A stretch of DNA of 64,000 bases, taken from the NCBI GenBank assembly GCA_021404685.1, contig QWHC01000002.1, positions 186,001-250,000 on the forward strand, written 5' to 3'. Source of the stretch: Chloroflexi bacterium CFX4 (GTDB taxonomy: Bacteria; Chloroflexota; Anaerolineae; Aggregatilineales; UBA2796). The notes below the pieces were generated by a model that did no database searches, had not been told where the DNA came from, and worked only from the letters and a program-made list of their open reading frames with translations. Shown here piece after piece: positions 1 to 64,000 of the stretch (its first letter is position 1; the number at the start of each line of letters is the position of its first letter). Position numbers and translations under genes: made by a program.

Positions 1-2020
1 GGAGCGCCTTACGATAGCAGAGCGCGGCGGCGGCATAGTCTTTCAACAGATAATGCGTTTCGGCAAGCTGAATGAGCGCAGTTGCCTCTGCGCTGCGATC
101 TTGCCCTTCGTGCGCCAAGAACAAGGCGCGGTTGTAGTATTCGGCGGCGCGCTGCGGCTGCTGCTGTGCGCTGTAGGCACGCCCGATCTGGGCAAGGGCG
201 CCGCGCTCGGCTGCCAACTGATCGTAGCGGTGGAAAATAGCCGCCGCTTGCTCAAACATCATCACCGATTCGCCTGCTTTGCCGTTCGCCAAATAGAGCG
301 CTCCGAGTTTTTCAAGCGCCTGCCCCGCACCAATCCAATCTTCATCGGCACGCAATTGCTCGGTCGCACGGCTAAGGCGCTCCAGCTTGCCTTCAAAGGT
401 TGGCTGCGCGTCCGCCTCTGCCAACAAGGCGCGCCCGCGCACCGACTCCGACGTGGTGGGTGCGGAAAGCTGCGCCGGCGAGAGCGGCAGCGTATCGCTT
501 TCATCTAAATCGTCCTCATCAATGATGAGCGGTGTGGCTTTGGCGGCGGTTGGCAAAGATGGCTCCGTCGGCGGCACTTCGGGCAGGCTGGTTGGCTGTG
601 GCGCGGTGGCGGCATTGGGCTGTGTGGTGGCTTTGGCTGCCTGCACGGATGCCCACAGCGGCTGAATAATGGGCGTTGCGCCTGTCTCCTCAATGGCTGG
701 CGCTTCAAGGCGCGGCTGTGTGGTGAAGCCATCGCGCTGCGTTTCGGAAACCACAGCCGCTTGCGCCTGTGTTTCGCCCTCAGGGGCGTGTGTGCCGTCC
801 AAGCGCCCCGAAAGCTGGCGCAGCATATCCAGCTCTGGGCGGAAGCCTGTCTGCGCCAAGGGTGCAAGGGCTTGCTGCAAGGTTGCCAGCGACTCGGCAT
901 CCGCCTGAGCGGTGGCATAAGCAGCCGCACCAAGCAGGTTATCAATCTCAACGGCAAGGTGCGTCCGCTCTGCTGAGGCAGTCGCATAGTTCACGGCGGC
1001 GATCAGCGCACGCCCTTCAAGCGCCTCTAGGCGTTTGTTGTTCCGCAGATAGGTTAGGGCATAGCGCTGCACCACCTCATGCACGCTAAACACAGGCTGA
1101 CCGTAGGCAAGTGCCTCGCGCACCAGCCCACGCACAACCAAAGTCCGCATCAGGCTGATGACCTGCGGCGGCGGCACGCGGCTGGCAGCGCTGAGCAACG
1201 GCACCGTGGCGCTGCCCGTGAAGGTGGTTGCCAGCACCAAGAGCAAGCCTTGCAGCGGCGCGCTGAGGTGCTTAAAGGTGAGCATCAAGACCGCCTGTTG
1301 CGATTCGCGGCTGGTCGTGTGCGATAACGCCTTGAGCAGATCGGCGGGCGTTAGGTTATCGGCAGCCGCCAGCCGCCCGGCTAATTCAAGCGTTAGCGGT
1401 GCGCCATCCAACAGGCGGCAAAGCGCTTCAACATCAGCTTTGTGTGTGTTGGGATCGCGGATGCCTGCATACAGCCGAAAGACGGTTTGCGAATCGTCGG
1501 GCGAGAGCGGCGCTAGGCTGAAGGTCTGCCAGGTGCCGCTGCCACGCGCCGCGTTGGTGAGCAGCGTTGGGATGTTCGGCGCACAGCGCGCCAGCACCTC
1601 AGCAACAGCCGCCAAATCCAGCCTACCATCTAAGACGATGAGCGGCGGCTTGGCAGCCAGCAGGCGGCGCAGGCGGTCGGCGGTGGCGGCGCGCCCATCA
1701 GTGCGGATTGCATAGGTATCCACGCCATAGGCACGCCCTAAGCGTGCGATCAGGTAGGGCGCATCGTCTTCAACAACATCCAGCCACAGCACGCCGCCGG
1801 GTTGCGTTTGGCTATAAGCGGTTGCCAACACCGCGGCGAGCGCAGTTTTGCCGATCCCGGCAGCCCCTGCTAAGAGCGCACTGCCGCCTTGTTTCAAATG
1901 GGTATTCAGCGCCGCAAGTTCGCGGTTACGCCCAATGATCTGGGCAGGAGCGTGCATCGGTAGCAGGCGTGCATCGCGCAGTGGTTCGCGGTGCGGTGGG
2001 AAAGTTTTTTCTTGCTCCAA
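1..2020 (-). CDS. STAND/NB-ARC-type ATPase with TPR repeats (C-terminus beyond window)
   Basis: The minus strand stays open from an in-frame stop at 2033-2035 to the left edge, so the C-terminus is missing. I chose a TTG start at 2018-2020 because AAGGA lies 9 bases upstream. The product has a Walker A motif GAAGIGKT at about residues 52-59, a Walker B-like LIVLDG near residue 136, a winged-helix-like stretch, a Pro/Thr/Ala-rich linker (about residues 360-450) and then TPR-like helices (for example GKAGESVMMFEQAAAIF). This is the layout of STAND signalling ATPases and of SARP/LuxR-type regulators. No DNA-binding domain is visible; it could lie in the missing part. It is divergent from the efflux operon at 2283, with a large palindrome between them, so a role in regulating that operon is possible but inferred. 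Confidence 0.8.
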   Translation of the reverse strand, partial: MEQEKTFPPHREPLRDARLLPMHAPAQIIGRNRELAALNTHLKQGGSALLAGAAGIGKTALAAVLATAYSQTQPGGVLWLDVVEDDAPYLIARLGRAYGVDTYAIRTDGRAATADRLRRLLAAKPPLIVLDGRLDLAAVAEVLARCAPNIPTLLTNAARGSGTWQTFSLAPLSPDDSQTVFRLYAGIRDPNTHKADVEALCRLLDGAPLTLELAGRLAAADNLTPADLLKALSHTTSRESQQAVLMLTFKHLSAPLQGLLLVLATTFTGSATVPLLSAASRVPPPQVISLMRTLVVRGLVREALAYGQPVFSVHEVVQRYALTYLRNNKRLEALEGRALIAAVNYATASAERTHLAVEIDNLLGAAAYATAQADAESLATLQQALAPLAQTGFRPELDMLRQLSGRLDGTHAPEGETQAQAAVVSETQRDGFTTQPRLEAPAIEETGATPIIQPLWASVQAAKATTQPNAATAPQPTSLPEVPPTEPSLPTAAKATPLIIDEDDLDESDTLPLSPAQLSAPTTSESVRGRALLAEADAQPTFEGKLERLSRATEQLRADEDWIGAGQALEKLGALYLANGKAGESVMMFEQAAAIFHRYDQLAAERGALAQIGRAYSAQQQPQRAAEYYNRALFLAHEGQDRSAEATALIQLAETHYLLKDYAAAALCYRKAL

Positions 2021-2171
2021 ATCGCCTCGTCCTTACAAAAAAAGTGGCAAAACTCCAGCAAGTGTTTGGCAAGGCAGTATACGCCATTTGTGAAGGTTGC
2101 GCCACACGCTCAGGCAAAAATTCTTCACAGCTTTTTCATATCTCTGGTGTATGCTTACCATAGGCGCATAA

Positions 2172-2213
2172 ATGCTTAGTGATTGTTGAGCATTCTCAAC
2201 GTCTACTAAGCAT
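2172..2213. promoter_or_regulatory. 42-bp nested palindrome in divergent promoter region
   Basis: Outer arms ATGCTTAGT (2172-2180) and ACTAAGCAT (2205-2213) and inner arms GTTGAG (2185-2190) and CTCAAC (2195-2200) share exactly the same dyad centre (2192.5). They are separated by non-pairing 4-base stretches, with a CATT centre. The element lies between the divergent ATPase gene and the efflux operon, just before AT-rich TATAAC/TATATA boxes at 2221-2233. It is most likely an operator for a dimeric or tetrameric regulator; a cruciform or a transcribed hairpin is the alternative. Confidence 0.7.
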
Positions 2214-2282
2214 GTTGTGCTATAACCTATATAAGACTAGACAAACACGCGCTGCAAAACCGATTCGGAGTCACGCATAGCC

Positions 2283-3722
2283 ATGAAACGTTGGTTACGA
2301 ACCCTGCTCATCCTACTGCCCATCACCTGCCTTGCCCTGTGCGGCTTGACAGTTTTCGTCTTTCTGCCGCAATTGCGCGAAGCACGCGCTGCCAATTCAC
2401 AGGGAACAGCGACGGCAACCGTCGAACGCCGCGATCTAGATGACGTGCTGATCGCCTCTGGCACGCTGCGCCCAGAGCGCTCTGTGAACCTTGTTTTTGA
2501 AGTCAGCGGCAGCGTGCGTGCAGTAAACGTGCGCCCTGGTGATGCGGTCAAAGCAGGCGATGTGCTTGCCACGCTGGATACGACGCAGCTTGAACACCAG
2601 CTTGAGCAAGCGCGCCAATCGCTCATCATCCAAGAGGCGAACTACGCCAACGCCATCAAGCCGCCTAGCGAACGCGAGGTGACGCAGGCACGCGCTGCGC
2701 TTGCCCAAGCAGAGGCAACTTTGGCAAATGCCCAAGCCACCTTTGATAACCAACAAAACGTGATCACGCAAAGCTGCGCCAACGTTGCCGCCACCGAGGA
2801 TAACTTCAAGCTGGCGCAAGATGCCTACGACCGCTATGTGGCGGAAGGCTACCAATTTGATGTGGACTTCCGCCCGGATATGGACTCGCAAGCCGGCAAG
2901 GCGCTTAAACAAGCCCGCGATCAGCGCGATTCGGCAGCGGCAAGCTGTAGCGCGGCACGCCGCACCCAAAGCAGCGATGCCGCCCTAAAGGCTGCCGAAG
3001 CACAAGTGGCACAGGCACAGGCTGCCCTCAATGCCTTGCTGGAAGGCGCCACCAAAGAGCAGCGCGAGATTGCCGCCGCGCAGCTTGCTCAGGCAAAGCT
3101 GAACCTGACACAAGCTGAGCGCAACCTCAGCAAGGCAACGCTCAGCGCACCTGTGAACGGTATTTTGAGCGCGGTCAATATCAGCGAAGGGCAGGTGGTT
3201 GGCAGCGGCGCTCAGCCTGCCTTTGTGCTGGCGGATACAAGCGCGCTCTATGTCGAAATCGGCGTGGACGAAGTGGACATTTCGCGTGTGCAGGTTGGGC
3301 AGCAAGTGCGCTTCACCTTGCTTGGCGTGCTTTCCGAAAACGCGCTGAAGGGCGTGGTAGAGCGCAAGAACGTGGCAGGTGAAGCGGTGCAGGGCGTCGT
3401 GACCTATGGCGTTCGCATCAAAGTGACAGACCGCGTGCCGCAACTGCTCGGCATGACCGCCGATGTCGAGATCATCATCGCCACGCGCAACGGCGTGCTG
3501 ACCGTGCCAACACGCGCCATCCGCCGCGCTGCTGATGGGCGCCAATTTGTGCTGGTGCAGCGCACTGAAGGCGATCCTGCCCAAATTGAGGTGCAGAGCG
3601 GACTCTCGGTTGGTGAGCTGACCGAAGTCAGCGGCGAAGGCTTGCGCGAAGGGCAGACGGTGCTCATTGGCAGCACAACAACGCGCACGGCGGGTGGTGG
3701 CTTGTTTGGCGGCGGACGTTAA
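2283..3722 (+). CDS. HlyD/MacA-family membrane-fusion (adaptor) protein
   Basis: This 479-residue protein has one N-terminal signal anchor (about residues 5-28). A split biotinyl-lipoyl domain follows: first half VNVRPGDAVKAGDVLATLD near residue 85, second half LSAPVNGILSAVNISEGQVV near residue 290. Between the halves lies a long Ala/Gln-rich alpha-helical hairpin (about 110-280). A beta-barrel domain and a Gly-rich C-terminus (GGGLFGGGR) complete it. This is the layout of periplasmic adaptors that link an ABC or RND pump to the outside. It is the first gene of a tight plus-strand operon with a MacB-like ATPase and permease. The organism is probably monoderm-like, so it may act with the permease alone, without a TolC channel. 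Confidence 0.9.
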   Translation: MKRWLRTLLILLPITCLALCGLTVFVFLPQLREARAANSQGTATATVERRDLDDVLIASGTLRPERSVNLVFEVSGSVRAVNVRPGDAVKAGDVLATLDTTQLEHQLEQARQSLIIQEANYANAIKPPSEREVTQARAALAQAEATLANAQATFDNQQNVITQSCANVAATEDNFKLAQDAYDRYVAEGYQFDVDFRPDMDSQAGKALKQARDQRDSAAASCSAARRTQSSDAALKAAEAQVAQAQAALNALLEGATKEQREIAAAQLAQAKLNLTQAERNLSKATLSAPVNGILSAVNISEGQVVGSGAQPAFVLADTSALYVEIGVDEVDISRVQVGQQVRFTLLGVLSENALKGVVERKNVAGEAVQGVVTYGVRIKVTDRVPQLLGMTADVEIIIATRNGVLTVPTRAIRRAADGRQFVLVQRTEGDPAQIEVQSGLSVGELTEVSGEGLREGQTVLIGSTTTRTAGGGLFGGGR

Positions 3723-3749
3723 CCGAAACGGTGAAGAGAGGCTGAGTGT

Positions 3750-4436
3750 ATGGACGTATCGGCGAACGCGCCCGCGAAGGCTGCTGAAAAAACACCAACC
3801 AACGGCGCGCACGCCGATAGCCCACCGCGCAGCGTGCAGGAGAGACACCCACCACGCCCGAAACGCCGCCGTTGGCTGAGCATCGGGCTGACGCTGATCG
3901 CCGCCTTCAGCCTGTTTGCTTGTGGTGCGCTGATCGGCTACACGCAAGGTCCGCCGCTGGCAACCCTGATTGCCTCAGGGCAGAGTTTTGTACAGCTTGG
4001 GACGGAATTTCAGGCGTGCTTCACGGCTGCCAGCAACGATAGCGGCGTGCGTAGCTTCTTCTCGCTCTTTGCCAGAGGCGACCGTCCAACACGCACGCCC
4101 GGCCCTTCGCCCACGCTTGACCCAAGCCTGCTGCGCGTTGTGAAGGGCGAGTTGGTCGCGCTCAACCAGCGCGAGGTGACGGTGCAGACCGTAAGCGGCA
4201 GCCGCGAGCGCTTCCCGCTGATTCCCTTGGCACAGGTCGTCTCGCCAAGCGGCAGCAAGCTCAGCGCGCAGGGCATTTTGGTGGGCGATTCAATCAACAT
4301 CCTGGCCATCCGCCTCAGTTCGCTGGGTGGCTTTGGCGCCTTGATTGGCGCCGCCGGCGGACAAGGTACGCCACAGCCGCTTTCCGATAACGACTATGCC
4401 GCCTTCTGTGTGATCGTAGATGTGAACCCAAAGTGA
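3750..4436 (+). CDS. Membrane-anchored protein of unknown function in efflux operon
   Basis: This 228-residue protein has a Pro-rich cytoplasmic N-terminus (about 1-45), one membrane helix (about 47-68) and an extracytoplasmic domain ending in a beta-rich stretch (LRVVKGELVALNQREVTVQT). That stretch resembles the short OB-like repeats of DUF5666-type proteins, but I cannot assign it firmly. It starts 27 bases after the adaptor gene and ends 13 bases before the ATPase gene, so it is co-transcribed and probably an accessory part of the pump. Confidence 0.75.
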   Translation: MDVSANAPAKAAEKTPTNGAHADSPPRSVQERHPPRPKRRRWLSIGLTLIAAFSLFACGALIGYTQGPPLATLIASGQSFVQLGTEFQACFTAASNDSGVRSFFSLFARGDRPTRTPGPSPTLDPSLLRVVKGELVALNQREVTVQTVSGSRERFPLIPLAQVVSPSGSKLSAQGILVGDSINILAIRLSSLGGFGALIGAAGGQGTPQPLSDNDYAAFCVIVDVNPK

Positions 4437-4449
4437 GATCAAATAGCCT

Positions 4450-5199
4450 ATGGGCGAGTTTACCAACACCTATCCAACCACCAGCCGCGAACCGGAGCGC
4501 AGCGACGCGCCAATTATTGAGGCGGTTGACCTGACCAAAGTCTACAAGATGGGCGATACGGAAGTCCATGCCTTGCGCGGCGTCAGCCTCCGCATTTGGA
4601 AAGGCGAGATGGTCTCGATCATCGGGCAGTCAGGCTCCGGCAAAAGCACACTGCTCGCCATTTTGGGCGCGCTGGACGTGCCGACCTCTGGCAGCTACAA
4701 GCTGGATGGGCGCGAAGTGGCAGCCATGAACGACGATCAGCTTGCCGAGATACGCAACCAGGGCATTGGCTTCGTCTTTCAGAAGTTCAACTTGTTGGCG
4801 CGCAGCACGGCGCTGGCAAATGTGGCGCTGCCGCTTGCCTACGGCGGCTTATCGGGCAGGCAGGCAAATCAGCGTGCTGCCGAGATGCTAACGTTGGTTG
4901 GGCTTGGCGATCGCCTCGATCATCGCCCGAATCAGCTTAGCGGCGGGCAGCAGCAGCGTGTTGCGATTGCACGCGCCTTGGTCAATCAGCCGTCCATCAT
5001 CCTTGCCGATGAGCCAACCGGCAACCTCGATTCTGCCACGGGGAAAGAGATCATGAACCTGTTCCGCACGCTGCACCGCGAACGCGGCATTACCTTGATC
5101 ATCGTCACCCATGATCCTGCCATTGCCGCCCAGTCCGAGCGCATTGTGCGCCTGAAAGATGGCTTGGTCGAATACGCTGAGGAGGCACAGCCAGCATGA
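4450..5199 (+). CDS. MacB/LolD-type ABC transporter ATPase
   Basis: The 249 residues contain all ABC ATPase motifs: Walker A GQSGSGKST (about 59-67), Q-loop VFQKFNLL, signature LSGGQQQRVAIARAL (about 160), Walker B IILADEPTGNLDS (about 179) and switch His in IIVTHDP. The QKFNLL and DEPTGNLDS forms are typical of the MacB/LolD mechanotransmission family rather than importers. The stop codon overlaps the start of the permease gene (ATGA), which indicates translational coupling. Confidence 0.95.
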   Translation: MGEFTNTYPTTSREPERSDAPIIEAVDLTKVYKMGDTEVHALRGVSLRIWKGEMVSIIGQSGSGKSTLLAILGALDVPTSGSYKLDGREVAAMNDDQLAEIRNQGIGFVFQKFNLLARSTALANVALPLAYGGLSGRQANQRAAEMLTLVGLGDRLDHRPNQLSGGQQQRVAIARALVNQPSIILADEPTGNLDSATGKEIMNLFRTLHRERGITLIIVTHDPAIAAQSERIVRLKDGLVEYAEEAQPA

Positions 5200-6449
5200 A
5201 CTTCTTCCGCAATTTCGGCATCGCCCTAGATGCACTGCTGGCGAACAAGCTGCGCTCCGGGCTGACCATGCTCGGCATCATCATCGGCGTAGGGTCGGTG
5301 GTGGCGCTGCTCTCAATCGGCAACGGCGTGCAAGAGAGCATCAATGGGCAGATCACAAGCATCGGCACAAATTTGGTGACCGTGCTGCAAGGGCAAGTGC
5401 GCCTGACGGCAGGTCCGCCGAATAATCAGGGCATTCGCACGCCAACCCAGACCAAGCCGCTGACCGATGCTGACTCCAACGCCATCCGCGACCGCGTCCC
5501 CGACCTGCTAGGTGTTGCGCCGGAACTGACCGCCAACGGCACAACGGTTGCCTTTCAGCGCGAGAAAATCCTGATCACGGCACGCGGTGTCACATTGGAC
5601 TATGCAGCGGTGCGGAATGTGGAGATTGCACAAGGGCGTTGGTTTGATCCTGCCGATGATGAGCGTGCCGCACGGGTTGCCATACTGGGTCCTGATGCGG
5701 CGGATGCGCTCTTTGGCGGCTTGAATCCGATTGGGCAGACCATCCGTATTGGCAGCGCGCCCTTCACCGTGATCGGCGTGACGGTTGGCGTGGGCGCAGG
5801 CTTTGCCGGCAATCCTGATACCTCTGTGTTCATTCCGCTGCAAACTGCCTATCGCACGCTCTCCAATGCGCGCACGTCAACCGGTGCGCGGCGCGTCAGC
5901 GTCATTTATATCTCGGCGCTCAGCACTGAGGACATTCCGCGTGTGGAGCGCGCTGTGGCTGAGGTCATGCGCCAGCAGCACGGCATCCGCGAAGGCGCCG
6001 AGGACGATTTTACAGTGCTGACGCAGCAGCAATTCCTCAGCATCGCCGGCAGCATCACAGGCATCCTGACGCTCTTTCTGGGCGCCATTGCCGGCATCAG
6101 TTTGCTGGTCGGCGGCATCGGCATCATGAACATCATGCTGGTCTCTGTGACGGAGCGCACCAAAGAGATCGGCTTGCGAAAGGCAGTCGGCGCCAAGCGG
6201 CGAACGATCCTGATGCAGTTCTTGGTCGAGACGGTCACGCTCAGCCTGATCGGCGGCACCTTAGGTATTTTGCTGGGTGTTGGCGTGGCGCTGCTGGTCG
6301 GTGCGACGGGCATCATCAACACAACCGTGACGCTCGATTCAATCCTGCTGGCGGTCACATTCTCACTGGCAGTTGGTCTGTTCTTTGGCATTTATCCCGC
6401 CAACCGTGCCGCTGGCTTGCAGCCAATTGAGGCAGTTCGCTACGAATAG
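5196..6449 (+). CDS. MacB/FtsX-family ABC transporter permease
   Basis: This 417-residue protein has the MacB layout: N-terminal membrane helix (about 17-42) followed by the family motif MLGIIIGVGSVVALLSIGNG, a large extracytoplasmic domain (about 45-285), and three C-terminal helices with the FtsX motif VTERTKEIGLRKAVGAKRR near residue 325. It overlaps the ATPase gene by 4 bases. With the ATPase and the adaptor it forms a MacAB-like pump; the substrate (peptide, lipid or antibiotic) cannot be read from the sequence. Confidence 0.93.
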   Translation: MNFFRNFGIALDALLANKLRSGLTMLGIIIGVGSVVALLSIGNGVQESINGQITSIGTNLVTVLQGQVRLTAGPPNNQGIRTPTQTKPLTDADSNAIRDRVPDLLGVAPELTANGTTVAFQREKILITARGVTLDYAAVRNVEIAQGRWFDPADDERAARVAILGPDAADALFGGLNPIGQTIRIGSAPFTVIGVTVGVGAGFAGNPDTSVFIPLQTAYRTLSNARTSTGARRVSVIYISALSTEDIPRVERAVAEVMRQQHGIREGAEDDFTVLTQQQFLSIAGSITGILTLFLGAIAGISLLVGGIGIMNIMLVSVTERTKEIGLRKAVGAKRRTILMQFLVETVTLSLIGGTLGILLGVGVALLVGATGIINTTVTLDSILLAVTFSLAVGLFFGIYPANRAAGLQPIEAVRYE

Positions 6450-6483
6450 ACGCACGCCGCACATACAAAGGAGTCTTGAGACG

Positions 6484-8895
6484 ATGAAACAGCTATCCGC
6501 CCGACTGATCATGGTCGGGCTAATCCTCACCATGCTGATCGGCGCTATCTTTGCCGCACCTGCACACGCACAAAACCGCGAAACGTTGGTGCTGGCGCTC
6601 TTGAGCAGCGCAGCGGAGAATGATGCCGTGAGCAGCCGCCATTTTGTGCAGGGCGCGCAGCTTGCCATCCAGATTGTGAACAGCGGAGGCGGCGTGCGCG
6701 GGCCTGCCCGCACAGCGGATAACGCCACGCCAACGCCCAATGCGCGCCGCACCACAACCTACACTTTCAGCTTGCAGACGCGCAGTGCCGCCACCCAAAC
6801 CGAAATGCGGACAGCCCTGCAAGCCTCTGTTGAGGCAAAGCCCGTCGCGCTGATTGGACCGCAAGTGCCAAACTTGCTGGATAACAACCTTGACCTTGCC
6901 AACACCAACCGCATTTTACACCTGATCGGGCTGCCCAACGATCCCGCCGGCGCCAGCAACGCCTATGTGCTGCGAATGCGCTCGACCAGCGAGAACTTGG
7001 CGCGTGATCTCGGTCACTACCTGACCACACAACGCTTTTTCCGCAGCATTGGCACGGCAACCGATAACTCTGGACGCGGGCGCGCTGATCTAGCCGCTTT
7101 TGAGCGCGCCGCACGTGGCAGCGGCACAACGACGACCAACGTCCGCCTTGCGCCTGCCGTCACCTATGACCAGAACGCGACCGACCTCAGCACACAGGCA
7201 AAGACGCTCTACGACGAAAATCCAGAGGCAATCGCCATTTTTGGGACGCCGCAGACCGCTGCTGCGCTCGTGCGTGAGCTGCGTAATCGCGGCTACAGCG
7301 GTGTGATCAGCTATGGATCGGCGGAGGGCAACCTGACGGAGTTCATAGCACGCGGCGGCAGCAGTGTTGCCAATGTCATCGTGCCGCTGATCTGGACGGC
7401 GGACGCGCAAGATGGCGGCAGCCGCCGCTTCACAGAGGCATATCTGGCGCGCTTTGGCGAATTGCCAACGGCGGAATCTGTCATCGGCTTTGATAGTGTG
7501 GCGGCAGTGGCGGCGGCTGTCGAGATCAGCGGACCCGGCACCCAGAGCATCCGTGACACGCTGGCAAGCAGCAGCGCCATTGGTGGCTTGCAAGGCGTTT
7601 ATAACCCGTCCTTTTTCAGCGGCACAGGCACAACCAACTTACGCGCTATGGATGGCGCCATCCTGTTCCGCCTGACCGCTGAGGGCAAAAGCATTGAGGA
7701 ATCGCGCTACAGCGGCGGCTTTTGTGTGCGGCGCTGTGCCGATACGCGCTTTCAGAACCTGACCGCGCCCAACGCACCGACCAGCACCGCCACGCGCACC
7801 GTGCCGCTTGCCTTCCTTGCGCCGCAAACAGGCTTGGATGGCGAGATCGGGCGGCGTGCGCTGCGCGGCGCACAGCTTGCCGTCAACGAGATCAATTCGC
7901 AAGGCGGCATCGCAGCGCCGAACGGCATCCGTGTGACGCTTGATCTGCGTGATTTCAACACCACCACCGCCGAACAGTTCGGCGTGACGGCGCGTAACGT
8001 GCTAACGGCTGCACCGGCGGCTATTCTCGGTCCGACGCTGACCGGCATTGCCCTGCCCAACCTGACCCTAGCGCCCAATGCGCGTGTGCCACAGTTTGTG
8101 ACGGGCACCGCCGCTGTGCTGAGCAATAACGATCCATCGCGCTTTATCTTTCAGGTGCGCCCTGCCGATGCAACCTGGGCAACGGCACTGGGCAGCTATC
8201 TGGTGGATATTCGCGGCTATACGCGCTTTGCCGTCTCGTCCGCCACCACAGTTTATGGGCAGGATAGCGTGGCAGCCTTCACCAGCATCGTGACGCGCTT
8301 CCGCGACCTGACCGACGCGCAGATCGTTGCCAGCACCAGCCATCCCGTTACCGCGACGGATTTCACGGCTGAGGCAAGGGCGCTCAGCGCGGCAAGCCCT
8401 GAGGTGGTGGTGATTTGGAGCGCGCCCAATGCCGCCGCTGCGCTGATCAAAGCGCTGCGCCAAGAAGGCTACACGGGCGAAATTGCCTACGGCGCGTTGG
8501 AGAACCCGGACTTTTTGCGCGCTATGGGCGAGGACGCAATCACGGGCTTGCTGGGCGTGACGAGCTGGTTCAGCGGCGCGCAAGATGCCGCCAGTGCTGA
8601 ATTTGTGCGGAATTACCGCGCCACCTATGGCGAACTGCCGGATAGCCATGCGGTTGCCTACTACGACGCCGTCTATATGATCGCCAATGCTATCCGCGTT
8701 GGCGGACCAGCCGCCGTGCAGCCGTTCGTCAACCAGATTCCGCGCTTTGCCGGCGTGCAGGGCGAATATCGTCCTGCCCTCTACAACAACGGGCAGCTTA
8801 GCGCCACGATCTTCATTGTCAGCGCCGCCGCTGATGGCAGCCTGAGCGAATTGGCGCGCTACGAAGGCGCCATCTGCATCAACGGCTGCAATTAG
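6484..8895 (+). CDS. Tandem (two-domain) periplasmic binding protein, Leu/branched-chain type fold
   Basis: I set the start at 6484 because AAAGGAG lies upstream and a clear signal peptide (MKQLSARLIMVGL...AHAQ) follows; the frame is open further upstream but overlaps the permease gene. The 803-residue product contains two type-1 binding-protein folds in tandem, about residues 30-410 and 435-800. Both keep GAQLA(I/V) helices and GFDSVAAVA / AYYDAVYMIA motifs. Each half ends in the same signature, RYxGxxCxxxC (SRYSGGFCVRRC, then ARYEGAICINGC). This points to internal duplication with a conserved disulfide. It sits at the end of an export-type operon and no importer permease is nearby, so it may sense or present ligand to the pump rather than feed an importer. 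Confidence 0.88.
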   Translation: MKQLSARLIMVGLILTMLIGAIFAAPAHAQNRETLVLALLSSAAENDAVSSRHFVQGAQLAIQIVNSGGGVRGPARTADNATPTPNARRTTTYTFSLQTRSAATQTEMRTALQASVEAKPVALIGPQVPNLLDNNLDLANTNRILHLIGLPNDPAGASNAYVLRMRSTSENLARDLGHYLTTQRFFRSIGTATDNSGRGRADLAAFERAARGSGTTTTNVRLAPAVTYDQNATDLSTQAKTLYDENPEAIAIFGTPQTAAALVRELRNRGYSGVISYGSAEGNLTEFIARGGSSVANVIVPLIWTADAQDGGSRRFTEAYLARFGELPTAESVIGFDSVAAVAAAVEISGPGTQSIRDTLASSSAIGGLQGVYNPSFFSGTGTTNLRAMDGAILFRLTAEGKSIEESRYSGGFCVRRCADTRFQNLTAPNAPTSTATRTVPLAFLAPQTGLDGEIGRRALRGAQLAVNEINSQGGIAAPNGIRVTLDLRDFNTTTAEQFGVTARNVLTAAPAAILGPTLTGIALPNLTLAPNARVPQFVTGTAAVLSNNDPSRFIFQVRPADATWATALGSYLVDIRGYTRFAVSSATTVYGQDSVAAFTSIVTRFRDLTDAQIVASTSHPVTATDFTAEARALSAASPEVVVIWSAPNAAAALIKALRQEGYTGEIAYGALENPDFLRAMGEDAITGLLGVTSWFSGAQDAASAEFVRNYRATYGELPDSHAVAYYDAVYMIANAIRVGGPAAVQPFVNQIPRFAGVQGEYRPALYNNGQLSATIFIVSAAADGSLSELARYEGAICINGCN

Positions 8896-8910
8896 CTGAT
8901 CACACACAAG

Positions 8911-8943
8911 AACAGCCCTCAGCGATACCCACTGAGGGCTGTT
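8911..8943. terminator. Bidirectional terminator hairpin
   Basis: AACAGCCCTCAG (8911-8922) and CTGAGGGCTGTT (8932-8943) form a perfect 12-bp stem with a 9-base loop. It lies between the convergent binding-protein and manC genes. The A/T-ended stem can serve both strands. Confidence 0.8.
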
Positions 8944-8960
8944 GGGCAAAGCACGGCGGA

Positions 8961-10022
8961 CTATAGATGATCGTCCTTGCCTTGCGCCTTAAGCTGTTTT
9001 ACCACCTCACGCACGTCCTGAGCGCGCTCTTTATCGCAGACCAGCAGCACATCGCCCGTATCTACGATCACAAGGTTGCTCACGCCAATGGTCACCACAA
9101 GGCGATCACTGACGATGAGCGTGCTGCGCGTATCAATGCGGATATGCTCACCGCCGCGCACCGCGTTATCGTCCTCATCGCGTGAAAGTACCTCAAAGAG
9201 CGTTGACCACGTGCCAACATCGCTCCAGCCGATCTGCACCGGGATGACGGCGACGTTCTGGGCGCCTTCCATGATGGCGTAGTCCAGCGAAATCTTCTGA
9301 ATCTGCTCCCACACGGCAGGCAGTTCCGCAGGCTGCGCCACAGCGCGTTCGAGCAGCGCATACATGGCAGGCTGCTGGCGCGCAAACTCTTGCTTGGCAC
9401 GCGTCGCCGTCATGATAAACATACCAGCGTTCCAGCTATAGGTGCCTTTGCTCAGAAAAACGCCGGCGGTCGCTTCGTCGGGCTTTTCGGCAAAGCGCAC
9501 GCTGCGGTAGAGAGTGAAGCCGTGCGCTGTGCCAAGCTGTTCGCCGCGCTCAATATAGCCAAAGCCCGTGGCGGGATAGCTTGGCTGAATGCCTAAGGTC
9601 ACGATGTAGCCCTGCGCGGCATACTCCGCCGCGGCGCGCAGGGACTGCACAAATGCCTCCTCATTGGCAATGTGATGATCGGCGGAGAGGATGGCAATCA
9701 CAGCCTTTGGGTCGCGCTGTGCGATGTGAAAGACGCCTAAGCCGGCGGCGGGTCCGCTATCGCGCCCGAATGGTTCGATGATGAAGTTTTCAAGCGGCAC
9801 GTTGGGCGTGCTTTCGTGCAAAGCAGCTGCCATTTCTTCGCCCGTCACGACGAAAATCCGCTGGGGCGGGATCAGGTCGTGCAGGCGCTCCACCGTCACT
9901 TGGAACATGGTGCGTTCTTCGGTCAGCGGCAGCATTTGCTTAGGGCGATCTTGGCGGCTGAGGGGCCACAAGCGCGTGCCACCACCGCCTGCCATGATCA
10001 AAACATAAAAATTATCGGACAT
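8961..10022 (-). CDS. manC: Mannose-1-phosphate guanylyltransferase
   Basis: This 353-residue enzyme makes GDP-mannose from mannose-1-phosphate and GTP. It carries the nucleotidyltransferase signature MAGGGGTRLWPLSR near the N-terminus, followed by DRPKQMLPL, and the family motifs FIIEPFGRDSGPAAGLG and FAEKPDEATA. A left-handed helix follows, and the isomerase domain of bifunctional ManC/AlgA proteins is absent. The start has GGAG 6 bases upstream. It lies 14 bases after dprA and is probably co-transcribed with it. It should supply glycan or polysaccharide synthesis. Confidence 0.93.
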   Translation of the reverse strand: MSDNFYVLIMAGGGGTRLWPLSRQDRPKQMLPLTEERTMFQVTVERLHDLIPPQRIFVVTGEEMAAALHESTPNVPLENFIIEPFGRDSGPAAGLGVFHIAQRDPKAVIAILSADHHIANEEAFVQSLRAAAEYAAQGYIVTLGIQPSYPATGFGYIERGEQLGTAHGFTLYRSVRFAEKPDEATAGVFLSKGTYSWNAGMFIMTATRAKQEFARQQPAMYALLERAVAQPAELPAVWEQIQKISLDYAIMEGAQNVAVIPVQIGWSDVGTWSTLFEVLSRDEDDNAVRGGEHIRIDTRSTLIVSDRLVVTIGVSNLVIVDTGDVLLVCDKERAQDVREVVKQLKAQGKDDHL

Positions 10023-10036
10023 ACACTACTCCAGTT

Positions 10037-11182
10037 TTAGCTGCCTGCCAGCGCTAGGCTGTAACACTGCGCGCCCGTCTGGCAGACGATTCCTTTCACT
10101 TCTAACACAGTCAGCACTGCGCCAACATGGCTGGCAGCCAAGCCGCTGTGCCGCACAATTTCATCAATATGCAGTGCCTGCTCTATGCCCAAGCAGCGCA
10201 GCACGGCTGCCTCTTGTGCGTCCGCAGGCGTATATTGGACGGGACTCGGTCGCATCGCAGCGGGTGCGGTTGGCAGCGGCGCAGAGAGCGCCACCTGTTG
10301 CGCCAGCACCTCTAGAATATCGCTGGCGGTGGTGGTCAGCGTTGCGCCGTTGCGGATCAGGGCGTTGGTGCCATTGCTGGCGGGCGAGAGCGCGTTGCCC
10401 GGCACTGCGAACACCTCGCGCCCTTGCTCTAACGCGCAATCCACCGTGATCAGCGCGCCGCTTTTCTCGCCCGCCTCCACGATCAGCACACCGTGCGCCA
10501 TGCCGCTAATGAGGCGGTTGCGCTGCGGAAAGTTATGCCGATCTGCCTTTGTGCCGAGCGGAAATTCGCTGATGAGGCAGCCTTGCGCCACGATTTGCGC
10601 CGCAAGCGCGCCGTTATCAGAAGGGTAGAGGCGATCAACGCCGCACGGCAAAATAGCTATCGTGCGCCCGCCAACGCGCAAGGCGGACTGATGCGCCAAT
10701 GTGTCTATGCCGTGTGCTAAGCCGCTGATGATTATAACACCACGCGCCGCCAAAGGCTCTACAATATGAGTCGTCATGCGTTTGCCATACTCGGTGGCAT
10801 TGCGCGTGCCAACCACACCTAAAGCGTTCTGATCGGCTGCCTGCAAGCTGCCGCGCACGTAGAGCAGCGGCGGCGGATCGGCAATTTGGCGCAGCAGGGG
10901 CGGATAGTCAGGCGCGGTGATCGGCAACAATTGCACATGCAACTGGTCAAGCGCACGCAGATCAGCCTCCGCATTATAGGTTTGGCGGATGTGCAGCAGT
11001 GCCTCCACGCTTTGGCTTGGAATGCCCGCGCTGCGAAATACCTCACGCGGCGCACGCCAAGCTGCCTCAATGGCGCCGAAATGCGCCAGCAGCGCGCTGA
11101 TGTGCAGCCAACGGATGCCACGCACCTGATTAAAACCGAGCCAACTTTGCAGCGTTTCCGCAGGCAAATTCACCGCCTTCAT
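10037..11182 (-). CDS. dprA: DNA-processing protein DprA/Smf
   Basis: The 381-residue protein has the Rossmann-type DprA core: VVGTRNATEYG, ISGLAHGIDTLAHQSAL, FPQRNRLISGMAHGVLIVEAGEKSGALIT and a VPGN motif. It also has N-terminal helical SAM-like and C-terminal winged-helix DML1-type domains. DprA binds single-stranded DNA and loads RecA during natural transformation. No other competence gene is visible here. A good promoter precedes it (11204-11232). Confidence 0.95.
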   Translation of the reverse strand: MKAVNLPAETLQSWLGFNQVRGIRWLHISALLAHFGAIEAAWRAPREVFRSAGIPSQSVEALLHIRQTYNAEADLRALDQLHVQLLPITAPDYPPLLRQIADPPPLLYVRGSLQAADQNALGVVGTRNATEYGKRMTTHIVEPLAARGVIIISGLAHGIDTLAHQSALRVGGRTIAILPCGVDRLYPSDNGALAAQIVAQGCLISEFPLGTKADRHNFPQRNRLISGMAHGVLIVEAGEKSGALITVDCALEQGREVFAVPGNALSPASNGTNALIRNGATLTTTASDILEVLAQQVALSAPLPTAPAAMRPSPVQYTPADAQEAAVLRCLGIEQALHIDEIVRHSGLAASHVGAVLTVLEVKGIVCQTGAQCYSLALAGS

Positions 11183-11203
11183 CTTGGCATAGCTTGGCTA
11201 TTC

Positions 11204-11232
11204 AGCATAGCAAAGAGGGCATAGCACGTCAA
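11204..11232 (-). promoter_or_regulatory. Sigma-A-type promoter of dprA-manC
   Basis: Read on the minus strand there is TTGACG, a 17-base spacer and TATGCT, ending 22 bases before the dprA start. Its position between mutS and dprA argues that dprA-manC is transcribed separately from mutS. Confidence 0.65.
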
Positions 11233-11376
11233 GCATTGGCTGAAGAGCGTAGGGCAAACGCCTAAAAGGTGCTTGATCGCGGGATGCGGTGAAGATCACG
11301 GGGATGGGCTGCCAAAACTGCGGCGCGCCTATCCACACTTTGCGGCGTGAGTGGCAAGGCGGGAAAGTATGGACGG

Positions 11377-14022
11377 CTAGCCCTGTTTGCTCTCCCGCGC
11401 TATGCGCTGTAACTCGTAGAGTTTGGTCATTGCCTCCAACGGACTCATCTCCTCAACGCGCAGCGCCTTTAGCACTGCCACCAGCGGATGCGCTGCCTCT
11501 GGAAAGAGCGCCATCTGATCCTGTGGTGCGCGCCGCCGTGATCGGCTTGGCTCGCTCGGAATGTCCTTGAAGGAAAAATCAGCGCCGCTTGCCTCAAGGT
11601 CTTTCAGAATTTCACGCGCACGCGCCACCAACGCCTTAGGCATCCCTGCCAACTGCGCCACATGAATGCCATAGCTGCGGTCTGCGCCGCCGCGCACCAG
11701 CTTATGCAAGAACACGACGCGCTCGCCATCTTCCAGCACGCTGACGTTATAGTTCCGCACACGCGGCAGGATTTTCTCCAGTTCGGTCAGCTCGTGGTAG
11801 TGTGTGGCGAACAGCGTGCGGCAGTTCAGGCGCGGATGGTTGTGGATATATTCCAGCACGGCACGCGCAATTGCCAGCCCGTCGTAGGTGCTGGTGCCGC
11901 GCCCGATCTCATCCAGGATCAGCAGTGAACGCGGCGTGGCGCTTGCCAAGAGCATGGCAGTCTCGATCATCTCGACCATGAAGGTAGATTGTGCGGCGTG
12001 AATCTCATCTTGCGCGCCAATGCGCGTGAAGATGCGATCCACCAAGCCGATGTGCGCCTCTGCGGCTGGCACAAAGCTGCCGATCTGCGCCATCAGCGCG
12101 ATGAGCGCCACCTGCCGAATGGCGGTAGATTTGCCGCTCATGTTCGGTCCTGTCAGGATGTGCAAGCGCTCGTCCGCATCAAAATAGGTGTCGTTCGGTG
12201 TGAAGCGCTCACCTTGCAGCAGGCGCTCGACCACAGGATGGCGTCCATCACGGATGATCAAGCGCTCATCTTCGCTGAGCATCGGGCGCGTATACGCCTC
12301 GCGTGCGGCAGTTTCTGCCAGCGCAGCGAAGGTATCGGCGTGGGCAACGGCACGCGCCGTCCGCAACAGGCTATCGCCAAAGGCGCTGATCTGCGCGCAC
12401 ACATCGCGGAACAGGCGCTCCTCAATGCCTAGCATTTGCTCATCAGCGTTCAGCAGCAGCGTCTCATACGCTTTCAGTTCAGAGGTGATGTAGCGCTTGG
12501 CGTTGGCAAGCGTCGCCTTCTCAAGGTAATCGTTCGGCACTTTGGCAATCTGCCCGATGCTCACCTCGATGTAGTAGCCCATCACCTTGTTATAGCCAAC
12601 CTTGAGCGATTTGATGCCCGTCCGTTCGCGTTCGCCTTCCTCAAGGTGCTCCAGCCAAGCCCGTGCGCCGCTGACGCCCTGATGCACCTGATCGAGTTCG
12701 GCGCTATAGCCTGCCCGAATCACACCGACCTTATCGCGCAGCAGGGCGGGCGGATTATCGGCAATGGCAGCCGCGATCAGATCGCTCACCGCGCGGCACG
12801 GATCAAGCCGTTCGCGCACGCTGTGCAACGCAGGCAGATCATGGAGTGCGGCGCGCAAGGCTGGCACGCTCTCTAGGCTGTAGCGCAGCGCGATCAGGTC
12901 ACGTGGCAAGGCAGCGCCGCTCAGCACGCGGTTGGTCAGCCGTTCAAGGTCGGCAATAGGCTTGAGCGCGGCAAAGACCTCAGCACGGCGCACGCCGTCG
13001 GCATGAAGGGCGGCGACGGCGTCAAGACGTGCATTGAGGCGCGCCAAGTCCAGCAGGGGCTGCCCGATCCATTGGCGCAGCAGGCGGCTGCCCATCGGCG
13101 TAACGGTGCGGTCCAGCACGCCGAGCAGCGATCCCTGCACTTTGCCGCCGCGCATAGTTTCGGTCAGTTCAAGGTTGCGGCGTGTGTTGGCGTCCAGCAC
13201 CATATAGCCGACTGTGCTGTAGCTGCGAAGCGTTGTGAGCTGCGCCAAATCGCCGCCGTGCGTTTCGCGCAGGTAGGCAAGCAATGCGCCGGCGGCGCGC
13301 AGGGCAAGCGGCTTATCCGCCAAGCCGAAGCCTTCTAAGGCGCGCACCTCAAAATGGGCGCGCAGCGCGCTCTGTGCGGCGCCCAGCTCAAAGCGGTGAT
13401 CGGGCAAGGGCGTTTGGTGCGCGCCGTTGGGCAAGGTCATGCCGCGCTCTGCCCACGTTTGGGGCAGCAGCACTTCCCGCGGCTTCAAGCGCGCCAGTTC
13501 TTCCAGCACGGCAAGGGCAGTCTCGTTGTTTTCCGCGCCCAGTTCGGTGGCGGCAAATTCGCCGGTGGAAATATCGGCGTATGCCAAGCCACAGCGCGCC
13601 CAGCTTTCATCGGTCTGATTTTTGAGCGGGACAAGTGCCAACAGGTAGTTGTTCTGGCGCTGATCCAGCATGGATGGCTCGATTACGGTGCCGGGCGTGA
13701 TGACGCGAGTCACTTCACGGCGCACCAATTTCTTGCCGGGCGGCTCCACCTGATCAGCGATCACGACGTGGTAGCCCTTCTCGACCAAGCGCGCCACATA
13801 GCTCTCTACGGCGCGGTGCGGCACGCCTGCCATCGGCATCCGCTGCCCTTTGGTGGTTGGGCGCGCCGTCAGCACGATCTCCAGCTCACGCGCCACGATC
13901 TCGGCATCAGAATCGAACGCCTCGAAGAAATCGCCCAGCCGAAACAGCACGATTTTATCGGGATAGCGCGCCTTGATCTCAAGGTATTGTTGGCGCATGG
14001 GCGTTAGGTCATCAGCGCTCAT
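11377..14022 (-). CDS. mutS: DNA mismatch repair protein MutS
   Basis: This 881-residue protein binds DNA mismatches and uses ATP to start repair. The N-terminal mismatch-reading motif is GDFFEAF (the Phe-x-Glu of MutS). The ATPase has Walker A GPNMSGKST at about residues 625-633, Walker B LLILDEIGRGTST and the ATHYHEL motif. Length and domain order fit MutS1. No mutL is adjacent. The gene stands alone, with a 194-base gap before dprA (11183-11376) that holds only the dprA promoter. Confidence 0.97.
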   Translation of the reverse strand: MSADDLTPMRQQYLEIKARYPDKIVLFRLGDFFEAFDSDAEIVARELEIVLTARPTTKGQRMPMAGVPHRAVESYVARLVEKGYHVVIADQVEPPGKKLVRREVTRVITPGTVIEPSMLDQRQNNYLLALVPLKNQTDESWARCGLAYADISTGEFAATELGAENNETALAVLEELARLKPREVLLPQTWAERGMTLPNGAHQTPLPDHRFELGAAQSALRAHFEVRALEGFGLADKPLALRAAGALLAYLRETHGGDLAQLTTLRSYSTVGYMVLDANTRRNLELTETMRGGKVQGSLLGVLDRTVTPMGSRLLRQWIGQPLLDLARLNARLDAVAALHADGVRRAEVFAALKPIADLERLTNRVLSGAALPRDLIALRYSLESVPALRAALHDLPALHSVRERLDPCRAVSDLIAAAIADNPPALLRDKVGVIRAGYSAELDQVHQGVSGARAWLEHLEEGERERTGIKSLKVGYNKVMGYYIEVSIGQIAKVPNDYLEKATLANAKRYITSELKAYETLLLNADEQMLGIEERLFRDVCAQISAFGDSLLRTARAVAHADTFAALAETAAREAYTRPMLSEDERLIIRDGRHPVVERLLQGERFTPNDTYFDADERLHILTGPNMSGKSTAIRQVALIALMAQIGSFVPAAEAHIGLVDRIFTRIGAQDEIHAAQSTFMVEMIETAMLLASATPRSLLILDEIGRGTSTYDGLAIARAVLEYIHNHPRLNCRTLFATHYHELTELEKILPRVRNYNVSVLEDGERVVFLHKLVRGGADRSYGIHVAQLAGMPKALVARAREILKDLEASGADFSFKDIPSEPSRSRRRAPQDQMALFPEAAHPLVAVLKALRVEEMSPLEAMTKLYELQRIARESKQG

Positions 14023-14343
14023 GTGGCAGTCCTCATCCGAAGTGGGTTATGGGAGGGTTGGGTACAGGCGTTAAGTGTACCGTATGGGGACGTGGCGGGA
14101 AAGGGGCTAAAGGGTGTGTGGGGATAGCCTAGCAGTGCTGCAAGGAAAGCGGAGGATGGCGTAGGGCAGCCCTACAGATTAGCCCATACGCCTGATTTTT
14201 CTCCATGTCCATGCGGCTTGCCCTTGCCTTAGGCAGCAGAACGGTGTAAACTTCTGTGCGTTTCACTTGCCCAGCATGGCGTTGGGCAGCTTTCCGCCCT
14301 AAAGGTTAGGGCTACTCCGAGGGAAGGATCAAACGATTCAAAC
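14023..14343. other. Intergenic region between mutS and rpsF
   Basis: This 321-base gap separates divergent mutS and rpsF and must hold both promoters; I see no strong match to either. It contains a small hairpin GTAGGG/CCCTAC (14161-14175), a hairpin TGCCCA/TGGGCA (14268-14288) and the rpsF leader described separately. The segment at 14108-14127 shares a G-rich string with the gap before trpB. Confidence 0.5.
14291..14326 (+). promoter_or_regulatory. Candidate S6:S18-binding mRNA leader of rpsF
   Basis: An outer stem TTTCC/GGAAG (14291-14295 with 14322-14326) encloses a hairpin GCCCTA-AAGGT-TAGGGC (14296-14312). A one-sided bulge TACTCCGAGG (14313-14322), which contains CCG, follows. Known autoregulatory S6:S18 leaders are hairpins with a CCG-containing asymmetric bulge just before rpsF, so the layout fits. 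The outer stem includes the Shine-Dalgarno-like GGGAAGGA. The assignment is by shape and position only. Confidence 0.5.
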
Positions 14344-14631
14344 ATGCGTCACTATGAGTTGACCTACGTCGTCGCGTCTGACGTGGACGAAGAAGAATTC
14401 CGCAGCGTCCTCACGCAAGTGCAGCAGTGGGTAGAAGAACTAGAGGGAAAAATCACCGACACCTACCAATGGGGCAGGCGCAAACTTGCCTACCAGATCG
14501 GTGAATATACCGAAGGGCATTACGTCACCCAACAGCTTGAGATGCAGCCGCACACCACCAGCCCGCTAGAGCGCAATTTGCGCCTCTATGATCGTGTTAT
14601 TCGCCACTTGCTGGTGCGTGCCGACGAATAA
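14344..14631 (+). CDS. rpsF: 30S ribosomal protein S6
   Basis: The 95 residues match the S6 fold, starting MRHYELTYVV and containing the conserved YQWGRRKLAYQI and GHYVTQQLEM segments. S6 pairs with S18 on the 16S platform. It heads the common rpsF-ssb-rpsR operon. The best Shine-Dalgarno (AAGGA, 14324-14328) is 15 bases from the ATG, which is unusually far. It lies in the candidate regulatory hairpin. Confidence 0.97.
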   Translation: MRHYELTYVVASDVDEEEFRSVLTQVQQWVEELEGKITDTYQWGRRKLAYQIGEYTEGHYVTQQLEMQPHTTSPLERNLRLYDRVIRHLLVRADE

Positions 14632-14731
14632 ACGAAGAATTGCCTGCCCAAAGGCGTTGCCTGCGCTGCCTGCTGCACCAACATCTGAAGATGGGAAGCG
14701 AGTTTAGCAGTGGTCAAGAAAGAAGGATGGT

Positions 14732-15130
14732 ATGGCTCGCGGCTTGAACAAGGTTATGATTATCGGTAGCTTGGGGCGCGACCCAGAAATGCGCTACACG
14801 CCCAGCGGACGCCCTGTCACCAGCTTTAGTGTGGTCACCAGCCGCACATGGACGAACAGCGAAGGTGAGCGCCGCGAAGAACACGAATGGTTCAATGTGG
14901 TGGCGTGGGGAATGCTGGCGGAAATCTGCAAATCGCACCTTCGCAAAGATCAGCAGGTCTACATCGAGGGGCGCCTGCAAACACGCGGTTGGGAAGATGA
15001 AGAAGGCAAACGCCATTATCGCACCGAGTTGGTTGCCAACGAGATGATTGTATTGGGCGACCGACGCGGTGTGCCGATTGAATACGCGCAAGATGACTCT
15101 GAACAGGATGACGAGGACTACGCCTTTTAG
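14732..15130 (+). CDS. ssb: Single-stranded DNA-binding protein
   Basis: This 132-residue SSB has a single OB fold: [26 protein letters not shown], an EWFNVVAWG segment and [12 protein letters not shown]. An acidic tail ends in DDEDYAF, a recognisable variant of the DDD-I-F tip that recruits partner proteins. The position between rpsF and rpsR is the classic one. A second ssb lies at 31702. Confidence 0.96.
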
Positions 15131-15162
15131 CGCGTAGCCATATAAAAACAGGAAAAACAACC

Positions 15163-15462
15163 ATGAGCGATCAGGATAACCACATCGTTGAGGAAATCGA
15201 AGAGTCGGGATCAGGTTCGCCTGAGCCTCGCGGGCGCGGCGGGATGCGCCGTCGTGTCTTTAACATGCGCCTTGAGCAGACCTCCGTCGAACTCTATAAG
15301 GATATTGACCTGCTGCGCCGTTTCCTCTCGGATCGCGGCAAGATTCGCCCACGCCGCCAGACCGGCTTGTGCGCCCGCGACCAGCGCCGCCTTGCCGTTG
15401 CGGTGAAGCGCGCTCGCCATTTGGCGCTGCTGCCCTTCGTCGGCGAAATCCCACGCGATTAA
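15163..15462 (+). CDS. rpsR: 30S ribosomal protein S18
   Basis: The 99-residue protein has the S18 core: [46 protein letters not shown]. It has an acidic and Gly/Arg-rich N-terminal extension of about 35 residues. The Cys of LCARDQRR is the only cysteine, so this is the zinc-free form. It follows ssb by 32 bases. Confidence 0.97.
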
Positions 15463-15492
15463 CTGAGCCGCATACGGAAAGAGCTAAAGGGC

Positions 15493-16791
15493 ATGTCCAA
15501 AAGTAAGAGCAAAACGACAGCCATTCCCACGCCGCCGAAAAGCGGGCGTGTGCGCCCTTCACGCTCCGAGCGTGAACGGGCGATTGATCGGGCGGTCTTA
15601 ATTGTGTCCATTGTGTTGGGCGTCGTGATTGTTGGCATTTTGGGCGTTGCGCTGTTCATTGAGGGCGTCGTCGTCCCAACCCAGCCCGTTGCCAGCGCGG
15701 GCGGCGAAAGCGTGAGCGCCGGTGAGTTCCAGCAGCGCGTGCGCTATGAGCGCTGGCGCACCGGCTTGGAGCTGATCCCAGTCGCACAGAGCCAGTTCGC
15801 CCGTGAGTTCCTTACCAATGAGCAGTTCGGTCCCTACGCCGAAATGTACCGCGATCTGCAAATTCCCACCCAGATGGGACGCAAAGTGCTGGATCAGATG
15901 CTCGATACGCTCATCATTCAGCAGTATGCCCGTGAAAACGGCATCACGGTCAGCCCTGAGGACATAGAGAAACAGCGCTTTACCTTCTACGGCTACGACC
16001 CAACCTTCAGCACGCCAACACCAACCGCAGAGCCAACGCTGACCCTGACGCCGTTCGTCTCGCCAACACCGACCAACACGCCAACGCCAACCCTAGCGCC
16101 GACCATCACCGTGACGCCGTCTGCCACGCCGCTGCCAACGGGCATCCCAACCGCGACGCCAAACGCGACCGAACAGGCAAAAAACTTTGAAGAAAGCCAG
16201 CGCGATTTTGTGGCAGCCGCGCAGCGCGCCATCGGTGCCGATGAGGCACTGCTGACGCGCATCTTCACAGAAGCTGCGCTGCGCCAAAAGGTGATTGTGG
16301 CAGCCGTTGGCGAACCGCCTAAAGAGGAACTCCAGGTGAAGGCACGCCATATCCTCGTCAAGACGCAGGCAGAGGCAGAGGAAGTGCTGCGCGCTTTGCA
16401 AAATGGCGAGTCGTTCGCGGCGTTGGCGGCGGCGCTCAGCCAAGACCCAGGCAGCGGCGCGCAAGGCGGCGAATTGGGCTGGGCAGGGCGCGGGCTATAC
16501 GTGCCGCAGTTTGAGGAAGCGGTTTTCAACGCCAAGATTGGCGAGATCATCGGACCGATTGACACTTCCAGCAACGGACCGAACTTCGGCTTTCACATCA
16601 TTCAGGTGCAGGCACGTGAGATGCGCGCCCTAACGCCGCAAGAGGCAGAGCAGGTGCAGCTGCGCGCCTTCTCGCAATGGCTGACGGAGCAGCGTACCGC
16701 ACGCAACGCGCAGACCTTCTCGCTGTGGATTGACGTGCTGCCCACAACGCCAACCCTCACCGAGCTAGGCTTGCCAGAGCGCATTCAATAG
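15493..16791 (+). CDS. Membrane-anchored PpiC-type peptidyl-prolyl isomerase (SurA/PrsA-like)
   Basis: This 432-residue protein has a Lys/Arg-rich N-terminus, one membrane helix (about 36-60), a SurA_N-like chaperone region (about 70-170), a parvulin domain (about 278-385: KARHILVKTQAEAEEVL, LSQDPGSGAQGGELGWAGRG, GFHIIQVQ) and a short helical tail. A Thr/Pro-rich disordered segment (about 170-225) is inserted before the parvulin domain. It should help exported proteins fold outside the membrane. It is the last gene of the rpsF operon, 30 bases after rpsR, before a terminator. Confidence 0.92.
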   Translation: MSKSKSKTTAIPTPPKSGRVRPSRSERERAIDRAVLIVSIVLGVVIVGILGVALFIEGVVVPTQPVASAGGESVSAGEFQQRVRYERWRTGLELIPVAQSQFAREFLTNEQFGPYAEMYRDLQIPTQMGRKVLDQMLDTLIIQQYARENGITVSPEDIEKQRFTFYGYDPTFSTPTPTAEPTLTLTPFVSPTPTNTPTPTLAPTITVTPSATPLPTGIPTATPNATEQAKNFEESQRDFVAAAQRAIGADEALLTRIFTEAALRQKVIVAAVGEPPKEELQVKARHILVKTQAEAEEVLRALQNGESFAALAAALSQDPGSGAQGGELGWAGRGLYVPQFEEAVFNAKIGEIIGPIDTSSNGPNFGFHIIQVQAREMRALTPQEAEQVQLRAFSQWLTEQRTARNAQTFSLWIDVLPTTPTLTELGLPERIQ

Positions 16792-16817
16792 GCGCTTGCG
16801 CGCACCTCTCACTGGCG

Positions 16818-16848
16818 ACGAGGCGTATTCTACAGTACGCCTCGTTTT
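16818..16848 (+). terminator. Rho-independent terminator after ppiC
   Basis: ACGAGGCGTA (16818-16827) and TACGCCTCGT (16836-16845) form a 10-bp stem with an 8-base loop followed by TTT. It closes the rpsF operon and may also serve the convergent RNase J gene. Confidence 0.8.
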
Positions 16849-16860
16849 GTATACGCACCC

Positions 16861-18516
16861 TCACGCCTCGTGGATGGTCACGAACAGTTTTGGACGGCGG
16901 CGCGTTTCGTTATAGAACAGCTTGCTCAGCGCATCTTCCACCTGATCGCGCTTGCGGCTGGCGTTGCCGCCGTTCTGCTCCAACACACGGCGAACGGACT
17001 GCACGCCGCTTTCCAGCAAATTGTTGCCCGTCGTGGAGGTGACAAAGCCATAGGCACGCACTTCCGGCTGGCACAGCACACGCCCGCTGCCGCGCTCAAT
17101 GACGGCAGTGACCACCACCACACCATCGCGTCCTAGCGTCTCGCGCTCACGGATGACGCTCGGATGCACATCGCCCACGCTAGAGCCATCCACAAAGACA
17201 TAGCCGCCCGGCACACGCTCACCAATCGTCATCCGCCCATCGCCGTGAAAGAGCAGTTTTGTGCCGTTTTCCACCACTGCGATGTTTTCGTCAGAAATGC
17301 CCACTTGCAACGCCAACTCGCGGTGTGCCTTCAAATGGCGCAGTTCGCCATGCACAGGCACAAAATTGCGCGGGCGCACCAAGTTCAGCATCAGCTTTTG
17401 TTCTTCTTGGCTGGCGTGACCAGAGACATGCACTGAATCAATTGGATCATAGATGACCTGCGCGCCGCGTTGGAAGAGACGGTTAATGGTGCGGCTGACT
17501 GTCTCCTCGTTGCCGGGGATCGGATGGGCAGAGATGATGACCGTATCGCCCGTCTCGATGTTGAGCTGATTGTGGCGGTTGGTGGCAAGGCGGTTCAGCA
17601 CGGCGCTCGGTTCGCCCTGAGAGCCTGTCACCATCAGCGTGACTTGGTCAGCGGGTAAATAGCGCGCCTCATCGGCGCTGATGATCAGATCATCGGGCAG
17701 GTCAAGATAGCCGAGTTTGGTCGCCATCTTCACATTTTCGGACATGGATGTGCCAAAAATGGCGATCTTGCGCCCGTAGCGCTCGGAAACCCACGCCACC
17801 TGCTGCACCCGCGAGATGAGCGAGGCAAAGCTGGAGACGACGACGCGCCCTTTGGCAGCGCGGAACACCCGATCAAAGGCGCCGTCAATTACGCTCTCGG
17901 AAGGCGTCCAGCCGCGCCGATCGGCATTGGTGCTATCCGAAAAGAGCGCCACGACGCCACGCGCCGAAAAGCTGGCAAGTTTGGCGTAATCCGTCACCCA
18001 ACGATCCACGGGTGTTGGGTCGAACTTGAAGTCGCCGGTGTGGACGAACAAGCCCATCGGCGTATTAATGCCTAGCCCGACGCAATCGGGGATGGAATGA
18101 CAGACGTGAAAGGTCTCGATGCCGAAGGGCGAAAGGTCTATCTTATCGCCCGCCTCAAAGACGTTTAGCGCGACGCGATCCAGCAGGCGTGCCTGGCGCA
18201 GTTTCACCTCCAGCAAGCCCGCCGTCAGCGGTGTGGCATAGATCGGCGCGGGCAAGGCGCTGACGACATGCTGAATGGCGCCGGTATGATCTTCATGCCC
18301 ATGCGTAATGATGATGCCGCGCACGCGCAAGCCGCGCTGTTCGGTCAGGTAGCGAAAATCGGGGATGATGTAGTCAATACCGAGCATGTCGTTTTCGGGG
18401 AACATCAAGCCGGCATCCACAATCAGCACGTCTTTGCCGTACTGAAAAGCCATCATGTTCTTGCCGATCTCGCCCAAGCCACCCAATGGAATCACTTGTA
18501 AGGGCGTATCACTCAT
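16861..18516 (-). CDS. rnj: Ribonuclease J
   Basis: The product is 551 residues from the ATG at 18516; the frame is open to a TTG at 18573 but that would run into a long hairpin. It is a metallo-beta-lactamase/beta-CASP nuclease: LGGLGEIGKNM near the N-terminus, zinc motif THGHEDHTGA (about 70-79), HTGDFKFD, FSDSTNADRRGWT, TGSQGEPSAVL, the beta-CASP motif VHVSGHASQEEQ and VPVHGELRHL. RNase J is a 5'-3' exo- and endonuclease for mRNA decay and rRNA maturation. It has its own promoter and a structured 5' UTR, so feedback control is possible. Confidence 0.96.
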   Translation of the reverse strand: MSDTPLQVIPLGGLGEIGKNMMAFQYGKDVLIVDAGLMFPENDMLGIDYIIPDFRYLTEQRGLRVRGIIITHGHEDHTGAIQHVVSALPAPIYATPLTAGLLEVKLRQARLLDRVALNVFEAGDKIDLSPFGIETFHVCHSIPDCVGLGINTPMGLFVHTGDFKFDPTPVDRWVTDYAKLASFSARGVVALFSDSTNADRRGWTPSESVIDGAFDRVFRAAKGRVVVSSFASLISRVQQVAWVSERYGRKIAIFGTSMSENVKMATKLGYLDLPDDLIISADEARYLPADQVTLMVTGSQGEPSAVLNRLATNRHNQLNIETGDTVIISAHPIPGNEETVSRTINRLFQRGAQVIYDPIDSVHVSGHASQEEQKLMLNLVRPRNFVPVHGELRHLKAHRELALQVGISDENIAVVENGTKLLFHGDGRMTIGERVPGGYVFVDGSSVGDVHPSVIRERETLGRDGVVVVTAVIERGSGRVLCQPEVRAYGFVTSTTGNNLLESGVQSVRRVLEQNGGNASRKRDQVEDALSKLFYNETRRRPKLFVTIHEA

Positions 18517-18550
18517 AGTCTGTTGTTTGGCGCGCCGTGCGGAGTCACGG

Positions 18551-18602
18551 CTGGCGTTCAAGGTGGCAGCCAAAGCCCTTTGGCAACTGCCTTCAACGCC
18601 AG
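18551..18602 (-). promoter_or_regulatory. Long hairpin in the 5' UTR of RNase J
   Basis: Nested arms pair as CTGGCGTT/AACGCCAG (18551-18558 with 18595-18602), GGCAG/CTGCC (18565-18569 with 18587-18591) and GCCAAAG/CTTTGGC (18569-18575 with 18578-18584). About 20 base pairs form a rod between the promoter and the RNase J start codon, ending 34 bases upstream of it. It may be a processing or autoregulation site. Confidence 0.6.
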
Positions 18603-18675
18603 ATCAATGCCTTGGCGCGGCGCAAAACTCCTTCCTGAAACAAGGCTGTGCAGCCCATGCTGCACGCTAAAAAGC

Positions 18676-18704
18676 ATTCTACCATAAGCTGCGCCATCTG
18701 TGAA
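18676..18704 (-). promoter_or_regulatory. Sigma-A-type promoter of RNase J
   Basis: On the minus strand: TTCACA, 17 bases, TAGAAT, preceded by TGG as an extended -10. Predicted transcripts start near 18669, giving a 5' UTR of about 150 bases. Confidence 0.65.
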
Positions 18705-18748
18705 TTTGGGAAGTGCCGCCGTGTTGCCTGCCTGCCGCGAAGCCTGCC

Positions 18749-19495
18749 CTACAGCGCCAACACTTGGCGCGCCAACGCCGAAACTTCCGCCGCATATTCA
18801 GAAGGGTGCTCAATCATCGGGAAATGATCCCAGTCAGGCACAATCCGCAGCACATGGCGCGGCAGCAGCGCTTGATAGTCCGCCACCTGCCCAACCTTCA
18901 GCACGCGCTCACGCGCACCCCATAACAAGCCCGCCCGCACCGCACACGGGCGCAGTCCATTGAACCAATTCGCCGTGATCAGATCGAACATCTGCCCAAA
19001 GACGGCGCAGCGCCGATATTCGGTGAAAAACTGATCCAGATAGGCGCTTGGCACAGGCTGCCGAAAGAGCAAGCGCCGCCACAATGGGCGCATAAAGCGC
19101 GCCGAGAACAGCCATTTGCCCAACGAGCGCATGAAGGGTGGCTGCATTAGCTTGGGAAAGCGGCGCGTTTCCAGCCGTGCACCGACTGGCGCATGTAAAA
19201 TTATGCCCTCAACTGCCTCTGAATGGTACTGCATCAGCTCTAGGACGAATGCGCCGCCAATGCCATGCCCAAGCAGCAGGCGTGGGCGCGGCAGATCAGC
19301 GATCATCTGTCCGAGCCGCTCAGCATAATCGCGCATGGTCTGCAAGGCAGGATCAGGCGGCAGGTCGGCAAAGCCATTCAGGGTGAGCGCGACAAAGCGC
19401 ACCTCAGGCGGCAGGTGCGGCGCGCAACGCGCAAAGCGAAAGGCACCGCCGCCGTTGCCGTGCAGCGCGATCAGGGTCAGCGGTGCATCGTTCAT
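18749..19495 (-). CDS. Alpha/beta-hydrolase fold protein with Gly in place of nucleophile Ser
   Basis: The 248 residues follow the alpha/beta-hydrolase fold: an oxyanion-type HGNGGG near residue 12, a nucleophile-elbow region LLLGHGIGGAF near residue 100 and a C-terminal catalytic-His motif WDHFPMIEHP. The elbow reads G-H-G-I-G where active enzymes have G-H-S-x-G, and the codon is clearly GGC. It may therefore be a catalytically inactive or non-hydrolytic family member. Its start overlaps the stop of the upstream peroxiredoxin remnant (TGATG). Confidence 0.8.
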   Translation of the reverse strand: MNDAPLTLIALHGNGGGAFRFARCAPHLPPEVRFVALTLNGFADLPPDPALQTMRDYAERLGQMIADLPRPRLLLGHGIGGAFVLELMQYHSEAVEGIILHAPVGARLETRRFPKLMQPPFMRSLGKWLFSARFMRPLWRRLLFRQPVPSAYLDQFFTEYRRCAVFGQMFDLITANWFNGLRPCAVRAGLLWGARERVLKVGQVADYQALLPRHVLRIVPDWDHFPMIEHPSEYAAEVSALARQVLAL

Positions 19496-19779
19496 CAGGT
19501 GGTGGTCGGCTGTAAGCGGTGCTGAGCGGCAAGGGCGGGCAGCGCTTGCCAGTTCGGGTGATCGGCGGCGTGCTTAAAGGCGTGCTGCCATGTGATTATG
19601 CCGTTTTCTACCAAGAAAACGCCCGACAGCATCAGCGAATCACCAATCGGCTTCCCGACGAAATGTCCTTTCGCCACTCTCCCTGCTTTTTGCAGCAATG
19701 ATCGGGTTGAAAGGGCTTGACAAAGCCTTTGGAAGTGTGTCACACCTTTTTTCAAGTTGCACCTTAAAAACTTAATCAA
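19495..19779 (-). pseudogene. C-terminal remnant of a peroxiredoxin-like (AhpC/TSA) protein
   Basis: The 94-residue frame resembles only the C-terminal part of the peroxiredoxin-like family. The segment GDSLMLSGVFLVENGIITW and the ending HAADHPNW are typical of it. The thioredoxin-fold N-terminus with the catalytic Cys is missing, and the 214 bases upstream look non-coding on both strands and AT-richer. Its stop overlaps the hydrolase start by one base, as in an operon, so an intact ancestor probably lost its 5' end. A genuine short protein is the less likely alternative. Confidence 0.55.
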
Positions 19780-19993
19780 AAACCGCTCTACAAGGCATCT
19801 GAAATTTCTTTCCGGTCAAATGTAGGGTGAATTAGTCTCAGAAATGTTCGGTTGCCGAAAGGCTCGACCCGTAGAGGGTACTGAAATGTGCATCCAGAAT
19901 ATCTGTAGGGATTGCCTTCATCGTGTTTTGCTAAAGCCTTGCCCTAAGGGACGTTATGGGCAATTTTAGCGCTGTGGCGGGCGGTTTGCCCAA

Positions 19994-20827
19994 CTAGCGG
20001 TAGCGGGCGGCGCGCCTTTCGATCTCGCTGATTGGATCAAGGTCTTTGGGGAAGCGCAGCGCGCCAATGCGAGCGCTGCCATCGGCATCGCGGCGGTGAA
20101 AATCCGTGCCGCCGCTGACCAGCAGGCTGTGCCGTGCGGCGAAGGCGCGCAGCTCACGGATGAGGCGCTGCGAATGATCAGGATAGTAGACCTCAACGCC
20201 ATCCAAGCCCAGCGGCACAAGGCGCTCTAGCAGGGCGCGGTAATCGGGATGCCTGCCGGGGTGCGCCAAAATTGCCACGCCGCCCGCGCCGTGAATCGAC
20301 TCAATGGCTTCCTCAAGGCTGAGCCGTGCGTGCGGCACAAAAGCAGGCGCGCCGTTGGCAAGGTAGCGCTGAAAGGCCTCGCTGATGCTGCCAACACTGC
20401 CCTGCGCGACCAAAGCACGCGCTACGTGCGGTCTGCCCACCGAGCCGCCATGTGCAAAAGCAAAGACGCGCTCCGCCTCCAGCTGAACACCGAGCTGTGC
20501 CAGCTTGTGGATGATGGCGTGAACACGCTCAATACGCCCTGCTTTCAGGCGGTCAAGCAGGCTGTTCAGCGTCGTGTGGGTCGGATCGAAGGCGTAGCCA
20601 AGCATGTGGCGCTCTGCGCCATTTTCTTCGGCGCTTAGCTCAATGCCAGCAAGGACGCGCAAGGTGCTGCCGTGCGCTGCCTTTTGGGCAGGCAACACAC
20701 CCTCTGCCGTATCGTGGTCAGTCAGGGCAATCGCATGTAAGCGGTGGGTAAGGGCTGCCTGCACCACCTCAGCCGGCGTTAGCGCACCATCTGAGGCAGT
20801 GCTGTGCAGGTGCAGATCAACTCGCAT
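19994..20827 (-). CDS. PHP-domain phosphoesterase (RNase AM/TrpH type)
   Basis: The 277-residue protein starts with the PHP metal motif DLHLHSTASDG and has ALTDHDTAEG, GIELSAEENG, HVARALV, AILAHPGRHPDY and a late SGGTDFHRRDADG motif. This set is that of the YciV/TrpH family of 3',5'-nucleotide bisphosphate phosphatases and 5'-3' RNA/DNA exonucleases. Its ATG directly follows the spoVS stop (TAAATG), so the two are translationally linked. Confidence 0.92.
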   Translation of the reverse strand: MRVDLHLHSTASDGALTPAEVVQAALTHRLHAIALTDHDTAEGVLPAQKAAHGSTLRVLAGIELSAEENGAERHMLGYAFDPTHTTLNSLLDRLKAGRIERVHAIIHKLAQLGVQLEAERVFAFAHGGSVGRPHVARALVAQGSVGSISEAFQRYLANGAPAFVPHARLSLEEAIESIHGAGGVAILAHPGRHPDYRALLERLVPLGLDGVEVYYPDHSQRLIRELRAFAARHSLLVSGGTDFHRRDADGSARIGALRFPKDLDPISEIERRAARYR

Positions 20828-21106
20828 TTATGAATTCGCAATGATGCGCGGCTCAACGATCAGCCGCAGCGCGGTGCGCTCCTGTTCTTCAATGGTCACT
20901 TCGGTGAAGTAGGGGATGCAGATCACATCAATGCCATCATCGGCAAGATAGCCGCGTGCAATAGCTGCCGCCTTAATGGCTTGGTTGACCGCACCCGCGC
21001 CAATCGCTTGAATCTCGGCACGGTTGTGTTCGCGCACAACACCAGCGATTGCGCCTGCTACAGCGGTTGACCGTGAACGAGCCGAAACCTTGATTATGTC
21101 TACCAT
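20828..21106 (-). CDS. spoVS: Stage V sporulation protein S (SpoVS/Alba-like)
   Basis: I chose the ATG at 21106 (AAGGA 11 bases upstream), giving 92 residues starting MVDIIKVSARSRSTAVAGAIAG. This is a near-canonical SpoVS sequence with GAGAVNQAIKAAAIARGYL and IPYFTEVTIEEQERTA. SpoVS is a small Alba-like nucleic-acid-binding protein found in many non-sporulating bacteria too. A good promoter lies upstream, and the PHP gene follows without a gap. Confidence 0.96.
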   Translation of the reverse strand: MVDIIKVSARSRSTAVAGAIAGVVREHNRAEIQAIGAGAVNQAIKAAAIARGYLADDGIDVICIPYFTEVTIEEQERTALRLIVEPRIIANS

Positions 21107-21216
21107 GTTCTCGCCATTCCTTAGTGTAATGCGCCGCAATATTTTGCGAACTGCGCGGCGGCGGCTATGAATGCTTATTGATAGGGATACGCCATCGCAA
21201 GGTGCGCTTGCTTTTC

Positions 21217-21245
21217 ATTGTAACGGCAATTCCCTTTGAATCCAA
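21217..21245 (-). promoter_or_regulatory. Sigma-A-type promoter of spoVS
   Basis: On the minus strand: TTGGAT, 17 bases, TACAAT, 111 bases before the spoVS start. Confidence 0.65.
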
Positions 21246-21268
21246 GCACAAATTTTACACTTTTCAGT

Positions 21269-21276
21269 AAGCGCTT
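21269..21276. promoter_or_regulatory. Candidate LacI-family operator
   Basis: The palindromic core AAGCGCTT in the context GTAAGCGCTTGT matches the central part of many LacI/CcpA-type sites. It lies 131 bases upstream of the importer -35 box. No LacI-family regulator gene is in the window. Confidence 0.4.
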
Positions 21277-21407
21277 GTTCATTCGTCAAAAATCCCAAAT
21301 ATTGGTTGGGCGGTGACCGCGTTTGGCGGCGATTGGCTTGCCCAAGCTATTCGCCTATGCGTTTCCCTTAGCCATAAGCGCGCTCTACACGCACTTAAAC
21401 GTTTCGC

Positions 21408-21436
21408 TTGACAGGATTTTGGATCAGGCACATAAT
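21408..21436 (+). promoter_or_regulatory. Sigma-A-type promoter of the sugar ABC operon
   Basis: TTGACA (21408-21413), 17 bases, CATAAT (21431-21436): a near-consensus promoter 67 bases before the binding-protein start. Confidence 0.75.
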
Positions 21437-21503
21437 CACCCACTATCGTGATGCGTTTTTAGCGCGCACGATGCAAAAGGAAGTTTTTAGGAGATTCGCC
21501 GCA

Positions 21504-22796
21504 ATGTATAAGAGACTTCTCGTTTTCGCTGTTGTTCTAGCGCTGCTCGCCATCGGCATCGGCGCTACCTCTCAACCCACCGTTGCTCAGATGAAGATCG
21601 TTTACAACTCTTACGCCAGCGATCCGATTCCGCGTGCCTACACGGAGCAGTTGGTTGCCAATTGGAACGCCGCCAACCCTGATATGCCTGTGGAATTGAA
21701 CATCATCAACCATGAGGACTTCAAGCAAGCGATCCGCACCTACTTGGTGGCAGAGCCTGCACCCGATGTCTTGGATTGGTTCGCCGGCAACCGCGCCCAA
21801 TTCTTCATTTCGCGTGGTCTGATCGCAGACTTCAGCGATGTGTGGGAATCCGAAGGCTGGGATGAGGTCTATCCCGCTGGCTTCAAAGCGCTGGCAACCG
21901 TGGATGACAAACAATATTTCTTGCCAAATAACTACTACTGGTGGGCGCTTTACTTCCGCCCGTCCATCCTTGCCGATGCCGGCTTGGAAGCACCCCAAAC
22001 GTGGGACGATCTGTTGAACGCCTGCCGCGTGCTGAACGATAAAGGCATCATCCCGATCACCATCGGCACGAAGGCACCTTGGCCGGCAGCCGCCTGGTTC
22101 GACTACATCAACATGCGCCTGAATGGCCCGCAGTTCCACCTGGACCTGATGCTGCTCAAGGAAAGCTACACCGACCCACGCGTCAAGGCAACCTTCATGA
22201 AATGGAAGGAACTCTTTGATAACAAGTGCTACATCCCAGACAGTGCTGCGCTAGAGTGGGGCGACGCCCTGACGCCTATGGCACAGGGCAAGGCTGCCAT
22301 GTACCTGATGGGCGGCTTCATTACCGACTCGTGGCAGTTGGCAGCCGCCGGCGATGAGGCACTGATGGCAGACCTCGACTTCACGCGCTTCCCAATCATT
22401 GACCCCATGATGCCCGTCGGCGAAGATGCACCGACCGATGGTGTGTTCCTTGCCGCCAAGGCGGGCAACCTAGAGATGGCGAAGAAGTTCCTTGCCTACA
22501 TGGGTTCGCAGGAAGTGGCGCAGCGCGGCGTGGATGAGCTGGGACGCCTGCCTGTGCGTACCGATGTTAGCACCGAGCGCTTCACCGATGCTCAGAAGAA
22601 GGGCATTAGCTTGATCCAGAGCGCGGATATGGTGGTGCAGTTCTATGACCGCGACACCACGCCCGAAATGGCAGAGCGCGGCTTGAACGCCTTTGCGTCC
22701 TTCTTTGCTGATCCCTCAGAGGCAAACATTGACGCGCTGCTCGCCGATCTGGAAGAGACACGCGCACGCTTGGCTGCTGAGCAGGCAAACGAGTAA
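21504..22796 (+). CDS. Sugar ABC transporter substrate-binding protein (family 1)
   Basis: The start at 21504 has AGGAG 10 bases upstream and opens a 430-residue protein with a Sec signal peptide (MYKRLLVFAVVLALL...TVAQ). The mature protein has the family-1 layout, with YTEQLVANWNAANPDMPVEL, a DVLDWFAGN ligand loop and the hinge region GKAAMYLMGGF. It lacks a lipobox, so it is anchored in some other way or soluble. It heads an importer operon with two permeases and no ATPase gene; a shared MsmK/UgpC-type ATPase elsewhere is expected. Confidence 0.94.
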   Translation: MYKRLLVFAVVLALLAIGIGATSQPTVAQMKIVYNSYASDPIPRAYTEQLVANWNAANPDMPVELNIINHEDFKQAIRTYLVAEPAPDVLDWFAGNRAQFFISRGLIADFSDVWESEGWDEVYPAGFKALATVDDKQYFLPNNYYWWALYFRPSILADAGLEAPQTWDDLLNACRVLNDKGIIPITIGTKAPWPAAAWFDYINMRLNGPQFHLDLMLLKESYTDPRVKATFMKWKELFDNKCYIPDSAALEWGDALTPMAQGKAAMYLMGGFITDSWQLAAAGDEALMADLDFTRFPIIDPMMPVGEDAPTDGVFLAAKAGNLEMAKKFLAYMGSQEVAQRGVDELGRLPVRTDVSTERFTDAQKKGISLIQSADMVVQFYDRDTTPEMAERGLNAFASFFADPSEANIDALLADLEETRARLAAEQANE

Positions 22797-22859
22797 GCGC
22801 AGTATCCCTCGCGCCCTTTCGCCTGTGGCAAAGGGCGAGGCACACATAAGTTCAGGTGT

Positions 22860-22887
22860 TAGGGGCGGGCAAAAAATCCCGCCCCTA
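22860..22887 (+). repeat. Intercistronic GC-rich hairpin between binding protein and permease genes
   Basis: TAGGGGCGGG (22860-22869) and CCCGCCCCTA (22878-22887) form a perfect 10-bp stem around CAAAAAAT. Just upstream is an imperfect hairpin of GCCCTTT/AAAGGGC (about 22807-22838). Stem-loops here often stabilise or attenuate, so that more binding protein than permease is made. The sequence also looks like a dispersed intergenic repeat. Confidence 0.6.
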
Positions 22888-22912
22888 CGTTTATCTGATG
22901 GGAAAATTGCTT

Positions 22913-24160
22913 ATGGGTATCTCAACTATTCTTTTATGGGCAATGGGCGGTACCTTTGCCGCGAATGTGGTGTTTGGTGTGGTCTTTCAGTGGCTGGAAG
23001 CACATCCGCTGCACTTCCTGACCGCGACAACTGCGTTGATCATTGCCTTTTTGGGTGGGCTTTACCTGCGGAATTTAAGGCGGTTGGGCGTCGCTGCCAG
23101 CCCATTGATCGCCGCCCTGAGCCTTGCCGCCAGCACCTTGTTAGGCGTTTGGGCAAGCAGCCTGCTTGGCGGCGTGCTGTTCGGTGTGGAAGCGCGCGCT
23201 GTGCTGCTGATGCAGGGCTTCACCACCGATGTGGGCATTCTGGTCATCTTTGGCGTTCCCTTATTGGCGGGACTCTATACCAACCTTGCCAGTGTGCCAT
23301 ACCTCTTCCTGGGCTTGCCGCTGACGCTCTACTTCATCTGGATTATCTTGCCCACCGTTACCACCGGCTATATCTCGCTGACCAACTGGGATGGCGTCAG
23401 ACCGCTCAACGAAGTGCGCTTCTTAGGCACCGCAAACTTTGATCGGCTCTTTCGGGATCGCAACTTTGGCATCGCCTTCTGGAACAATGTGCGCTGGTTG
23501 GCGTTCTTCCTGCTCATCCCGTCCAGCATGGGCTTGGGCTTAGCGATGATCTTCAACAGCAAGTTCTTGGGTGCGCGTTGGTTCAAGATTGCCTTCTATT
23601 CGCCGTTGGTGATTGCGCCTGTGGTGGTCGGCTTGGTCTTTGAGGCGATGTACCGCCCACAGGACGGCTTGATCAACTCTCTGCTGCGGATCATCTTGGG
23701 CAGCGAGGCGCGCCTGCCCGGCTGGCTGGCAGACCAAAGCCTTGTGATTTGGTGCATCATTGTGGCAGCAGCGTGGCGGCAAGTTGGCTATGTGATGATC
23801 CTCTACCTGGCTGGCTTAAAGAGCCTTGATACCTCGTTGGTAGAGGCTGCCATCGTGGATGGCGCCAACCCTTGGCAGCGCTTTAAGAGCGTGATTTTCC
23901 CGCTGCTGGGACCGGTGACTGTCGTGGTGGCGGTCATCTCGGTGATCGACTCGCTGCGCGCCTTTGACCTTGTGGCGATCATGACACGCGGCGGACCTGC
24001 CAACGCCAGTGAAGTGCTGGCGAACTTCATGTATATGCAAGCCTTCAACAACTATCAGATCGGCTATGGCGCTGCCATTGCGATGGTGCTGCTGCTGCTG
24101 ATGTTGATCTTCATCGTGCCATATCTGCTGCATGTGCGGCGCACTGAGTTGGAATACTAA
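22913..24160 (+). CDS. Sugar ABC transporter permease (MalF-like) with N-terminal membrane extension
   Basis: I prefer the ATG at 22913 (416 residues, GGGA upstream); an ATG at 22898 is also possible. The C-terminal two thirds is a standard MalF-type permease with the EAA loop EAAIVDGANPWQRFKSVIFPLL near residue 318. The first about 130 residues add three or four membrane helices that short MalF-type proteins lack. It should form the channel with the next gene. Confidence 0.92.
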   Translation: MGISTILLWAMGGTFAANVVFGVVFQWLEAHPLHFLTATTALIIAFLGGLYLRNLRRLGVAASPLIAALSLAASTLLGVWASSLLGGVLFGVEARAVLLMQGFTTDVGILVIFGVPLLAGLYTNLASVPYLFLGLPLTLYFIWIILPTVTTGYISLTNWDGVRPLNEVRFLGTANFDRLFRDRNFGIAFWNNVRWLAFFLLIPSSMGLGLAMIFNSKFLGARWFKIAFYSPLVIAPVVVGLVFEAMYRPQDGLINSLLRIILGSEARLPGWLADQSLVIWCIIVAAAWRQVGYVMILYLAGLKSLDTSLVEAAIVDGANPWQRFKSVIFPLLGPVTVVVAVISVIDSLRAFDLVAIMTRGGPANASEVLANFMYMQAFNNYQIGYGAAIAMVLLLLMLIFIVPYLLHVRRTELEY

Positions 24161-24176
24161 GGGTGGGAGTAGTGGT

Positions 24177-25073
24177 ATGACGACAACGACACAACCTTCA
24201 AGTGCCGCGCTGTTCGTCTCGGAAGCGGCGGAAACAGCACGACGGAAACGCGGCAAGCGCTTTCAGCAGATCATCTTTTTCAGCGTGATGCTGCTCTTCA
24301 CGCTCATTTGGCTCATCCCGATGTTCAGCGCGCTGTATACCTCTATCCGTGTGCAGGGCGATCTGACGCGCAACGGCTTTTGGTCGCTGCCCAGCGAGAT
24401 CACCTTAAGCAACTTCGGCACGGCATGGGAACGCGGCATGGTTGGCACCTATCTGGGCAACAGCTTCATCATCACCATTCCTTCGCTGATCGGGATGCTG
24501 TTCCTCTCCTCACTGGCTGCCTATGCCCTAGCACGCTACAAGTTCAAGGGCAATATGCTGCTCTACTTTATGTTTGTGGCAGGCACCATGCTGCCCTTCC
24601 AAATCTTGCTGCTGCCCGTCTTTTACCTGACGACGCGGCTTGGGCTGTATAACCAATTTGGCGGCTTGATCTTGATCCACACTGCCTTTCAGCTTGGCTT
24701 CTGCACCTTTGTGCTGCGGAACTTCATGCGGACGGTGCCGGGTGAGATTCTGGAGGCGGCGCGCATTGATGGCGCGGGCGAGTTCCGCCTGTATTGGCGG
24801 ATCATGATGCCGCTGAGCCTGCCGGCTTTGGCAGCCCTTGCCACGCTGGAGTTCACGTGGATTTTTAACGACTATCTGTGGGCAATTGTGCTGATCAGCA
24901 GCGCCAACAAGAAGCCTGTGACGGCAGGTGTTGCCGCGCTGAAAGGGCAGTTCAACACGGATTGGCCCGTTTTGGTGGCAGGTGCGCTGGTCGCCACTTT
25001 GCCAACGGTCTTTGTATTCACCTTCTTGCAGCGCTACTTCATTCAGGGCTTAACGCTCGGTTCGGGCAAGTAA
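24177..25073 (+). CDS. Sugar ABC transporter permease (MalG-like)
   Basis: The ATG at 24177 (GGGAG upstream) gives 298 residues with six membrane helices and the EAA loop EAARIDGAGEFRLYWRIMMPL near residue 198. It starts 16 bases after the first permease gene and is its partner. Confidence 0.94.
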   Translation: MTTTTQPSSAALFVSEAAETARRKRGKRFQQIIFFSVMLLFTLIWLIPMFSALYTSIRVQGDLTRNGFWSLPSEITLSNFGTAWERGMVGTYLGNSFIITIPSLIGMLFLSSLAAYALARYKFKGNMLLYFMFVAGTMLPFQILLLPVFYLTTRLGLYNQFGGLILIHTAFQLGFCTFVLRNFMRTVPGEILEAARIDGAGEFRLYWRIMMPLSLPALAALATLEFTWIFNDYLWAIVLISSANKKPVTAGVAALKGQFNTDWPVLVAGALVATLPTVFVFTFLQRYFIQGLTLGSGK

Positions 25074-25077
25074 GCCT

Positions 25078-25101
25078 GTGGGCGGGACACTTCCCGCCCA
25101 C
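25078..25101 (+). terminator. Hairpin after the sugar ABC operon
   Basis: GTGGGCGGGA (25078-25087), loop CACT and TCCCGCCCAC (25092-25101) form a perfect 10-bp stem 5 bases after the stop codon. It has no T tract, so it may stabilise the 3' end rather than terminate efficiently. Confidence 0.55.
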
Positions 25102-25244
25102 CTCCGATCCCTTTTCCCGTCGGGCGAGCGGCGTCTCACGCCTTGAGCAGCGGCGCCAAAGCGCATCCCTACACCACACTTCACCGCACGGGCAGAACGC
25201 CCATACCCTTGCAGTTCACCTCTTACGCCGCGCCCGCTGAACTT

Positions 25245-25253
25245 TGGTATAAT
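25245..25253 (+). promoter_or_regulatory. Extended -10 promoter of yqeY
   Basis: TGGTATAAT is a perfect extended -10 (TATAAT at 25248-25253), 38 bases before the YqeY start. No good -35 is visible, as is common for extended -10 promoters. Confidence 0.65.
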
Positions 25254-25291
25254 AGAAATTCTGATGAGCATACATTTTTGAAGGATTACCT

Positions 25292-25738
25292 ATGCACCCG
25301 AAAGATCGGCTGCAAGAAGACCTGAAGGCGGCGATGAAGAGCGGCGATGCACCACGCCGCGATGCGCTGCGCCTGATCACATCCGCCATTAAGCAGGAAG
25401 AAGTGGACGGGCGCAAGGCGCTTACAGAAGATGATGTGGTGGCGTTGCTGATGCGTGAGGCGAAGAAACGCCGCGATAGCATCGAGGAAGCAGGGCGGCT
25501 TGGGCGCACCGAAACTGTTGAAAAAGAACAGTTCGAGCTTGCCATCATCGAGTCCTATCTGCCGCAGCAGCTTAGCCGCGAAGAACTGGAGGCAGAAGTC
25601 CGCCGCGCCATTGAAGAATCCGGCGCCAAGACGGCGAAAGAGATGGGCAACGTCATGAAGGTGCTGATGCCGCGCATCAAAGGGCGTGCTGAAGGCAAAC
25701 TCGTTAATGATGTTGTGAAGACGCTGCTGGGCAACTAG
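25292..25738 (+). CDS. YqeY/GatB-tail domain protein
   Basis: This 148-residue protein is a typical free-standing YqeY: DRLQEDLKAAMKSGDAPRRDALRLITSAIKQEEVD, SIEEAGRLGRTE, ESYLPQQLSREEL and MGNVMKVLMPRIKGRAEGKLVNDVVK. The domain is shared with the tail of amidotransferase GatB and is thought to contact tRNA; the exact role of the free form is not settled. It starts an operon with the HD phosphohydrolase and ybeY. Confidence 0.93.
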   Translation: MHPKDRLQEDLKAAMKSGDAPRRDALRLITSAIKQEEVDGRKALTEDDVVALLMREAKKRRDSIEEAGRLGRTETVEKEQFELAIIESYLPQQLSREELEAEVRRAIEESGAKTAKEMGNVMKVLMPRIKGRAEGKLVNDVVKTLLGN

Positions 25739-25800
25739 ACCGACCGAGATACACGCAGCTTGAACGAACACACATCTAGCGGTGAAAGTGAGGTGGCGGG

Positions 25801-27945
25801 ATGAGCCTGAAGCACTTCCGTTTGGCGATCACCTGGCGGCAGGTGCAGTGGGCTGTGCTTGGCGCAGCCTTTCTGAGCGCAGCCAGCGCCATTGTTGCCT
25901 TCACCACACTTACGCCGGCAGAGCCGGTGACGCTTGGCGTTGGGCAGGTGGCGCCCTACGATATTCTCGCGCCGATCAGCCTGACCTATGAAAGCGACGT
26001 GCTGACTCGCCTTGCCCGCCAGGCGGCTGCCGACGCCGTGCGCGATGTCTACGATCCGCCCAACCCAAGCGTGCTGCGCCAGCAAGTGCAGCACGCCCGC
26101 GACGTGCTAACCTACATGGAAAACGTGCGGAACGATCCCTATGGCACGCTGGCGCAGCGCGTTGCCGATTTGCGCGCCATTGAAGGCTTCACCCTGAGCG
26201 ACGATCTGCCAACGACGCTGCTCAGGCTTGGTGAGCGCGAATGGCGCGATGTAGACGCGCAGGTCATCACCTTGCTAGAGCGCACCATGCGCGACCAAAT
26301 CCGTGAAGACACGCTGCCGGACGTCTTGGCGCGCTTGCCTAATTTGGTCAGTTTCACAGTCAGCGAGACTCAAGCGGCGGTGATCGTCGGCGTAGTGCGG
26401 AATCTGATCAAGCCGAACGCCTTCCTGAACGAGGAACGCACCCGTGCCGCACGGCGCGCCGCCTTTGAGGCTGTGCAGCCCGTGACGCGCAACTTTTTGC
26501 AAGGGCAGATCGTGGTGCGCGGCGGCACCATCGTTTCTGAAGCAGACCTTGAAGCGCTGACCAAACTCAAGCTGATCCAGCCGCCGGATCAGCGCCTCCG
26601 CATTCTTGGCGGCGCCCTGATGGCAGTCCTGCTGATCACCATGTTGGGCGTGATCTACGCACGGCGCTACCATCCAGCCCTTGTGGAAAATGTGCCGTTG
26701 CTCATCTTCCTCAGCAGCCTGTTCCTGATTTTCCTCGCCGGCGCACGCCTATATAACCTATCCGATTTCTTCCTCTCACGGGTCTATCCGGTAGCAGCCT
26801 TCGCGCTGATCATGGTGGCACTGACCGAAGCACGGGCAGCCTTTGCGGCAAGTTCGGCGCTGGCGCTGCTGATCGGCTTGACGTTGAACGCCTCACTAGA
26901 GATCACGGTCTTGGCAGGCGCCAGCAGCGTGGCGGCGATTCTTTCGCTGCGGCGTGCCGAACGGCTGGAGAGCTATTTCATGGCAGGCGTGGTCATCGGC
27001 GGCGTGAATATTGTGGTTGGGCTGCTCTTCGGGCTGCTGGAAAACACGGCTGATCCAACGCGCCTGCTACTGATTATCCCTGCCAGCTTGCTCAACGGCA
27101 TGTTGGCGGCGGGCTTGGGCTTGGTCGGCTTATATTTGGGCAGCAGCCTGCTGAACATGCCCAGCAGCATCAAGCTGTTGGCGCTTTCGCAGCCAAGCCA
27201 GCCCTTGCTGCAACGCCTGCTGCGCGAGGCACCCGGCACCTATCAGCACAGCTTGCAGGTGGCGAACCTTGCCGAACTTGCCGCCGAACGCATCGGCGCA
27301 GATGCCCAGCTGGTGCGCGTCGGCGCGCTTTACCATGATATTGGCAAGCTGCACGCGCCGCTGTTTTTTGTGGAAAATCAGGCGGAAGGTGTTAACCCAC
27401 ACGAGACGCTCTCCCCGCGGGATAGCGCACGCATCATCATCGCCCATGTGGTGGAAGGCGAGAAATTGGGTCGCCGCGAGCGCCTGCCCACCGTCTTTAT
27501 TGACTTCATCCGAGAGCATCACGGCACAACGCGTACCCTGTATTTCTACAACAAGGCTGTCGAAGCTGCCAACGGCGACGAAAGCGCCGTGAATCCCACC
27601 TATTTCACCTATCCCGGCCCGCGCCCGCGCAGCCGCGAGTCCGCGATCCTGATGCTTGCCGATACCAGCGAGAGCGTCATCCGCAGCAAGCGCACCCGCG
27701 ATAAGCAAGAAATTGCCGATGTTGTTCAAGAGATCATCCGCACACGCCTGACTGATGGCCAGCTTGACGAGAGCGGCTTAACCGTCAACGATCTGAAGAT
27801 CATCCAAGAGGTGTTCGTCTCCAGCCTGCAAGGCGTTTTCCATCCGCGCATTGCCTACCCAACCTTGCCGCCACGCGATACACAAGAGCTGAAAGTGCTG
27901 CCCGCTGGCACGCTGCCACCCACCGAAGAAGGAGCCACCTCATGA
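25801..27945 (+). CDS. 7TM-HD phosphohydrolase (PgpH-like)
   Basis: The 714-residue protein has an N-terminal helix, a large extracytoplasmic 7TMR-HDED domain (about 50-280), seven membrane helices (about 280-470) and a cytoplasmic HD domain. The HD motif is YHDIGKLH (about 511-518), with a second ligand in EHHGTTRTLYFY. In Listeria the homologue PgpH degrades c-di-AMP; that substrate is inferred here. Its stop overlaps the ybeY start, the usual gene order. Confidence 0.93.
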   Translation: MSLKHFRLAITWRQVQWAVLGAAFLSAASAIVAFTTLTPAEPVTLGVGQVAPYDILAPISLTYESDVLTRLARQAAADAVRDVYDPPNPSVLRQQVQHARDVLTYMENVRNDPYGTLAQRVADLRAIEGFTLSDDLPTTLLRLGEREWRDVDAQVITLLERTMRDQIREDTLPDVLARLPNLVSFTVSETQAAVIVGVVRNLIKPNAFLNEERTRAARRAAFEAVQPVTRNFLQGQIVVRGGTIVSEADLEALTKLKLIQPPDQRLRILGGALMAVLLITMLGVIYARRYHPALVENVPLLIFLSSLFLIFLAGARLYNLSDFFLSRVYPVAAFALIMVALTEARAAFAASSALALLIGLTLNASLEITVLAGASSVAAILSLRRAERLESYFMAGVVIGGVNIVVGLLFGLLENTADPTRLLLIIPASLLNGMLAAGLGLVGLYLGSSLLNMPSSIKLLALSQPSQPLLQRLLREAPGTYQHSLQVANLAELAAERIGADAQLVRVGALYHDIGKLHAPLFFVENQAEGVNPHETLSPRDSARIIIAHVVEGEKLGRRERLPTVFIDFIREHHGTTRTLYFYNKAVEAANGDESAVNPTYFTYPGPRPRSRESAILMLADTSESVIRSKRTRDKQEIADVVQEIIRTRLTDGQLDESGLTVNDLKIIQEVFVSSLQGVFHPRIAYPTLPPRDTQELKVLPAGTLPPTEEGATS

Positions 27946-28517
27946 TCAGATATGACATCGGCATGATCATCAACACAGAATTCTATCCGCAAGTGCCGCG
28001 CAAGCAGCTTTCAAAAGCGCTTAAGCATGTGCTGCGAGCGCATAATGTGCCAGACGGCGCAGGTATACGCCTCAAAATCACCACCGATGAGGAAGTGCGT
28101 GCGCTGAATAAACAACATCGCGCTGTGGACGCGCCGACCGACATCCTCTCGTTTCCCGCCGAGCAGTTTTCAGCCGAAACGCTGGAGGGAATGCGCGCTG
28201 CGGCGGACTTGCTCGGCGCGGAGGCGCAACAAGAGCTAGCGGAGCTTGCCGAGAAGCCCTACCTTGGCGATCTGATCATCGCGCTGCCCTATGTGCAGCG
28301 CCATGCCGCCGCCTTAGGTCACCCTTTGGCAGATGAATTGGTGCTGTTGGTGGTGCATGGGGCGCTGCATTTGCTCGGCTATGACCACGACAATGCCGAA
28401 AATCAGGCGCGCATGTGGCAAAAACAAGCAGAATTGCTGGCAGCGCTTGGCATTACTAGCATTCACGTTCCCCTATTTACGTTTGGAGATTCCAATGAAG
28501 ACGCCGACGCAGGCTGA
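27942..28517 (+). CDS. ybeY: Endoribonuclease YbeY (16S rRNA maturation factor)
   Basis: The 191-residue protein has the YbeY zinc motif HGALHLLGYDH (H-x3-H-x5-H) and the preceding APTDILSFP segment. It overlaps the phosphohydrolase gene by 4 bases. The stretch between the SFP motif and the zinc site is longer than in the E. coli protein because of an Ala/Glu-rich insertion. Confidence 0.95.
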   Translation: MIRYDIGMIINTEFYPQVPRKQLSKALKHVLRAHNVPDGAGIRLKITTDEEVRALNKQHRAVDAPTDILSFPAEQFSAETLEGMRAAADLLGAEAQQELAELAEKPYLGDLIIALPYVQRHAAALGHPLADELVLLVVHGALHLLGYDHDNAENQARMWQKQAELLAALGITSIHVPLFTFGDSNEDADAG

Positions 28518-28995
28518 GACGGACACTGCATCGCCCGATGCAAGGCGTCCGCGCTTTGTCTTTCATCCCGATACCCTAGAAACCTTGAATGCCCGCCCTG
28601 AAGATTACAGCCCGATTGTTAGCACCAGCCGCCTAAACAGCCTGCGCTACGCCTTAGCGGGCTGGCTGTATATGCTGCGTTATCAGAAGAATACGCGCAT
28701 TCAGGCAGTTTTTTCGGTGGCGACGATGGCGCTTGCCCTGTGGCTGGGCTTGCCGCCGCGTGATTGGGCAGTCCTCGTGCTGATTATCACCATCAATTGG
28801 ATGGCAGAGTTCATCAACGCCGCGCTGGAAGCAGTGGTCAACTTGGCAAGCCCGCAACTTCACCCAATGGCGCGTGTTTGCAAGGATGTTGGCGCGGCGG
28901 CGGTCTTGTTAGCATCCGTGGCGGCGGTCATCATTGGCGCCTTCATCCTTGCGCCGCCGCTGCTGGAGCGTCTTCTGCCCGTATTTGCCCGATAA
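28495..28995 (+). CDS. dgkA: Diacylglycerol/undecaprenol kinase
   Basis: The ATG at 28495 with GGAG 7 bases upstream gives 166 residues. A soluble 50-residue N-terminus precedes three membrane helices of the DgkA family, with the signature NAALEAVVNL and the paired CKDVGAAAVLL motif. In Gram-positive-like bacteria this enzyme mainly recycles undecaprenol. The first 23 bases overlap the end of ybeY. Confidence 0.9.
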   Translation: MKTPTQAETDTASPDARRPRFVFHPDTLETLNARPEDYSPIVSTSRLNSLRYALAGWLYMLRYQKNTRIQAVFSVATMALALWLGLPPRDWAVLVLIITINWMAEFINAALEAVVNLASPQLHPMARVCKDVGAAAVLLASVAAVIIGAFILAPPLLERLLPVFAR

Positions 28996-29065
28996 AGCAG
29001 CACGTTTGTGCCAACTGTGTTACAATGCTGCCTGAGGCTGAGAAAGTTCCACTAAAAGCGTAAGC

Positions 29066-30184
29066 ATGTTCCCAAGAGAAACGCGCCGCAACGATACGAA
29101 CGTCGTTCGCTGGCTATTGATCGCCTTCACCCTTGTGATCGTCCTGATGGCGATCTGGCTGGTGCGTGATGTGTTGCTGCTCTCCCTGACAGCGGTCATC
29201 TTTGCGATCTTGCTGACCACGCCGATCCGTTTTTTCGTGCGGCATGGCATTAACCGCATTGTGGCAGTGCTGCTCACTGTTTTTTTGATCAGTTTGGTGA
29301 TCGCGGCAACTTCGGCGTTAGCGCTGCCCGATCTCTTTGAGCAGTTCCGCATCTTGGTGGTGCAAACGCTGCCTTCGGCAGGGCAAGTCCTTCAGCGCGA
29401 ACTGGCGCCGGAAAACCTGACGCTGCGCTTTCCCTTCCTGCGCGACTTTATGACGGAAATGAGCCTTGCCGATCTCACCAACCAACTTTCGCAGCAGATC
29501 GTCAGCGGCTTGGCAACGGTCAGTGGGCAGGTTTTCCCGTTCGTCACCAACTTGTTTTCGGCGCTGTTCAGCCTGCTGATCGTCATCTTTCTGAGCATCT
29601 ATTTCGTGGCTGATCCTGATCCGCATTGGCGGGGCTTGCTGCGCCTTGTGCCAATTGGCTACCGTCCGCGTGCGCGGGAAATCCTGCTGAGTTTGGACTA
29701 CACGCTGCGCCAATTCTTGCAAACGCAGATCATCCTCATGATCCTGACCGGCACGCTGACGACGATTGCAATGCTGGTGCTGGGCTTGCCCTTGGCAGGC
29801 GTGCTAGGCGTGATCGGCGGCTTGTTCTCGTTCGTGCCGAACTTCGGTCCGTTGGTGGCGTTGGTGCCAGTCTTGGCGGTGACGATCCTCAACAGTCCTG
29901 AGAAGGTGCTGTTGGTGCTGCTGGTCTACTTTGGCATCCAGTTTGTGGTTGGGCAGATCGTTGCGCCGCTGCTGCTTGGCAAGGAAATTCAATTGCCGCC
30001 AGCGATCATCCTGCTCTCGCAGATCATCTTTGGCATCTTCTTCGGCTTTTTAGGGCTGCTGCTCTCTGTGCCGTTGGCGGCAATCGGCGTCGTGCTGATC
30101 CGTGAGGTCTACGTGCGCGACGTGCTAGGCGATACGGAGGCGAGTCTGCGCGTGACGCAAGAGTTCGAGCGCGTCTTGGATTAG
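29066..30184 (+). CDS. AI-2E family transporter (UPF0118/PerM)
   Basis: This 372-residue protein has about eight membrane helices in the PerM pattern, with a central soluble region and the conserved GLPLAGVLGVIGGLFSFVPNFGPLVAL segment near residue 245. Members export small molecules or exchange sodium for protons; the substrate is unknown here. It starts 70 bases after dgkA. Confidence 0.9.
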   Translation: MFPRETRRNDTNVVRWLLIAFTLVIVLMAIWLVRDVLLLSLTAVIFAILLTTPIRFFVRHGINRIVAVLLTVFLISLVIAATSALALPDLFEQFRILVVQTLPSAGQVLQRELAPENLTLRFPFLRDFMTEMSLADLTNQLSQQIVSGLATVSGQVFPFVTNLFSALFSLLIVIFLSIYFVADPDPHWRGLLRLVPIGYRPRAREILLSLDYTLRQFLQTQIILMILTGTLTTIAMLVLGLPLAGVLGVIGGLFSFVPNFGPLVALVPVLAVTILNSPEKVLLVLLVYFGIQFVVGQIVAPLLLGKEIQLPPAIILLSQIIFGIFFGFLGLLLSVPLAAIGVVLIREVYVRDVLGDTEASLRVTQEFERVLD

Positions 30185-30186
30185 GC

Positions 30187-30206
30187 GGACGCACCAAGGT
30201 GCGTCC
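30187..30206. terminator. Hairpin between convergent AI-2E transporter and rtcB genes
   Basis: GGACGCAC, CAAG loop, GTGCGTCC: a perfect 8-bp stem in a 29-base convergent gap. There is no T tract, so terminator function is likely from position only. Confidence 0.5.
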
Positions 30207-30213
30207 CCATGCG

Positions 30214-31635
30214 CTAGTCTTCAGGGTGATAGCTTTGGCGCGGCGAGCCGTCCATCTTCACCAGTTTTGGTTGGAAGATCGCCACCGTCTCCACAAGGTC
30301 AGCTTGGGCTGCCATGACTGTGTCAATGTCCTTGTAGCAGTTTGGCACCTCATCCAAGCCGGCGGAAAGCACCTCAATGCCCTTCTCCTTAAGTTTGCGG
30401 TTGATGATGTTCCAGTCAAAGCGCTTGAACGCTTCGGCGCGGCTCATGCGGCGCCCTGCACCGTGCGCTGCGCTGTTCAGCGCTGCCGCCACGCCACGCC
30501 CGCGCACCACGTAGCCCGCTGCGCTCATGCTGCCCGGAATCACGCCCAGCACGCCTTCGCCAGCAGGCGTTGCGCCTTTGCGGTGAACGATCAGTTCCTG
30601 ACCATCTATGGACTCAACCCAGGCAAAATTATGATGGTTCTCCACGCCACCCAGCACGGGCAAACGGATCGCCTCTGCTAACTGCGCGTGGATGATGGCA
30701 TGGTTCGCGCTGGCATAGCGCCCTGCCAACTGCATCGCTTCCCAATATTCGGCCCCGGCTGACCAGTCCAGATCGAGCCATGCCAGATGTTGGAATTCTT
30801 TCGGCAAGCCGCTGTGGCTGTTCATGGCAATCTGTGTGTAGTGGTTGGCAATCTCGTAGCCGAAACGGCGGCTGCCACTGTGGCTGAGCAGGGCAAGATA
30901 CTTGCCAACCGGCACGCTGCCGCTAGGCGTCTCAAAGGGTTCAGAGACGACGAGCGCGCCAAACTCCACAAAGTGATTGCCTGATCCGCTGCTGCCGAGC
31001 TGTTTGCGCGCAATATCCTTAAAGCGGCGCGCCACCGGGTGCGTTTGCCACGTCGGATCGTCCAGCACGGCGTGTTGGCGCGGCGTTGACCAAGCGTTGC
31101 CCGCGCCAAAGCAGGTGTTTTCTTCCAGCGCTTTGCGGAAGCGCTCTTTTTTCTGCTCCAAGATGTGCGGCGGCGTGTCGAAGATCGTCAAGCGCATACG
31201 GCAGGCAATATCCACACCGACCGCATAGGGAATCACGGCGTTGTGGGTTGCCAGCACGCCGCCAATGGGCAAGCCATAGCCCTGATGCGCGTCAGGCATC
31301 AGCGCGCCGCGCACCGAGATCGGCAAGCGCACCGCACGTTCCATTTGCTGAAGCGCGCCGTGTTCGATGTTCTCGCGTCCCCAGATTTGATAGGGCGCGT
31401 AGGTATCCAGGTGATAGGCTTGTGGCTGCTCGCGCACGCGGATCAGCGCTTTGGCAAGCCCTTTGTAAAGCGGATCGTCGCTGTAGGCTTCTGGCGCTGC
31501 CAGAACCGCTTGAAGCGCTTCCAAGATGGCAGCTTCTGCCATGCCTTGCGCGGCAGCCTCAGCCGCCGCCTTAAGCCCAATACCAATTGCCTTGCCCGAC
31601 GGATAGCCGAGCGTCAGCAAGTCATGACCGTTCAT
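30214..31635 (-). CDS. rtcB: RNA ligase RtcB
   Basis: The 473-residue protein carries the RtcB motifs: VGVDIACRM (metal-binding Asp and Cys), GSGNHFVEFG, SHSGSRRFG, ENHHNFAWVE, HRKGATPAGEG, IPGSMSAAGYVV and the guanylation site AAHGAGRRMSRAEA. RtcB joins 2',3'-cyclic phosphate and 5'-OH RNA ends with GTP and manganese. There is no RtcA, RtcR or archease gene beside it. Confidence 0.96.
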   Translation of the reverse strand: MNGHDLLTLGYPSGKAIGIGLKAAAEAAAQGMAEAAILEALQAVLAAPEAYSDDPLYKGLAKALIRVREQPQAYHLDTYAPYQIWGRENIEHGALQQMERAVRLPISVRGALMPDAHQGYGLPIGGVLATHNAVIPYAVGVDIACRMRLTIFDTPPHILEQKKERFRKALEENTCFGAGNAWSTPRQHAVLDDPTWQTHPVARRFKDIARKQLGSSGSGNHFVEFGALVVSEPFETPSGSVPVGKYLALLSHSGSRRFGYEIANHYTQIAMNSHSGLPKEFQHLAWLDLDWSAGAEYWEAMQLAGRYASANHAIIHAQLAEAIRLPVLGGVENHHNFAWVESIDGQELIVHRKGATPAGEGVLGVIPGSMSAAGYVVRGRGVAAALNSAAHGAGRRMSRAEAFKRFDWNIINRKLKEKGIEVLSAGLDEVPNCYKDIDTVMAAQADLVETVAIFQPKLVKMDGSPRQSYHPED

Positions 31636-31701
31636 AAGGCTGCTTTTCCTCGTGTTTTGTTAATGCGACAGGAAAAGCTGCCGAGTGTTTAGGCGGTGGC
31701 G

Positions 31702-32127
31702 CTAGAACGGCAGATCGTCCGGTGCATCGCCGTACTCTTCTTCGCCGCCTGACGGACGCCTGCCTGAGGCAGCCGCCGCTGGATCGCCCTCTGTTTCGCC
31801 CTTAGCGCTCAGCAGCTTGAATTCGTTGGCAGTCATCTTGAGCGAGGCAGCCGGTTTGCCGTCCTTATCGGTATAGGCTTCCGCCTCAACCTCACCAACG
31901 AGCAGCACGCGCTGCCCTTTTTTGATGAGTTGGCTGGCTGTTTCGGCACGCTCACGCCAAATGGTGACGCGGAACCACGTCGTTTTTTCCTTACGCTGTT
32001 CGCCGCGTCCCGTCACCTTGCTGACTGCTACTGAAAATGAACAGACCGCGATTCCACTGCCTTCAAGGTACTTGAACTCTGGATCGCGCCCGACATTGCC
32101 CACGATGATCAACTGTTGAAAGGTCAT
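31702..32127 (-). CDS. ssb: Second single-stranded DNA-binding protein
   Basis: This 141-residue SSB (MTFQQLIIVGNVGRDPEFKYLEG, TTWFRVTIWRERAETASQLIKKGQRVLLVGEVEAE) has an acidic tail ending DDLPF. That tip is close to the classic DDIPF, closer than that of the operon copy at 14732. Its promoter has a GAAC-N4-GTTC box between the -35 and -10, which suggests damage-inducible expression. Confidence 0.94.
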   Translation of the reverse strand: MTFQQLIIVGNVGRDPEFKYLEGSGIAVCSFSVAVSKVTGRGEQRKEKTTWFRVTIWRERAETASQLIKKGQRVLLVGEVEAEAYTDKDGKPAASLKMTANEFKLLSAKGETEGDPAAAASGRRPSGGEEEYGDAPDDLPF

Positions 32128-32210
32128 GGCTTGCCGTCCTTCTCGCCGTTTTGCGGCGTGCTGCTGGTCTATGGGAAATAAGATAATTCTGCCACAGACT
32201 CTCTAGTAAT

Positions 32211-32239
32211 ATTATAGAACGCTTGTTCAGAATATACAA
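32211..32239 (-). promoter_or_regulatory. Promoter of the second ssb with LexA-type box
   Basis: On the minus strand: TTGTAT, 17 bases, TATAAT. Inside the spacer is GAAC-AAGC-GTTC (32217-32228), a perfect GAAC-N4-GTTC palindrome of the kind bound by Gram-positive LexA (DinR). Its place between the -35 and -10 is ideal for repression. Confidence 0.6.
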
Positions 32240-32305
32240 GGGGCGAATTTAGCGGCGCGCCCTTATAATTGCCTCTAAGGTAACTCTAGGAAAGGATACC
32301 ACCAA

Positions 32306-32653
32306 ATGGGTGAGTTTATCGGCTTTTCATTCGTGATGCTGCTGGTGCTGGCTGCCTACTGGTCATTTGTGATCTTGCCGCGCCAACGCATGTTTCGCAA
32401 GCACAACAAATACGTGCAGACCCTGACCGTGGGCGATGAAGTGATCACGGCGGGCGGCTTGGTTGGCACGCTCACGCGCATGGAGGCAGCGCAAGGCATT
32501 GCCTATGTGCAGATTGCGGAAGGCGTTGAGGTGAAGGTGCTGACGACTGCGCTCAGCCGTCCGTTTGACGCGGAAGAAGTGGCGATCACTGCCAACTTAG
32601 GCGTTGATCCAACGGCTGATCAGCGCTTGCAGCAGCGCAGCGCGCAGCACTAG
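32306..32653 (+). CDS. yajC: Preprotein translocase subunit YajC
   Basis: This 115-residue protein has one N-terminal membrane helix, a FVILPRQRMFRKHNKYVQTL segment and the YajC signature LTVGDEVITAGGLVGTL. It assists SecDF. It is preceded by a TATAAT box at 32264-32269. Confidence 0.93.
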   Translation: MGEFIGFSFVMLLVLAAYWSFVILPRQRMFRKHNKYVQTLTVGDEVITAGGLVGTLTRMEAAQGIAYVQIAEGVEVKVLTTALSRPFDAEEVAITANLGVDPTADQRLQQRSAQH

Positions 32654-32722
32654 GCATGTCTCCACTGTCTGTGCTATGCTTATGCGGCGTTTAGGTATAC
32701 ACCAGGTACGGCATAACTAGCG

Positions 32723-34318
32723 ATGGCAGAGACAAGCACAACCGAAGGCAGAACGCTGAGCGCAGCGCAGTTGCGCGTCGTCTCGGCGATTATCGCGCTC
32801 TCTTTCGTGTGGAGCGGCGGGCTGGGCTTGCTGCGCGGTGTGATCATCGGCGCCGTCTTCGGTGCCGGCACAGCGCTAGACGCTTTCTACGCCGCCTACC
32901 GCCTGCCTGAAATGCTCTTTACCCTTGTGGCGGGTGGCGCGCTTGGCTCTGCCTTTATCCCTGTCTTCAGCCGCCACCTGACACAGGGCGATAGCGAAGG
33001 TGCCTGGCGCTTGGCGCGGGCCACACTCACGCTCATCACGCTGATTGCACTGCTGCTCTCGCTTGGCGCGGCGCTGATCGCCTTCCCGATTGTGGATTCC
33101 ATCCTCACGCCGCAGGCGAGCCTTGCCCAGAAGCAGCTCACCGCCGAACTGATGCAGATCATGCTGATCACGGTTGCCATTTTCAGCGCCAGCGGCTTGA
33201 TCATGGCAATCCTGAACGCCAATCAGCGCTTCTTAGCACCTGCCCTTGCGCCCAGCATGAACAACGTCGGCTTGATCTTCGGCGCGCTGCTGCTCTCGCC
33301 GCGCATGGGTGTGCAGGGCTTGGCGTGGGGCGCGGTGATCGGCGCTGCGCTGCATTTGCTGATTCAACTGCCTTCGTTGCGTCCCTTCGCGGCAAAACTG
33401 CGCCCTGATGGCGTGATCATCACAGATGGCATTGGTGAGATCACGCGCCTGATGCTGCCGCGCCTAATCGGCATGGCAGCCGTGCAGTTGAACTTCGTGG
33501 TGAACATCATTCTTGCCTCTGCCATGCCTGAGGGCAGCCTTGCCGCGCTCAGCGTTGCCTTCACGCTGATGTTTGTGGTGCTGGGCGTGGTGGCCCAGAG
33601 CGCCGGCACCGCCATTTTCCCGACGCTCTCGCTCTACGGCGCACGCGGGGACTTGGATCGCTTCCGTAGCACGTTGGCAACGGCGCTGCGCGGTGTGCTG
33701 TTTGTGGCGCTGCCTGCCACCTTCGGGCTGATTGTGTTGGCGCAGCCCTTGATCAGCCTGCTCTTTGAGCGCGGCGCATGGACGGCAACCAACACGGTTG
33801 CCACCGCTTGGGCGTTGGCGTTCTTTGCCGCAGGCTTGGCAGCCTTTGCCTTGCAAGAGTTGCTGGCGCGCGCCTTCTACGCTTTGCGGAACACGCTGGC
33901 GCCGGTTTCGGTGGCGGTAGGTGGCTTGGCGCTGAACGTGGCGCTGAGCCTGCTGCTGATTCAGGTCGTGCGCGGCGATCTGGAAGGGCAGGGCGCGCAC
34001 GGCGGCTTGGCGCTGGCAAACGCGCTCGCCACGCTGGTCGAGAGCGTCATTTTGTGGCTGTGGCTGCGCCGCAAGATTGCCTCGTTGGAAGATCGGGCGG
34101 TGCTGGGCATGGCAGGGCGTGCCTTCTTGGCAGCGCTGGGCATGGGTGTCGGCGTTTGGCTGGCAGCGCGCCTGCTTGCCGAAACATCGCCTTCGGTGAT
34201 TGTGGTGGTATGCGTGCCGCTTGGTGCGCTGCTTTATCAGGGCTTGGCGGTGCTGCTTGGTGTGCCAGAGGCGCGCAGCCTTCCAGCAGGCATTTTGCAG
34301 CGGTTGAGACGAGGGTGA
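32723..34318 (+). CDS. murJ: Lipid II flippase MurJ
   Basis: The 531-residue protein has about 14 membrane helices of the MVF superfamily. It carries the family segments GTALDAFYAAYRLPEMLFTLVAGGALGSAFIPVF near the N-terminus, FERGAWTATNT in the middle and FYALRNTLAPV. MurJ moves the cell-wall precursor lipid II across the membrane. The dtd gene follows 3 bases later. Confidence 0.93.
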   Translation: MAETSTTEGRTLSAAQLRVVSAIIALSFVWSGGLGLLRGVIIGAVFGAGTALDAFYAAYRLPEMLFTLVAGGALGSAFIPVFSRHLTQGDSEGAWRLARATLTLITLIALLLSLGAALIAFPIVDSILTPQASLAQKQLTAELMQIMLITVAIFSASGLIMAILNANQRFLAPALAPSMNNVGLIFGALLLSPRMGVQGLAWGAVIGAALHLLIQLPSLRPFAAKLRPDGVIITDGIGEITRLMLPRLIGMAAVQLNFVVNIILASAMPEGSLAALSVAFTLMFVVLGVVAQSAGTAIFPTLSLYGARGDLDRFRSTLATALRGVLFVALPATFGLIVLAQPLISLLFERGAWTATNTVATAWALAFFAAGLAAFALQELLARAFYALRNTLAPVSVAVGGLALNVALSLLLIQVVRGDLEGQGAHGGLALANALATLVESVILWLWLRRKIASLEDRAVLGMAGRAFLAALGMGVGVWLAARLLAETSPSVIVVVCVPLGALLYQGLAVLLGVPEARSLPAGILQRLRRG

Positions 34319-34321
34319 GCC

Positions 34322-34780
34322 ATGCGAACGGTGTTGCAGCGCGTGACATATGCCCGTGTAAGGGTAGCGGATCAGGTGGTTGGCGCCATTGAGCAAGGCT
34401 TCCTGATCCTGATCGGCGTTCGCAACGGCGATACGGCGGCAGAGGCGAAATGGCTTGCCGAAAAGATCGCCGTGCTGCGCGTCTTTGCCGATGCTGAGGA
34501 TAAATTTAACCGTTCCCTGCTGGATATTGGCGGCGGCGCCTTGGTCGTCTCGCAGTTCACGCTCTATGGGAATGCGGTTGGGCAGCGCCGACCGAGTTTT
34601 ATCGAGGCGGCGCCGCCAGCCATTGCCGCGCCGCTGATCGATCAATTCGTCGGCTTTTTGCGGCAAGCAGGCGTGCAGCGCGTTGAAACAGGCATCTTCG
34701 GCGCGAAAATGTTGGTAGAATTAGCAAATGATGGACCGGTGACGCTCATCCTTGAGCGCGACGCACCTCAGGAAAAGTAG
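34322..34780 (+). CDS. dtd: D-aminoacyl-tRNA deacylase
   Basis: The 152-residue protein matches [36 protein letters not shown] and the Gly-cisPro motif NDGPVTL near the end. It removes wrongly attached D-amino acids from tRNA. The S-Q-F-T-L motif is intact. Confidence 0.95.
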
Positions 34781-34785
34781 AGAAC

Positions 34786-36099
34786 ATGCTCACACGCTTA
34801 GAACTTGACGGTTTCAAAGCATTCCGTAACTTTGCGATGGACTTTCGCCCGTTCATGGTCTTCATCGGACCGAACGGCGTTGGCAAAACAAACCTTTTTG
34901 ATGCCATCACGCTGCTGGCGCGCCTTGCCGAAGGTGACTCGTTGGAAGATGCCATGCTGCACGCACGCGGCGAGCCGCTAGAGCTATTCACCTTGCGCGC
35001 TGATGGCAGCCGTGCCGAGCGCATTCAGCTCGCCGCCGAACTCTTATTGGATCGGGAAGTGATGGGCGCCAACGATAAGCCGTTCGCGCCAACCAATACG
35101 CGCCTGCGCTATGAGCTAACCATTGAACGGCGCGGCGAAGGCGCGCACATCACGGCGGAATCGCTGCTGCCGCTGCCTGAAGGGAAAGATGCTTGGTACA
35201 AAGACAACATTCCGAGCAAAGCGCGCAAGGCGTGGCTGCTGCGCGAGAAACGTCCGCCGTACATCGCCACCGTGGGCGAGGAAGCCCAGACGACCATCTA
35301 CCGTAATCAGGATACGGTTGCCGGCGGGCGCGAAGGCATGAAGGTTGGCGATTTGCAAAAGAGCGCGCTCGGCACGGCTGATCCTGTCCGCTATCCGACC
35401 ATTCAGGCGGTGCGGCAAGCGATGCAGAATTGGCGCTTTCTGCGCTTTAACGCGGAAGCACTGCGGCAGCCTTGCGCGGCAGACGCTGCGCCGAAGCTGC
35501 ACGCGGATGGCGCGAATTTGCCGATTGTGTTGGCGCGCCTGCTGCGTGATCAGCCTGAGGCAGCGGCAAGCATTGCACAGGTGATGCAAACTATGCTGCC
35601 CAACGTGAAGGCGGTCGAAGTCAAGACGCTGAGCGGCGGTGATCGGCTGCTGATCGAGTTGATCGGGCAGGACGGCACGCGCTTCAGCTCGCGGGTGCTG
35701 AGCGATGGCACGCTGCGCCTGCTTGGGTTGGCGGCACTGCGCTACGATGCCAAACAGCGCGGCGTGATCTGCTTTGAGGAGCCAGAGAACGGCATTCAGC
35801 CGCTGCGCTTGGCGGATATGGTCAATGTGCTGTATGCGCTTGCGCTTGACCTTGAGCGCGAAGCCCCTGAGGGCGGGCAAAATCCGCCGCTGCGCCAAGT
35901 TTTGGTGAACACGCATTCGCCGGGCATTCTCTCCAGCGTGCCGCGTGAGAGCGTCCACTATTTTGGGATGCGCGCTGCCGACGGCGGGCAGGTCACCTAC
36001 AATGTGCCGGTGCGCCCGGAGCTGATTCCCGATGAGCAGGATCGCTACCGCACGTGGCTGCAAGTGCAGCGCGAATTGGGCGATAACACTTCACAGTAG
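34786..36099 (+). CDS. AAA/RecF-like ATPase (OLD/SMC-type), function unknown
   Basis: This 437-residue protein starts with a RecF/SMC-like N-terminus (LTRLELDGFKAFRNF), Walker A GPNGVGKTN (about 27-35), an insertion without recognisable motif, a signature-like VLSDGTLRLLGLAAL and Walker B GVICFEEPENGIQP. The order is that of predicted AAA_21/AAA_15 ATPases found both as housekeeping-linked genes and in defence systems. No nuclease domain or TOPRIM is visible. It follows dtd by 5 bases. Confidence 0.85.
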   Translation: MLTRLELDGFKAFRNFAMDFRPFMVFIGPNGVGKTNLFDAITLLARLAEGDSLEDAMLHARGEPLELFTLRADGSRAERIQLAAELLLDREVMGANDKPFAPTNTRLRYELTIERRGEGAHITAESLLPLPEGKDAWYKDNIPSKARKAWLLREKRPPYIATVGEEAQTTIYRNQDTVAGGREGMKVGDLQKSALGTADPVRYPTIQAVRQAMQNWRFLRFNAEALRQPCAADAAPKLHADGANLPIVLARLLRDQPEAAASIAQVMQTMLPNVKAVEVKTLSGGDRLLIELIGQDGTRFSSRVLSDGTLRLLGLAALRYDAKQRGVICFEEPENGIQPLRLADMVNVLYALALDLEREAPEGGQNPPLRQVLVNTHSPGILSSVPRESVHYFGMRAADGGQVTYNVPVRPELIPDEQDRYRTWLQVQRELGDNTSQ

Positions 36100-36157
36100 G
36101 GCTGTGAGCGGCGCCTGAGGAGTGTTGGTGAAGGGTGTGGGGATAGGCTATCCCTAA

Positions 36158-36183
36158 CCCTTTCCCTGCTGGCAGGGAAAGGG
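36158..36183. repeat. Dispersed GC-rich hairpin repeat (copy upstream of trpB)
   Basis: CCCTTTCCCTGC (36158-36169) and GCAGGGAAAGGG (36172-36183) are a perfect inverted repeat. A related but imperfect copy lies at 38411-38436. Both are in gaps between operons, which fits a short intergenic repeat family. Confidence 0.65.
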
Positions 36184-36209
36184 GATCGGAGGGTGTGGGC
36201 AGACTCGCT

Positions 36210-36237
36210 TTGGCGTTTGCCGCTGCCGCGCTATACT
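36210..36237 (+). promoter_or_regulatory. Sigma-A-type promoter of trpB
   Basis: TTGGCG (36210-36215), 16 bases, TATACT (36232-36237), 40 bases before the GTG start of trpB. Confidence 0.55.
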
Positions 36238-36277
36238 TATCACACTTCCCAACCAGCGCGATGAGAGGATACGTATT

Positions 36278-37507
36278 GTGACGCTCCCAGAACCGCAGAC
36301 TGCTCAGACGCACCCGCATGATCCCAGCCCACGCGGCTATTTCGGCAAGTTTGGCGGACGCTTCGTGCCGGAGACGCTCATCCCTGCCTTGGACGAGCTA
36401 ACCGCCGCTTACCTCACCCTGCGCGATGACCCGACCTTTCAGGCGGAATTGGCACATTTACAGCGCACCTACGTCGGACGCCCGACGCCCTTAAGCTATG
36501 CCCAACGCCTGAGCGACCACCTCGGCGGCGCGCAAATTTACCTGAAGCGTGAGGATTTGGCGCACAGCGGCGCGCATAAGATCAACAACGCGCTAGGGCA
36601 GGCGCTGCTTGCCAAGCGCATGGGCAAACAGCGCATCATTGCCGAGACAGGCGCAGGGCAACACGGCGTTGCCACTGCAACCGTTTGCGCGCTGCTCGGT
36701 TTGCAGGGCATTGTCTACATGGGCAGCGTAGACATGGCGCGCCAGCAGCCGAACGTCTTTCGGATGCGCTTGCTTGGCACTGAGGTGCGCGCTGTCGAGT
36801 CAGGTAGCCGCACCCTAAAGGACGCCATCAACGAGGCAATCCGCGACTGGGTGACTAACGTCCGCGATACCTACTATTTGCTCGGCTCCGCGCTTGGTCC
36901 GCACCCATATCCGCTGATGGTGCGCGATTTTCAGTCGGTGATCGGTGTTGAGGCGCGCCAGCAAATGCTGGATCAGGTTGGCAAACTGCCTGATGCAATC
37001 GTGGCGTGTGTGGGTGGCGGCAGCAATGCCATCGGCATTTTCCACGCCTTCCGCGAGGATGCCGATGTGCGCCTGATCGGTGTTGAGGCAGGCGGCACAG
37101 GCGTTGCCAGCGGCAAGCACGCCGCACGCTTTGCCGATCCGCAGTTGGGCAGGCTGGGCGTCTTGCAAGGCACGCGCTCATATGTGCTGCAAAACGCCGA
37201 CGGGCAAATTGCCGAGACGCACAGCATCAGCGCCGGGCTGGATTATGCCAGCGTCGGGCCTGAGCATAGCTACCTGCGCGAGATCGGGCGCGCTGAATAC
37301 ACGCTTGCGACCGATGAAGAAGCCCTGCACGGCTTGCAAATGCTCTGCCAATATGAGGGCATTATTCCTGCCCTGGAGTCGGCGCACGCGCTCTATGAAG
37401 CAGTGCGCCTTGCGCCAACCTTGCCCAAGTCAGCGGCGATCTTGGTCAACGTCAGTGGGCGTGGCGATAAAGACCTCGATACTGTGATCAAGGCGTTGGG
37501 TCAGTGA
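36278..37507 (+). CDS. trpB: Tryptophan synthase beta chain
   Basis: The 409-residue protein begins at a GTG with AGAGGA upstream. It is a TrpB1-type enzyme: [16 protein letters not shown] lysine 101 in the motif [31 protein letters not shown] and the phosphate-binding GGGSNAIG. It makes tryptophan from indole and serine. No trpA or other trp gene is adjacent, so it is an orphan here. Confidence 0.96.
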
Positions 37508-38385
37508 GCGATCAGGGCGATTATCAGACCTTGATCGCGGCGGAAGGCGCCGTTTGGAGCGCTGCGGCACGCGATCTGGCCGCAAAGTGGCGCCCTGACT
37601 GGCAGGACATGCGCCGAACGCGGCACTATGCCGTTGTGGATGGACGCACCATCGAACGGCTCTTGGCGCTGGTGCAGCCGGGCTGGCGCGTGCTGGAAAT
37701 TGGCTGCTCGTCCGGCTGGCTCTCGCTGGAGATGGCGCGGCGCGGCGCGCATGTGGAAGGCGTGGATGTGGCAACGGAGGCGATCAGCCTTGCACAGGCA
37801 TACGCGGCTGAGCATCCGCCGTCTGGGAGCGTCACCTACCGCGTGCTGGATATTAACTACGCGCCGCTGCCCGAAGCACACTACGATCTGATCGTGATGA
37901 TCGGCGTGTTGCACCATTTGGCAGAGGTGCGCGCCGTGCTAGAGCGAGTCCGTGCGGCGCTGAAACCAAACGGCTTGCTCTATGTGGGCGATCCGTTCGA
38001 CACGCCCACGCCCAACGCGCTGATCGCCGGCGCGCTGACCTTCATTTTGCCAACGCATGTGCGCTACCGCGACAAAGTGCGCCACCTGCTGCGCCTGCGC
38101 GGACAAGCGCTGGAACGCATGAAGGCGAGCATCGAGGCACGCGGCTTGAGTCCGTTTGAAGGCTACGGTCGCCATCAAGAGCCGCTAGAGGTCATCCGCG
38201 AACTGTTCCAGATTGAGTCCTTGCACGTGCATAACGCCTTTGTTGGCTATGTGATCGCCAATCTGGCAATGCCTGAGTGGCTTGCCGTGCTGATCGGGCG
38301 CGTCTTGTTGCCTTTCGATTGGTTGGCAGTGCGCCTGCGCTTGCTAAAGGGGCTGAGCTACAAACTCATCGCACGCCAGCCTTGA
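37504..38385 (+). CDS. Class I SAM-dependent methyltransferase
   Basis: This 293-residue protein has the SAM-binding motif [19 protein letters not shown] (about 61-79), acidic motif II VEGVDVA, and post-motif IGVLHHL with [13 protein letters not shown]. It starts at a GTG inside the trpB stop region (4-base overlap), so it is translationally coupled to trpB. The substrate is unknown; the C-terminal half is specific to this protein and partly hydrophobic. Confidence 0.88.
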
Positions 38386-38410
38386 GCGGGTCGGCTGCGC
38401 CACCACCTAG

Positions 38411-38436
38411 CCCTTTCTCCGCGGGTGGGGAAAGGG
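38411..38436. repeat. Dispersed GC-rich hairpin repeat (copy downstream of the methyltransferase)
   Basis: CCCTTTC-T-CC (38411-38420) pairs with GG-G-GAAAGGG (38427-38436). It shares its arms with the copy at 36158-36183. It ends the methyltransferase transcript region. Confidence 0.5.
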
Positions 38437-38555
38437 AAGCAGCGGGTGTTCACATAGCTTTGATCTTCACCAATATCCACTGAACAGGCAGGTAGAAGGC
38501 GCTTAGACCTTATGTTATCATAATGCTATCCCTAGCCTAGAAAAGTGAAACTGCC

Positions 38556-39071
38556 ATGATTTTTGCCCACACGTTGAACCTTGTTTTGAGCGAACGCAAA
38601 TCGCAAACACGCCGCCTCGTCAAAGCAGGTGAAACAATCACGCCCGATCAACAATGTATCTATATAACGGGCAAGCGCAATATCTATCAAGTCAATAAGA
38701 CGTATGCAGTGCAGCCAGGACGTGGCAAAAAGGCAGTTGCCCGCATTAGGATTACAGGATTGCGCCGTGAACGGCTTGAAAAAATTTCCAGGAAGGATGC
38801 TCGTGCGGAAGGTTTTGCCTCGCGCAAGGCGTTTTTTGAAGCATGGCGGTCAATTCATGGCGCGCAGGCAGATTTGACAGTTGAAGTATGGGTGATTTCT
38901 TTTTGCCTAGAAAGTGTTGTCGCAAACGAATTTAAGGAGCTTTATGAGCGTCAGCATTCCCAGCGAGAGCCATCAACGCACCAAAGTATTGATCACAGTT
39001 ATGACGTATCCGCTTCCGTCGAGAGGGTATCAGGAACTGATTTGCACCGCCGGAATAAGCGAGTCAGGTGA
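38556..39071 (+). CDS. ASCH-domain protein with overlapping C-terminal tail
   Basis: The first about 115 residues look like an ASCH domain, a small PUA-like fold that binds RNA or modified nucleotides: LSERKSQTRR, VQPGRGKKAVARIRITGLRRERLEKIS, a DARAEGF segment and VEVWVISFCLE. The last about 50 residues are not conserved-looking and overlap the next gene by 128 bases. That may mean the original stop codon was lost. Base composition (38500-39770) is lower in GC than the surroundings, which fits a transferred pair. Confidence 0.75.
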   Translation: MIFAHTLNLVLSERKSQTRRLVKAGETITPDQQCIYITGKRNIYQVNKTYAVQPGRGKKAVARIRITGLRRERLEKISRKDARAEGFASRKAFFEAWRSIHGAQADLTVEVWVISFCLESVVANEFKELYERQHSQREPSTHQSIDHSYDVSASVERVSGTDLHRRNKRVR

Positions 39072-39774
39072 ATGGGTGCGCTTATATCCGATTGATTATC
39101 GCTATCGCCCTAGTAATCAGCAGTTTCGTAAGTATCAATGGGTGGAACTCGATCTTGTGCTGCGTGGTGCTGGAAACGATAACCGAAAAGAGAGTCGCCG
39201 CCCCTTGCTGGAGTCGCTTCGCATATTGGGTGATCCATTACCTACCGCAAATGGGTGGGCAGCCCGTCGTGCCATCATTGACCCGTTACCACACTTAACG
39301 CTAAATCAATATAAGCGGCGTTACGAAACAGAGCGTGTTTCACTAGGTATTGTGCGCCCCACACGCATTCTTGATTTGAAAATCACGCCCGCCAGCTAGG
39401 AATGGAAACCTGAATGGCAAGTGCTGTTCGATCAACTGAAACTGTTTGGTGACCCACAAAAACCACTCCGTAAGATTCCCTACAAATTCAGCTATATATT
39501 TGAGTGTGAGGATAGCACTCAATCACACAGCGCCATGATTGAAGATTGGGAATTGGGTGTTTTATTCCTCAAAGAAGTTGATCGGTTGGGCAGTGAACAG
39601 AGCGCAGCGGAAAGTGTGAAGAACAAGTTCTTTGGACAACTATGCGCGCCCCAAAACGATACCCGCTTTTTTATGGGGACGCGCTTTCCTTACAACACAT
39701 GGATGGTTTTGGGCGTTTTCTACCCGCCGAAGATCGAATATCCTGCAAGTGAGCAACTGGCATTCGATTTGTAA
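38944..39774 (+). pseudogene. Conserved hypothetical gene split by an in-frame TAG
   Basis: The first part (ATG 38944, AAGGAG upstream) ends at TAG 39397-39399. The second part continues in the same frame from 39400 to TAA 39772-39774. Together they give one product of about 276 residues with segments LITVMTYPLPSRGYQELICTAG, GEWVRLYPIDYRYRP, IPYKFSYIFECED and NTWMVLGVFYPPKIEY. I recognise the whole as one conserved family of unknown function, so the stop is internal. Choices are an inactivating nonsense mutation, readthrough of UAG, or a sequencing error. Confidence 0.7.
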
Positions 39775-39922
39775 AAGTATAGCATTGTTGTATTCTCTCA
39801 GTCCATCTAGCCCGCCCGCTGCGGCACGCCCTGCAACCGACCTTAGGTTGTCTCGCGCCGCTGCCAGTGTTAAGATCAGGCTGACGATAACCAAGCTATC
39901 CCAAAAGGTAAGTCACCCCATC

Positions 39923-41233
39923 ATGATTCAAGTACGCGAACTGGCGACCCTTTCGCCCGATGAACTGACCCTGATTATGCGCCGCGCCGAGCAAGACATC
40001 ACCTCGCTGCTGCCCCAGGCGCAGCAAGTGGTCGAGTCAGTGCGCCACAACGGCGATGCCGCCCTCGTTGACTATGTGCGCCGCTTTGACGCCAAAGACT
40101 ATACCGTCGCCGATCTGCGCGCCAGCGATGAGGATTTTGAGCGCGCCTACGCGGAAGTCGGCGCGGAGGTTGTGGCGGCGATTCGGCACGCACACGCCAA
40201 CATACAGCGCTTTCATGCCGAACAAATGCCCGAACCCATGTGGTTTATGGAAGTGGAACCGGGCATTATGGCAGGTGAAAAAATTACGCCAATTGCCAGC
40301 GCGGGCTTGTATGTGCCGCGTGGCAAGGGCGCCTTTCCCTCTGTGATGCTGATGCTGACGGTGCCGGCGAAGGTTGCTGGCGTGCCGCGTATTGTGGTCA
40401 TCACACCGCCGAATCCGCAGGGCAAAGCAGACCCTGCCGCCTTAGTTGCTGCTGATATTGCCGGCGTGCGCGAAGTGTACGCCGTTGGCGGCATGGCGGC
40501 GGTGGCGGGCTTGGCGTTTGGCACACAAACCTTGCCGCGGGTCAGCAAGATCATCGGACCCGGCAGCAGCTACGTTTCGGCGGCAAAGCGCCTGCTCTAT
40601 GGCGTGGTGGATGTTGGGTTGCCCGCTGGACCGAGCGAGTCGATCATCTTGTGTGACGAGACGGCTGATCCGCGCCTTGCCGCCCTTGATCTGTTGGTGG
40701 AAGCTGAACATGGCGCAGAGTCCGCGGCTTTGTTGGTCACCCACAGCCGCGCCGTTGCGGACGAGGCACTGCGCCTGCTGCCGAGCTACATCGCTGAATT
40801 GCCCGAATGGCGGCGCAAATTTATCGAGAGCGTCCTAAGCAGCTATGGCGGCATTCTGCTGACCAATAGCCTTGAGGACTCGATTGCCTTTGTGAACGCC
40901 TATGCGCCGGAACACCTTGAGGTGCTGACCGCCGATCCGTTCAGCACGCTCAACCGCATCCAGAACGCGGGCGAGATTTTGCTTGGCGGCTACACACCGA
41001 TCCCAACCAGCAACTACACGCTTGGCTTGAACGCCATCCTGCCGACGGGCGGCTTTGCGCGTTCGTTTTCATCGGTCAGCGTCTGGGACTTTTTGAAGCG
41101 CAGCGGCATTGGTTACTGCAACCGTGAGGGCTACGAGCGGCTGCACAACACAACAGTCACGCTCGCCGACTATGAGGACTTCCCAGCACACGCGATGGCA
41201 CTTCGCAAGCGGCGCGCCTTGTGGGGCGAATAG
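39923..41233 (+). CDS. Histidinol dehydrogenase-family protein (divergent metal site)
   Basis: The ATG at 39923 gives 436 residues. HisD motifs are present: GPGSSYVSAAKRLLYG, AGPSESIILCDETADP, LVEAEHGAES, YAPEHLEVL (catalytic Glu-His pair) and the C-terminal FPAHAMALR. By comparison with E. coli HisD, two of four zinc ligands differ: Gln259 is Glu and Asp360 is Asn. The His of the GTNHVLPT motif is Ala (GLNAILPTGG). It is not with other his genes, so it may be a paralogue acting on another alcohol. Confidence 0.85.
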   Translation: MIQVRELATLSPDELTLIMRRAEQDITSLLPQAQQVVESVRHNGDAALVDYVRRFDAKDYTVADLRASDEDFERAYAEVGAEVVAAIRHAHANIQRFHAEQMPEPMWFMEVEPGIMAGEKITPIASAGLYVPRGKGAFPSVMLMLTVPAKVAGVPRIVVITPPNPQGKADPAALVAADIAGVREVYAVGGMAAVAGLAFGTQTLPRVSKIIGPGSSYVSAAKRLLYGVVDVGLPAGPSESIILCDETADPRLAALDLLVEAEHGAESAALLVTHSRAVADEALRLLPSYIAELPEWRRKFIESVLSSYGGILLTNSLEDSIAFVNAYAPEHLEVLTADPFSTLNRIQNAGEILLGGYTPIPTSNYTLGLNAILPTGGFARSFSSVSVWDFLKRSGIGYCNREGYERLHNTTVTLADYEDFPAHAMALRKRRALWGE

Positions 41234-41245
41234 GCAAGGAACGCG

Positions 41246-41276
41246 AACAGGCGAGAAGTTATTCTCGCCTGTTTGT
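41246..41276 (+). terminator. Terminator after the hisD-like gene
   Basis: AACAGGCGAGAA (41246-41257), loop GTTA, TTCTCGCCTGTT (41262-41273) form a perfect 12-bp stem followed by TGTT. Confidence 0.8.
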
Positions 41277-41284
41277 TGCTTCAA

Positions 41285-41455
41285 AAAGTACCCGCTATGC
41301 CGTGTGAACGCGGTGTTTTGAACCTGCTTTCGCAGGTGGGTCATCTCGCCAACCTTCACGCCTTGACTATTGTCTACCGCGCTAGGGCTGGATGTGAATG
41401 CCCGTCAGATGGGTGTTGGCTCAAAACTTAGGGTGCGGCATCACGCACACAGCAG
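41285..41455 (+). ncRNA. ssrS: Probable 6S RNA
   Basis: This region has no gene. It contains the 6S-type core GCGGTGTTTTGAACCTGC with hairpin ACCTGC-TTTC-GCAGGT (41322-41337) and GTGGGT, and a 3' half with CTTAGGGTGCGGCA. Distant arms pair into a rod: ATGCCG (41297-41302) with CGGCAT (41436-41441), GCCAAC (41348-41353) with GTTGGC (41415-41420), and TTCAC (41355-41359) with GTGAA (41394-41398). A rod of this size with a large central bubble is the 6S shape that mimics an open promoter and binds RNA polymerase. Exact ends are uncertain; a T-rich stretch follows at 41464. Confidence 0.65.
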
Positions 41456-41555
41456 GCACATCGTTTTTATACCACGTCAGGGATGCCTTGTAAAGCCTGA
41501 TTTGTTAAGGCTCAGCCAAGCGCAGGTAAAGAGTGTGTGTTGGGCTGGGTTGCCG

Positions 41556-41674
41556 CGCTCACGCCGATTCAGGCACCGGCTCACCGGCGTAGGCAAGGAT
41601 GATCTGCTTGCGCGGAATGCCCGCTTGCAGCAGCGCCTCTACGAGCGGCTTGTCGTTCTGATCGCGCTCTATGA
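41556..41674. repeat. Direct repeat, copy 1 (3' end of xisI 1)
   Basis: This 119-base segment matches 42254-42372 with about five differences. It includes the stop codon and a few bases beyond, while the rest of the two genes has diverged. Confidence 0.9.
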
Positions 41675-41861
41675 CGACCAGATCGCCTGCAAGGCGCGCC
41701 ACCAGACCAACGGTGATAAAGCGCTGACCTGCTAACGCGCCAATCCCAATAACCGTGAATAGCGATCCATCAGGGCTAACCGTCATATAAAGCTGACCAT
41801 TACCCGCTTCACCTGCATAATCAGAAACGGCTTGTTGTACAATTTCCGCTAAGGATGCCAC
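41559..41861 (-). CDS. xisI: XisI protein, copy 1
   Basis: This 100-residue protein has the XisI pattern: MASLAEIVQQAVSDYAG, DGSLFTVIGIG, ARLAGDLVVIERDQND and the tail LLQAGIPRKQIILAYAGE. XisI is one of the small proteins that control excision of the Anabaena fdxN element; the molecular role is not known. Its start overlaps the end of xisH copy 1 by 13 bases. Its last about 37 residues are almost identical to copy 2, while the first 60 differ widely. Confidence 0.88.
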   Translation of the reverse strand: MASLAEIVQQAVSDYAGEAGNGQLYMTVSPDGSLFTVIGIGALAGQRFITVGLVARLAGDLVVIERDQNDKPLVEALLQAGIPRKQIILAYAGEPVPESA

Positions 41862-42253
41862 AACGCAACCTCCTGTTGATCAGGGTCAAACACCAGCAGA
41901 TGCACAGCATGTTTTTGCAGCAGCCGCTGGCTGAGCGTTTCCTGCATTATGCCATAAAAAGCGCGGCTGGGTATGGCAAGGTAGAGTGCGTCGGTGTTTT
42001 GGATTAAATCGAGCGCTGCCCGATACAAGCTGTATTTTCCTATCGCCTGTGCCAAAGCCTCAATGGGCGAAGGCAGTTCAAAACTCTTTATCTCCACCGT
42101 AATGACACGCTGTTGTTCAAAGTGCGTTGCACGCAGATCAATATACAAAAAGCGCTCAGGAAGCACTATTGCATATGGATCATGGCTAATTGACCAGCCC
42201 GCTTTGAGCAGTGCCTGACGCACAGCAGTATGATACTGATCTTTGGCGGGCAT
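41849..42253 (-). CDS. xisH: XisH protein, copy 1 (nuclease-like, intact E-x-K)
   Basis: This 134-residue protein starts MPAKDQYHTAVRQALLKAGW and has YIDLRA followed by VITVEIKSF, the Asp and Glu-x-Lys of a PD-(D/E)XK nuclease fold, then AIGKYSLYRAAL. XisH proteins pair with XisI in cyanobacteria and Chloroflexota. The catalytic residues look intact here. It lies 3 bases downstream of xisI copy 2. Confidence 0.88.
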   Translation of the reverse strand: MPAKDQYHTAVRQALLKAGWSISHDPYAIVLPERFLYIDLRATHFEQQRVITVEIKSFELPSPIEALAQAIGKYSLYRAALDLIQNTDALYLAIPSRAFYGIMQETLSQRLLQKHAVHLLVFDPDQQEVALWHP

Positions 42254-42372
42254 CGCTCACGCCGATTCAGGCACAGGCTCACCGGCGTAGGCAAGGATGA
42301 TCTGCTTGCGCGGAATGCCCGCTTGCAGCAGCGCCTCCACAAGTGGCTTGTCGTTCTGATCGCGTTCTATGA
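42254..42372. repeat. Direct repeat, copy 2 (3' end of xisI 2)
   Basis: Partner of 41556-41674, offset by 698 bases. The near-identity ends abruptly at the codons around VIERDQ. Confidence 0.9.
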
Positions 42373-42559
42373 TGATATGCTCACCCACTATCCGCACGAT
42401 CAGGCTGGTATCAGAAAAGTGCTTATCTTTTATCTGAGAGACGACCACCACCGTAAAAAGCGTGCCATCTTCGCCCTGCGTCAGATAGCCCTGACTGTTC
42501 AAGCCCTTGCGTGCATAGCCTGCAACGACTTCTCTAACCGTTTGTTTTAGAGAATCCAT
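42257..42559 (-). CDS. xisI: XisI protein, copy 2
   Basis: A 100-residue XisI with MDSLKQTVREVVAGYARK, DGTLFTVVVVSQIKDKHF and IIERDQNDK followed by the tail shared with copy 1. It overlaps xisH copy 2 by 13 bases, exactly as in the first pair. The N-terminal 60 residues are only weakly similar to copy 1. Confidence 0.88.
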   Translation of the reverse strand: MDSLKQTVREVVAGYARKGLNSQGYLTQGEDGTLFTVVVVSQIKDKHFSDTSLIVRIVGEHIIIERDQNDKPLVEALLQAGIPRKQIILAYAGEPVPESA

Positions 42560-42954
42560 CGGATAATCTCCTCGCGTTCAGGATCGAATACTACAAGCAA
42601 AATATGCCCTTCTTGAATAGCGCTTTGCCCCATCAACTCGCTTAAAAAGCCTTGATAAGCGGCACGAGAGACCGCAAGATACAACGGTACATCTATTTCT
42701 GCCTCTTTCAGGGCAAGGCGATACAAGAAGTATTTCCCAATGGCATTTGCCCATGCCTCAACAGGTGATAGCACAGAATCTAGTGCTTTTACCTTTATAA
42801 AAATGCTTGTATCAGCACCCACTTTAGAGGCTTTCAGGTCGATCCACAGATAGCGCGCACCAAAGGTCAGTGTGATTTGCTCATCATCAACCGTCCACCC
42901 ATCTTTGATCAGCGCACGCTTGACTGCATCATGATAGCGATCTTTGGCAGGCAT
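42547..42954 (-). CDS. xisH: XisH protein, copy 2 (E-x-K motif lost)
   Basis: The 135 residues align with copy 1: MPAKDRYHDAVKRALIKDGW, ARYLWIDLKA, AIGKYFLYRLAL. The catalytic segment reads IFIKVKAL instead of VEIKSF, so the Glu of Glu-x-Lys is Lys; the codon is AAG. This copy is probably catalytically dead and may be structural or inhibitory. It is the first gene of the four-gene operon. A weak promoter, TTCCCG-17-CATACT, lies upstream on the minus strand. Confidence 0.85.
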   Translation of the reverse strand: MPAKDRYHDAVKRALIKDGWTVDDEQITLTFGARYLWIDLKASKVGADTSIFIKVKALDSVLSPVEAWANAIGKYFLYRLALKEAEIDVPLYLAVSRAAYQGFLSELMGQSAIQEGHILLVVFDPEREEIIRWIL

Positions 42955-43077
42955 CTCGCCTTCCCCTCACCTTAAGTATGCCATGCTTTTTTGCCGACGG
43001 GAACTTTCCTGACCCATTGCGCGTCTCTCTGCATTAGAATGTGAGTAGGCGTTGCCTGCATGAGGAGAGAGTTTTAT

Positions 43078-46000
43078 ATGCCTATCTTCAAACCGATCCG
43101 CCGCGTGTTGTTGACAGCACTCGGACTTAGCCTGATACTAACCAGCATGAGCAGTCCTATAAACGCACAGACCGATCTCAGCGCGCCGCGCATCCTTGCC
43201 AGCACTCCCGCCCAACGCGAGATCGCCGCGCCAACCAGCATCGTGCAGATCGTCTTTGATCAGCCGATGGATCGCGCCAGCGTTGAATCGGCATTCGTCA
43301 TTGATCCGCCTGTGAACGGCACGCCGCGCTGGACGGATGACCAAACGTTCACTTTTACGCCCGCCGCGCCGCTGCCACGCGGCACCGAGTATGTCATCCA
43401 GATCGGCACAACGGCACAATCTGCCCAAGGGCAGGCACTCGAAACGCGCTTCCGCTTGAATTTTCAGATTGCGCCCAACCTGAGCGTCAGCCAGGTTATT
43501 CCCGCGCCTAACGCTGAAAATATCGAGGCAGGCGCCACGATCACCGTCGTCTTTGATCGCCCTGTTGTGCCGCTCACCACCACAGGCGATCAGGCAAATC
43601 TGCCGCAGCCGCTCAGCTTTGATCCACCACTAGACGGCAGCGGTGAATGGATCGGCACGGCGATCTATCAGTTCACGCCCAAGACGGCGCTCAATGGCGG
43701 CACACTCTATACCGCTACGCTCAGCGCTGACCTAACCGATCTTGACGGCAGTGCGCTGGGTGCGCCTTATACTTGGCAGTTCCGCACCATTCCGCCGCAA
43801 ATCCTGAGCGTTTCGCCACAAGGCGATTCTGTGCGCCTTGAGAGCGAGATCACGGTGCGCTTCAACCAGCCGATGGATGAGGCAAGCCTGCGAGAGGCAT
43901 TCACACTGCGGAATGCCGCCAATGGCGCGGATGTTGCCGGCGTGCTGACTTTGGAAGGCGGCACACTGCTGCGCTTCAAGCCGTCCTCACAATTGGCGCT
44001 CGAAACGCCTTATCAGGCAAGCATCAGCGCTGCTGCCCGCAGTGCCAACGGGCAGACTGTCCTCACCAATCCGCAGACCTTCAGCTTCCGCACCGTCCCC
44101 TATCCGCGTGTGCTGAGCAGCTATCCCGCCAATGGCGCACGCGATGTATCCGTGGGCAGCGGCGCAAGCATCACCTACAGCACGATCATGGATCAGGACA
44201 GCTTCAAGGATCGTGTGACGGTTGAGCCAAAACCAGACCGCATGAGCATCGGCGTTAGCGGCAGCACGCTCTACATCAACTTCTCATCGCTGCCGGAGAC
44301 TGACTACACCATCACCGTTGCAGCAGGTGTGGCGGATATTTATGGCAACGTGGTGAACGAGCCATTTGTGCTGCGCTACCGCACCGCGCCGACCGATCCA
44401 CAGCTTACGCTGCCCTTCCGTGATTGGATCAGCGTCACCAATGCGTACCGTCCACAGACGACCATACCCACAGTCAGCCTGAACCTGAGTGCTGTCGAAG
44501 TGAAGCTGGGCAACCTCACCATAGATGAGTTGATGGCGCTCAGCGGCAACAGCTACTACCCGAACCTGCGCGACTACAAGCCGCCGCGCATCACGCGGGA
44601 ATGGTCGCAGCCCGTCGAATCGGTTCGCAACCGCTTTGTCCAAACAAACATCAACTTGGCAGAAGGCGATGGCAAACTGGCGCCCGGCATCTACTTCACT
44701 GAATTCTTTGCACCAGAGTTCCGCCGCTTCTTAATGCCCAATCTGCGCGAGCCGCGCCAACAGATTGTGGTGGTGGCAACCGCCAACCTGACTGTGAAAC
44801 AAGCGCCCAATGCACTGTATGTGTGGGCGAGCGACCTCGCCACAGGCGCATCAATCGCTGATCAGCCGATCAGCCTCTACACCAACGGGCGCAAACTCGC
44901 CGAAGCACGCACCGACGCCGAAGGTTGGCTAAAGTTCGATGTGCCATATACACACAGCAGCACCAACGGCTTTTGGGTGGTGCTGGAAGGCGACGGGCGT
45001 TTTGGCATCACGCACACCAACTGGCGCAGCCAAGACTTTGAGCCATATCGTTTTGAGCTGAATGCCGATTTTCAGCCCGTCAAAACTGTGGCATACCTCT
45101 ACACCGATCAGCCGATCTACCGTCCTGCACGTCCGGTCTACTTCCGCGGCGTTATACGCTATCAGGACGATGTGACCTTCACCGTGCCGCAGAATGAGCC
45201 AGTTCAGGTCATCATCAACGATCCGAACGGACGCGAAGTTTACAACCAAACGTTGATGCTGAACGAGTACGGCGCCTTCAGTGGTCAGTACGACTTGCCA
45301 CAAGATGCCACACTTGGCGGGTACAGCCTTCGCACGCAATTCCGCACCCAGAACGACTATCTCGGCTTCACCGTCGCCGAATTCCGCCCGCCCGAATTCC
45401 TGACCACAGTCACCACAGAGGCGGCGCGCTATGCCGATAGCGATCTGGTCAAGGCAACCATCGAGTCCAAATTCTTGTTCGGCGGTGGTGTGGGTGGGGC
45501 AGCCGTGCAGTGGCAGGTTGTCGCAAACATCAGTTTCTTCGGCAATCCGCGTGATCCGCGCATCCTGTTCGGCGATGAGTTCGGCGGCTACTATGGCGGC
45601 TATCAGCGCGTGGTTGCCAGCGGCAGCGGCACGCTTGATCCGCTAGGGCGGCTCGAAATCAGCTTCCCTGCCGATCTGGGTGCGGATAAGTTTACGCAGC
45701 AGTTCACCCTTGAGGCAACCGTCACCGATATTTCCAACCAGAGCATCAGCGGGCGCGCCCGCATTACTGTCTTCCCGTCAACAGTGCTGGTCGGCATCAA
45801 GCCTGAGAAGTACGTTGGCATGGCAGCGCAGCCGCAGACGGTCGGCGTGTTCACAACGGATTGGGACTCCGCGCCCGTTCCCAACCAAACGGTCACCGTT
45901 AAAGTGACTGAAGTGGCATGGCTGCAAGACCCAAGCACCCTTGAATGGGCGCAAAAGCGCACCCTCGTCAAAGAGGAACGCCTGACCACCGATGCTGAGG

Positions 46001-48990
46001 GTAAAGCAACCTTCACCTTCACGCCTGAGCGCGGCGGCTTGTTCGAGATTAGCGCCGAAACACGCGATCCGCGTGAGCGGGTGGCAACCAGCCGTTTCAC
46101 GCTCTGGGTGCAGGGCAAAAACGCGATCCAGTGGCGGCGGGATGATCTGCGCTTGCAGCTTGTGGCAGACCGCAAAGATGACTACCAAATCGGCGAGACT
46201 GCCAGCATCCTGATCGCCTCGCCCTACACAGAAGCGGTGACGGCGCTCATCACGGTGGAACGTGCCGACATCATCAAGCGCGAATTGGTGACCTTTGAAG
46301 GCAGCTATACCTACGAACTGCCCATCGAAGGCAGCTACGCGCCGAATGTGTACGTTTCGGTCGTCTTGCTGCGTGCCGGCGGTGCAACGGCTGCCCTTGT
46401 GCCAGAGCTGCGCTACGGTCTGATCAACCTAAACGTTGCTGTGGAACAGCAGTTGAAGATCGCTGCCACACCATCCGATAAGCTGGCAGAGCCGAAAAAG
46501 ACGATCAGCTTTGACCTGAAGGTGACTGATCTGCGCGGTGAGCCTGTGCAGGCGGAACTCGGCTTAGCGCTGACCGATCTCGCTACGCTAAGCGTTGGCG
46601 CGCCTAACAGCATCCCGATCTTTGATGCCTTCTGGCGCGTGCGCGGACTCTCAATCAGCACGGTTACCACGCTCAGCCGCCTGCTAGATGGCATTACGCC
46701 GCAAGGTGATATTGTGGTGGCAGAATTTGCCATGATGCGAAGTGAGGCTGCGGAAGATGCCGGTGGTGCCGCGCCACCAATGGCATCCCCGCCCGGACAG
46801 GCTGCTGATGCAGATGATGAAAAGGCGCAGAGTGCCGCGCCCGATGTCCGCACCAACTTCATTGATACGCCCCTGTGGCTGCCAAGCGTGGTGACGGATG
46901 CCAGCGGCAGCGCAAGCGCAACCATCACGCTACCGGATAACCTGACCACCTGGCGCTTGGACGTGCGCGGCGTTTCGGCGCAAACCTTCGTCGGCGATAC
47001 CACCCTAGAGATCATCTCGACCAAGCCGCTGTTGGTGCGCCCTGCCACGCCGCGTTTCTTCGTGGTTGGCGATGAGGCAGAGTTAGCTGTAGTGGTCAAC
47101 AACAACACCGACTCTGACCTGGAGACGACGGTCAGCCTGATCGCAGAGGGTGTGACGCTGCGCGCAGAGGCACAGCAGGTCGTCACGGTGCCTGCCAACG
47201 GACGCACGCGCGTAACATGGCTGGCTGTGGTGGGCGATGTTGAGGCAGTTGATCTGACCTTTAGCGCAGTCAGTGGTCAGTTTGGCGATGCCAGCAAGCC
47301 TGCCGTTGGGCTGGGCGACGCACGCCTGCTGCCCGTCTACCGCTATCTGACGCCCGACTATGCCAGCACCGCCGGCGCGCTCCGCCAGCCAAGCACGCGC
47401 ACCGAAGGCATCCTAGTGCCAAGCGTGGCAATGGCGCCCACTGGCTCGCTCAGCGTGCGGCTCAGCCCATCGCTGGCAGCCTCCACGTTGGATACGCTGC
47501 GTGCGTTGGAAAACTTCCCTTACCAATGCCTAGAGCAGACTGTCTCGCGCTTCTTGCCGAATGCAGTCACCTTCCGCGCCTTGCAGCGGCTGGGCTTGGC
47601 GGATGAAAAACTGCGCGCCGACCTTGAGCAAGCCCTCCGCGAGGCACTGCTCAAGCTGAGCCTCGAACAGAAGCCTGATGGCGGCTGGGGCTGGTACTAC
47701 AACGAGGAATCCAGCACGTTGGTGACTGCCTACGCGCTGCTTGGCTTGGTGGAAGCACGCGATTCCGATCTGCAAGTTCCCGCCGAGATGATCAACCGTG
47801 CGATTGCCTTCCTGCAAGCGCGCCTGCCCGCCTTCACCCAAAACACACCCGACTGGGAACTGAACCGCGGCGCCTTCATCCTCTATGTGCTGGCGCGTTC
47901 GGGCAACACCAACGTGCAGGCACTTGAAGCGCTCTTTGTGTGGCGCGAAAAGATGGCGCTCTATGCGCGTGGCTTCTTGGCGCAGGCATACGGTCTCTCG
48001 CCGGATGCGCTTGGCTTCCAAGATAAGATTAATACGCTGCTCAGCGATATTCAATCGGCTGCCATTGTCAGCGCAACGGGCATTCATTGGGAAGAAGGGC
48101 GCCGCGACTGGTGGAACTGGGGCAGCGATACGCGCACGACGGCGATCTTGCTCCAAACACTGGTCGCCTTCACACCAGAGAGCGAGTTGATCCCGAACGT
48201 GATCCGTTGGCTGATGGTGGCGCGCCGCGCCGATGCTTGGGAGACCACGCAAGAATCGGCGTGGGCTGTCATGGCGCTCACCAGTTGGATGACGGTCAGC
48301 GGTGAGCTGAAGGCAAACTACACCTACACCGTTGGTTTGAATGGCGAACAGGTTTTTGAAGGCGTCGGCAACGCCGAAACGCTCAAGAAGACCGAGACGC
48401 TGACCATTGATGTTGCTGATCTGCTCCGTGAACAGGTGAACCGTCTGGCGTTCCAGCACGGCGACGGTGAAGGTGCGCTCTACTACACAGCCACTTTGCA
48501 CGTCAATCAGCCTGTGGAGTCCGTGCAGCCGACAGACCGTGGCATTCGCCTTGTCCGCACCTACTACAACACTGATGGCAAGCCGATCACAGAGGCAAAG
48601 GTTGGCGATGTGATCACCGTGGCGCTGGAGATCACGGCGACGAACGACCTCTACTATGTGGTCATCAACGATCCGATCCCGGCTGGCACAGAGGCGATTG
48701 ATCGCTCCCTGCAAACCAGCGCGCAGATCGGGCAGCGCCCAGAGCTGATCCCAACCGATAAGCCTTATCGCTTTATGTGGGGCTGGTGGTACTTCAGCGA
48801 TACGCAGCTCCGCACAGAGAAGGTGGTGCTTTCCGCCAGCTACCTGCCGCGTGGCAGCTACCGCTACGTCTATCAGATACAGGCGACGGCAGCCGGCACC
48901 TATCGCGTCATTCCGCCGAACGGGAATGAGTTCTACTTCCCAGAGGTGTTCGGACGCGGCGCAGGCAGCCTGTTCACCGTAAAGCCGTAA
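43078..48990 (+). CDS. Alpha-2-macroglobulin family protein with N-terminal Ig-like repeats
   Basis: I prefer the ATG at 43078, because GAGGAG lies just before it; the upstream ATG at 43060 contains that site. The 1970-residue protein has a signal peptide, about four Big_5 Ig-like repeats (about 30-440, each with VFDQPMD or RFNQPMD-type motifs), macroglobulin domains (YLYTDQPIYRPARPVYFRG), an acidic Ala/Pro-rich bait-like region (residues about 1215-1260), the WLPSVVTD domain and a thioester domain with CLEQ (Cys about 1484). The thioester is intact, preceded by PYQ rather than PYG. Bacterial A2Ms trap foreign proteases. No pbp1C is adjacent, and no lipobox is seen. Confidence 0.95.
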   Translation: MPIFKPIRRVLLTALGLSLILTSMSSPINAQTDLSAPRILASTPAQREIAAPTSIVQIVFDQPMDRASVESAFVIDPPVNGTPRWTDDQTFTFTPAAPLPRGTEYVIQIGTTAQSAQGQALETRFRLNFQIAPNLSVSQVIPAPNAENIEAGATITVVFDRPVVPLTTTGDQANLPQPLSFDPPLDGSGEWIGTAIYQFTPKTALNGGTLYTATLSADLTDLDGSALGAPYTWQFRTIPPQILSVSPQGDSVRLESEITVRFNQPMDEASLREAFTLRNAANGADVAGVLTLEGGTLLRFKPSSQLALETPYQASISAAARSANGQTVLTNPQTFSFRTVPYPRVLSSYPANGARDVSVGSGASITYSTIMDQDSFKDRVTVEPKPDRMSIGVSGSTLYINFSSLPETDYTITVAAGVADIYGNVVNEPFVLRYRTAPTDPQLTLPFRDWISVTNAYRPQTTIPTVSLNLSAVEVKLGNLTIDELMALSGNSYYPNLRDYKPPRITREWSQPVESVRNRFVQTNINLAEGDGKLAPGIYFTEFFAPEFRRFLMPNLREPRQQIVVVATANLTVKQAPNALYVWASDLATGASIADQPISLYTNGRKLAEARTDAEGWLKFDVPYTHSSTNGFWVVLEGDGRFGITHTNWRSQDFEPYRFELNADFQPVKTVAYLYTDQPIYRPARPVYFRGVIRYQDDVTFTVPQNEPVQVIINDPNGREVYNQTLMLNEYGAFSGQYDLPQDATLGGYSLRTQFRTQNDYLGFTVAEFRPPEFLTTVTTEAARYADSDLVKATIESKFLFGGGVGGAAVQWQVVANISFFGNPRDPRILFGDEFGGYYGGYQRVVASGSGTLDPLGRLEISFPADLGADKFTQQFTLEATVTDISNQSISGRARITVFPSTVLVGIKPEKYVGMAAQPQTVGVFTTDWDSAPVPNQTVTVKVTEVAWLQDPSTLEWAQKRTLVKEERLTTDAEGKATFTFTPERGGLFEISAETRDPRERVATSRFTLWVQGKNAIQWRRDDLRLQLVADRKDDYQIGETASILIASPYTEAVTALITVERADIIKRELVTFEGSYTYELPIEGSYAPNVYVSVVLLRAGGATAALVPELRYGLINLNVAVEQQLKIAATPSDKLAEPKKTISFDLKVTDLRGEPVQAELGLALTDLATLSVGAPNSIPIFDAFWRVRGLSISTVTTLSRLLDGITPQGDIVVAEFAMMRSEAAEDAGGAAPPMASPPGQAADADDEKAQSAAPDVRTNFIDTPLWLPSVVTDASGSASATITLPDNLTTWRLDVRGVSAQTFVGDTTLEIISTKPLLVRPATPRFFVVGDEAELAVVVNNNTDSDLETTVSLIAEGVTLRAEAQQVVTVPANGRTRVTWLAVVGDVEAVDLTFSAVSGQFGDASKPAVGLGDARLLPVYRYLTPDYASTAGALRQPSTRTEGILVPSVAMAPTGSLSVRLSPSLAASTLDTLRALENFPYQCLEQTVSRFLPNAVTFRALQRLGLADEKLRADLEQALREALLKLSLEQKPDGGWGWYYNEESSTLVTAYALLGLVEARDSDLQVPAEMINRAIAFLQARLPAFTQNTPDWELNRGAFILYVLARSGNTNVQALEALFVWREKMALYARGFLAQAYGLSPDALGFQDKINTLLSDIQSAAIVSATGIHWEEGRRDWWNWGSDTRTTAILLQTLVAFTPESELIPNVIRWLMVARRADAWETTQESAWAVMALTSWMTVSGELKANYTYTVGLNGEQVFEGVGNAETLKKTETLTIDVADLLREQVNRLAFQHGDGEGALYYTATLHVNQPVESVQPTDRGIRLVRTYYNTDGKPITEAKVGDVITVALEITATNDLYYVVINDPIPAGTEAIDRSLQTSAQIGQRPELIPTDKPYRFMWGWWYFSDTQLRTEKVVLSASYLPRGSYRYVYQIQATAAGTYRVIPPNGNEFYFPEVFGRGAGSLFTVKP

Positions 48991-49012
48991 GCCTTACAGC
49001 ACCCTTGCACCA

Positions 49013-49048
49013 CACACGCCCGATCCAACACTCTGGATCGGGCGTGTG
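49013..49048. terminator. Terminator between A2M and hutH
   Basis: CACACGCCCGATCC (49013-49026) and GGATCGGGCGTGTG (49035-49048) form a perfect 14-bp stem with an 8-base loop, followed by ATTTAT. It serves convergent transcripts. Confidence 0.85.
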
Positions 49049-49050
49049 AT

Positions 49051-50610
49051 TTATGCCTGAACGCTTATGCCGCTGCGCGAGGCGCGCACAATGGCGCCCT
49101 CACGCACCAAGCCTATCATGGCGTTGATGTAGGTGTAGAGAACGCTATCTTGCTGGATGAACGGCACATGCTGGCGGATCAGGGCATAGACGGGCTGCGT
49201 GCCTGCGCCTAAGGTGGCGTCCGCGCCCATCTGCGCACGGCGAAAATCCACACCTTGCGCGGCTGCCATCAGTTCCAGCGCCAAAATGCGCTCGACGTTA
49301 TCATTGATGCGCCGCCCTTTCAGCGCTGCCGTAACGCCCATGCTCACATGATCCTCGACATTGGCAGAGGTTGGGATGGTATCCACGCTGGCAGGGTGTG
49401 AAAGCACCTTGCTCTCGGTGGCAAGGGCGGCGGCTGTATATTGCAGGATCATGAAGCCGCTGTTCAAGCCGCCTTCTTGCGTCAGGAAAGGCGGCAGCGT
49501 GTGCGTATTGCTCGCCTCGTCAATCAGGCGCATGATGCGACGCTCGCTGATGTTGCCTAGTTCGCTCAGGGTGATGCCCAGATAGTCCATCGCAATTGCC
49601 AATGGCTCGCCATGGAAATTGCCGCCGGAGATCACCTCAATCGCGCCCGTGTCGTCATCAATGAAGATCAGCGGATTATCGGTAACGGCATTCAGCTCAA
49701 TCTCAAACACCCAGCGCGTATAGGCAATCGCATCACGGATAGCGCCATGTACTTGCGGCATACAGCGCAGCGTGTAGGCATCCTGCACGTTGGCAGGATC
49801 GTAGCCGCGTGTGAACTGGCTGCCAGCCAGCAAGCGCCGCAGATCAGCAGCGCAGTCAATTTGGCGCGGAAACGGACGCAAGGCATGAATGCGCGCATCA
49901 AAGGCAAGCGGCGTGCCGTTGAGCGCTTCAAGGCTCAGGCAGCCCGCAATATCTGCTGTGGCGTTGATCATCTCGGCACGGTGCGTTTCCAACACGCCTA
50001 TCGCGCACATCACGCTGGTCCCGTTGGTCAGCGCCAAGCCTTCTTTTGCCGCCAACTGGATCGGACGCAAGCCTGCACGCCGCAGTGCCTCAGCGCCGCT
50101 AAGGCGTTCGCCTTCAAAGAGCGCCTCACCTTCCCCGATCATGGGCAGGGTCATGTGTGCTAACGGCGCGAGATCGCCACTGGCACCCAGTGAGCCTTTT
50201 TCCGGGATGATCGGATGCACGCCACGATTGAGCATGTCCAGCAGCAGTTGCAATGTGGCAAGGCGAATGCCGGAATAGCCTTTTGCCAATGTGTTGGCGC
50301 GGATGAGCATAATGGCGCGCACGGTCGGAATATCGAACGGCGCGCCCACACCGACGGCATGGCTGACGATGATATTATATTGCAAGCGCTCCACCTGATC
50401 AGGCGGAATGACCTTATCCTTGAACGCGCCAAAGCCTGTGGTAATGCCATAGGCAATCACGCCCTCTGCCAGCAATTTCTGCACAGCATCCGCAGCGCGC
50501 TGCACGCGCCCCTTGGCTACCTCACTCAAGATAACTTCAGGCGTGCCATAGGCGACCTCAATGACCTGTTCAATCGTCAGGCTTGCGCCATCTAGGCTGA
50601 TCTGCGCCAT
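49051..50610 (-). CDS. hutH: Histidine ammonia-lyase
   Basis: This 519-residue enzyme deaminates histidine to urocanate. The MIO-forming triad Ala-Ser-Gly is at about 143-145 in GSLGASGDLAPLAHM. Other motifs are YGITTGFGAFKDK, QEGGLNSGFMILQYTAAAL and SHPASVDTIPTSANVEDHVSMG. It is the last gene of the operon and overlaps hutI by 19 bases. Confidence 0.97.
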   Translation of the reverse strand: MAQISLDGASLTIEQVIEVAYGTPEVILSEVAKGRVQRAADAVQKLLAEGVIAYGITTGFGAFKDKVIPPDQVERLQYNIIVSHAVGVGAPFDIPTVRAIMLIRANTLAKGYSGIRLATLQLLLDMLNRGVHPIIPEKGSLGASGDLAPLAHMTLPMIGEGEALFEGERLSGAEALRRAGLRPIQLAAKEGLALTNGTSVMCAIGVLETHRAEMINATADIAGCLSLEALNGTPLAFDARIHALRPFPRQIDCAADLRRLLAGSQFTRGYDPANVQDAYTLRCMPQVHGAIRDAIAYTRWVFEIELNAVTDNPLIFIDDDTGAIEVISGGNFHGEPLAIAMDYLGITLSELGNISERRIMRLIDEASNTHTLPPFLTQEGGLNSGFMILQYTAAALATESKVLSHPASVDTIPTSANVEDHVSMGVTAALKGRRINDNVERILALELMAAAQGVDFRRAQMGADATLGAGTQPVYALIRQHVPFIQQDSVLYTYINAMIGLVREGAIVRASRSGISVQA

Positions 50611-51878
50611 ACGGCATCCCCTTTGATGATGACCATCTCGACCAATTGGCTGCCGAACTCGTAGGCAAGGGCGCGGTAGTCGTCCGTGTTCAGGATAATT
50701 AAGTCAGCCTGTTTGCCCACCTCCAACGAGCCGACGCGCTCAGCCATGTTCAGGGCAGCCGCCGCGTTGATGGTGCAGGCATTCAGCGCCTCTGAAGGCA
50801 GCAATTTCTGATAGCGGCAGGCAATCGCCATCACCAAGGGTAGGGAAGGCGTTGGCGCAGAGCCGGGATTGAGATCGGTTGCCAACGCCAGGCTGCCGCC
50901 TGCCTCGATCAGGTGGCGCGCATTTCCAAAGTGTGTGCTGCCCAAGTTGAAATTGACCGCAGGCAGCATCACGCCAACCGTGTTGGATTGCGCCAACCGC
51001 TCTAGCGCGTGCGGCGGCGTCACGTCCAGATGATCAACCGACACAGCGCCGATCTCGCAAGCCATCGCTGCGCCGCCTAAGGACACGAACTCATCCACAT
51101 GTGCCTTCACCTGCATCCCGTAGCCATCGCGCCCTGCCAACAGCACACGGCGCGCTTGTTCAAGATCGAACACGCCTTGCTCACAGAAAACATCAATGAA
51201 GCCATTGATGCCCTGCGCCCGGAAAGCGCGCCATGCCTCGCTGCGCGCCACAGCAGGCAGCATGTCGTCAATGACGGCGGCGAGGTATTGCTCGGCGTTG
51301 GCGTAGTCCCACGGGACGGCATGTGCGCCTAAAAACGTCGGAAGGATCGTCATTGGATGCTGGCGATCCAGCGCGGCGATGACGTTTAGCAGCTTCAGCT
51401 CGGTTGAGGTATCTAGCCCGTAGCCTGTCTTGATCTCGGCGGTGGTGGTGCCGTGCTGCATCATCTGATCCAGCCGTGCGTGTGCCTGCGTCAATAGATC
51501 GTCTTCAGCGGCGGCGCGTGTGGCGCGTGCTGTGCTGGCAATGCCGCCGCCATCCGCCATGATTTGCATATACGGCACACCTTGCAGGCGCTGCTCAAAC
51601 TCGTCTAAGCGGTTGCCACCATAGACGGCGTGCGTGTGGCAATCCACCAAGCCGGGACAGACCACCTTGCCCGCCACGCTGATGACGGTCTCCGCCGCGT
51701 AGTCGGCGCGGATCGCCGCCGTTTTGCCCACCGCAAGGATGCGCCCATCCCGAATTGCCAGCGCGCCATCTTCGATCAGGCATACATCGCGCATGGCAGC
51801 GCCGCGCTTGGGCTGCCCGCCGCCCGCGCAAGTGACTAACTGCGCCGCGTGAACAATAAGCACATCAGCGCGCATCAT
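50592..51878 (-). CDS. hutI: Imidazolonepropionase
   Basis: The start is at 51878 or the adjacent ATG at 51875 (AAGGA just upstream); 428 residues. It is an amidohydrolase with the metal motif [12 protein letters not shown], the KAHVDEF segment and VDHLD. HutI opens the imidazolone ring. It overlaps hutU by 14 bases. Confidence 0.96.
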
Positions 51879-53544
51879 CAGCTTCCTTGGGCAGCATGGG
51901 AATCTGGATGCCGTGTGCGCGGGCAAACCGAATTGCCTCCGAGTAGCCGGCATCGGCGTGGCGCACCACACCCATGCCCGGATCCGTGGTCAGGACGCGC
52001 TCTAGGCGTCGGGCAGCCTCTGGCGTGCCGTCCGCCACGATCACTTGTCCGGCGTGTTGGCTATAGCCAATGCCCACGCCGCCACCGTGATGAATGCTGA
52101 CCCACGTTGCGCCGCCTACCGCATTAATCAGCGCGTTGAGCAGCGCCCAGTCCGCAATGGCATCGCTGCCGTCCTTCATGCGCTCGGTCTCGCGGTTTGG
52201 GCTGGCAACCGAGCCGCTATCAAGGTGATCGCGCCCGATCACAATCGGCGCTTTCAGTTCGCCGCTTGCCACCATCTGGTTGAATTTTAGCCCTGCTTTG
52301 GCGCGTTCGCCGTAGCCCAGCCAGCAAATGCGCGCTGGCAAACCCTGAAAGTCCACATGCTGGCGCGCCAAGGTCAGCCAACGCCGCAGGTGATCATCTT
52401 CTGGAAACAAGTCCAAGATGGCGCGGTCGGTGGCGTAAATATCTTCGGCATCGCCGGAGAGCGCCACCCAACGAAAGGGTCCCTTGCCTTCGCAAAACAG
52501 CGGACGGATATAGGCTGGCACAAAGCCGGGATAATTGAAAGCATCGGCGACGCCAGCATCAAAGGCGCGCTGCCGCAGATTGTTGCCATAATCAAAGACG
52601 ACAGCGCCCTTCGCCTGCCAAGCCAACATCGCCTTAACGTGCGCCACCATCGAGGCGATGGCGCGCTGTTTGTAGGTATCCGGATCGTGTTCGCGCAGGT
52701 GCGCGGCAGCCTCAAGCGTCAAGCCGGCGGGAATGTAGCCGTACAGCACGTCATGCGCGCTGGTTTGGTCGGTCACCACGTCCGGCTGAACGCCGCGCAG
52801 CAGCAGTTGCGGCAGCACTTCGCTGGCATTGCCGATCAAGCCAATGGATTGCGGCGTTTGGTGGGCGAGCGCTTCCTCAACCCACGTCATCGCTTCTTCG
52901 AGATCATCCGTCATGCGGTCGAGCTGGCGCAGCTTCAGGCGGCGTTCAGCGCGCCAACGGTCAACTTCCACAAACAGCCCAACGCCCTCATTCATGGTGA
53001 CTGCCAAAGGCTGCGCGCCGCCCATCTCGCCAAGCCCTGCCGTCAGGACGAATTTGCCTTTCAGGCTGCCCCAGCCGTGTTGGCGTGCCAATGCGCCGAA
53101 CGTCTCATAAGTGCCTTGCAGGATGCCCTGCGTGCCGATGTAAATCCAACTACCGGCGGTCATCTGCCCATACATGATCAGCCCGTCACGTTCCCATTTG
53201 TCAAAGTTTTCTTGCGTTGCCCAAGCGGGGACGATGTTGCTATTGGCGATCAGGACGCGCGGCGCGTCTGGGTGCGTGCGGAAAACAGCGACCGGCTTGC
53301 CGGATTGCACCAAGAGCGTTTCATCAGGCTCTAGCCTTTTGAGCGCCTCCAGAATGGCGTCAAAGGCTGCCCAATTACGCGCCGCCTTGCCACGTCCGCC
53401 ATAGACGATCAAATTTTGCGGATCAAAGGCAACGTCCTCATCAAGGTTGTTTTGGATCATGCGGTAGGCAGCTTCGATCAGCCAATTTTTGCAGGTGAGT
53501 TGGCTGCCAATAGGCGCTTTAATCTTCCGACCCTGCGGCGTCAT
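51865..53544 (-). CDS. hutU: Urocanate hydratase
   Basis: The 559-residue enzyme has the NAD-binding urocanase features: [60 protein letters not shown] and [17 protein letters not shown]. It converts urocanate to imidazolonepropionate. It overlaps the next upstream gene by 26 bases. Confidence 0.97.
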
Positions 53545-54493
53545 GCGTTTTTCTCCCTCTTAAAAAATGTGTATGGGCTGCCAAAAAATGCCAGATGGCC
53601 GCCGCAGCCAAGCGGCACGTGCGATCATCTATATCGTAGTGTGGGTTAACTTCGCTGATCTCAAAAAGGCGCGTGCGCCCTTCTCTGCCCGCCAGCTGCC
53701 CGATTTGGCAAAATTCCTCGCCCGTCAGCCCGGTTGGGTTCGGCGCGCTGACGGCGGGTGCATCGGCGGCGCGCACCACGTCCATATCCAGTCCCCAGAA
53801 GACGGCGGACGCTGCGCTGCGGCTGAGCAGATCGCGCAGGAGCGCTGCTACGCCGATCTCATGCACCGCTGCCAAGTCGTAAGCACGCACGCCTTTGTGT
53901 GCCAAGTAGCGCTGATAGGTTGGCGCATTGGCAAACGGCTGATAGGCAATCTCGTAAAAATGGGAGGGCTGTAAGAAGCCTTCTTCCAAAAGCTGGCGGT
54001 AGGGCGTGCCGCTGTTCGGCGGGACATCAGCGCGCACGTCAAAATGAGCATCCACGTTGAACGCCAGCACTGCGCCTTCTGTCTCCAGCGCTAAGGCGGA
54101 ACAATCGGGATAGCTGGTATCGTTGCCGCCGCCCAACACGATCAGGCATTTGCCGTCGCGCAGCATTTGCCGCACAAGATCGCGGTGCAGGGCGTGCGTT
54201 GCCTCTAAAGTGCCTTGCAGGCGCGTATCGCCCGCATCAAAGAGGCGCAGCCCTTCAATGCTGACGTATTTGTACAAGCAGCGGCGGATCGCGTTCGGTG
54301 CGTCCTTAGCGCCAAGGCGCCCTTTGTTGCGCGCCACGCCTTCATCTTGCGGCAGCCCTAGCAAGACGATCTCTGCTTCAGCGTAGCGCTCAGGCGCGGT
54401 GAAGACTGTTTCGCCCAACCGTACATCGTTGGGATCGCCACGTTTGAAGAATACGGCAGGATCAGCCGCCGTGCGCGGTGAGAAGTAAGCCAT
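53519..54493 (-). CDS. hutG: Formimidoylglutamase (arginase/agmatinase family)
   Basis: The ATG at 54493 with AAAGGTG upstream gives 324 residues. Ureohydrolase metal motifs are [21 protein letters not shown] and GLDMDVVRA. The usual GGGHD is GGGND, so one manganese ligand is Asn, a change reported in some formimidoylglutamases; I state this from memory. By operon context it removes the formimino group as the last hut step. It is the first gene of the operon. Confidence 0.88.
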
Positions 54494-54515
54494 AGGCACC
54501 TTTCTAGGCGAGGGA

Positions 54516-54554
54516 TGCAGCAGCACTGCACCCGATCAACACGCCCAGAGTATA
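54516..54554 (-). promoter_or_regulatory. Candidate hut promoter and operator
   Basis: On the minus strand there is TATACT (-10; 54549-54554), without a clear -35. Downstream lies the dyad TGCAG-CAGCA-CTGCA (54516-54530), between the predicted start of transcription and hutG. It may be an operator for a hut repressor; no regulator gene is adjacent. Confidence 0.4.
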
Positions 54555-54583
54555 GCGAATGTTGGGAAGGTTGTGCCTAGCCG

Positions 54584-54624
54584 GCAGCCCTTGCCGCTGC
54601 TGGGTGAGCGTAGGCAAGGGCTGC
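54584..54624 (-). terminator. Hairpin after acs
   Basis: GCAGCCCTTGCC (54584-54595) and GGCAAGGGCTGC (54613-54624) form a perfect 12-bp stem with a 17-base loop, just after the acs stop codon. It has no T tract. Confidence 0.6.
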
Positions 54625-54636
54625 GTTGCAGATGGG

Positions 54637-56547
<1,911 letters not shown>

Positions 56548-56638
56548 AGCGCATAAACTCCTGATTAGTTGAAAACACTTTAGGTGGGTCAGCCTAGCAG
56601 AGAAGCCGTTACTCCGCCGTGCCGCACTTAATAGGTAC

Positions 56639-56667
56639 ATTATCCGATCAATGGTTTGCTTAGGCAA
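56639..56667 (-). promoter_or_regulatory. Sigma-A-type promoter of acs
   Basis: On the minus strand: TTGCCT, 17 bases, GATAAT, about 92 bases before the acs start. Confidence 0.55.
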
Positions 56668-56756
56668 GCATGATTTTGGCGCGTTTGGGCAGCCCTCTCG
56701 CACCCTTCCCGCCACGCCAAAAACCGACCCAATCGAAACGATCTCATACCTTGCGG

Positions 56757-56785
56757 TTGACCATGCTTTAACAAAGTAGTAGAAT
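56757..56785 (+). promoter_or_regulatory. Sigma-A-type promoter of the S1-domain gene
   Basis: TTGACC (56757-56762), 17 bases, TAGAAT (56780-56785), 67 bases before the ATG; AAAGGAG serves as ribosome-binding site. Confidence 0.75.
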
Positions 56786-56852
56786 TGCCCACAAAATGCG
56801 ATAATCCTGATCGCTATCCCGATTTCTCAATGGGACAAAGGAGCAACTGAGC

Positions 56853-57803
56853 ATGATTGAAGAAAATGCTGCCCCAACCGAACCGATGGCAGCAGACCTA
56901 GCCGACTCTGCGCCGCAGAGACCTGAAGTGGTAAGCACACCCGAAGCCGTTCTTGACGCCGAAACCCTTCCCGAAGCCGCCCTTGCCCGCCAAGCCACTG
57001 AAGCAGTTGAGGCAACCGAAGAAGCACCCGCCGAACTGCCTTCCCTTTCCCTTCAAGCGCTGAAGCCTAAAATGGAGCTGAACGGCGTTGTGAAGCGCGT
57101 GGAACTCTTTGGCGCCTTTGTGGATATTGGCGTGGGCAAAGATGCGCTCGTCCACATCTCGCAGATCAGCGAAGAGCCTGTCAAGAACGTCAACGATGTG
57201 CTAACGGCAGGGCAGCCCGTCACCGTTTGGGTGCGCCAAGTGGACGCCGAACGCGAACGGATTGATGTGACCATGATCAAGCCGCTCGGCGTGCAGTGGA
57301 GCGAAATCCGCGTTGGGCAAGTGGTGACGGGCAAAATTGTGCGCGTCGAGAAGTTTGGCGTCTTTCTGGAGATTGGCGCGGAGCGTCCCGGCATGGTGCA
57401 TGTCTCGGAGCTTTCGCTTGGCTACGTCGGCTCGCCGGAGGATGTCTATAAGGTAGATGAAGAACTCACGGCAAAGGTCATCAAGGTCAACAGCCGCAAG
57501 AAGCAGATCGATCTAAGCGTGAAGGCGTTGGAAGCACCAAGCGCCGCCGCCCAGAGCGATGATGAGGATGATGAGAACGTGCCAAACGCCATCGAACTGG
57601 CGCTGCGCCGTGCGCTGCTGAACTCTGAAGATGCAGACTTCCCAGAGCTGGAGCGCGCCCTTGAAAGCCGCGGCACGAATAAGGCAAACAATCGCAGAGG
57701 CAAGAAACGTGATAAGCGCGCAGGCAGCCGCCAACAGCAAGAAGAATTGCTGACGCGCACGCTGGATAGCGGCATCGGTCGGGAACAGCCGAACGCTAAC
57801 TAA
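56853..57803 (+). CDS. S1 RNA-binding domain protein (S1-like)
   Basis: This 316-residue protein has an acidic, Ala/Glu-rich N-terminus (1-65), two S1 domains (about 72-142: GVVKRVELFGAFVDIGVGKDALVHISQIS; about 158-228: GKIVRVEKFGVFLEIGAERPGMVHVSEL) and a basic C-terminus (KKRDKRAGSRQQQ). It is shorter than E. coli S1 and resembles the compact S1-like proteins of Gram-positive-type bacteria. It should bind mRNA on or near the ribosome. Confidence 0.92.
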   Translation: MIEENAAPTEPMAADLADSAPQRPEVVSTPEAVLDAETLPEAALARQATEAVEATEEAPAELPSLSLQALKPKMELNGVVKRVELFGAFVDIGVGKDALVHISQISEEPVKNVNDVLTAGQPVTVWVRQVDAERERIDVTMIKPLGVQWSEIRVGQVVTGKIVRVEKFGVFLEIGAERPGMVHVSELSLGYVGSPEDVYKVDEELTAKVIKVNSRKKQIDLSVKALEAPSAAAQSDDEDDENVPNAIELALRRALLNSEDADFPELERALESRGTNKANNRRGKKRDKRAGSRQQQEELLTRTLDSGIGREQPNAN

Positions 57804-57837
57804 GCCGTGCGCCGCGTTGCGGCAGTTTGGCTTTTTG
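57802..57837 (+). terminator. Terminator after the S1-domain gene
   Basis: AAGCC (57802-57806) pairs with GGCTT (57829-57833) and GCCGC with GCGGC (57811-57815, 57819-57823) inside, followed by TTT. Confidence 0.65.
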
Positions 57838-57865
57838 CGCCTCTTGCACTCCGCGTGGCGTTTGG

Positions 57866-58402
57866 TTACGCCTGCTCTGCCTCATCGTCGTCAGCGATGG
57901 CATTCAATGTGCGCCATAGTCGCGCAAAGCTCACACCGAACAGCACAGTCATGGTGACGGCGCTGCCCATGCACCATTGGCAAAAGCTGTTCAGGACGAG
58001 CGCCTGAATGGCGACAAAGTAGCCCGATACCAAAAAGCCAATCAACGCCATGCCGAAGATGAGCAGCTTGCTATATTTGGCAATCAGCGCGCTGCGCCGT
58101 TCGGCAACTAAGGTTAGGAAGATGGCGGCATATCCGACAAAGCCGAGATACGCCACTGGCACGCCGCCATATCCACCGATATAGCCATACGGCGAGCTAT
58201 CTACATAGCTGCAATCACTGATCGCTGCCACACAGGCGATCTCGGTGTTGGTCAGCTTGGTGTAGGAAAGATAGCCCGCGATGAATAAGCCGATCAGCGC
58301 CAAGATGAAGCTGATCCGCCACAGCGAGTCGCGCTTGGTTGCGGCAGCTGCGCCTTGCGTGGTTGGGGCGGTATATTGCCCTGCGGTATTGCTGGTAGCC
58401 AT
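57866..58402 (-). CDS. Vitamin K epoxide reductase (VKOR) family protein
   Basis: The 178 residues have four to five membrane helices. The loop cysteine pair is in CVAAISDCSYVDSSPYG and the active-site CxxC is FCQWC, followed by a further helix. Bacterial VKOR reoxidises a DsbA-like thiol oxidase using quinone. There is no fused thioredoxin domain and no dsbA beside it. It shares direction with moeA, 15 bases downstream of it. Confidence 0.93.
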   Translation of the reverse strand: MATSNTAGQYTAPTTQGAAAATKRDSLWRISFILALIGLFIAGYLSYTKLTNTEIACVAAISDCSYVDSSPYGYIGGYGGVPVAYLGFVGYAAIFLTLVAERRSALIAKYSKLLIFGMALIGFLVSGYFVAIQALVLNSFCQWCMGSAVTMTVLFGVSFARLWRTLNAIADDDEAEQA

Positions 58403-58417
58403 TGTGCATTACGTCCT

Positions 58418-59656
58418 TTACATATCCTGATCAAAGAGGCGCACGGGCAAGCGTGTGCCGATGGGTACTTCCGTCATGCCTTCGGGGATGATCAACAAGC
58501 CGTCAGCGTTGACCAATGAACTGATCGCGCCTGAACTTTGCGTGCCTGTGCTGAAGGCGATCAGGCGCTCTGCCTGACGCGTGAGTTTGACCCGTGCGTA
58601 GGTGCGCCGACCGTCGCTATGCAGCACCTCACCCACTTCTGCCGTTCGCTGTGGTGCGGCATCCGTCGGAATGCCGAGCAACTTTTGCAAGGCAGGGCGC
58701 ACGAAAACATCAAAGGTGACCAGTGCGCTAACGGGATTGCCCGGCAGCCCAAAAAACGGCACGCCGCCAAAATCGCCGAAGGCAAGTGGCTTGCCCGGAC
58801 GCATGTTGACGCGCCACAAGCTGAGCGTCCCGCGCCGCGTGACCGCCTCTTTCACCACGTCCAACGTGCCGACGGAAACGCCCGCCGTACTCACGATCAT
58901 ATCAGCGTCGGCGGCTGCCTCAAGGCGGCTGTAGACTGCCTCGACCGAGTCGGCGGCAATGCCCATAAAGCGCGCCACGCCACCGACGGCTTGCACCAAA
59001 GCACACAGCGCCACGCTATTCATATCATGGATTTTGCCCGCCATCAGCGGCATGTGCGGCGGCAGCAGTTCATCGCCCGTCGAGAGGACTGCCACCACAG
59101 GGCGGCGCACAACAGGCACCTGTGCCACGCCCAAGCCCGCCAAAATGCCCACATCCGCAGCGCGCAAACGCCGCCCTGCCCTCAGCACAACCGCACCCTG
59201 CCGCACATCTTCCCCACCCTGCCGCACGCCGTTCCCAACGCCCACTGCCGCACGGATCAGCACGCTTTCGGGCAATGTGCTGTTCACTTCAAAGCGGCTG
59301 GGTGCATCATCGGTTTGCTCAACTGGCACAACGGCGTCAGCGCCTTCAGGCAGCGGCGCGCCCGTCATGATCCGCATAGCAGTTTGCGAGGGCAGCGGCA
59401 TGGCTGGCAGGCTGCCCGCTGGAATATCACCACTGACAGGCAGCCGCACAGGCGTTTCAGCCTTGGCAGCGGCAACCTCAGCGGCGCGCACGGCGTAGCC
59501 ATCTAAGGCGCTGTTGGGGAACGGTGGCAGATCATGCGCTGCCTGCACAGGCTCTGCCAGAATGCGCCCGTAGGCATCTTCCAAGCGCACGCGCTCAGTG
59601 GGAAGCGGCGAAAATATCTCTAGAATACGCGCAAGTGCCTCATCAACGCTGTACAC
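58418..59656 (-). CDS. moeA: Molybdopterin molybdotransferase MoeA
   Basis: I chose the GTG at 59656 (GGAG 8 bases upstream), giving 412 residues starting VYSVDEALARIL. MoeA motifs: PPFPNSALDGYAVRA, IMTGAPLPEGADAVVPVEQ, STGDELLPP, and FGDFGGVPFFGLPGNPVSALVTF. It inserts molybdate into molybdopterin. No other molybdenum-cofactor gene is in the window. A TATAAT box lies upstream on the minus strand (59694-59699). Confidence 0.95.
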   Translation of the reverse strand: MYSVDEALARILEIFSPLPTERVRLEDAYGRILAEPVQAAHDLPPFPNSALDGYAVRAAEVAAAKAETPVRLPVSGDIPAGSLPAMPLPSQTAMRIMTGAPLPEGADAVVPVEQTDDAPSRFEVNSTLPESVLIRAAVGVGNGVRQGGEDVRQGAVVLRAGRRLRAADVGILAGLGVAQVPVVRRPVVAVLSTGDELLPPHMPLMAGKIHDMNSVALCALVQAVGGVARFMGIAADSVEAVYSRLEAAADADMIVSTAGVSVGTLDVVKEAVTRRGTLSLWRVNMRPGKPLAFGDFGGVPFFGLPGNPVSALVTFDVFVRPALQKLLGIPTDAAPQRTAEVGEVLHSDGRRTYARVKLTRQAERLIAFSTGTQSSGAISSLVNADGLLIIPEGMTEVPIGTRLPVRLFDQDM

Positions 59657-59733
59657 GAGCTTTCTCCAACGGCAGCATCGCTTCACGCTGCCCATTATAC
59701 CGCGCTCAGCGGCGGGCGCGCCTTAGAGATTGG

Positions 59734-60654
59734 CTAGTGTGGTTGGCGCGTCGGACGAATGATCCCGAACCAGATCGAGGCGCCCATCACGCCAAGCGTG
59801 ATCGCAATCCAAACCAACAGCCAAAAGTTCACCGGCAAGTTGGTCAGGCGCGCCACTGCCAACGCATCATTTGGCACGTTGCCCAGCATGGTGGATTGGC
59901 TGTTCCACAGCGAGAGGATGTCGTTAAGCGCGTTAAAGCCGACGATCAGCGCCAGTGCGTTCAACAGGAAGGTCACCACTATCCGCGAGCCAAAGGCGGC
60001 AAGGGCAAACAGCGCCGTGCCGCTGACAATGCCCGTCAGCAGCGCCACATTGTCGCGCACCAACACGAAGGTCAGCACCAAAGCGCCAACCGCTGCGCCG
60101 CGGAAGATGACCTGCATCTGATTTTCGCTCTCGCGCAGCGCGCCGCCTGCTGACCATAAGCCAATCGTCAAGCCAATGCCGCCGATCAACAGCGCCCCCT
60201 CGCCGCCCGTGAACAGCAGCGCGCAGCCGATGAAAAACAGTCCGGTTAGCACGGCAACCAAATGCACACGCCGCACCCGATTCGCCGCAAAGAGCAAGAT
60301 CGCACCGAAGAACGCCGCGCCCAAGTAGCCCATCTGTGTGATGATGATGCGGTTGCCGCCGGCTGTGGTCGCTAACCCAGCACCGTTTGGAAACACGCGA
60401 AACTCAATGAAGCGCCCGCCGGTGAGCAGCGCTGAAAGCCCATGCCCTGCCTCATGGACGAAGGTCACCAGCAGCCGAAAGGGATACAGCAAACTGCTGA
60501 CCGTCTCGTTACGCGGCGCAATTTGCCATAGCAAAAAGACGAGTGCGAAAGCACCCAGCGAAACGAACAAAATGCGGCGGCGCGTCCGCCCTTCTGTGCC
60601 ATGCGCTGCCGCGTCTTTATCCGCGTTATTATAGAGGCGTTCGTAGCTGCTCAT
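59734..60654 (-). CDS. M50B-type membrane metallopeptidase
   Basis: The ATG at 60654 gives 306 residues with about eight membrane helices. The zinc motif HEAGH is in VTFVHEAGHGLSALLTGG. The family is the site-2-protease-like M50B group, typical of actinobacteria and Chloroflexota; substrates are unknown. The C-terminal second ligand motif is not obvious. Confidence 0.85.
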   Translation of the reverse strand: MSSYERLYNNADKDAAAHGTEGRTRRRILFVSLGAFALVFLLWQIAPRNETVSSLLYPFRLLVTFVHEAGHGLSALLTGGRFIEFRVFPNGAGLATTAGGNRIIITQMGYLGAAFFGAILLFAANRVRRVHLVAVLTGLFFIGCALLFTGGEGALLIGGIGLTIGLWSAGGALRESENQMQVIFRGAAVGALVLTFVLVRDNVALLTGIVSGTALFALAAFGSRIVVTFLLNALALIVGFNALNDILSLWNSQSTMLGNVPNDALAVARLTNLPVNFWLLVWIAITLGVMGASIWFGIIRPTRQPH

Positions 60655-60669
60655 CAAATGTTTCTGCCT

Positions 60670-60699
60670 TTGCGGTCTTTCGCCCAATGTGCGTACAAT
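60670..60699 (+). promoter_or_regulatory. Sigma-A-type promoter of the endonuclease IV-like gene
   Basis: TTGCGG (60670-60675), 18 bases, TACAAT (60694-60699), 56 bases before the ATG. Confidence 0.5.
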
Positions 60700-60755
60700 T
60701 GCTGTGAGTTGCCCTTGACTTTAACACGGCTTGCCGCCGTAGAGGAATTTTCGCC

Positions 60756-61667
60756 ATGCCCAAACCAAATGCCCTTCCACCTGCCGATCCACTCCGCTTT
60801 GGCACCGTGGGCGCGCCGCAAAGCACACCCAAACCCGGCGGCACACCGCTTGCCATCGCCCACAGCCGCGCTTTAGGGTTAGATCACCTTGAGATCGCAT
60901 GGGTGCAGAGTGTGCGCGTGACCGATGACTCCTGCGTGGCAATCAAACAGACGGCTGAGCAGCACGGCATTTCGCTGAGCGTTCACGCGCCCTACTTCAT
61001 CAACCTGAACAGCCAAACCGCCGAACTGATGCAGAAAAGCGATGAACGCCTTCTGGCGGCAGCGCGCAAAGGCTTTTTGGCAGGCGCCCGTGATATTATC
61101 TTCCACCCTGCTTCTTACCACAACCAACCGCCTGAAAAAGTTTACGAGCGCGTGCGCGAAAAGTTGCTCGAACTCACCGCGATTTTGCGCGCCGAAGGTG
61201 TCAACGTCACCCTGCGCCCGGAGACGATGGGCAAGCCGGCGATGTTCGGCACGCTGGCGGAAGTGATCCAACTCAGCCGTGAGGTGGAAGGCGTGTTGCC
61301 TGCTATTGATTTTGCCCATCTGCACGCACGCGACGGCAAGCACAACACCTATGAGGAATTCCGCGCCATGCTCAAGGCAGTTGAAGATGGCTTGGGCAGG
61401 CGTGGGCTGGAAACGCTGCACCTGCACCTGAGCGGCATTGAGTACGGCGCAAAGGGCGAGCGCCAGCACATTCCGCTGAACGAGGCAGATTTTGCCTACC
61501 GCGATCTGCTTCAGGCGCTTATTGAGGTGGACGGGCGCGGCACAGTCGGCGTGGAAGCGCCAGAGCCGTTCCATGTGGCAGATGCGCTCACCTTGCAGGC
61601 AACCTATCGGCGGCTGCGCGCCATTCACGAAGGGACGGTCACGGAAAGCCTAGCGGCGGAAGACTGA
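60756..61667 (+). CDS. Endonuclease IV-like TIM-barrel protein (AP endonuclease family 2)
   Basis: This 303-residue protein has the family pattern: VHAPYFINL, FHPASYHNQPPEKVYE, LRPETMGKPAMFGTLAEV (in place of the classic ENTAG motif), IDFAHLHARDG and HLHLSGIEYG. The metal-binding His, Glu and Asp positions appear kept. It would cut at abasic sites in DNA, but the non-classic ENTAG leaves a sugar-phosphate isomerase role possible. Its stop is one base from the stop of the convergent toxin gene. Confidence 0.82.
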   Translation: MPKPNALPPADPLRFGTVGAPQSTPKPGGTPLAIAHSRALGLDHLEIAWVQSVRVTDDSCVAIKQTAEQHGISLSVHAPYFINLNSQTAELMQKSDERLLAAARKGFLAGARDIIFHPASYHNQPPEKVYERVREKLLELTAILRAEGVNVTLRPETMGKPAMFGTLAEVIQLSREVEGVLPAIDFAHLHARDGKHNTYEEFRAMLKAVEDGLGRRGLETLHLHLSGIEYGAKGERQHIPLNEADFAYRDLLQALIEVDGRGTVGVEAPEPFHVADALTLQATYRRLRAIHEGTVTESLAAED

Positions 61668-61668
61668 G

Positions 61669-62083
61669 CTAGGGCAACAGCGTGAGCTCGGCGTGGTTCG
61701 GGCGGAAGATGCCGAAATCACGCCGATCAAAGGTGCAAAGGCGAGTGATGGTCAGGCGCCCACAGAGCGCCATCAGGCAGCAATCCACAAAGTCGAAGCG
61801 CGCTTCGGCAGAGCGGCGCATGATCTGTGCTGCACGGTTGAGATCAGCTAAGGTGAGGCACTGCACCCGTCTCTACCAACCATTGGATGAACTGTGCCTC
61901 GGCAGTGATGCCTGCCTCACGCCGCAACAAATACATCACCTCTGTGGGGGCTACTTCAGGAACGATATAGCGGAATGCTCGGCTTTCGGGCGATCTCAGC
62001 AAGTCTGAGGCAGGCTGATGCCGCATATCATGCCGATTGTAGAGCGCAACGAGAGAACTTGTATCAACCAGAACTTGTGTCAC
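61669..62083 (-). pseudogene. Frameshifted PIN-domain toxin (VapC-like)
   Basis: The N-terminal part (GTG 62083, MTQVLVDTSSLVALYNRHD) runs out of frame at 61844. The C-terminal part (DLNRAAQIM, ARFDFVDCCLMALCGRLTITRLCTFDRRDF) continues in the +1 frame to 61669. The join is at a run of three G (61866-61868 on the minus strand); two G would restore one frame. The PIN acidic residues (VDTSS, DFVD, FDRRDF) are all present across the two parts. It overlaps the antitoxin by 20 bases. Confidence 0.75.
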
Positions 62084-62380
62084 TGTCTTCTATCTCTTTT
62101 CGCAGATGATCGGCAAATTCCTTCTCCAAGATTTTGCGGCTGCGAAGCGATAGATCGGTTATGTGTTCTCCCCAATCTTGTTCCTCAGCCTCAACACGCG
62201 CTAAAAATGCTGTCGCCCAATTGTCGGCTGGCGCTGGTACGTCTGCCTCCACCCAAGCCTGAACGACCCCTCGACGCTGCGCCCATCACGCGCTGCAATC
62301 GCCTGAAGGCGCTCCGCCAAAGCGCCTGTGATCCGAATTTCTGCCAGCAGCACATCTCCCTCTGCTTTTGAAGCGATCAT
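62064..62380 (-). pseudogene. Frameshifted antitoxin of the PIN-toxin pair
   Basis: An ATG at 62380 opens MIASKAEGDVLLAEIRITGALAERLQAIAARDGRSVEG, which then breaks. The frame shifts to VVQAWVEADVPAPADNW and the tail LEKEFADHLRKEIEDSD. The break is at a run of four G (62267-62270); five would restore the frame. The product would be a RHH-type or similar antitoxin of about 105 residues. It lies 8 bases after serA. Confidence 0.65.
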
Positions 62381-62388
62381 ACCACACC

Positions 62389-63984
62389 CTAGAGCGTGGG
62401 CAGGGTGATTTGCGCGGCGTGCCGCACAAAATCGAGGGCGCGGAACTGCTCCAGCAGCGGATCAGGCAGCGGTTGGTCAAGCGTCAGCACGGTGAGCGTC
62501 TGCCCGCCTTTGGTAGCCCGCCCGGTACGCCATGCCGCGATGTTGATCCCATTCTCGCCCAGAAGCGTGCCGACCCTGCCGATCACGCCCGGCACGTCAT
62601 AGCTGCCAAAGACCAACAGCACGCCGCTTGGCACAAAATCGCTGCGATAGTCGTCAATCTGGACGATGCGCGGCTCACGCCGATTGAACAGCGCGCCGCT
62701 GATCACCTGACCGCCGCCGCCTTCCCAATGCACCTGGCAAGAGACGAGGTTTGTGTAGTCCACCACGTCTAAGCCCTTGGTCTGCGTGACGTGAATGCCG
62801 CGTTCCATCGCCACCAACGGCGCATTAATGTAGTTGACGCTCTCGCCAAGCACCGGCGCCAACATGCCTTTCAGCAATGCGACGGTCAGCGGTTTCACCA
62901 GTCCATCTAATTCCTCGCCCTTGTATTCGACCGCCACACGCCGAATCCGCCCACGCGCCATGTAGTGGTGCAGCGCGCCGATCCGTTCGGCAAGGCGCAG
63001 ATAGGGCTGCATGGCGTCAAAGGCGCGCCCCGGCATGAAGGGCATGTTCACGATGTTGCGGTAATCGGTGCCGTGCAGCGCATCATAGACTTGGCGCGCA
63101 ATCTGCATACTGAGATCGCGCTGTGCCTCTAAGGTTGCATCGCCCATGTGTGGCGTGTGGATGACGTTTGGCAAGCCAATCAGCGGCGAGTCTTGCGGCG
63201 GCTCCACAGCGAATACATCGAGCGCAGCGCCGCCAATGCGCCCTGATCGCAGCGCCGCGATCAAGGCTGCCTCATCAATCACGCTGCCATGCGCCGCGTT
63301 GATAAGCCGCGCACCGGCTTTGATGATGCTAAATGCCTCTGCATTCAACAGATTCGCCGTTTCCGGTGTGTAGGCGCAGTGAATGCTGATGAAATCGCTG
63401 CGGCGCAGCAGTTCCTCAAAGCCGACCAGCTTGACGCGCAGATCGGCAAGGTGTGCCTCTGCCACATATGGATCGTAGGCGATCACATCCATGCCAAAGG
63501 CGGCGGCACGCTCTGCGACGCGCCTTCCAACGCGCCCAATGCCGATGATGCCCAGCAGCTTGCCATACAACTCCGTCCCCATATGCGCTTGGCGCAGCCA
63601 CAAGCCGCGCCCAACTTCCAGATGCGCCGTGATGACCTGCCGCGCCAAAGCCAGCATCAACGCAAAGGTATACTCAGCCGTCGAGATCGCATTCACGCCC
63701 GGCGTATGCATCACCATGACGCCGCGTGCCGTCGCCGCTTCCATATCAATGCCTGCCAAGCCAACACCAACGCGCCCAACGACCTTCAGGCGCTTGGCAT
63801 TCGCCAGCAAATCGGCGTCTACCGTCAGATCGTCGCGGATGATCAGCCCGTCTGCCTCGCTGAGCGCCTTAGCGACCTCAGCCCGTTCAGGCGGCAAAAT
63901 CCGCACCTCAATGCCTTCGGCACGCCGCAAAAAGTCAAGCGCTTCGCTGGTAAGTGCTGTCGTGACCAGAATTGTGTAGCTCAT
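62389..63984 (-). CDS. serA: D-3-phosphoglycerate dehydrogenase
   Basis: The 531-residue protein has the NAD-binding motif GIGRVGRRVAERA (about 150), catalytic Arg, Glu and His (HCAYTPETANLLN; NAAHGSVIDEAAL; HTPHMGDATLEA), an intervening domain and a C-terminal ACT domain (VLLVFGSYDVPGVIGRVGTLL). It is the long form, allosterically controlled by serine. It makes the first step of serine synthesis. Confidence 0.96.
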   Translation of the reverse strand: MSYTILVTTALTSEALDFLRRAEGIEVRILPPERAEVAKALSEADGLIIRDDLTVDADLLANAKRLKVVGRVGVGLAGIDMEAATARGVMVMHTPGVNAISTAEYTFALMLALARQVITAHLEVGRGLWLRQAHMGTELYGKLLGIIGIGRVGRRVAERAAAFGMDVIAYDPYVAEAHLADLRVKLVGFEELLRRSDFISIHCAYTPETANLLNAEAFSIIKAGARLINAAHGSVIDEAALIAALRSGRIGGAALDVFAVEPPQDSPLIGLPNVIHTPHMGDATLEAQRDLSMQIARQVYDALHGTDYRNIVNMPFMPGRAFDAMQPYLRLAERIGALHHYMARGRIRRVAVEYKGEELDGLVKPLTVALLKGMLAPVLGESVNYINAPLVAMERGIHVTQTKGLDVVDYTNLVSCQVHWEGGGGQVISGALFNRREPRIVQIDDYRSDFVPSGVLLVFGSYDVPGVIGRVGTLLGENGINIAAWRTGRATKGGQTLTVLTLDQPLPDPLLEQFRALDFVRHAAQITLPTL

Positions 63985-64000
63985 CGCGTTTTGGTGTTCC

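Follow-up and report, generated by a model that had tools for sequence, protein, structure and literature searches.

What do XisH and XisI do outside the fdxN element of Anabaena? Both proteins are annotated as 'excision controlling factors' in many bacterial genomes, a name that suits only a small number of the loci in this analysis. The 64,000-nucleotide stretch of the genome of Chloroflexi bacterium CFX4 (phylum Chloroflexota) that was analysed (the window) carries two xisH-xisI pairs in tandem. With a probability of roughly 55%, we read xisHI as a toxin-antitoxin-like module, present here in two copies, in which XisI would restrain XisH. The function of these proteins outside the fdxN element is a long-open question, which the family-wide patterns reported below make directly testable.

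Organization of the operon

The four genes are located on the minus strand, in the order xisH1, xisI1, xisH2, and xisI2 from position 42954 to position 41559. They encode proteins of 135 (xisH1; 42547..42954), 100 (xisI1; 42257..42559), 134 (xisH2; 41849..42253), and 100 amino acids (xisI2; 41559..41861; start codon GTG). All four reading frames are open, and all four proteins exceed the curated Pfam cut-off, which is 25 bits for both families. The XisH proteins matched PF08814 with E-values of 3e-31 and 6e-35 (108.8 and 120.9 bits; model positions 1-133/134). The two XisI copies matched PF08869 with E-values of 1e-7 and 7e-6 and scored 26.8 and 32.7 bits. These scores, together with the structure matches described below, exclude a chance identification of the four genes, and the operon consists of ordinary members of the two families.

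The four-gene xisH-xisI-xisH-xisI arrangement recognized in the earlier note was thereby confirmed, and the spacing it gave was exact. Namely, the genes of each pair overlap by 13 bases (42547..42559 and 41849..41861, both on the minus strand), and the pairs are separated by 3 bases (42254-42256). The ATG of xisI1 begins one base ahead of the TGG that encodes the C-terminal tryptophan of XisH1, and the GTG of xisI2 occupies the same position relative to the C-terminal tryptophan of XisH2.

Recombinases and fdxN excision

XisH and XisI are both required for excision of the fdxN element in Nostoc 7120 (PMC4874684). The family name and these Anabaena/Nostoc genetics would suggest that the present operon, too, has a site-specific recombinase and an excisable element under its control in its own genome. 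No match to PF07508, the family of XisF-type large serine recombinases, was found in this genome at E<=1e-3, however, and no recombinase was present among the Pfam-scanned proteins flanking the operon. An excision system is not supported on these grounds, which go beyond the initial claim that no recombinase lies near the pairs. No excisable element was seen around the operon, and the only direct repeats of size in the region 41200-43100 are those within the xis genes.

Among the 38 xisH loci of three cyanobacterial genomes, one had a PF07508 recombinase within 15 kb. The Chloroflexota genomes compared showed no such recombinase close to the pairs; the pairs thus do not consistently flank a recombinase. 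The exception is a xisHI pair of Calothrix (G461:C1:3847689-3849714), 1 kb from a large serine recombinase. This locus, which probably represents a true fdxN-like arrangement and can serve as a positive control, counts in favour of the excision reading. The other 37 loci, together with the lack of PF07508 in the genome studied here, bear out the description of the pair as a free-standing module. Since this genome has no XisF-type recombinase and only 1/38 cyanobacterial xisH loci is near one, excision is not the general role of xisHI, and it is extremely improbable that the present operon encodes fdxN-type excision factors. The fdxN role may instead have arisen later, when one element co-opted such a pair.

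Free-standing pairs are already known in cyanobacteria and Beggiatoaceae. Earlier reports mention xisHI without xisF in Beggiatoaceae (PMC4853749), the co-transcription of xisH and xisI in a nonheterocystous strain of Lyngbya (PMC2674450), and, in a survey of Moorena, XisH and XisI among predicted injection-system-associated domains (PMC11297309). The operon described here resembles the pairs of Beggiatoaceae, Lyngbya, and other non-heterocystous bacteria in the absence of XisF. It differs from them in its tandem arrangement, its recombined xisI ends, its active-site mutant copy, and its phylum.

Structure and active site

The AF2 model of XisH2 (pLDDT 94) superposed on the XisH crystal structures 2okf and 2inb with a Z score of 21 and an rmsd of 1.5 over 127-128 residues. 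The next matches, at Z 6-10, were PD-(D/E)xK nucleases, including NucS/EndoMS, Card1, Can2, restriction enzymes, and a CdiA toxin domain. The residues D39, E54, and K56 (XisH2 numbering), which make up the D...ExK motif, are all present in XisH2 and were kept in 49 of the 54 XisH proteins sampled by the family model. XisH1 is one of the five exceptions. Its glutamate is replaced by lysine (IFIKVKAL) through one G-to-A change (AAG versus GAG), and its nearest relatives keep the glutamate. By model and by residues, XisH has a PD-(D/E)xK nuclease fold with a conserved D...ExK motif, whose catalytic glutamate is lost in XisH1; the earlier description of XisH as nuclease-like agrees with this. XisH1 is predicted to be catalytically dead or altered.

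The AF2 model of XisI1 (pLDDT 93.5) shows the XisI fold and matched four XisI crystal structures at Z 12-14, with the next match at 4.8. No non-XisI fold above this value was among the matches listed from the structure libraries, which does not establish a new fold, and the same comparison revealed no recognized DNA-binding domain in XisI. Many type II antitoxins possess a DNA-binding domain. That none was recognized in XisI and that XisI has no clear match among other structures count against a toxin-antitoxin-like role.

Compared with XisH and XisI of the Anabaena fdxN system (PF08814/PF08869; PDB 2inb, 2okf, 2nlv, 2nwv, 2nvm, and 3d7q), the operon encodes members of the same families in the same gene order and with the same folds, and the active-site residues are the same in XisH2 but not in XisH1, which is without the catalytic glutamate. 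The operon also differs in its genome, which has no XisF-type recombinase and no excisable element that could be seen, in its two pairs per operon, and in its short, divergent XisI proteins. With CdiA-CT/CdiI (PDB 4g6v), XisH shares the PD-(D/E)xK toxin fold (Z 8.4, a weak match) and the possession of a small dedicated partner. In contrast to that system, no delivery module was seen beside XisH, and no known immunity protein clearly matched XisI in structure.

The kinship of the XisH fold with restriction enzymes and with the CRISPR-ancillary nucleases Card1 and Can2, as well as the many diverse copies per genome, would also suit defence by suicide or restriction, in which infection would release the pair as a toxin-antitoxin or restriction-like module against phages. 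We consider this improbable, given that scans with Pfam and PADLOC, which covered both close and distant neighbours, revealed no significant enrichment of toxin or defence genes (PIN, p 0.13; Uma2, p 0.29) and that PADLOC gave no match to the pair. A defence-island context was rejected on the same scans. These neighbourhoods, and the lack of a meaningful PADLOC or NCBIfam match, weigh against the toxin-antitoxin-like reading as well. The lack of any match in 50,697 phage records is neutral with regard to defence.

Start-codon overlap as a family trait

By searching whole genomes with Pfam and scanning 84,980 species genomes, we collected 165 full-length XisH loci, some of which are repeats of one another. 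Overall, XisHI loci number in the hundreds and occur in cyanobacteria, Chloroflexota, Acidobacteria, KSB1, and Planctomycetes. A full XisI was encoded directly downstream of XisH in 162 of the 165 loci; of the remainder, two are truncated at contig ends, and in one xisI is interrupted by a stop codon. In all measurable distinct pairs (143/143), across phyla, the xisI start codon lies one base before the TGG of the invariant C-terminal tryptophan, which is the last conserved residue of XisH. The start sites used for this count were chosen by the position of the XisI domain, independently of the tryptophan. In agreement with the NTGG register, 223 of 224 XisI sequences have a second residue (Asp, Glu, Ala, or Val) whose codons are of the GNN type. 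The overlap comprises 13 bases in 112 of the 143 pairs, and its other lengths are due to differences in the length of the XisH tail and to no other cause. The xisH/xisI overlap is a deep family trait, which is new here. An overlap of 13 bases, being common to 112/143 pairs across phyla, was ruled out as a sign of duplication between the two pairs of the present operon.

In a diverged XisH lineage from one genus (L017, L023, and L024), ExK is lost (A-x-Y), and the XisI partner and the start-codon register are kept, with an overlap of 46 bases. Also, a 158-aa open reading frame of Scytonema (G460; L195:1333-1806, minus strand) contains XisH model positions 2-98 fused in frame to a HicB-like antitoxin domain. 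No natural full-length fusion of XisH to XisI was found in the searched genomes, only deletion products.

One-sided survival of xisI

The survival of the two genes was surveyed in the whole genomes of 400 Chloroflexota and three cyanobacteria. All 40 intact xisH genes were accompanied by an intact xisI, including one xisI that was first flagged as broken and proved to be an intact open reading frame on inspection. By comparison, 22 broken xisH genes were located beside an intact xisI, and 35 xisI genes had no adjoining xisH. Of these 35, 28 are nearly full-length, and one lies at a contig end. This amounts to 50 intact xisI genes with a broken or absent xisH (22 + 28) versus 0 cases of the reverse; the corresponding sign test (about 2e-15) overstates the evidence, because related genomes and paralogues were counted and are not independent. 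In another set, comprising 80 named loci, 11 broken xisH genes had an intact xisI, versus 2 intact xisH genes with a damaged xisI. This set was found via xisH and is thus biased towards intact xisH, and at least two of its loci come from genomes of the first set, so that it is only partly independent. Eight of its broken xisH genes each contain a single nonsense codon in an otherwise preserved frame. Survival counts for a HicAB comparison set are uninformative, since the single HicB model used misses partners.

A solitary XisI of 103 amino acids (L158, L159, L167, and L168) is syntenic in four species of another Chloroflexota genus, with 88-98% identity in the surrounding DNA. Its dN/dS values of 0.11-0.18 indicate purifying selection. 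XisI is therefore selected for in the absence of an adjacent XisH. Both the survival asymmetry and the conserved solitary xisI are new here. The one-sided pattern is what is expected if XisH needs XisI and not the reverse, whereas in a mutual complex that is harmless, decay would start from either gene.

The main rival explanation, which we judge unlikely, is that of an obligate complex without toxicity, in which XisI would help XisH to fold or would activate it, and the two together would act as a nuclease in DNA processing or gene regulation. XisH would then decay after the loss of XisI because it is useless alone, and XisI would have an extra role independent of XisH. Strict pairing, the translation-coupling geometry, and the purifying selection on solitary XisI are consistent with this explanation, and the asymmetry is also expected if XisH needs XisI merely to fold or to work. 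The need for both genes in fdxN excision (PMC4874684) points in the same direction and argues against a toxin-antitoxin-like relationship, in that XisH and XisI can cooperate. A purely mutual complex, however, predicts that either gene may decay first, which disagrees with the count of 50 versus 0, and a separate XisI role has to be added.

A putative nuclease-antidote module

According to the toxin-antitoxin-like reading, XisH would be a small PD-(D/E)xK nuclease, an activity suggested by its fold and catalytic residues, and XisI would be the cognate antidote that binds and inhibits it. With its start codon placed within the last xisH codons, XisI would be made in step with XisH. The loss of XisI would be harmful as long as XisH is active, and the loss of XisH would be tolerated; intact xisH would then hardly ever outlast xisI, and solitary xisI would persist. 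Several lines of evidence favour this reading: the asymmetry in both sets of loci; the low dN/dS of solitary XisI; the retention of D-ExK in most of the sampled XisH proteins; the fold matches, including the CdiA toxin domain; and the constancy of the NTGG register. The many copies and patchy distribution of the pair (27 xisH matches in one Calothrix genome; none in the four other genomes of the present genus that were searched) also fit, as does the state of tandem arrays described below. A conflict or toxin-antitoxin-like role, raised in the earlier note, fits the survival of xisI over xisH.

Like toxin-first type II toxin-antitoxin systems such as HicAB, the pair consists of two small, adjacent, co-directional genes, occurs in many copies with a patchy distribution, and has a partner that outlasts the putative toxin. 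It differs in that XisI has no known DNA-binding domain. No treatment of XisH-XisI as a toxin-antitoxin system was found in the open-access papers searched, and earlier suggestions may exist elsewhere. We tentatively propose, at somewhat short of an even chance, that XisH-XisI pairs form a large unrecognized class of nuclease toxin-antitoxin modules with a universal overlap of the xisI start and the tryptophan codon. The fdxN role would then be a rare co-option, solitary XisI proteins would be antidotes, and tandem operons would tend to keep one active nuclease. Should the nuclease-antidote reading hold, a gene family that is present in multiple copies in cyanobacteria and Chloroflexota would gain a testable function, and the carriage of a nuclease and its partner by an excisable nitrogen-fixation element would be explained.

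History of the tandem

The trees place XisH1-XisI1 together with pairs that belong to other genera in the same family and order, apart from XisH2-XisI2 (support 96/87 in the XisH tree; 84/78 in the XisI tree). XisH1 shares 60% identity with pairs from other genera versus 40% with XisH2. Of the synonymous sites, 68% differ between xisH1 and xisH2. Between xisI1 and xisI2, the share is 66% in codons 1-60 and drops to 18% in codons 61-100. The C-terminal 39 residues of XisI1 and XisI2 are identical, and the last 81 coding bases contain one mismatch, a feature that was missed earlier. The near-identical segments extend over 42254..42363 (xisI1) and 41556..41665 (xisI2) on the minus strand, with approximate upstream limits.

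The two pairs represent different lineages, and their xisI ends were homogenized by recombination, which is a new observation. The drop in synonymous differences points either to a recent exchange of the xisI 3' ends or to the entry of the second pair by recombination at that place. Simple local duplication was rejected, since the clustering of xisH1-xisI1 with other genera and the near-identity of the xisI 3' ends are better explained by recombination after or during the joining of the pairs. The direct repeats in xisI would also permit the loss of one pair.

Four other tandem arrays were identified (L046, L076, L082, and L110). In four of the five arrays, the present one included, one XisH is broken or active-site-dead (Fisher p 0.03, a hint given the small numbers). 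Judged by residues, XisH2-XisI2 would be the catalytically intact pair, and XisH1-XisI1 may be exhausted and retained for its antidote, or it may be a partner that does not cleave. The substitution of glutamate in XisH1, the patchy distribution of the family, and the frequent breakage of xisH elsewhere might also indicate a relic, a selfish pair in decay that has no function in this strain at present. The four open reading frames, the full set of catalytic and invariant residues in XisH2, and the two intact overlap registers argue against decay and make a relic very improbable. As a tandem of one intact and one active-site-mutant nuclease, the operon offers a ready-made experimental comparison.

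Genomic neighbourhood

The operon is flanked by hisD and a 6S RNA gene on one side and by an alpha-2-macroglobulin gene on the other. The remaining Pfam-scanned neighbours have mostly housekeeping functions. The 6S RNA gene (Rfam RF00013; 41461-41285, minus strand; 74.6 bits) has the same orientation as xisI2 and follows it downstream at a distance of 97 bases; with about 60 bases upstream of it, it is kept in three congeners. These three species share the hisD-6S block with the present genome, and in all of them the similarity stops at the same base, at about 41520, just past xisI2. The gene that adjoins 6S in the congeners is located on another contig (C29) of the present genome. These two facts indicate that the operon occupies a point of rearrangement immediately upstream of 6S. 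The insertion of an island was rejected; the break at about 41520 resembles such a point, but no clean empty site was found. Scans for promoter and terminator consensus sequences were uninformative, with matches close to the shuffled expectation.

A third xisI, solitary and with no recognizable xisH adjoining, is present elsewhere in the same genome (G000:C30:118715-118975; L031:1477-1782, minus strand). An ATPase of the AAA_21 family, a Pfam family that includes putative AbiEii toxins, is encoded at 34786-36096 on the plus strand of the window, about 4 kb before hisD and not linked to the operon.
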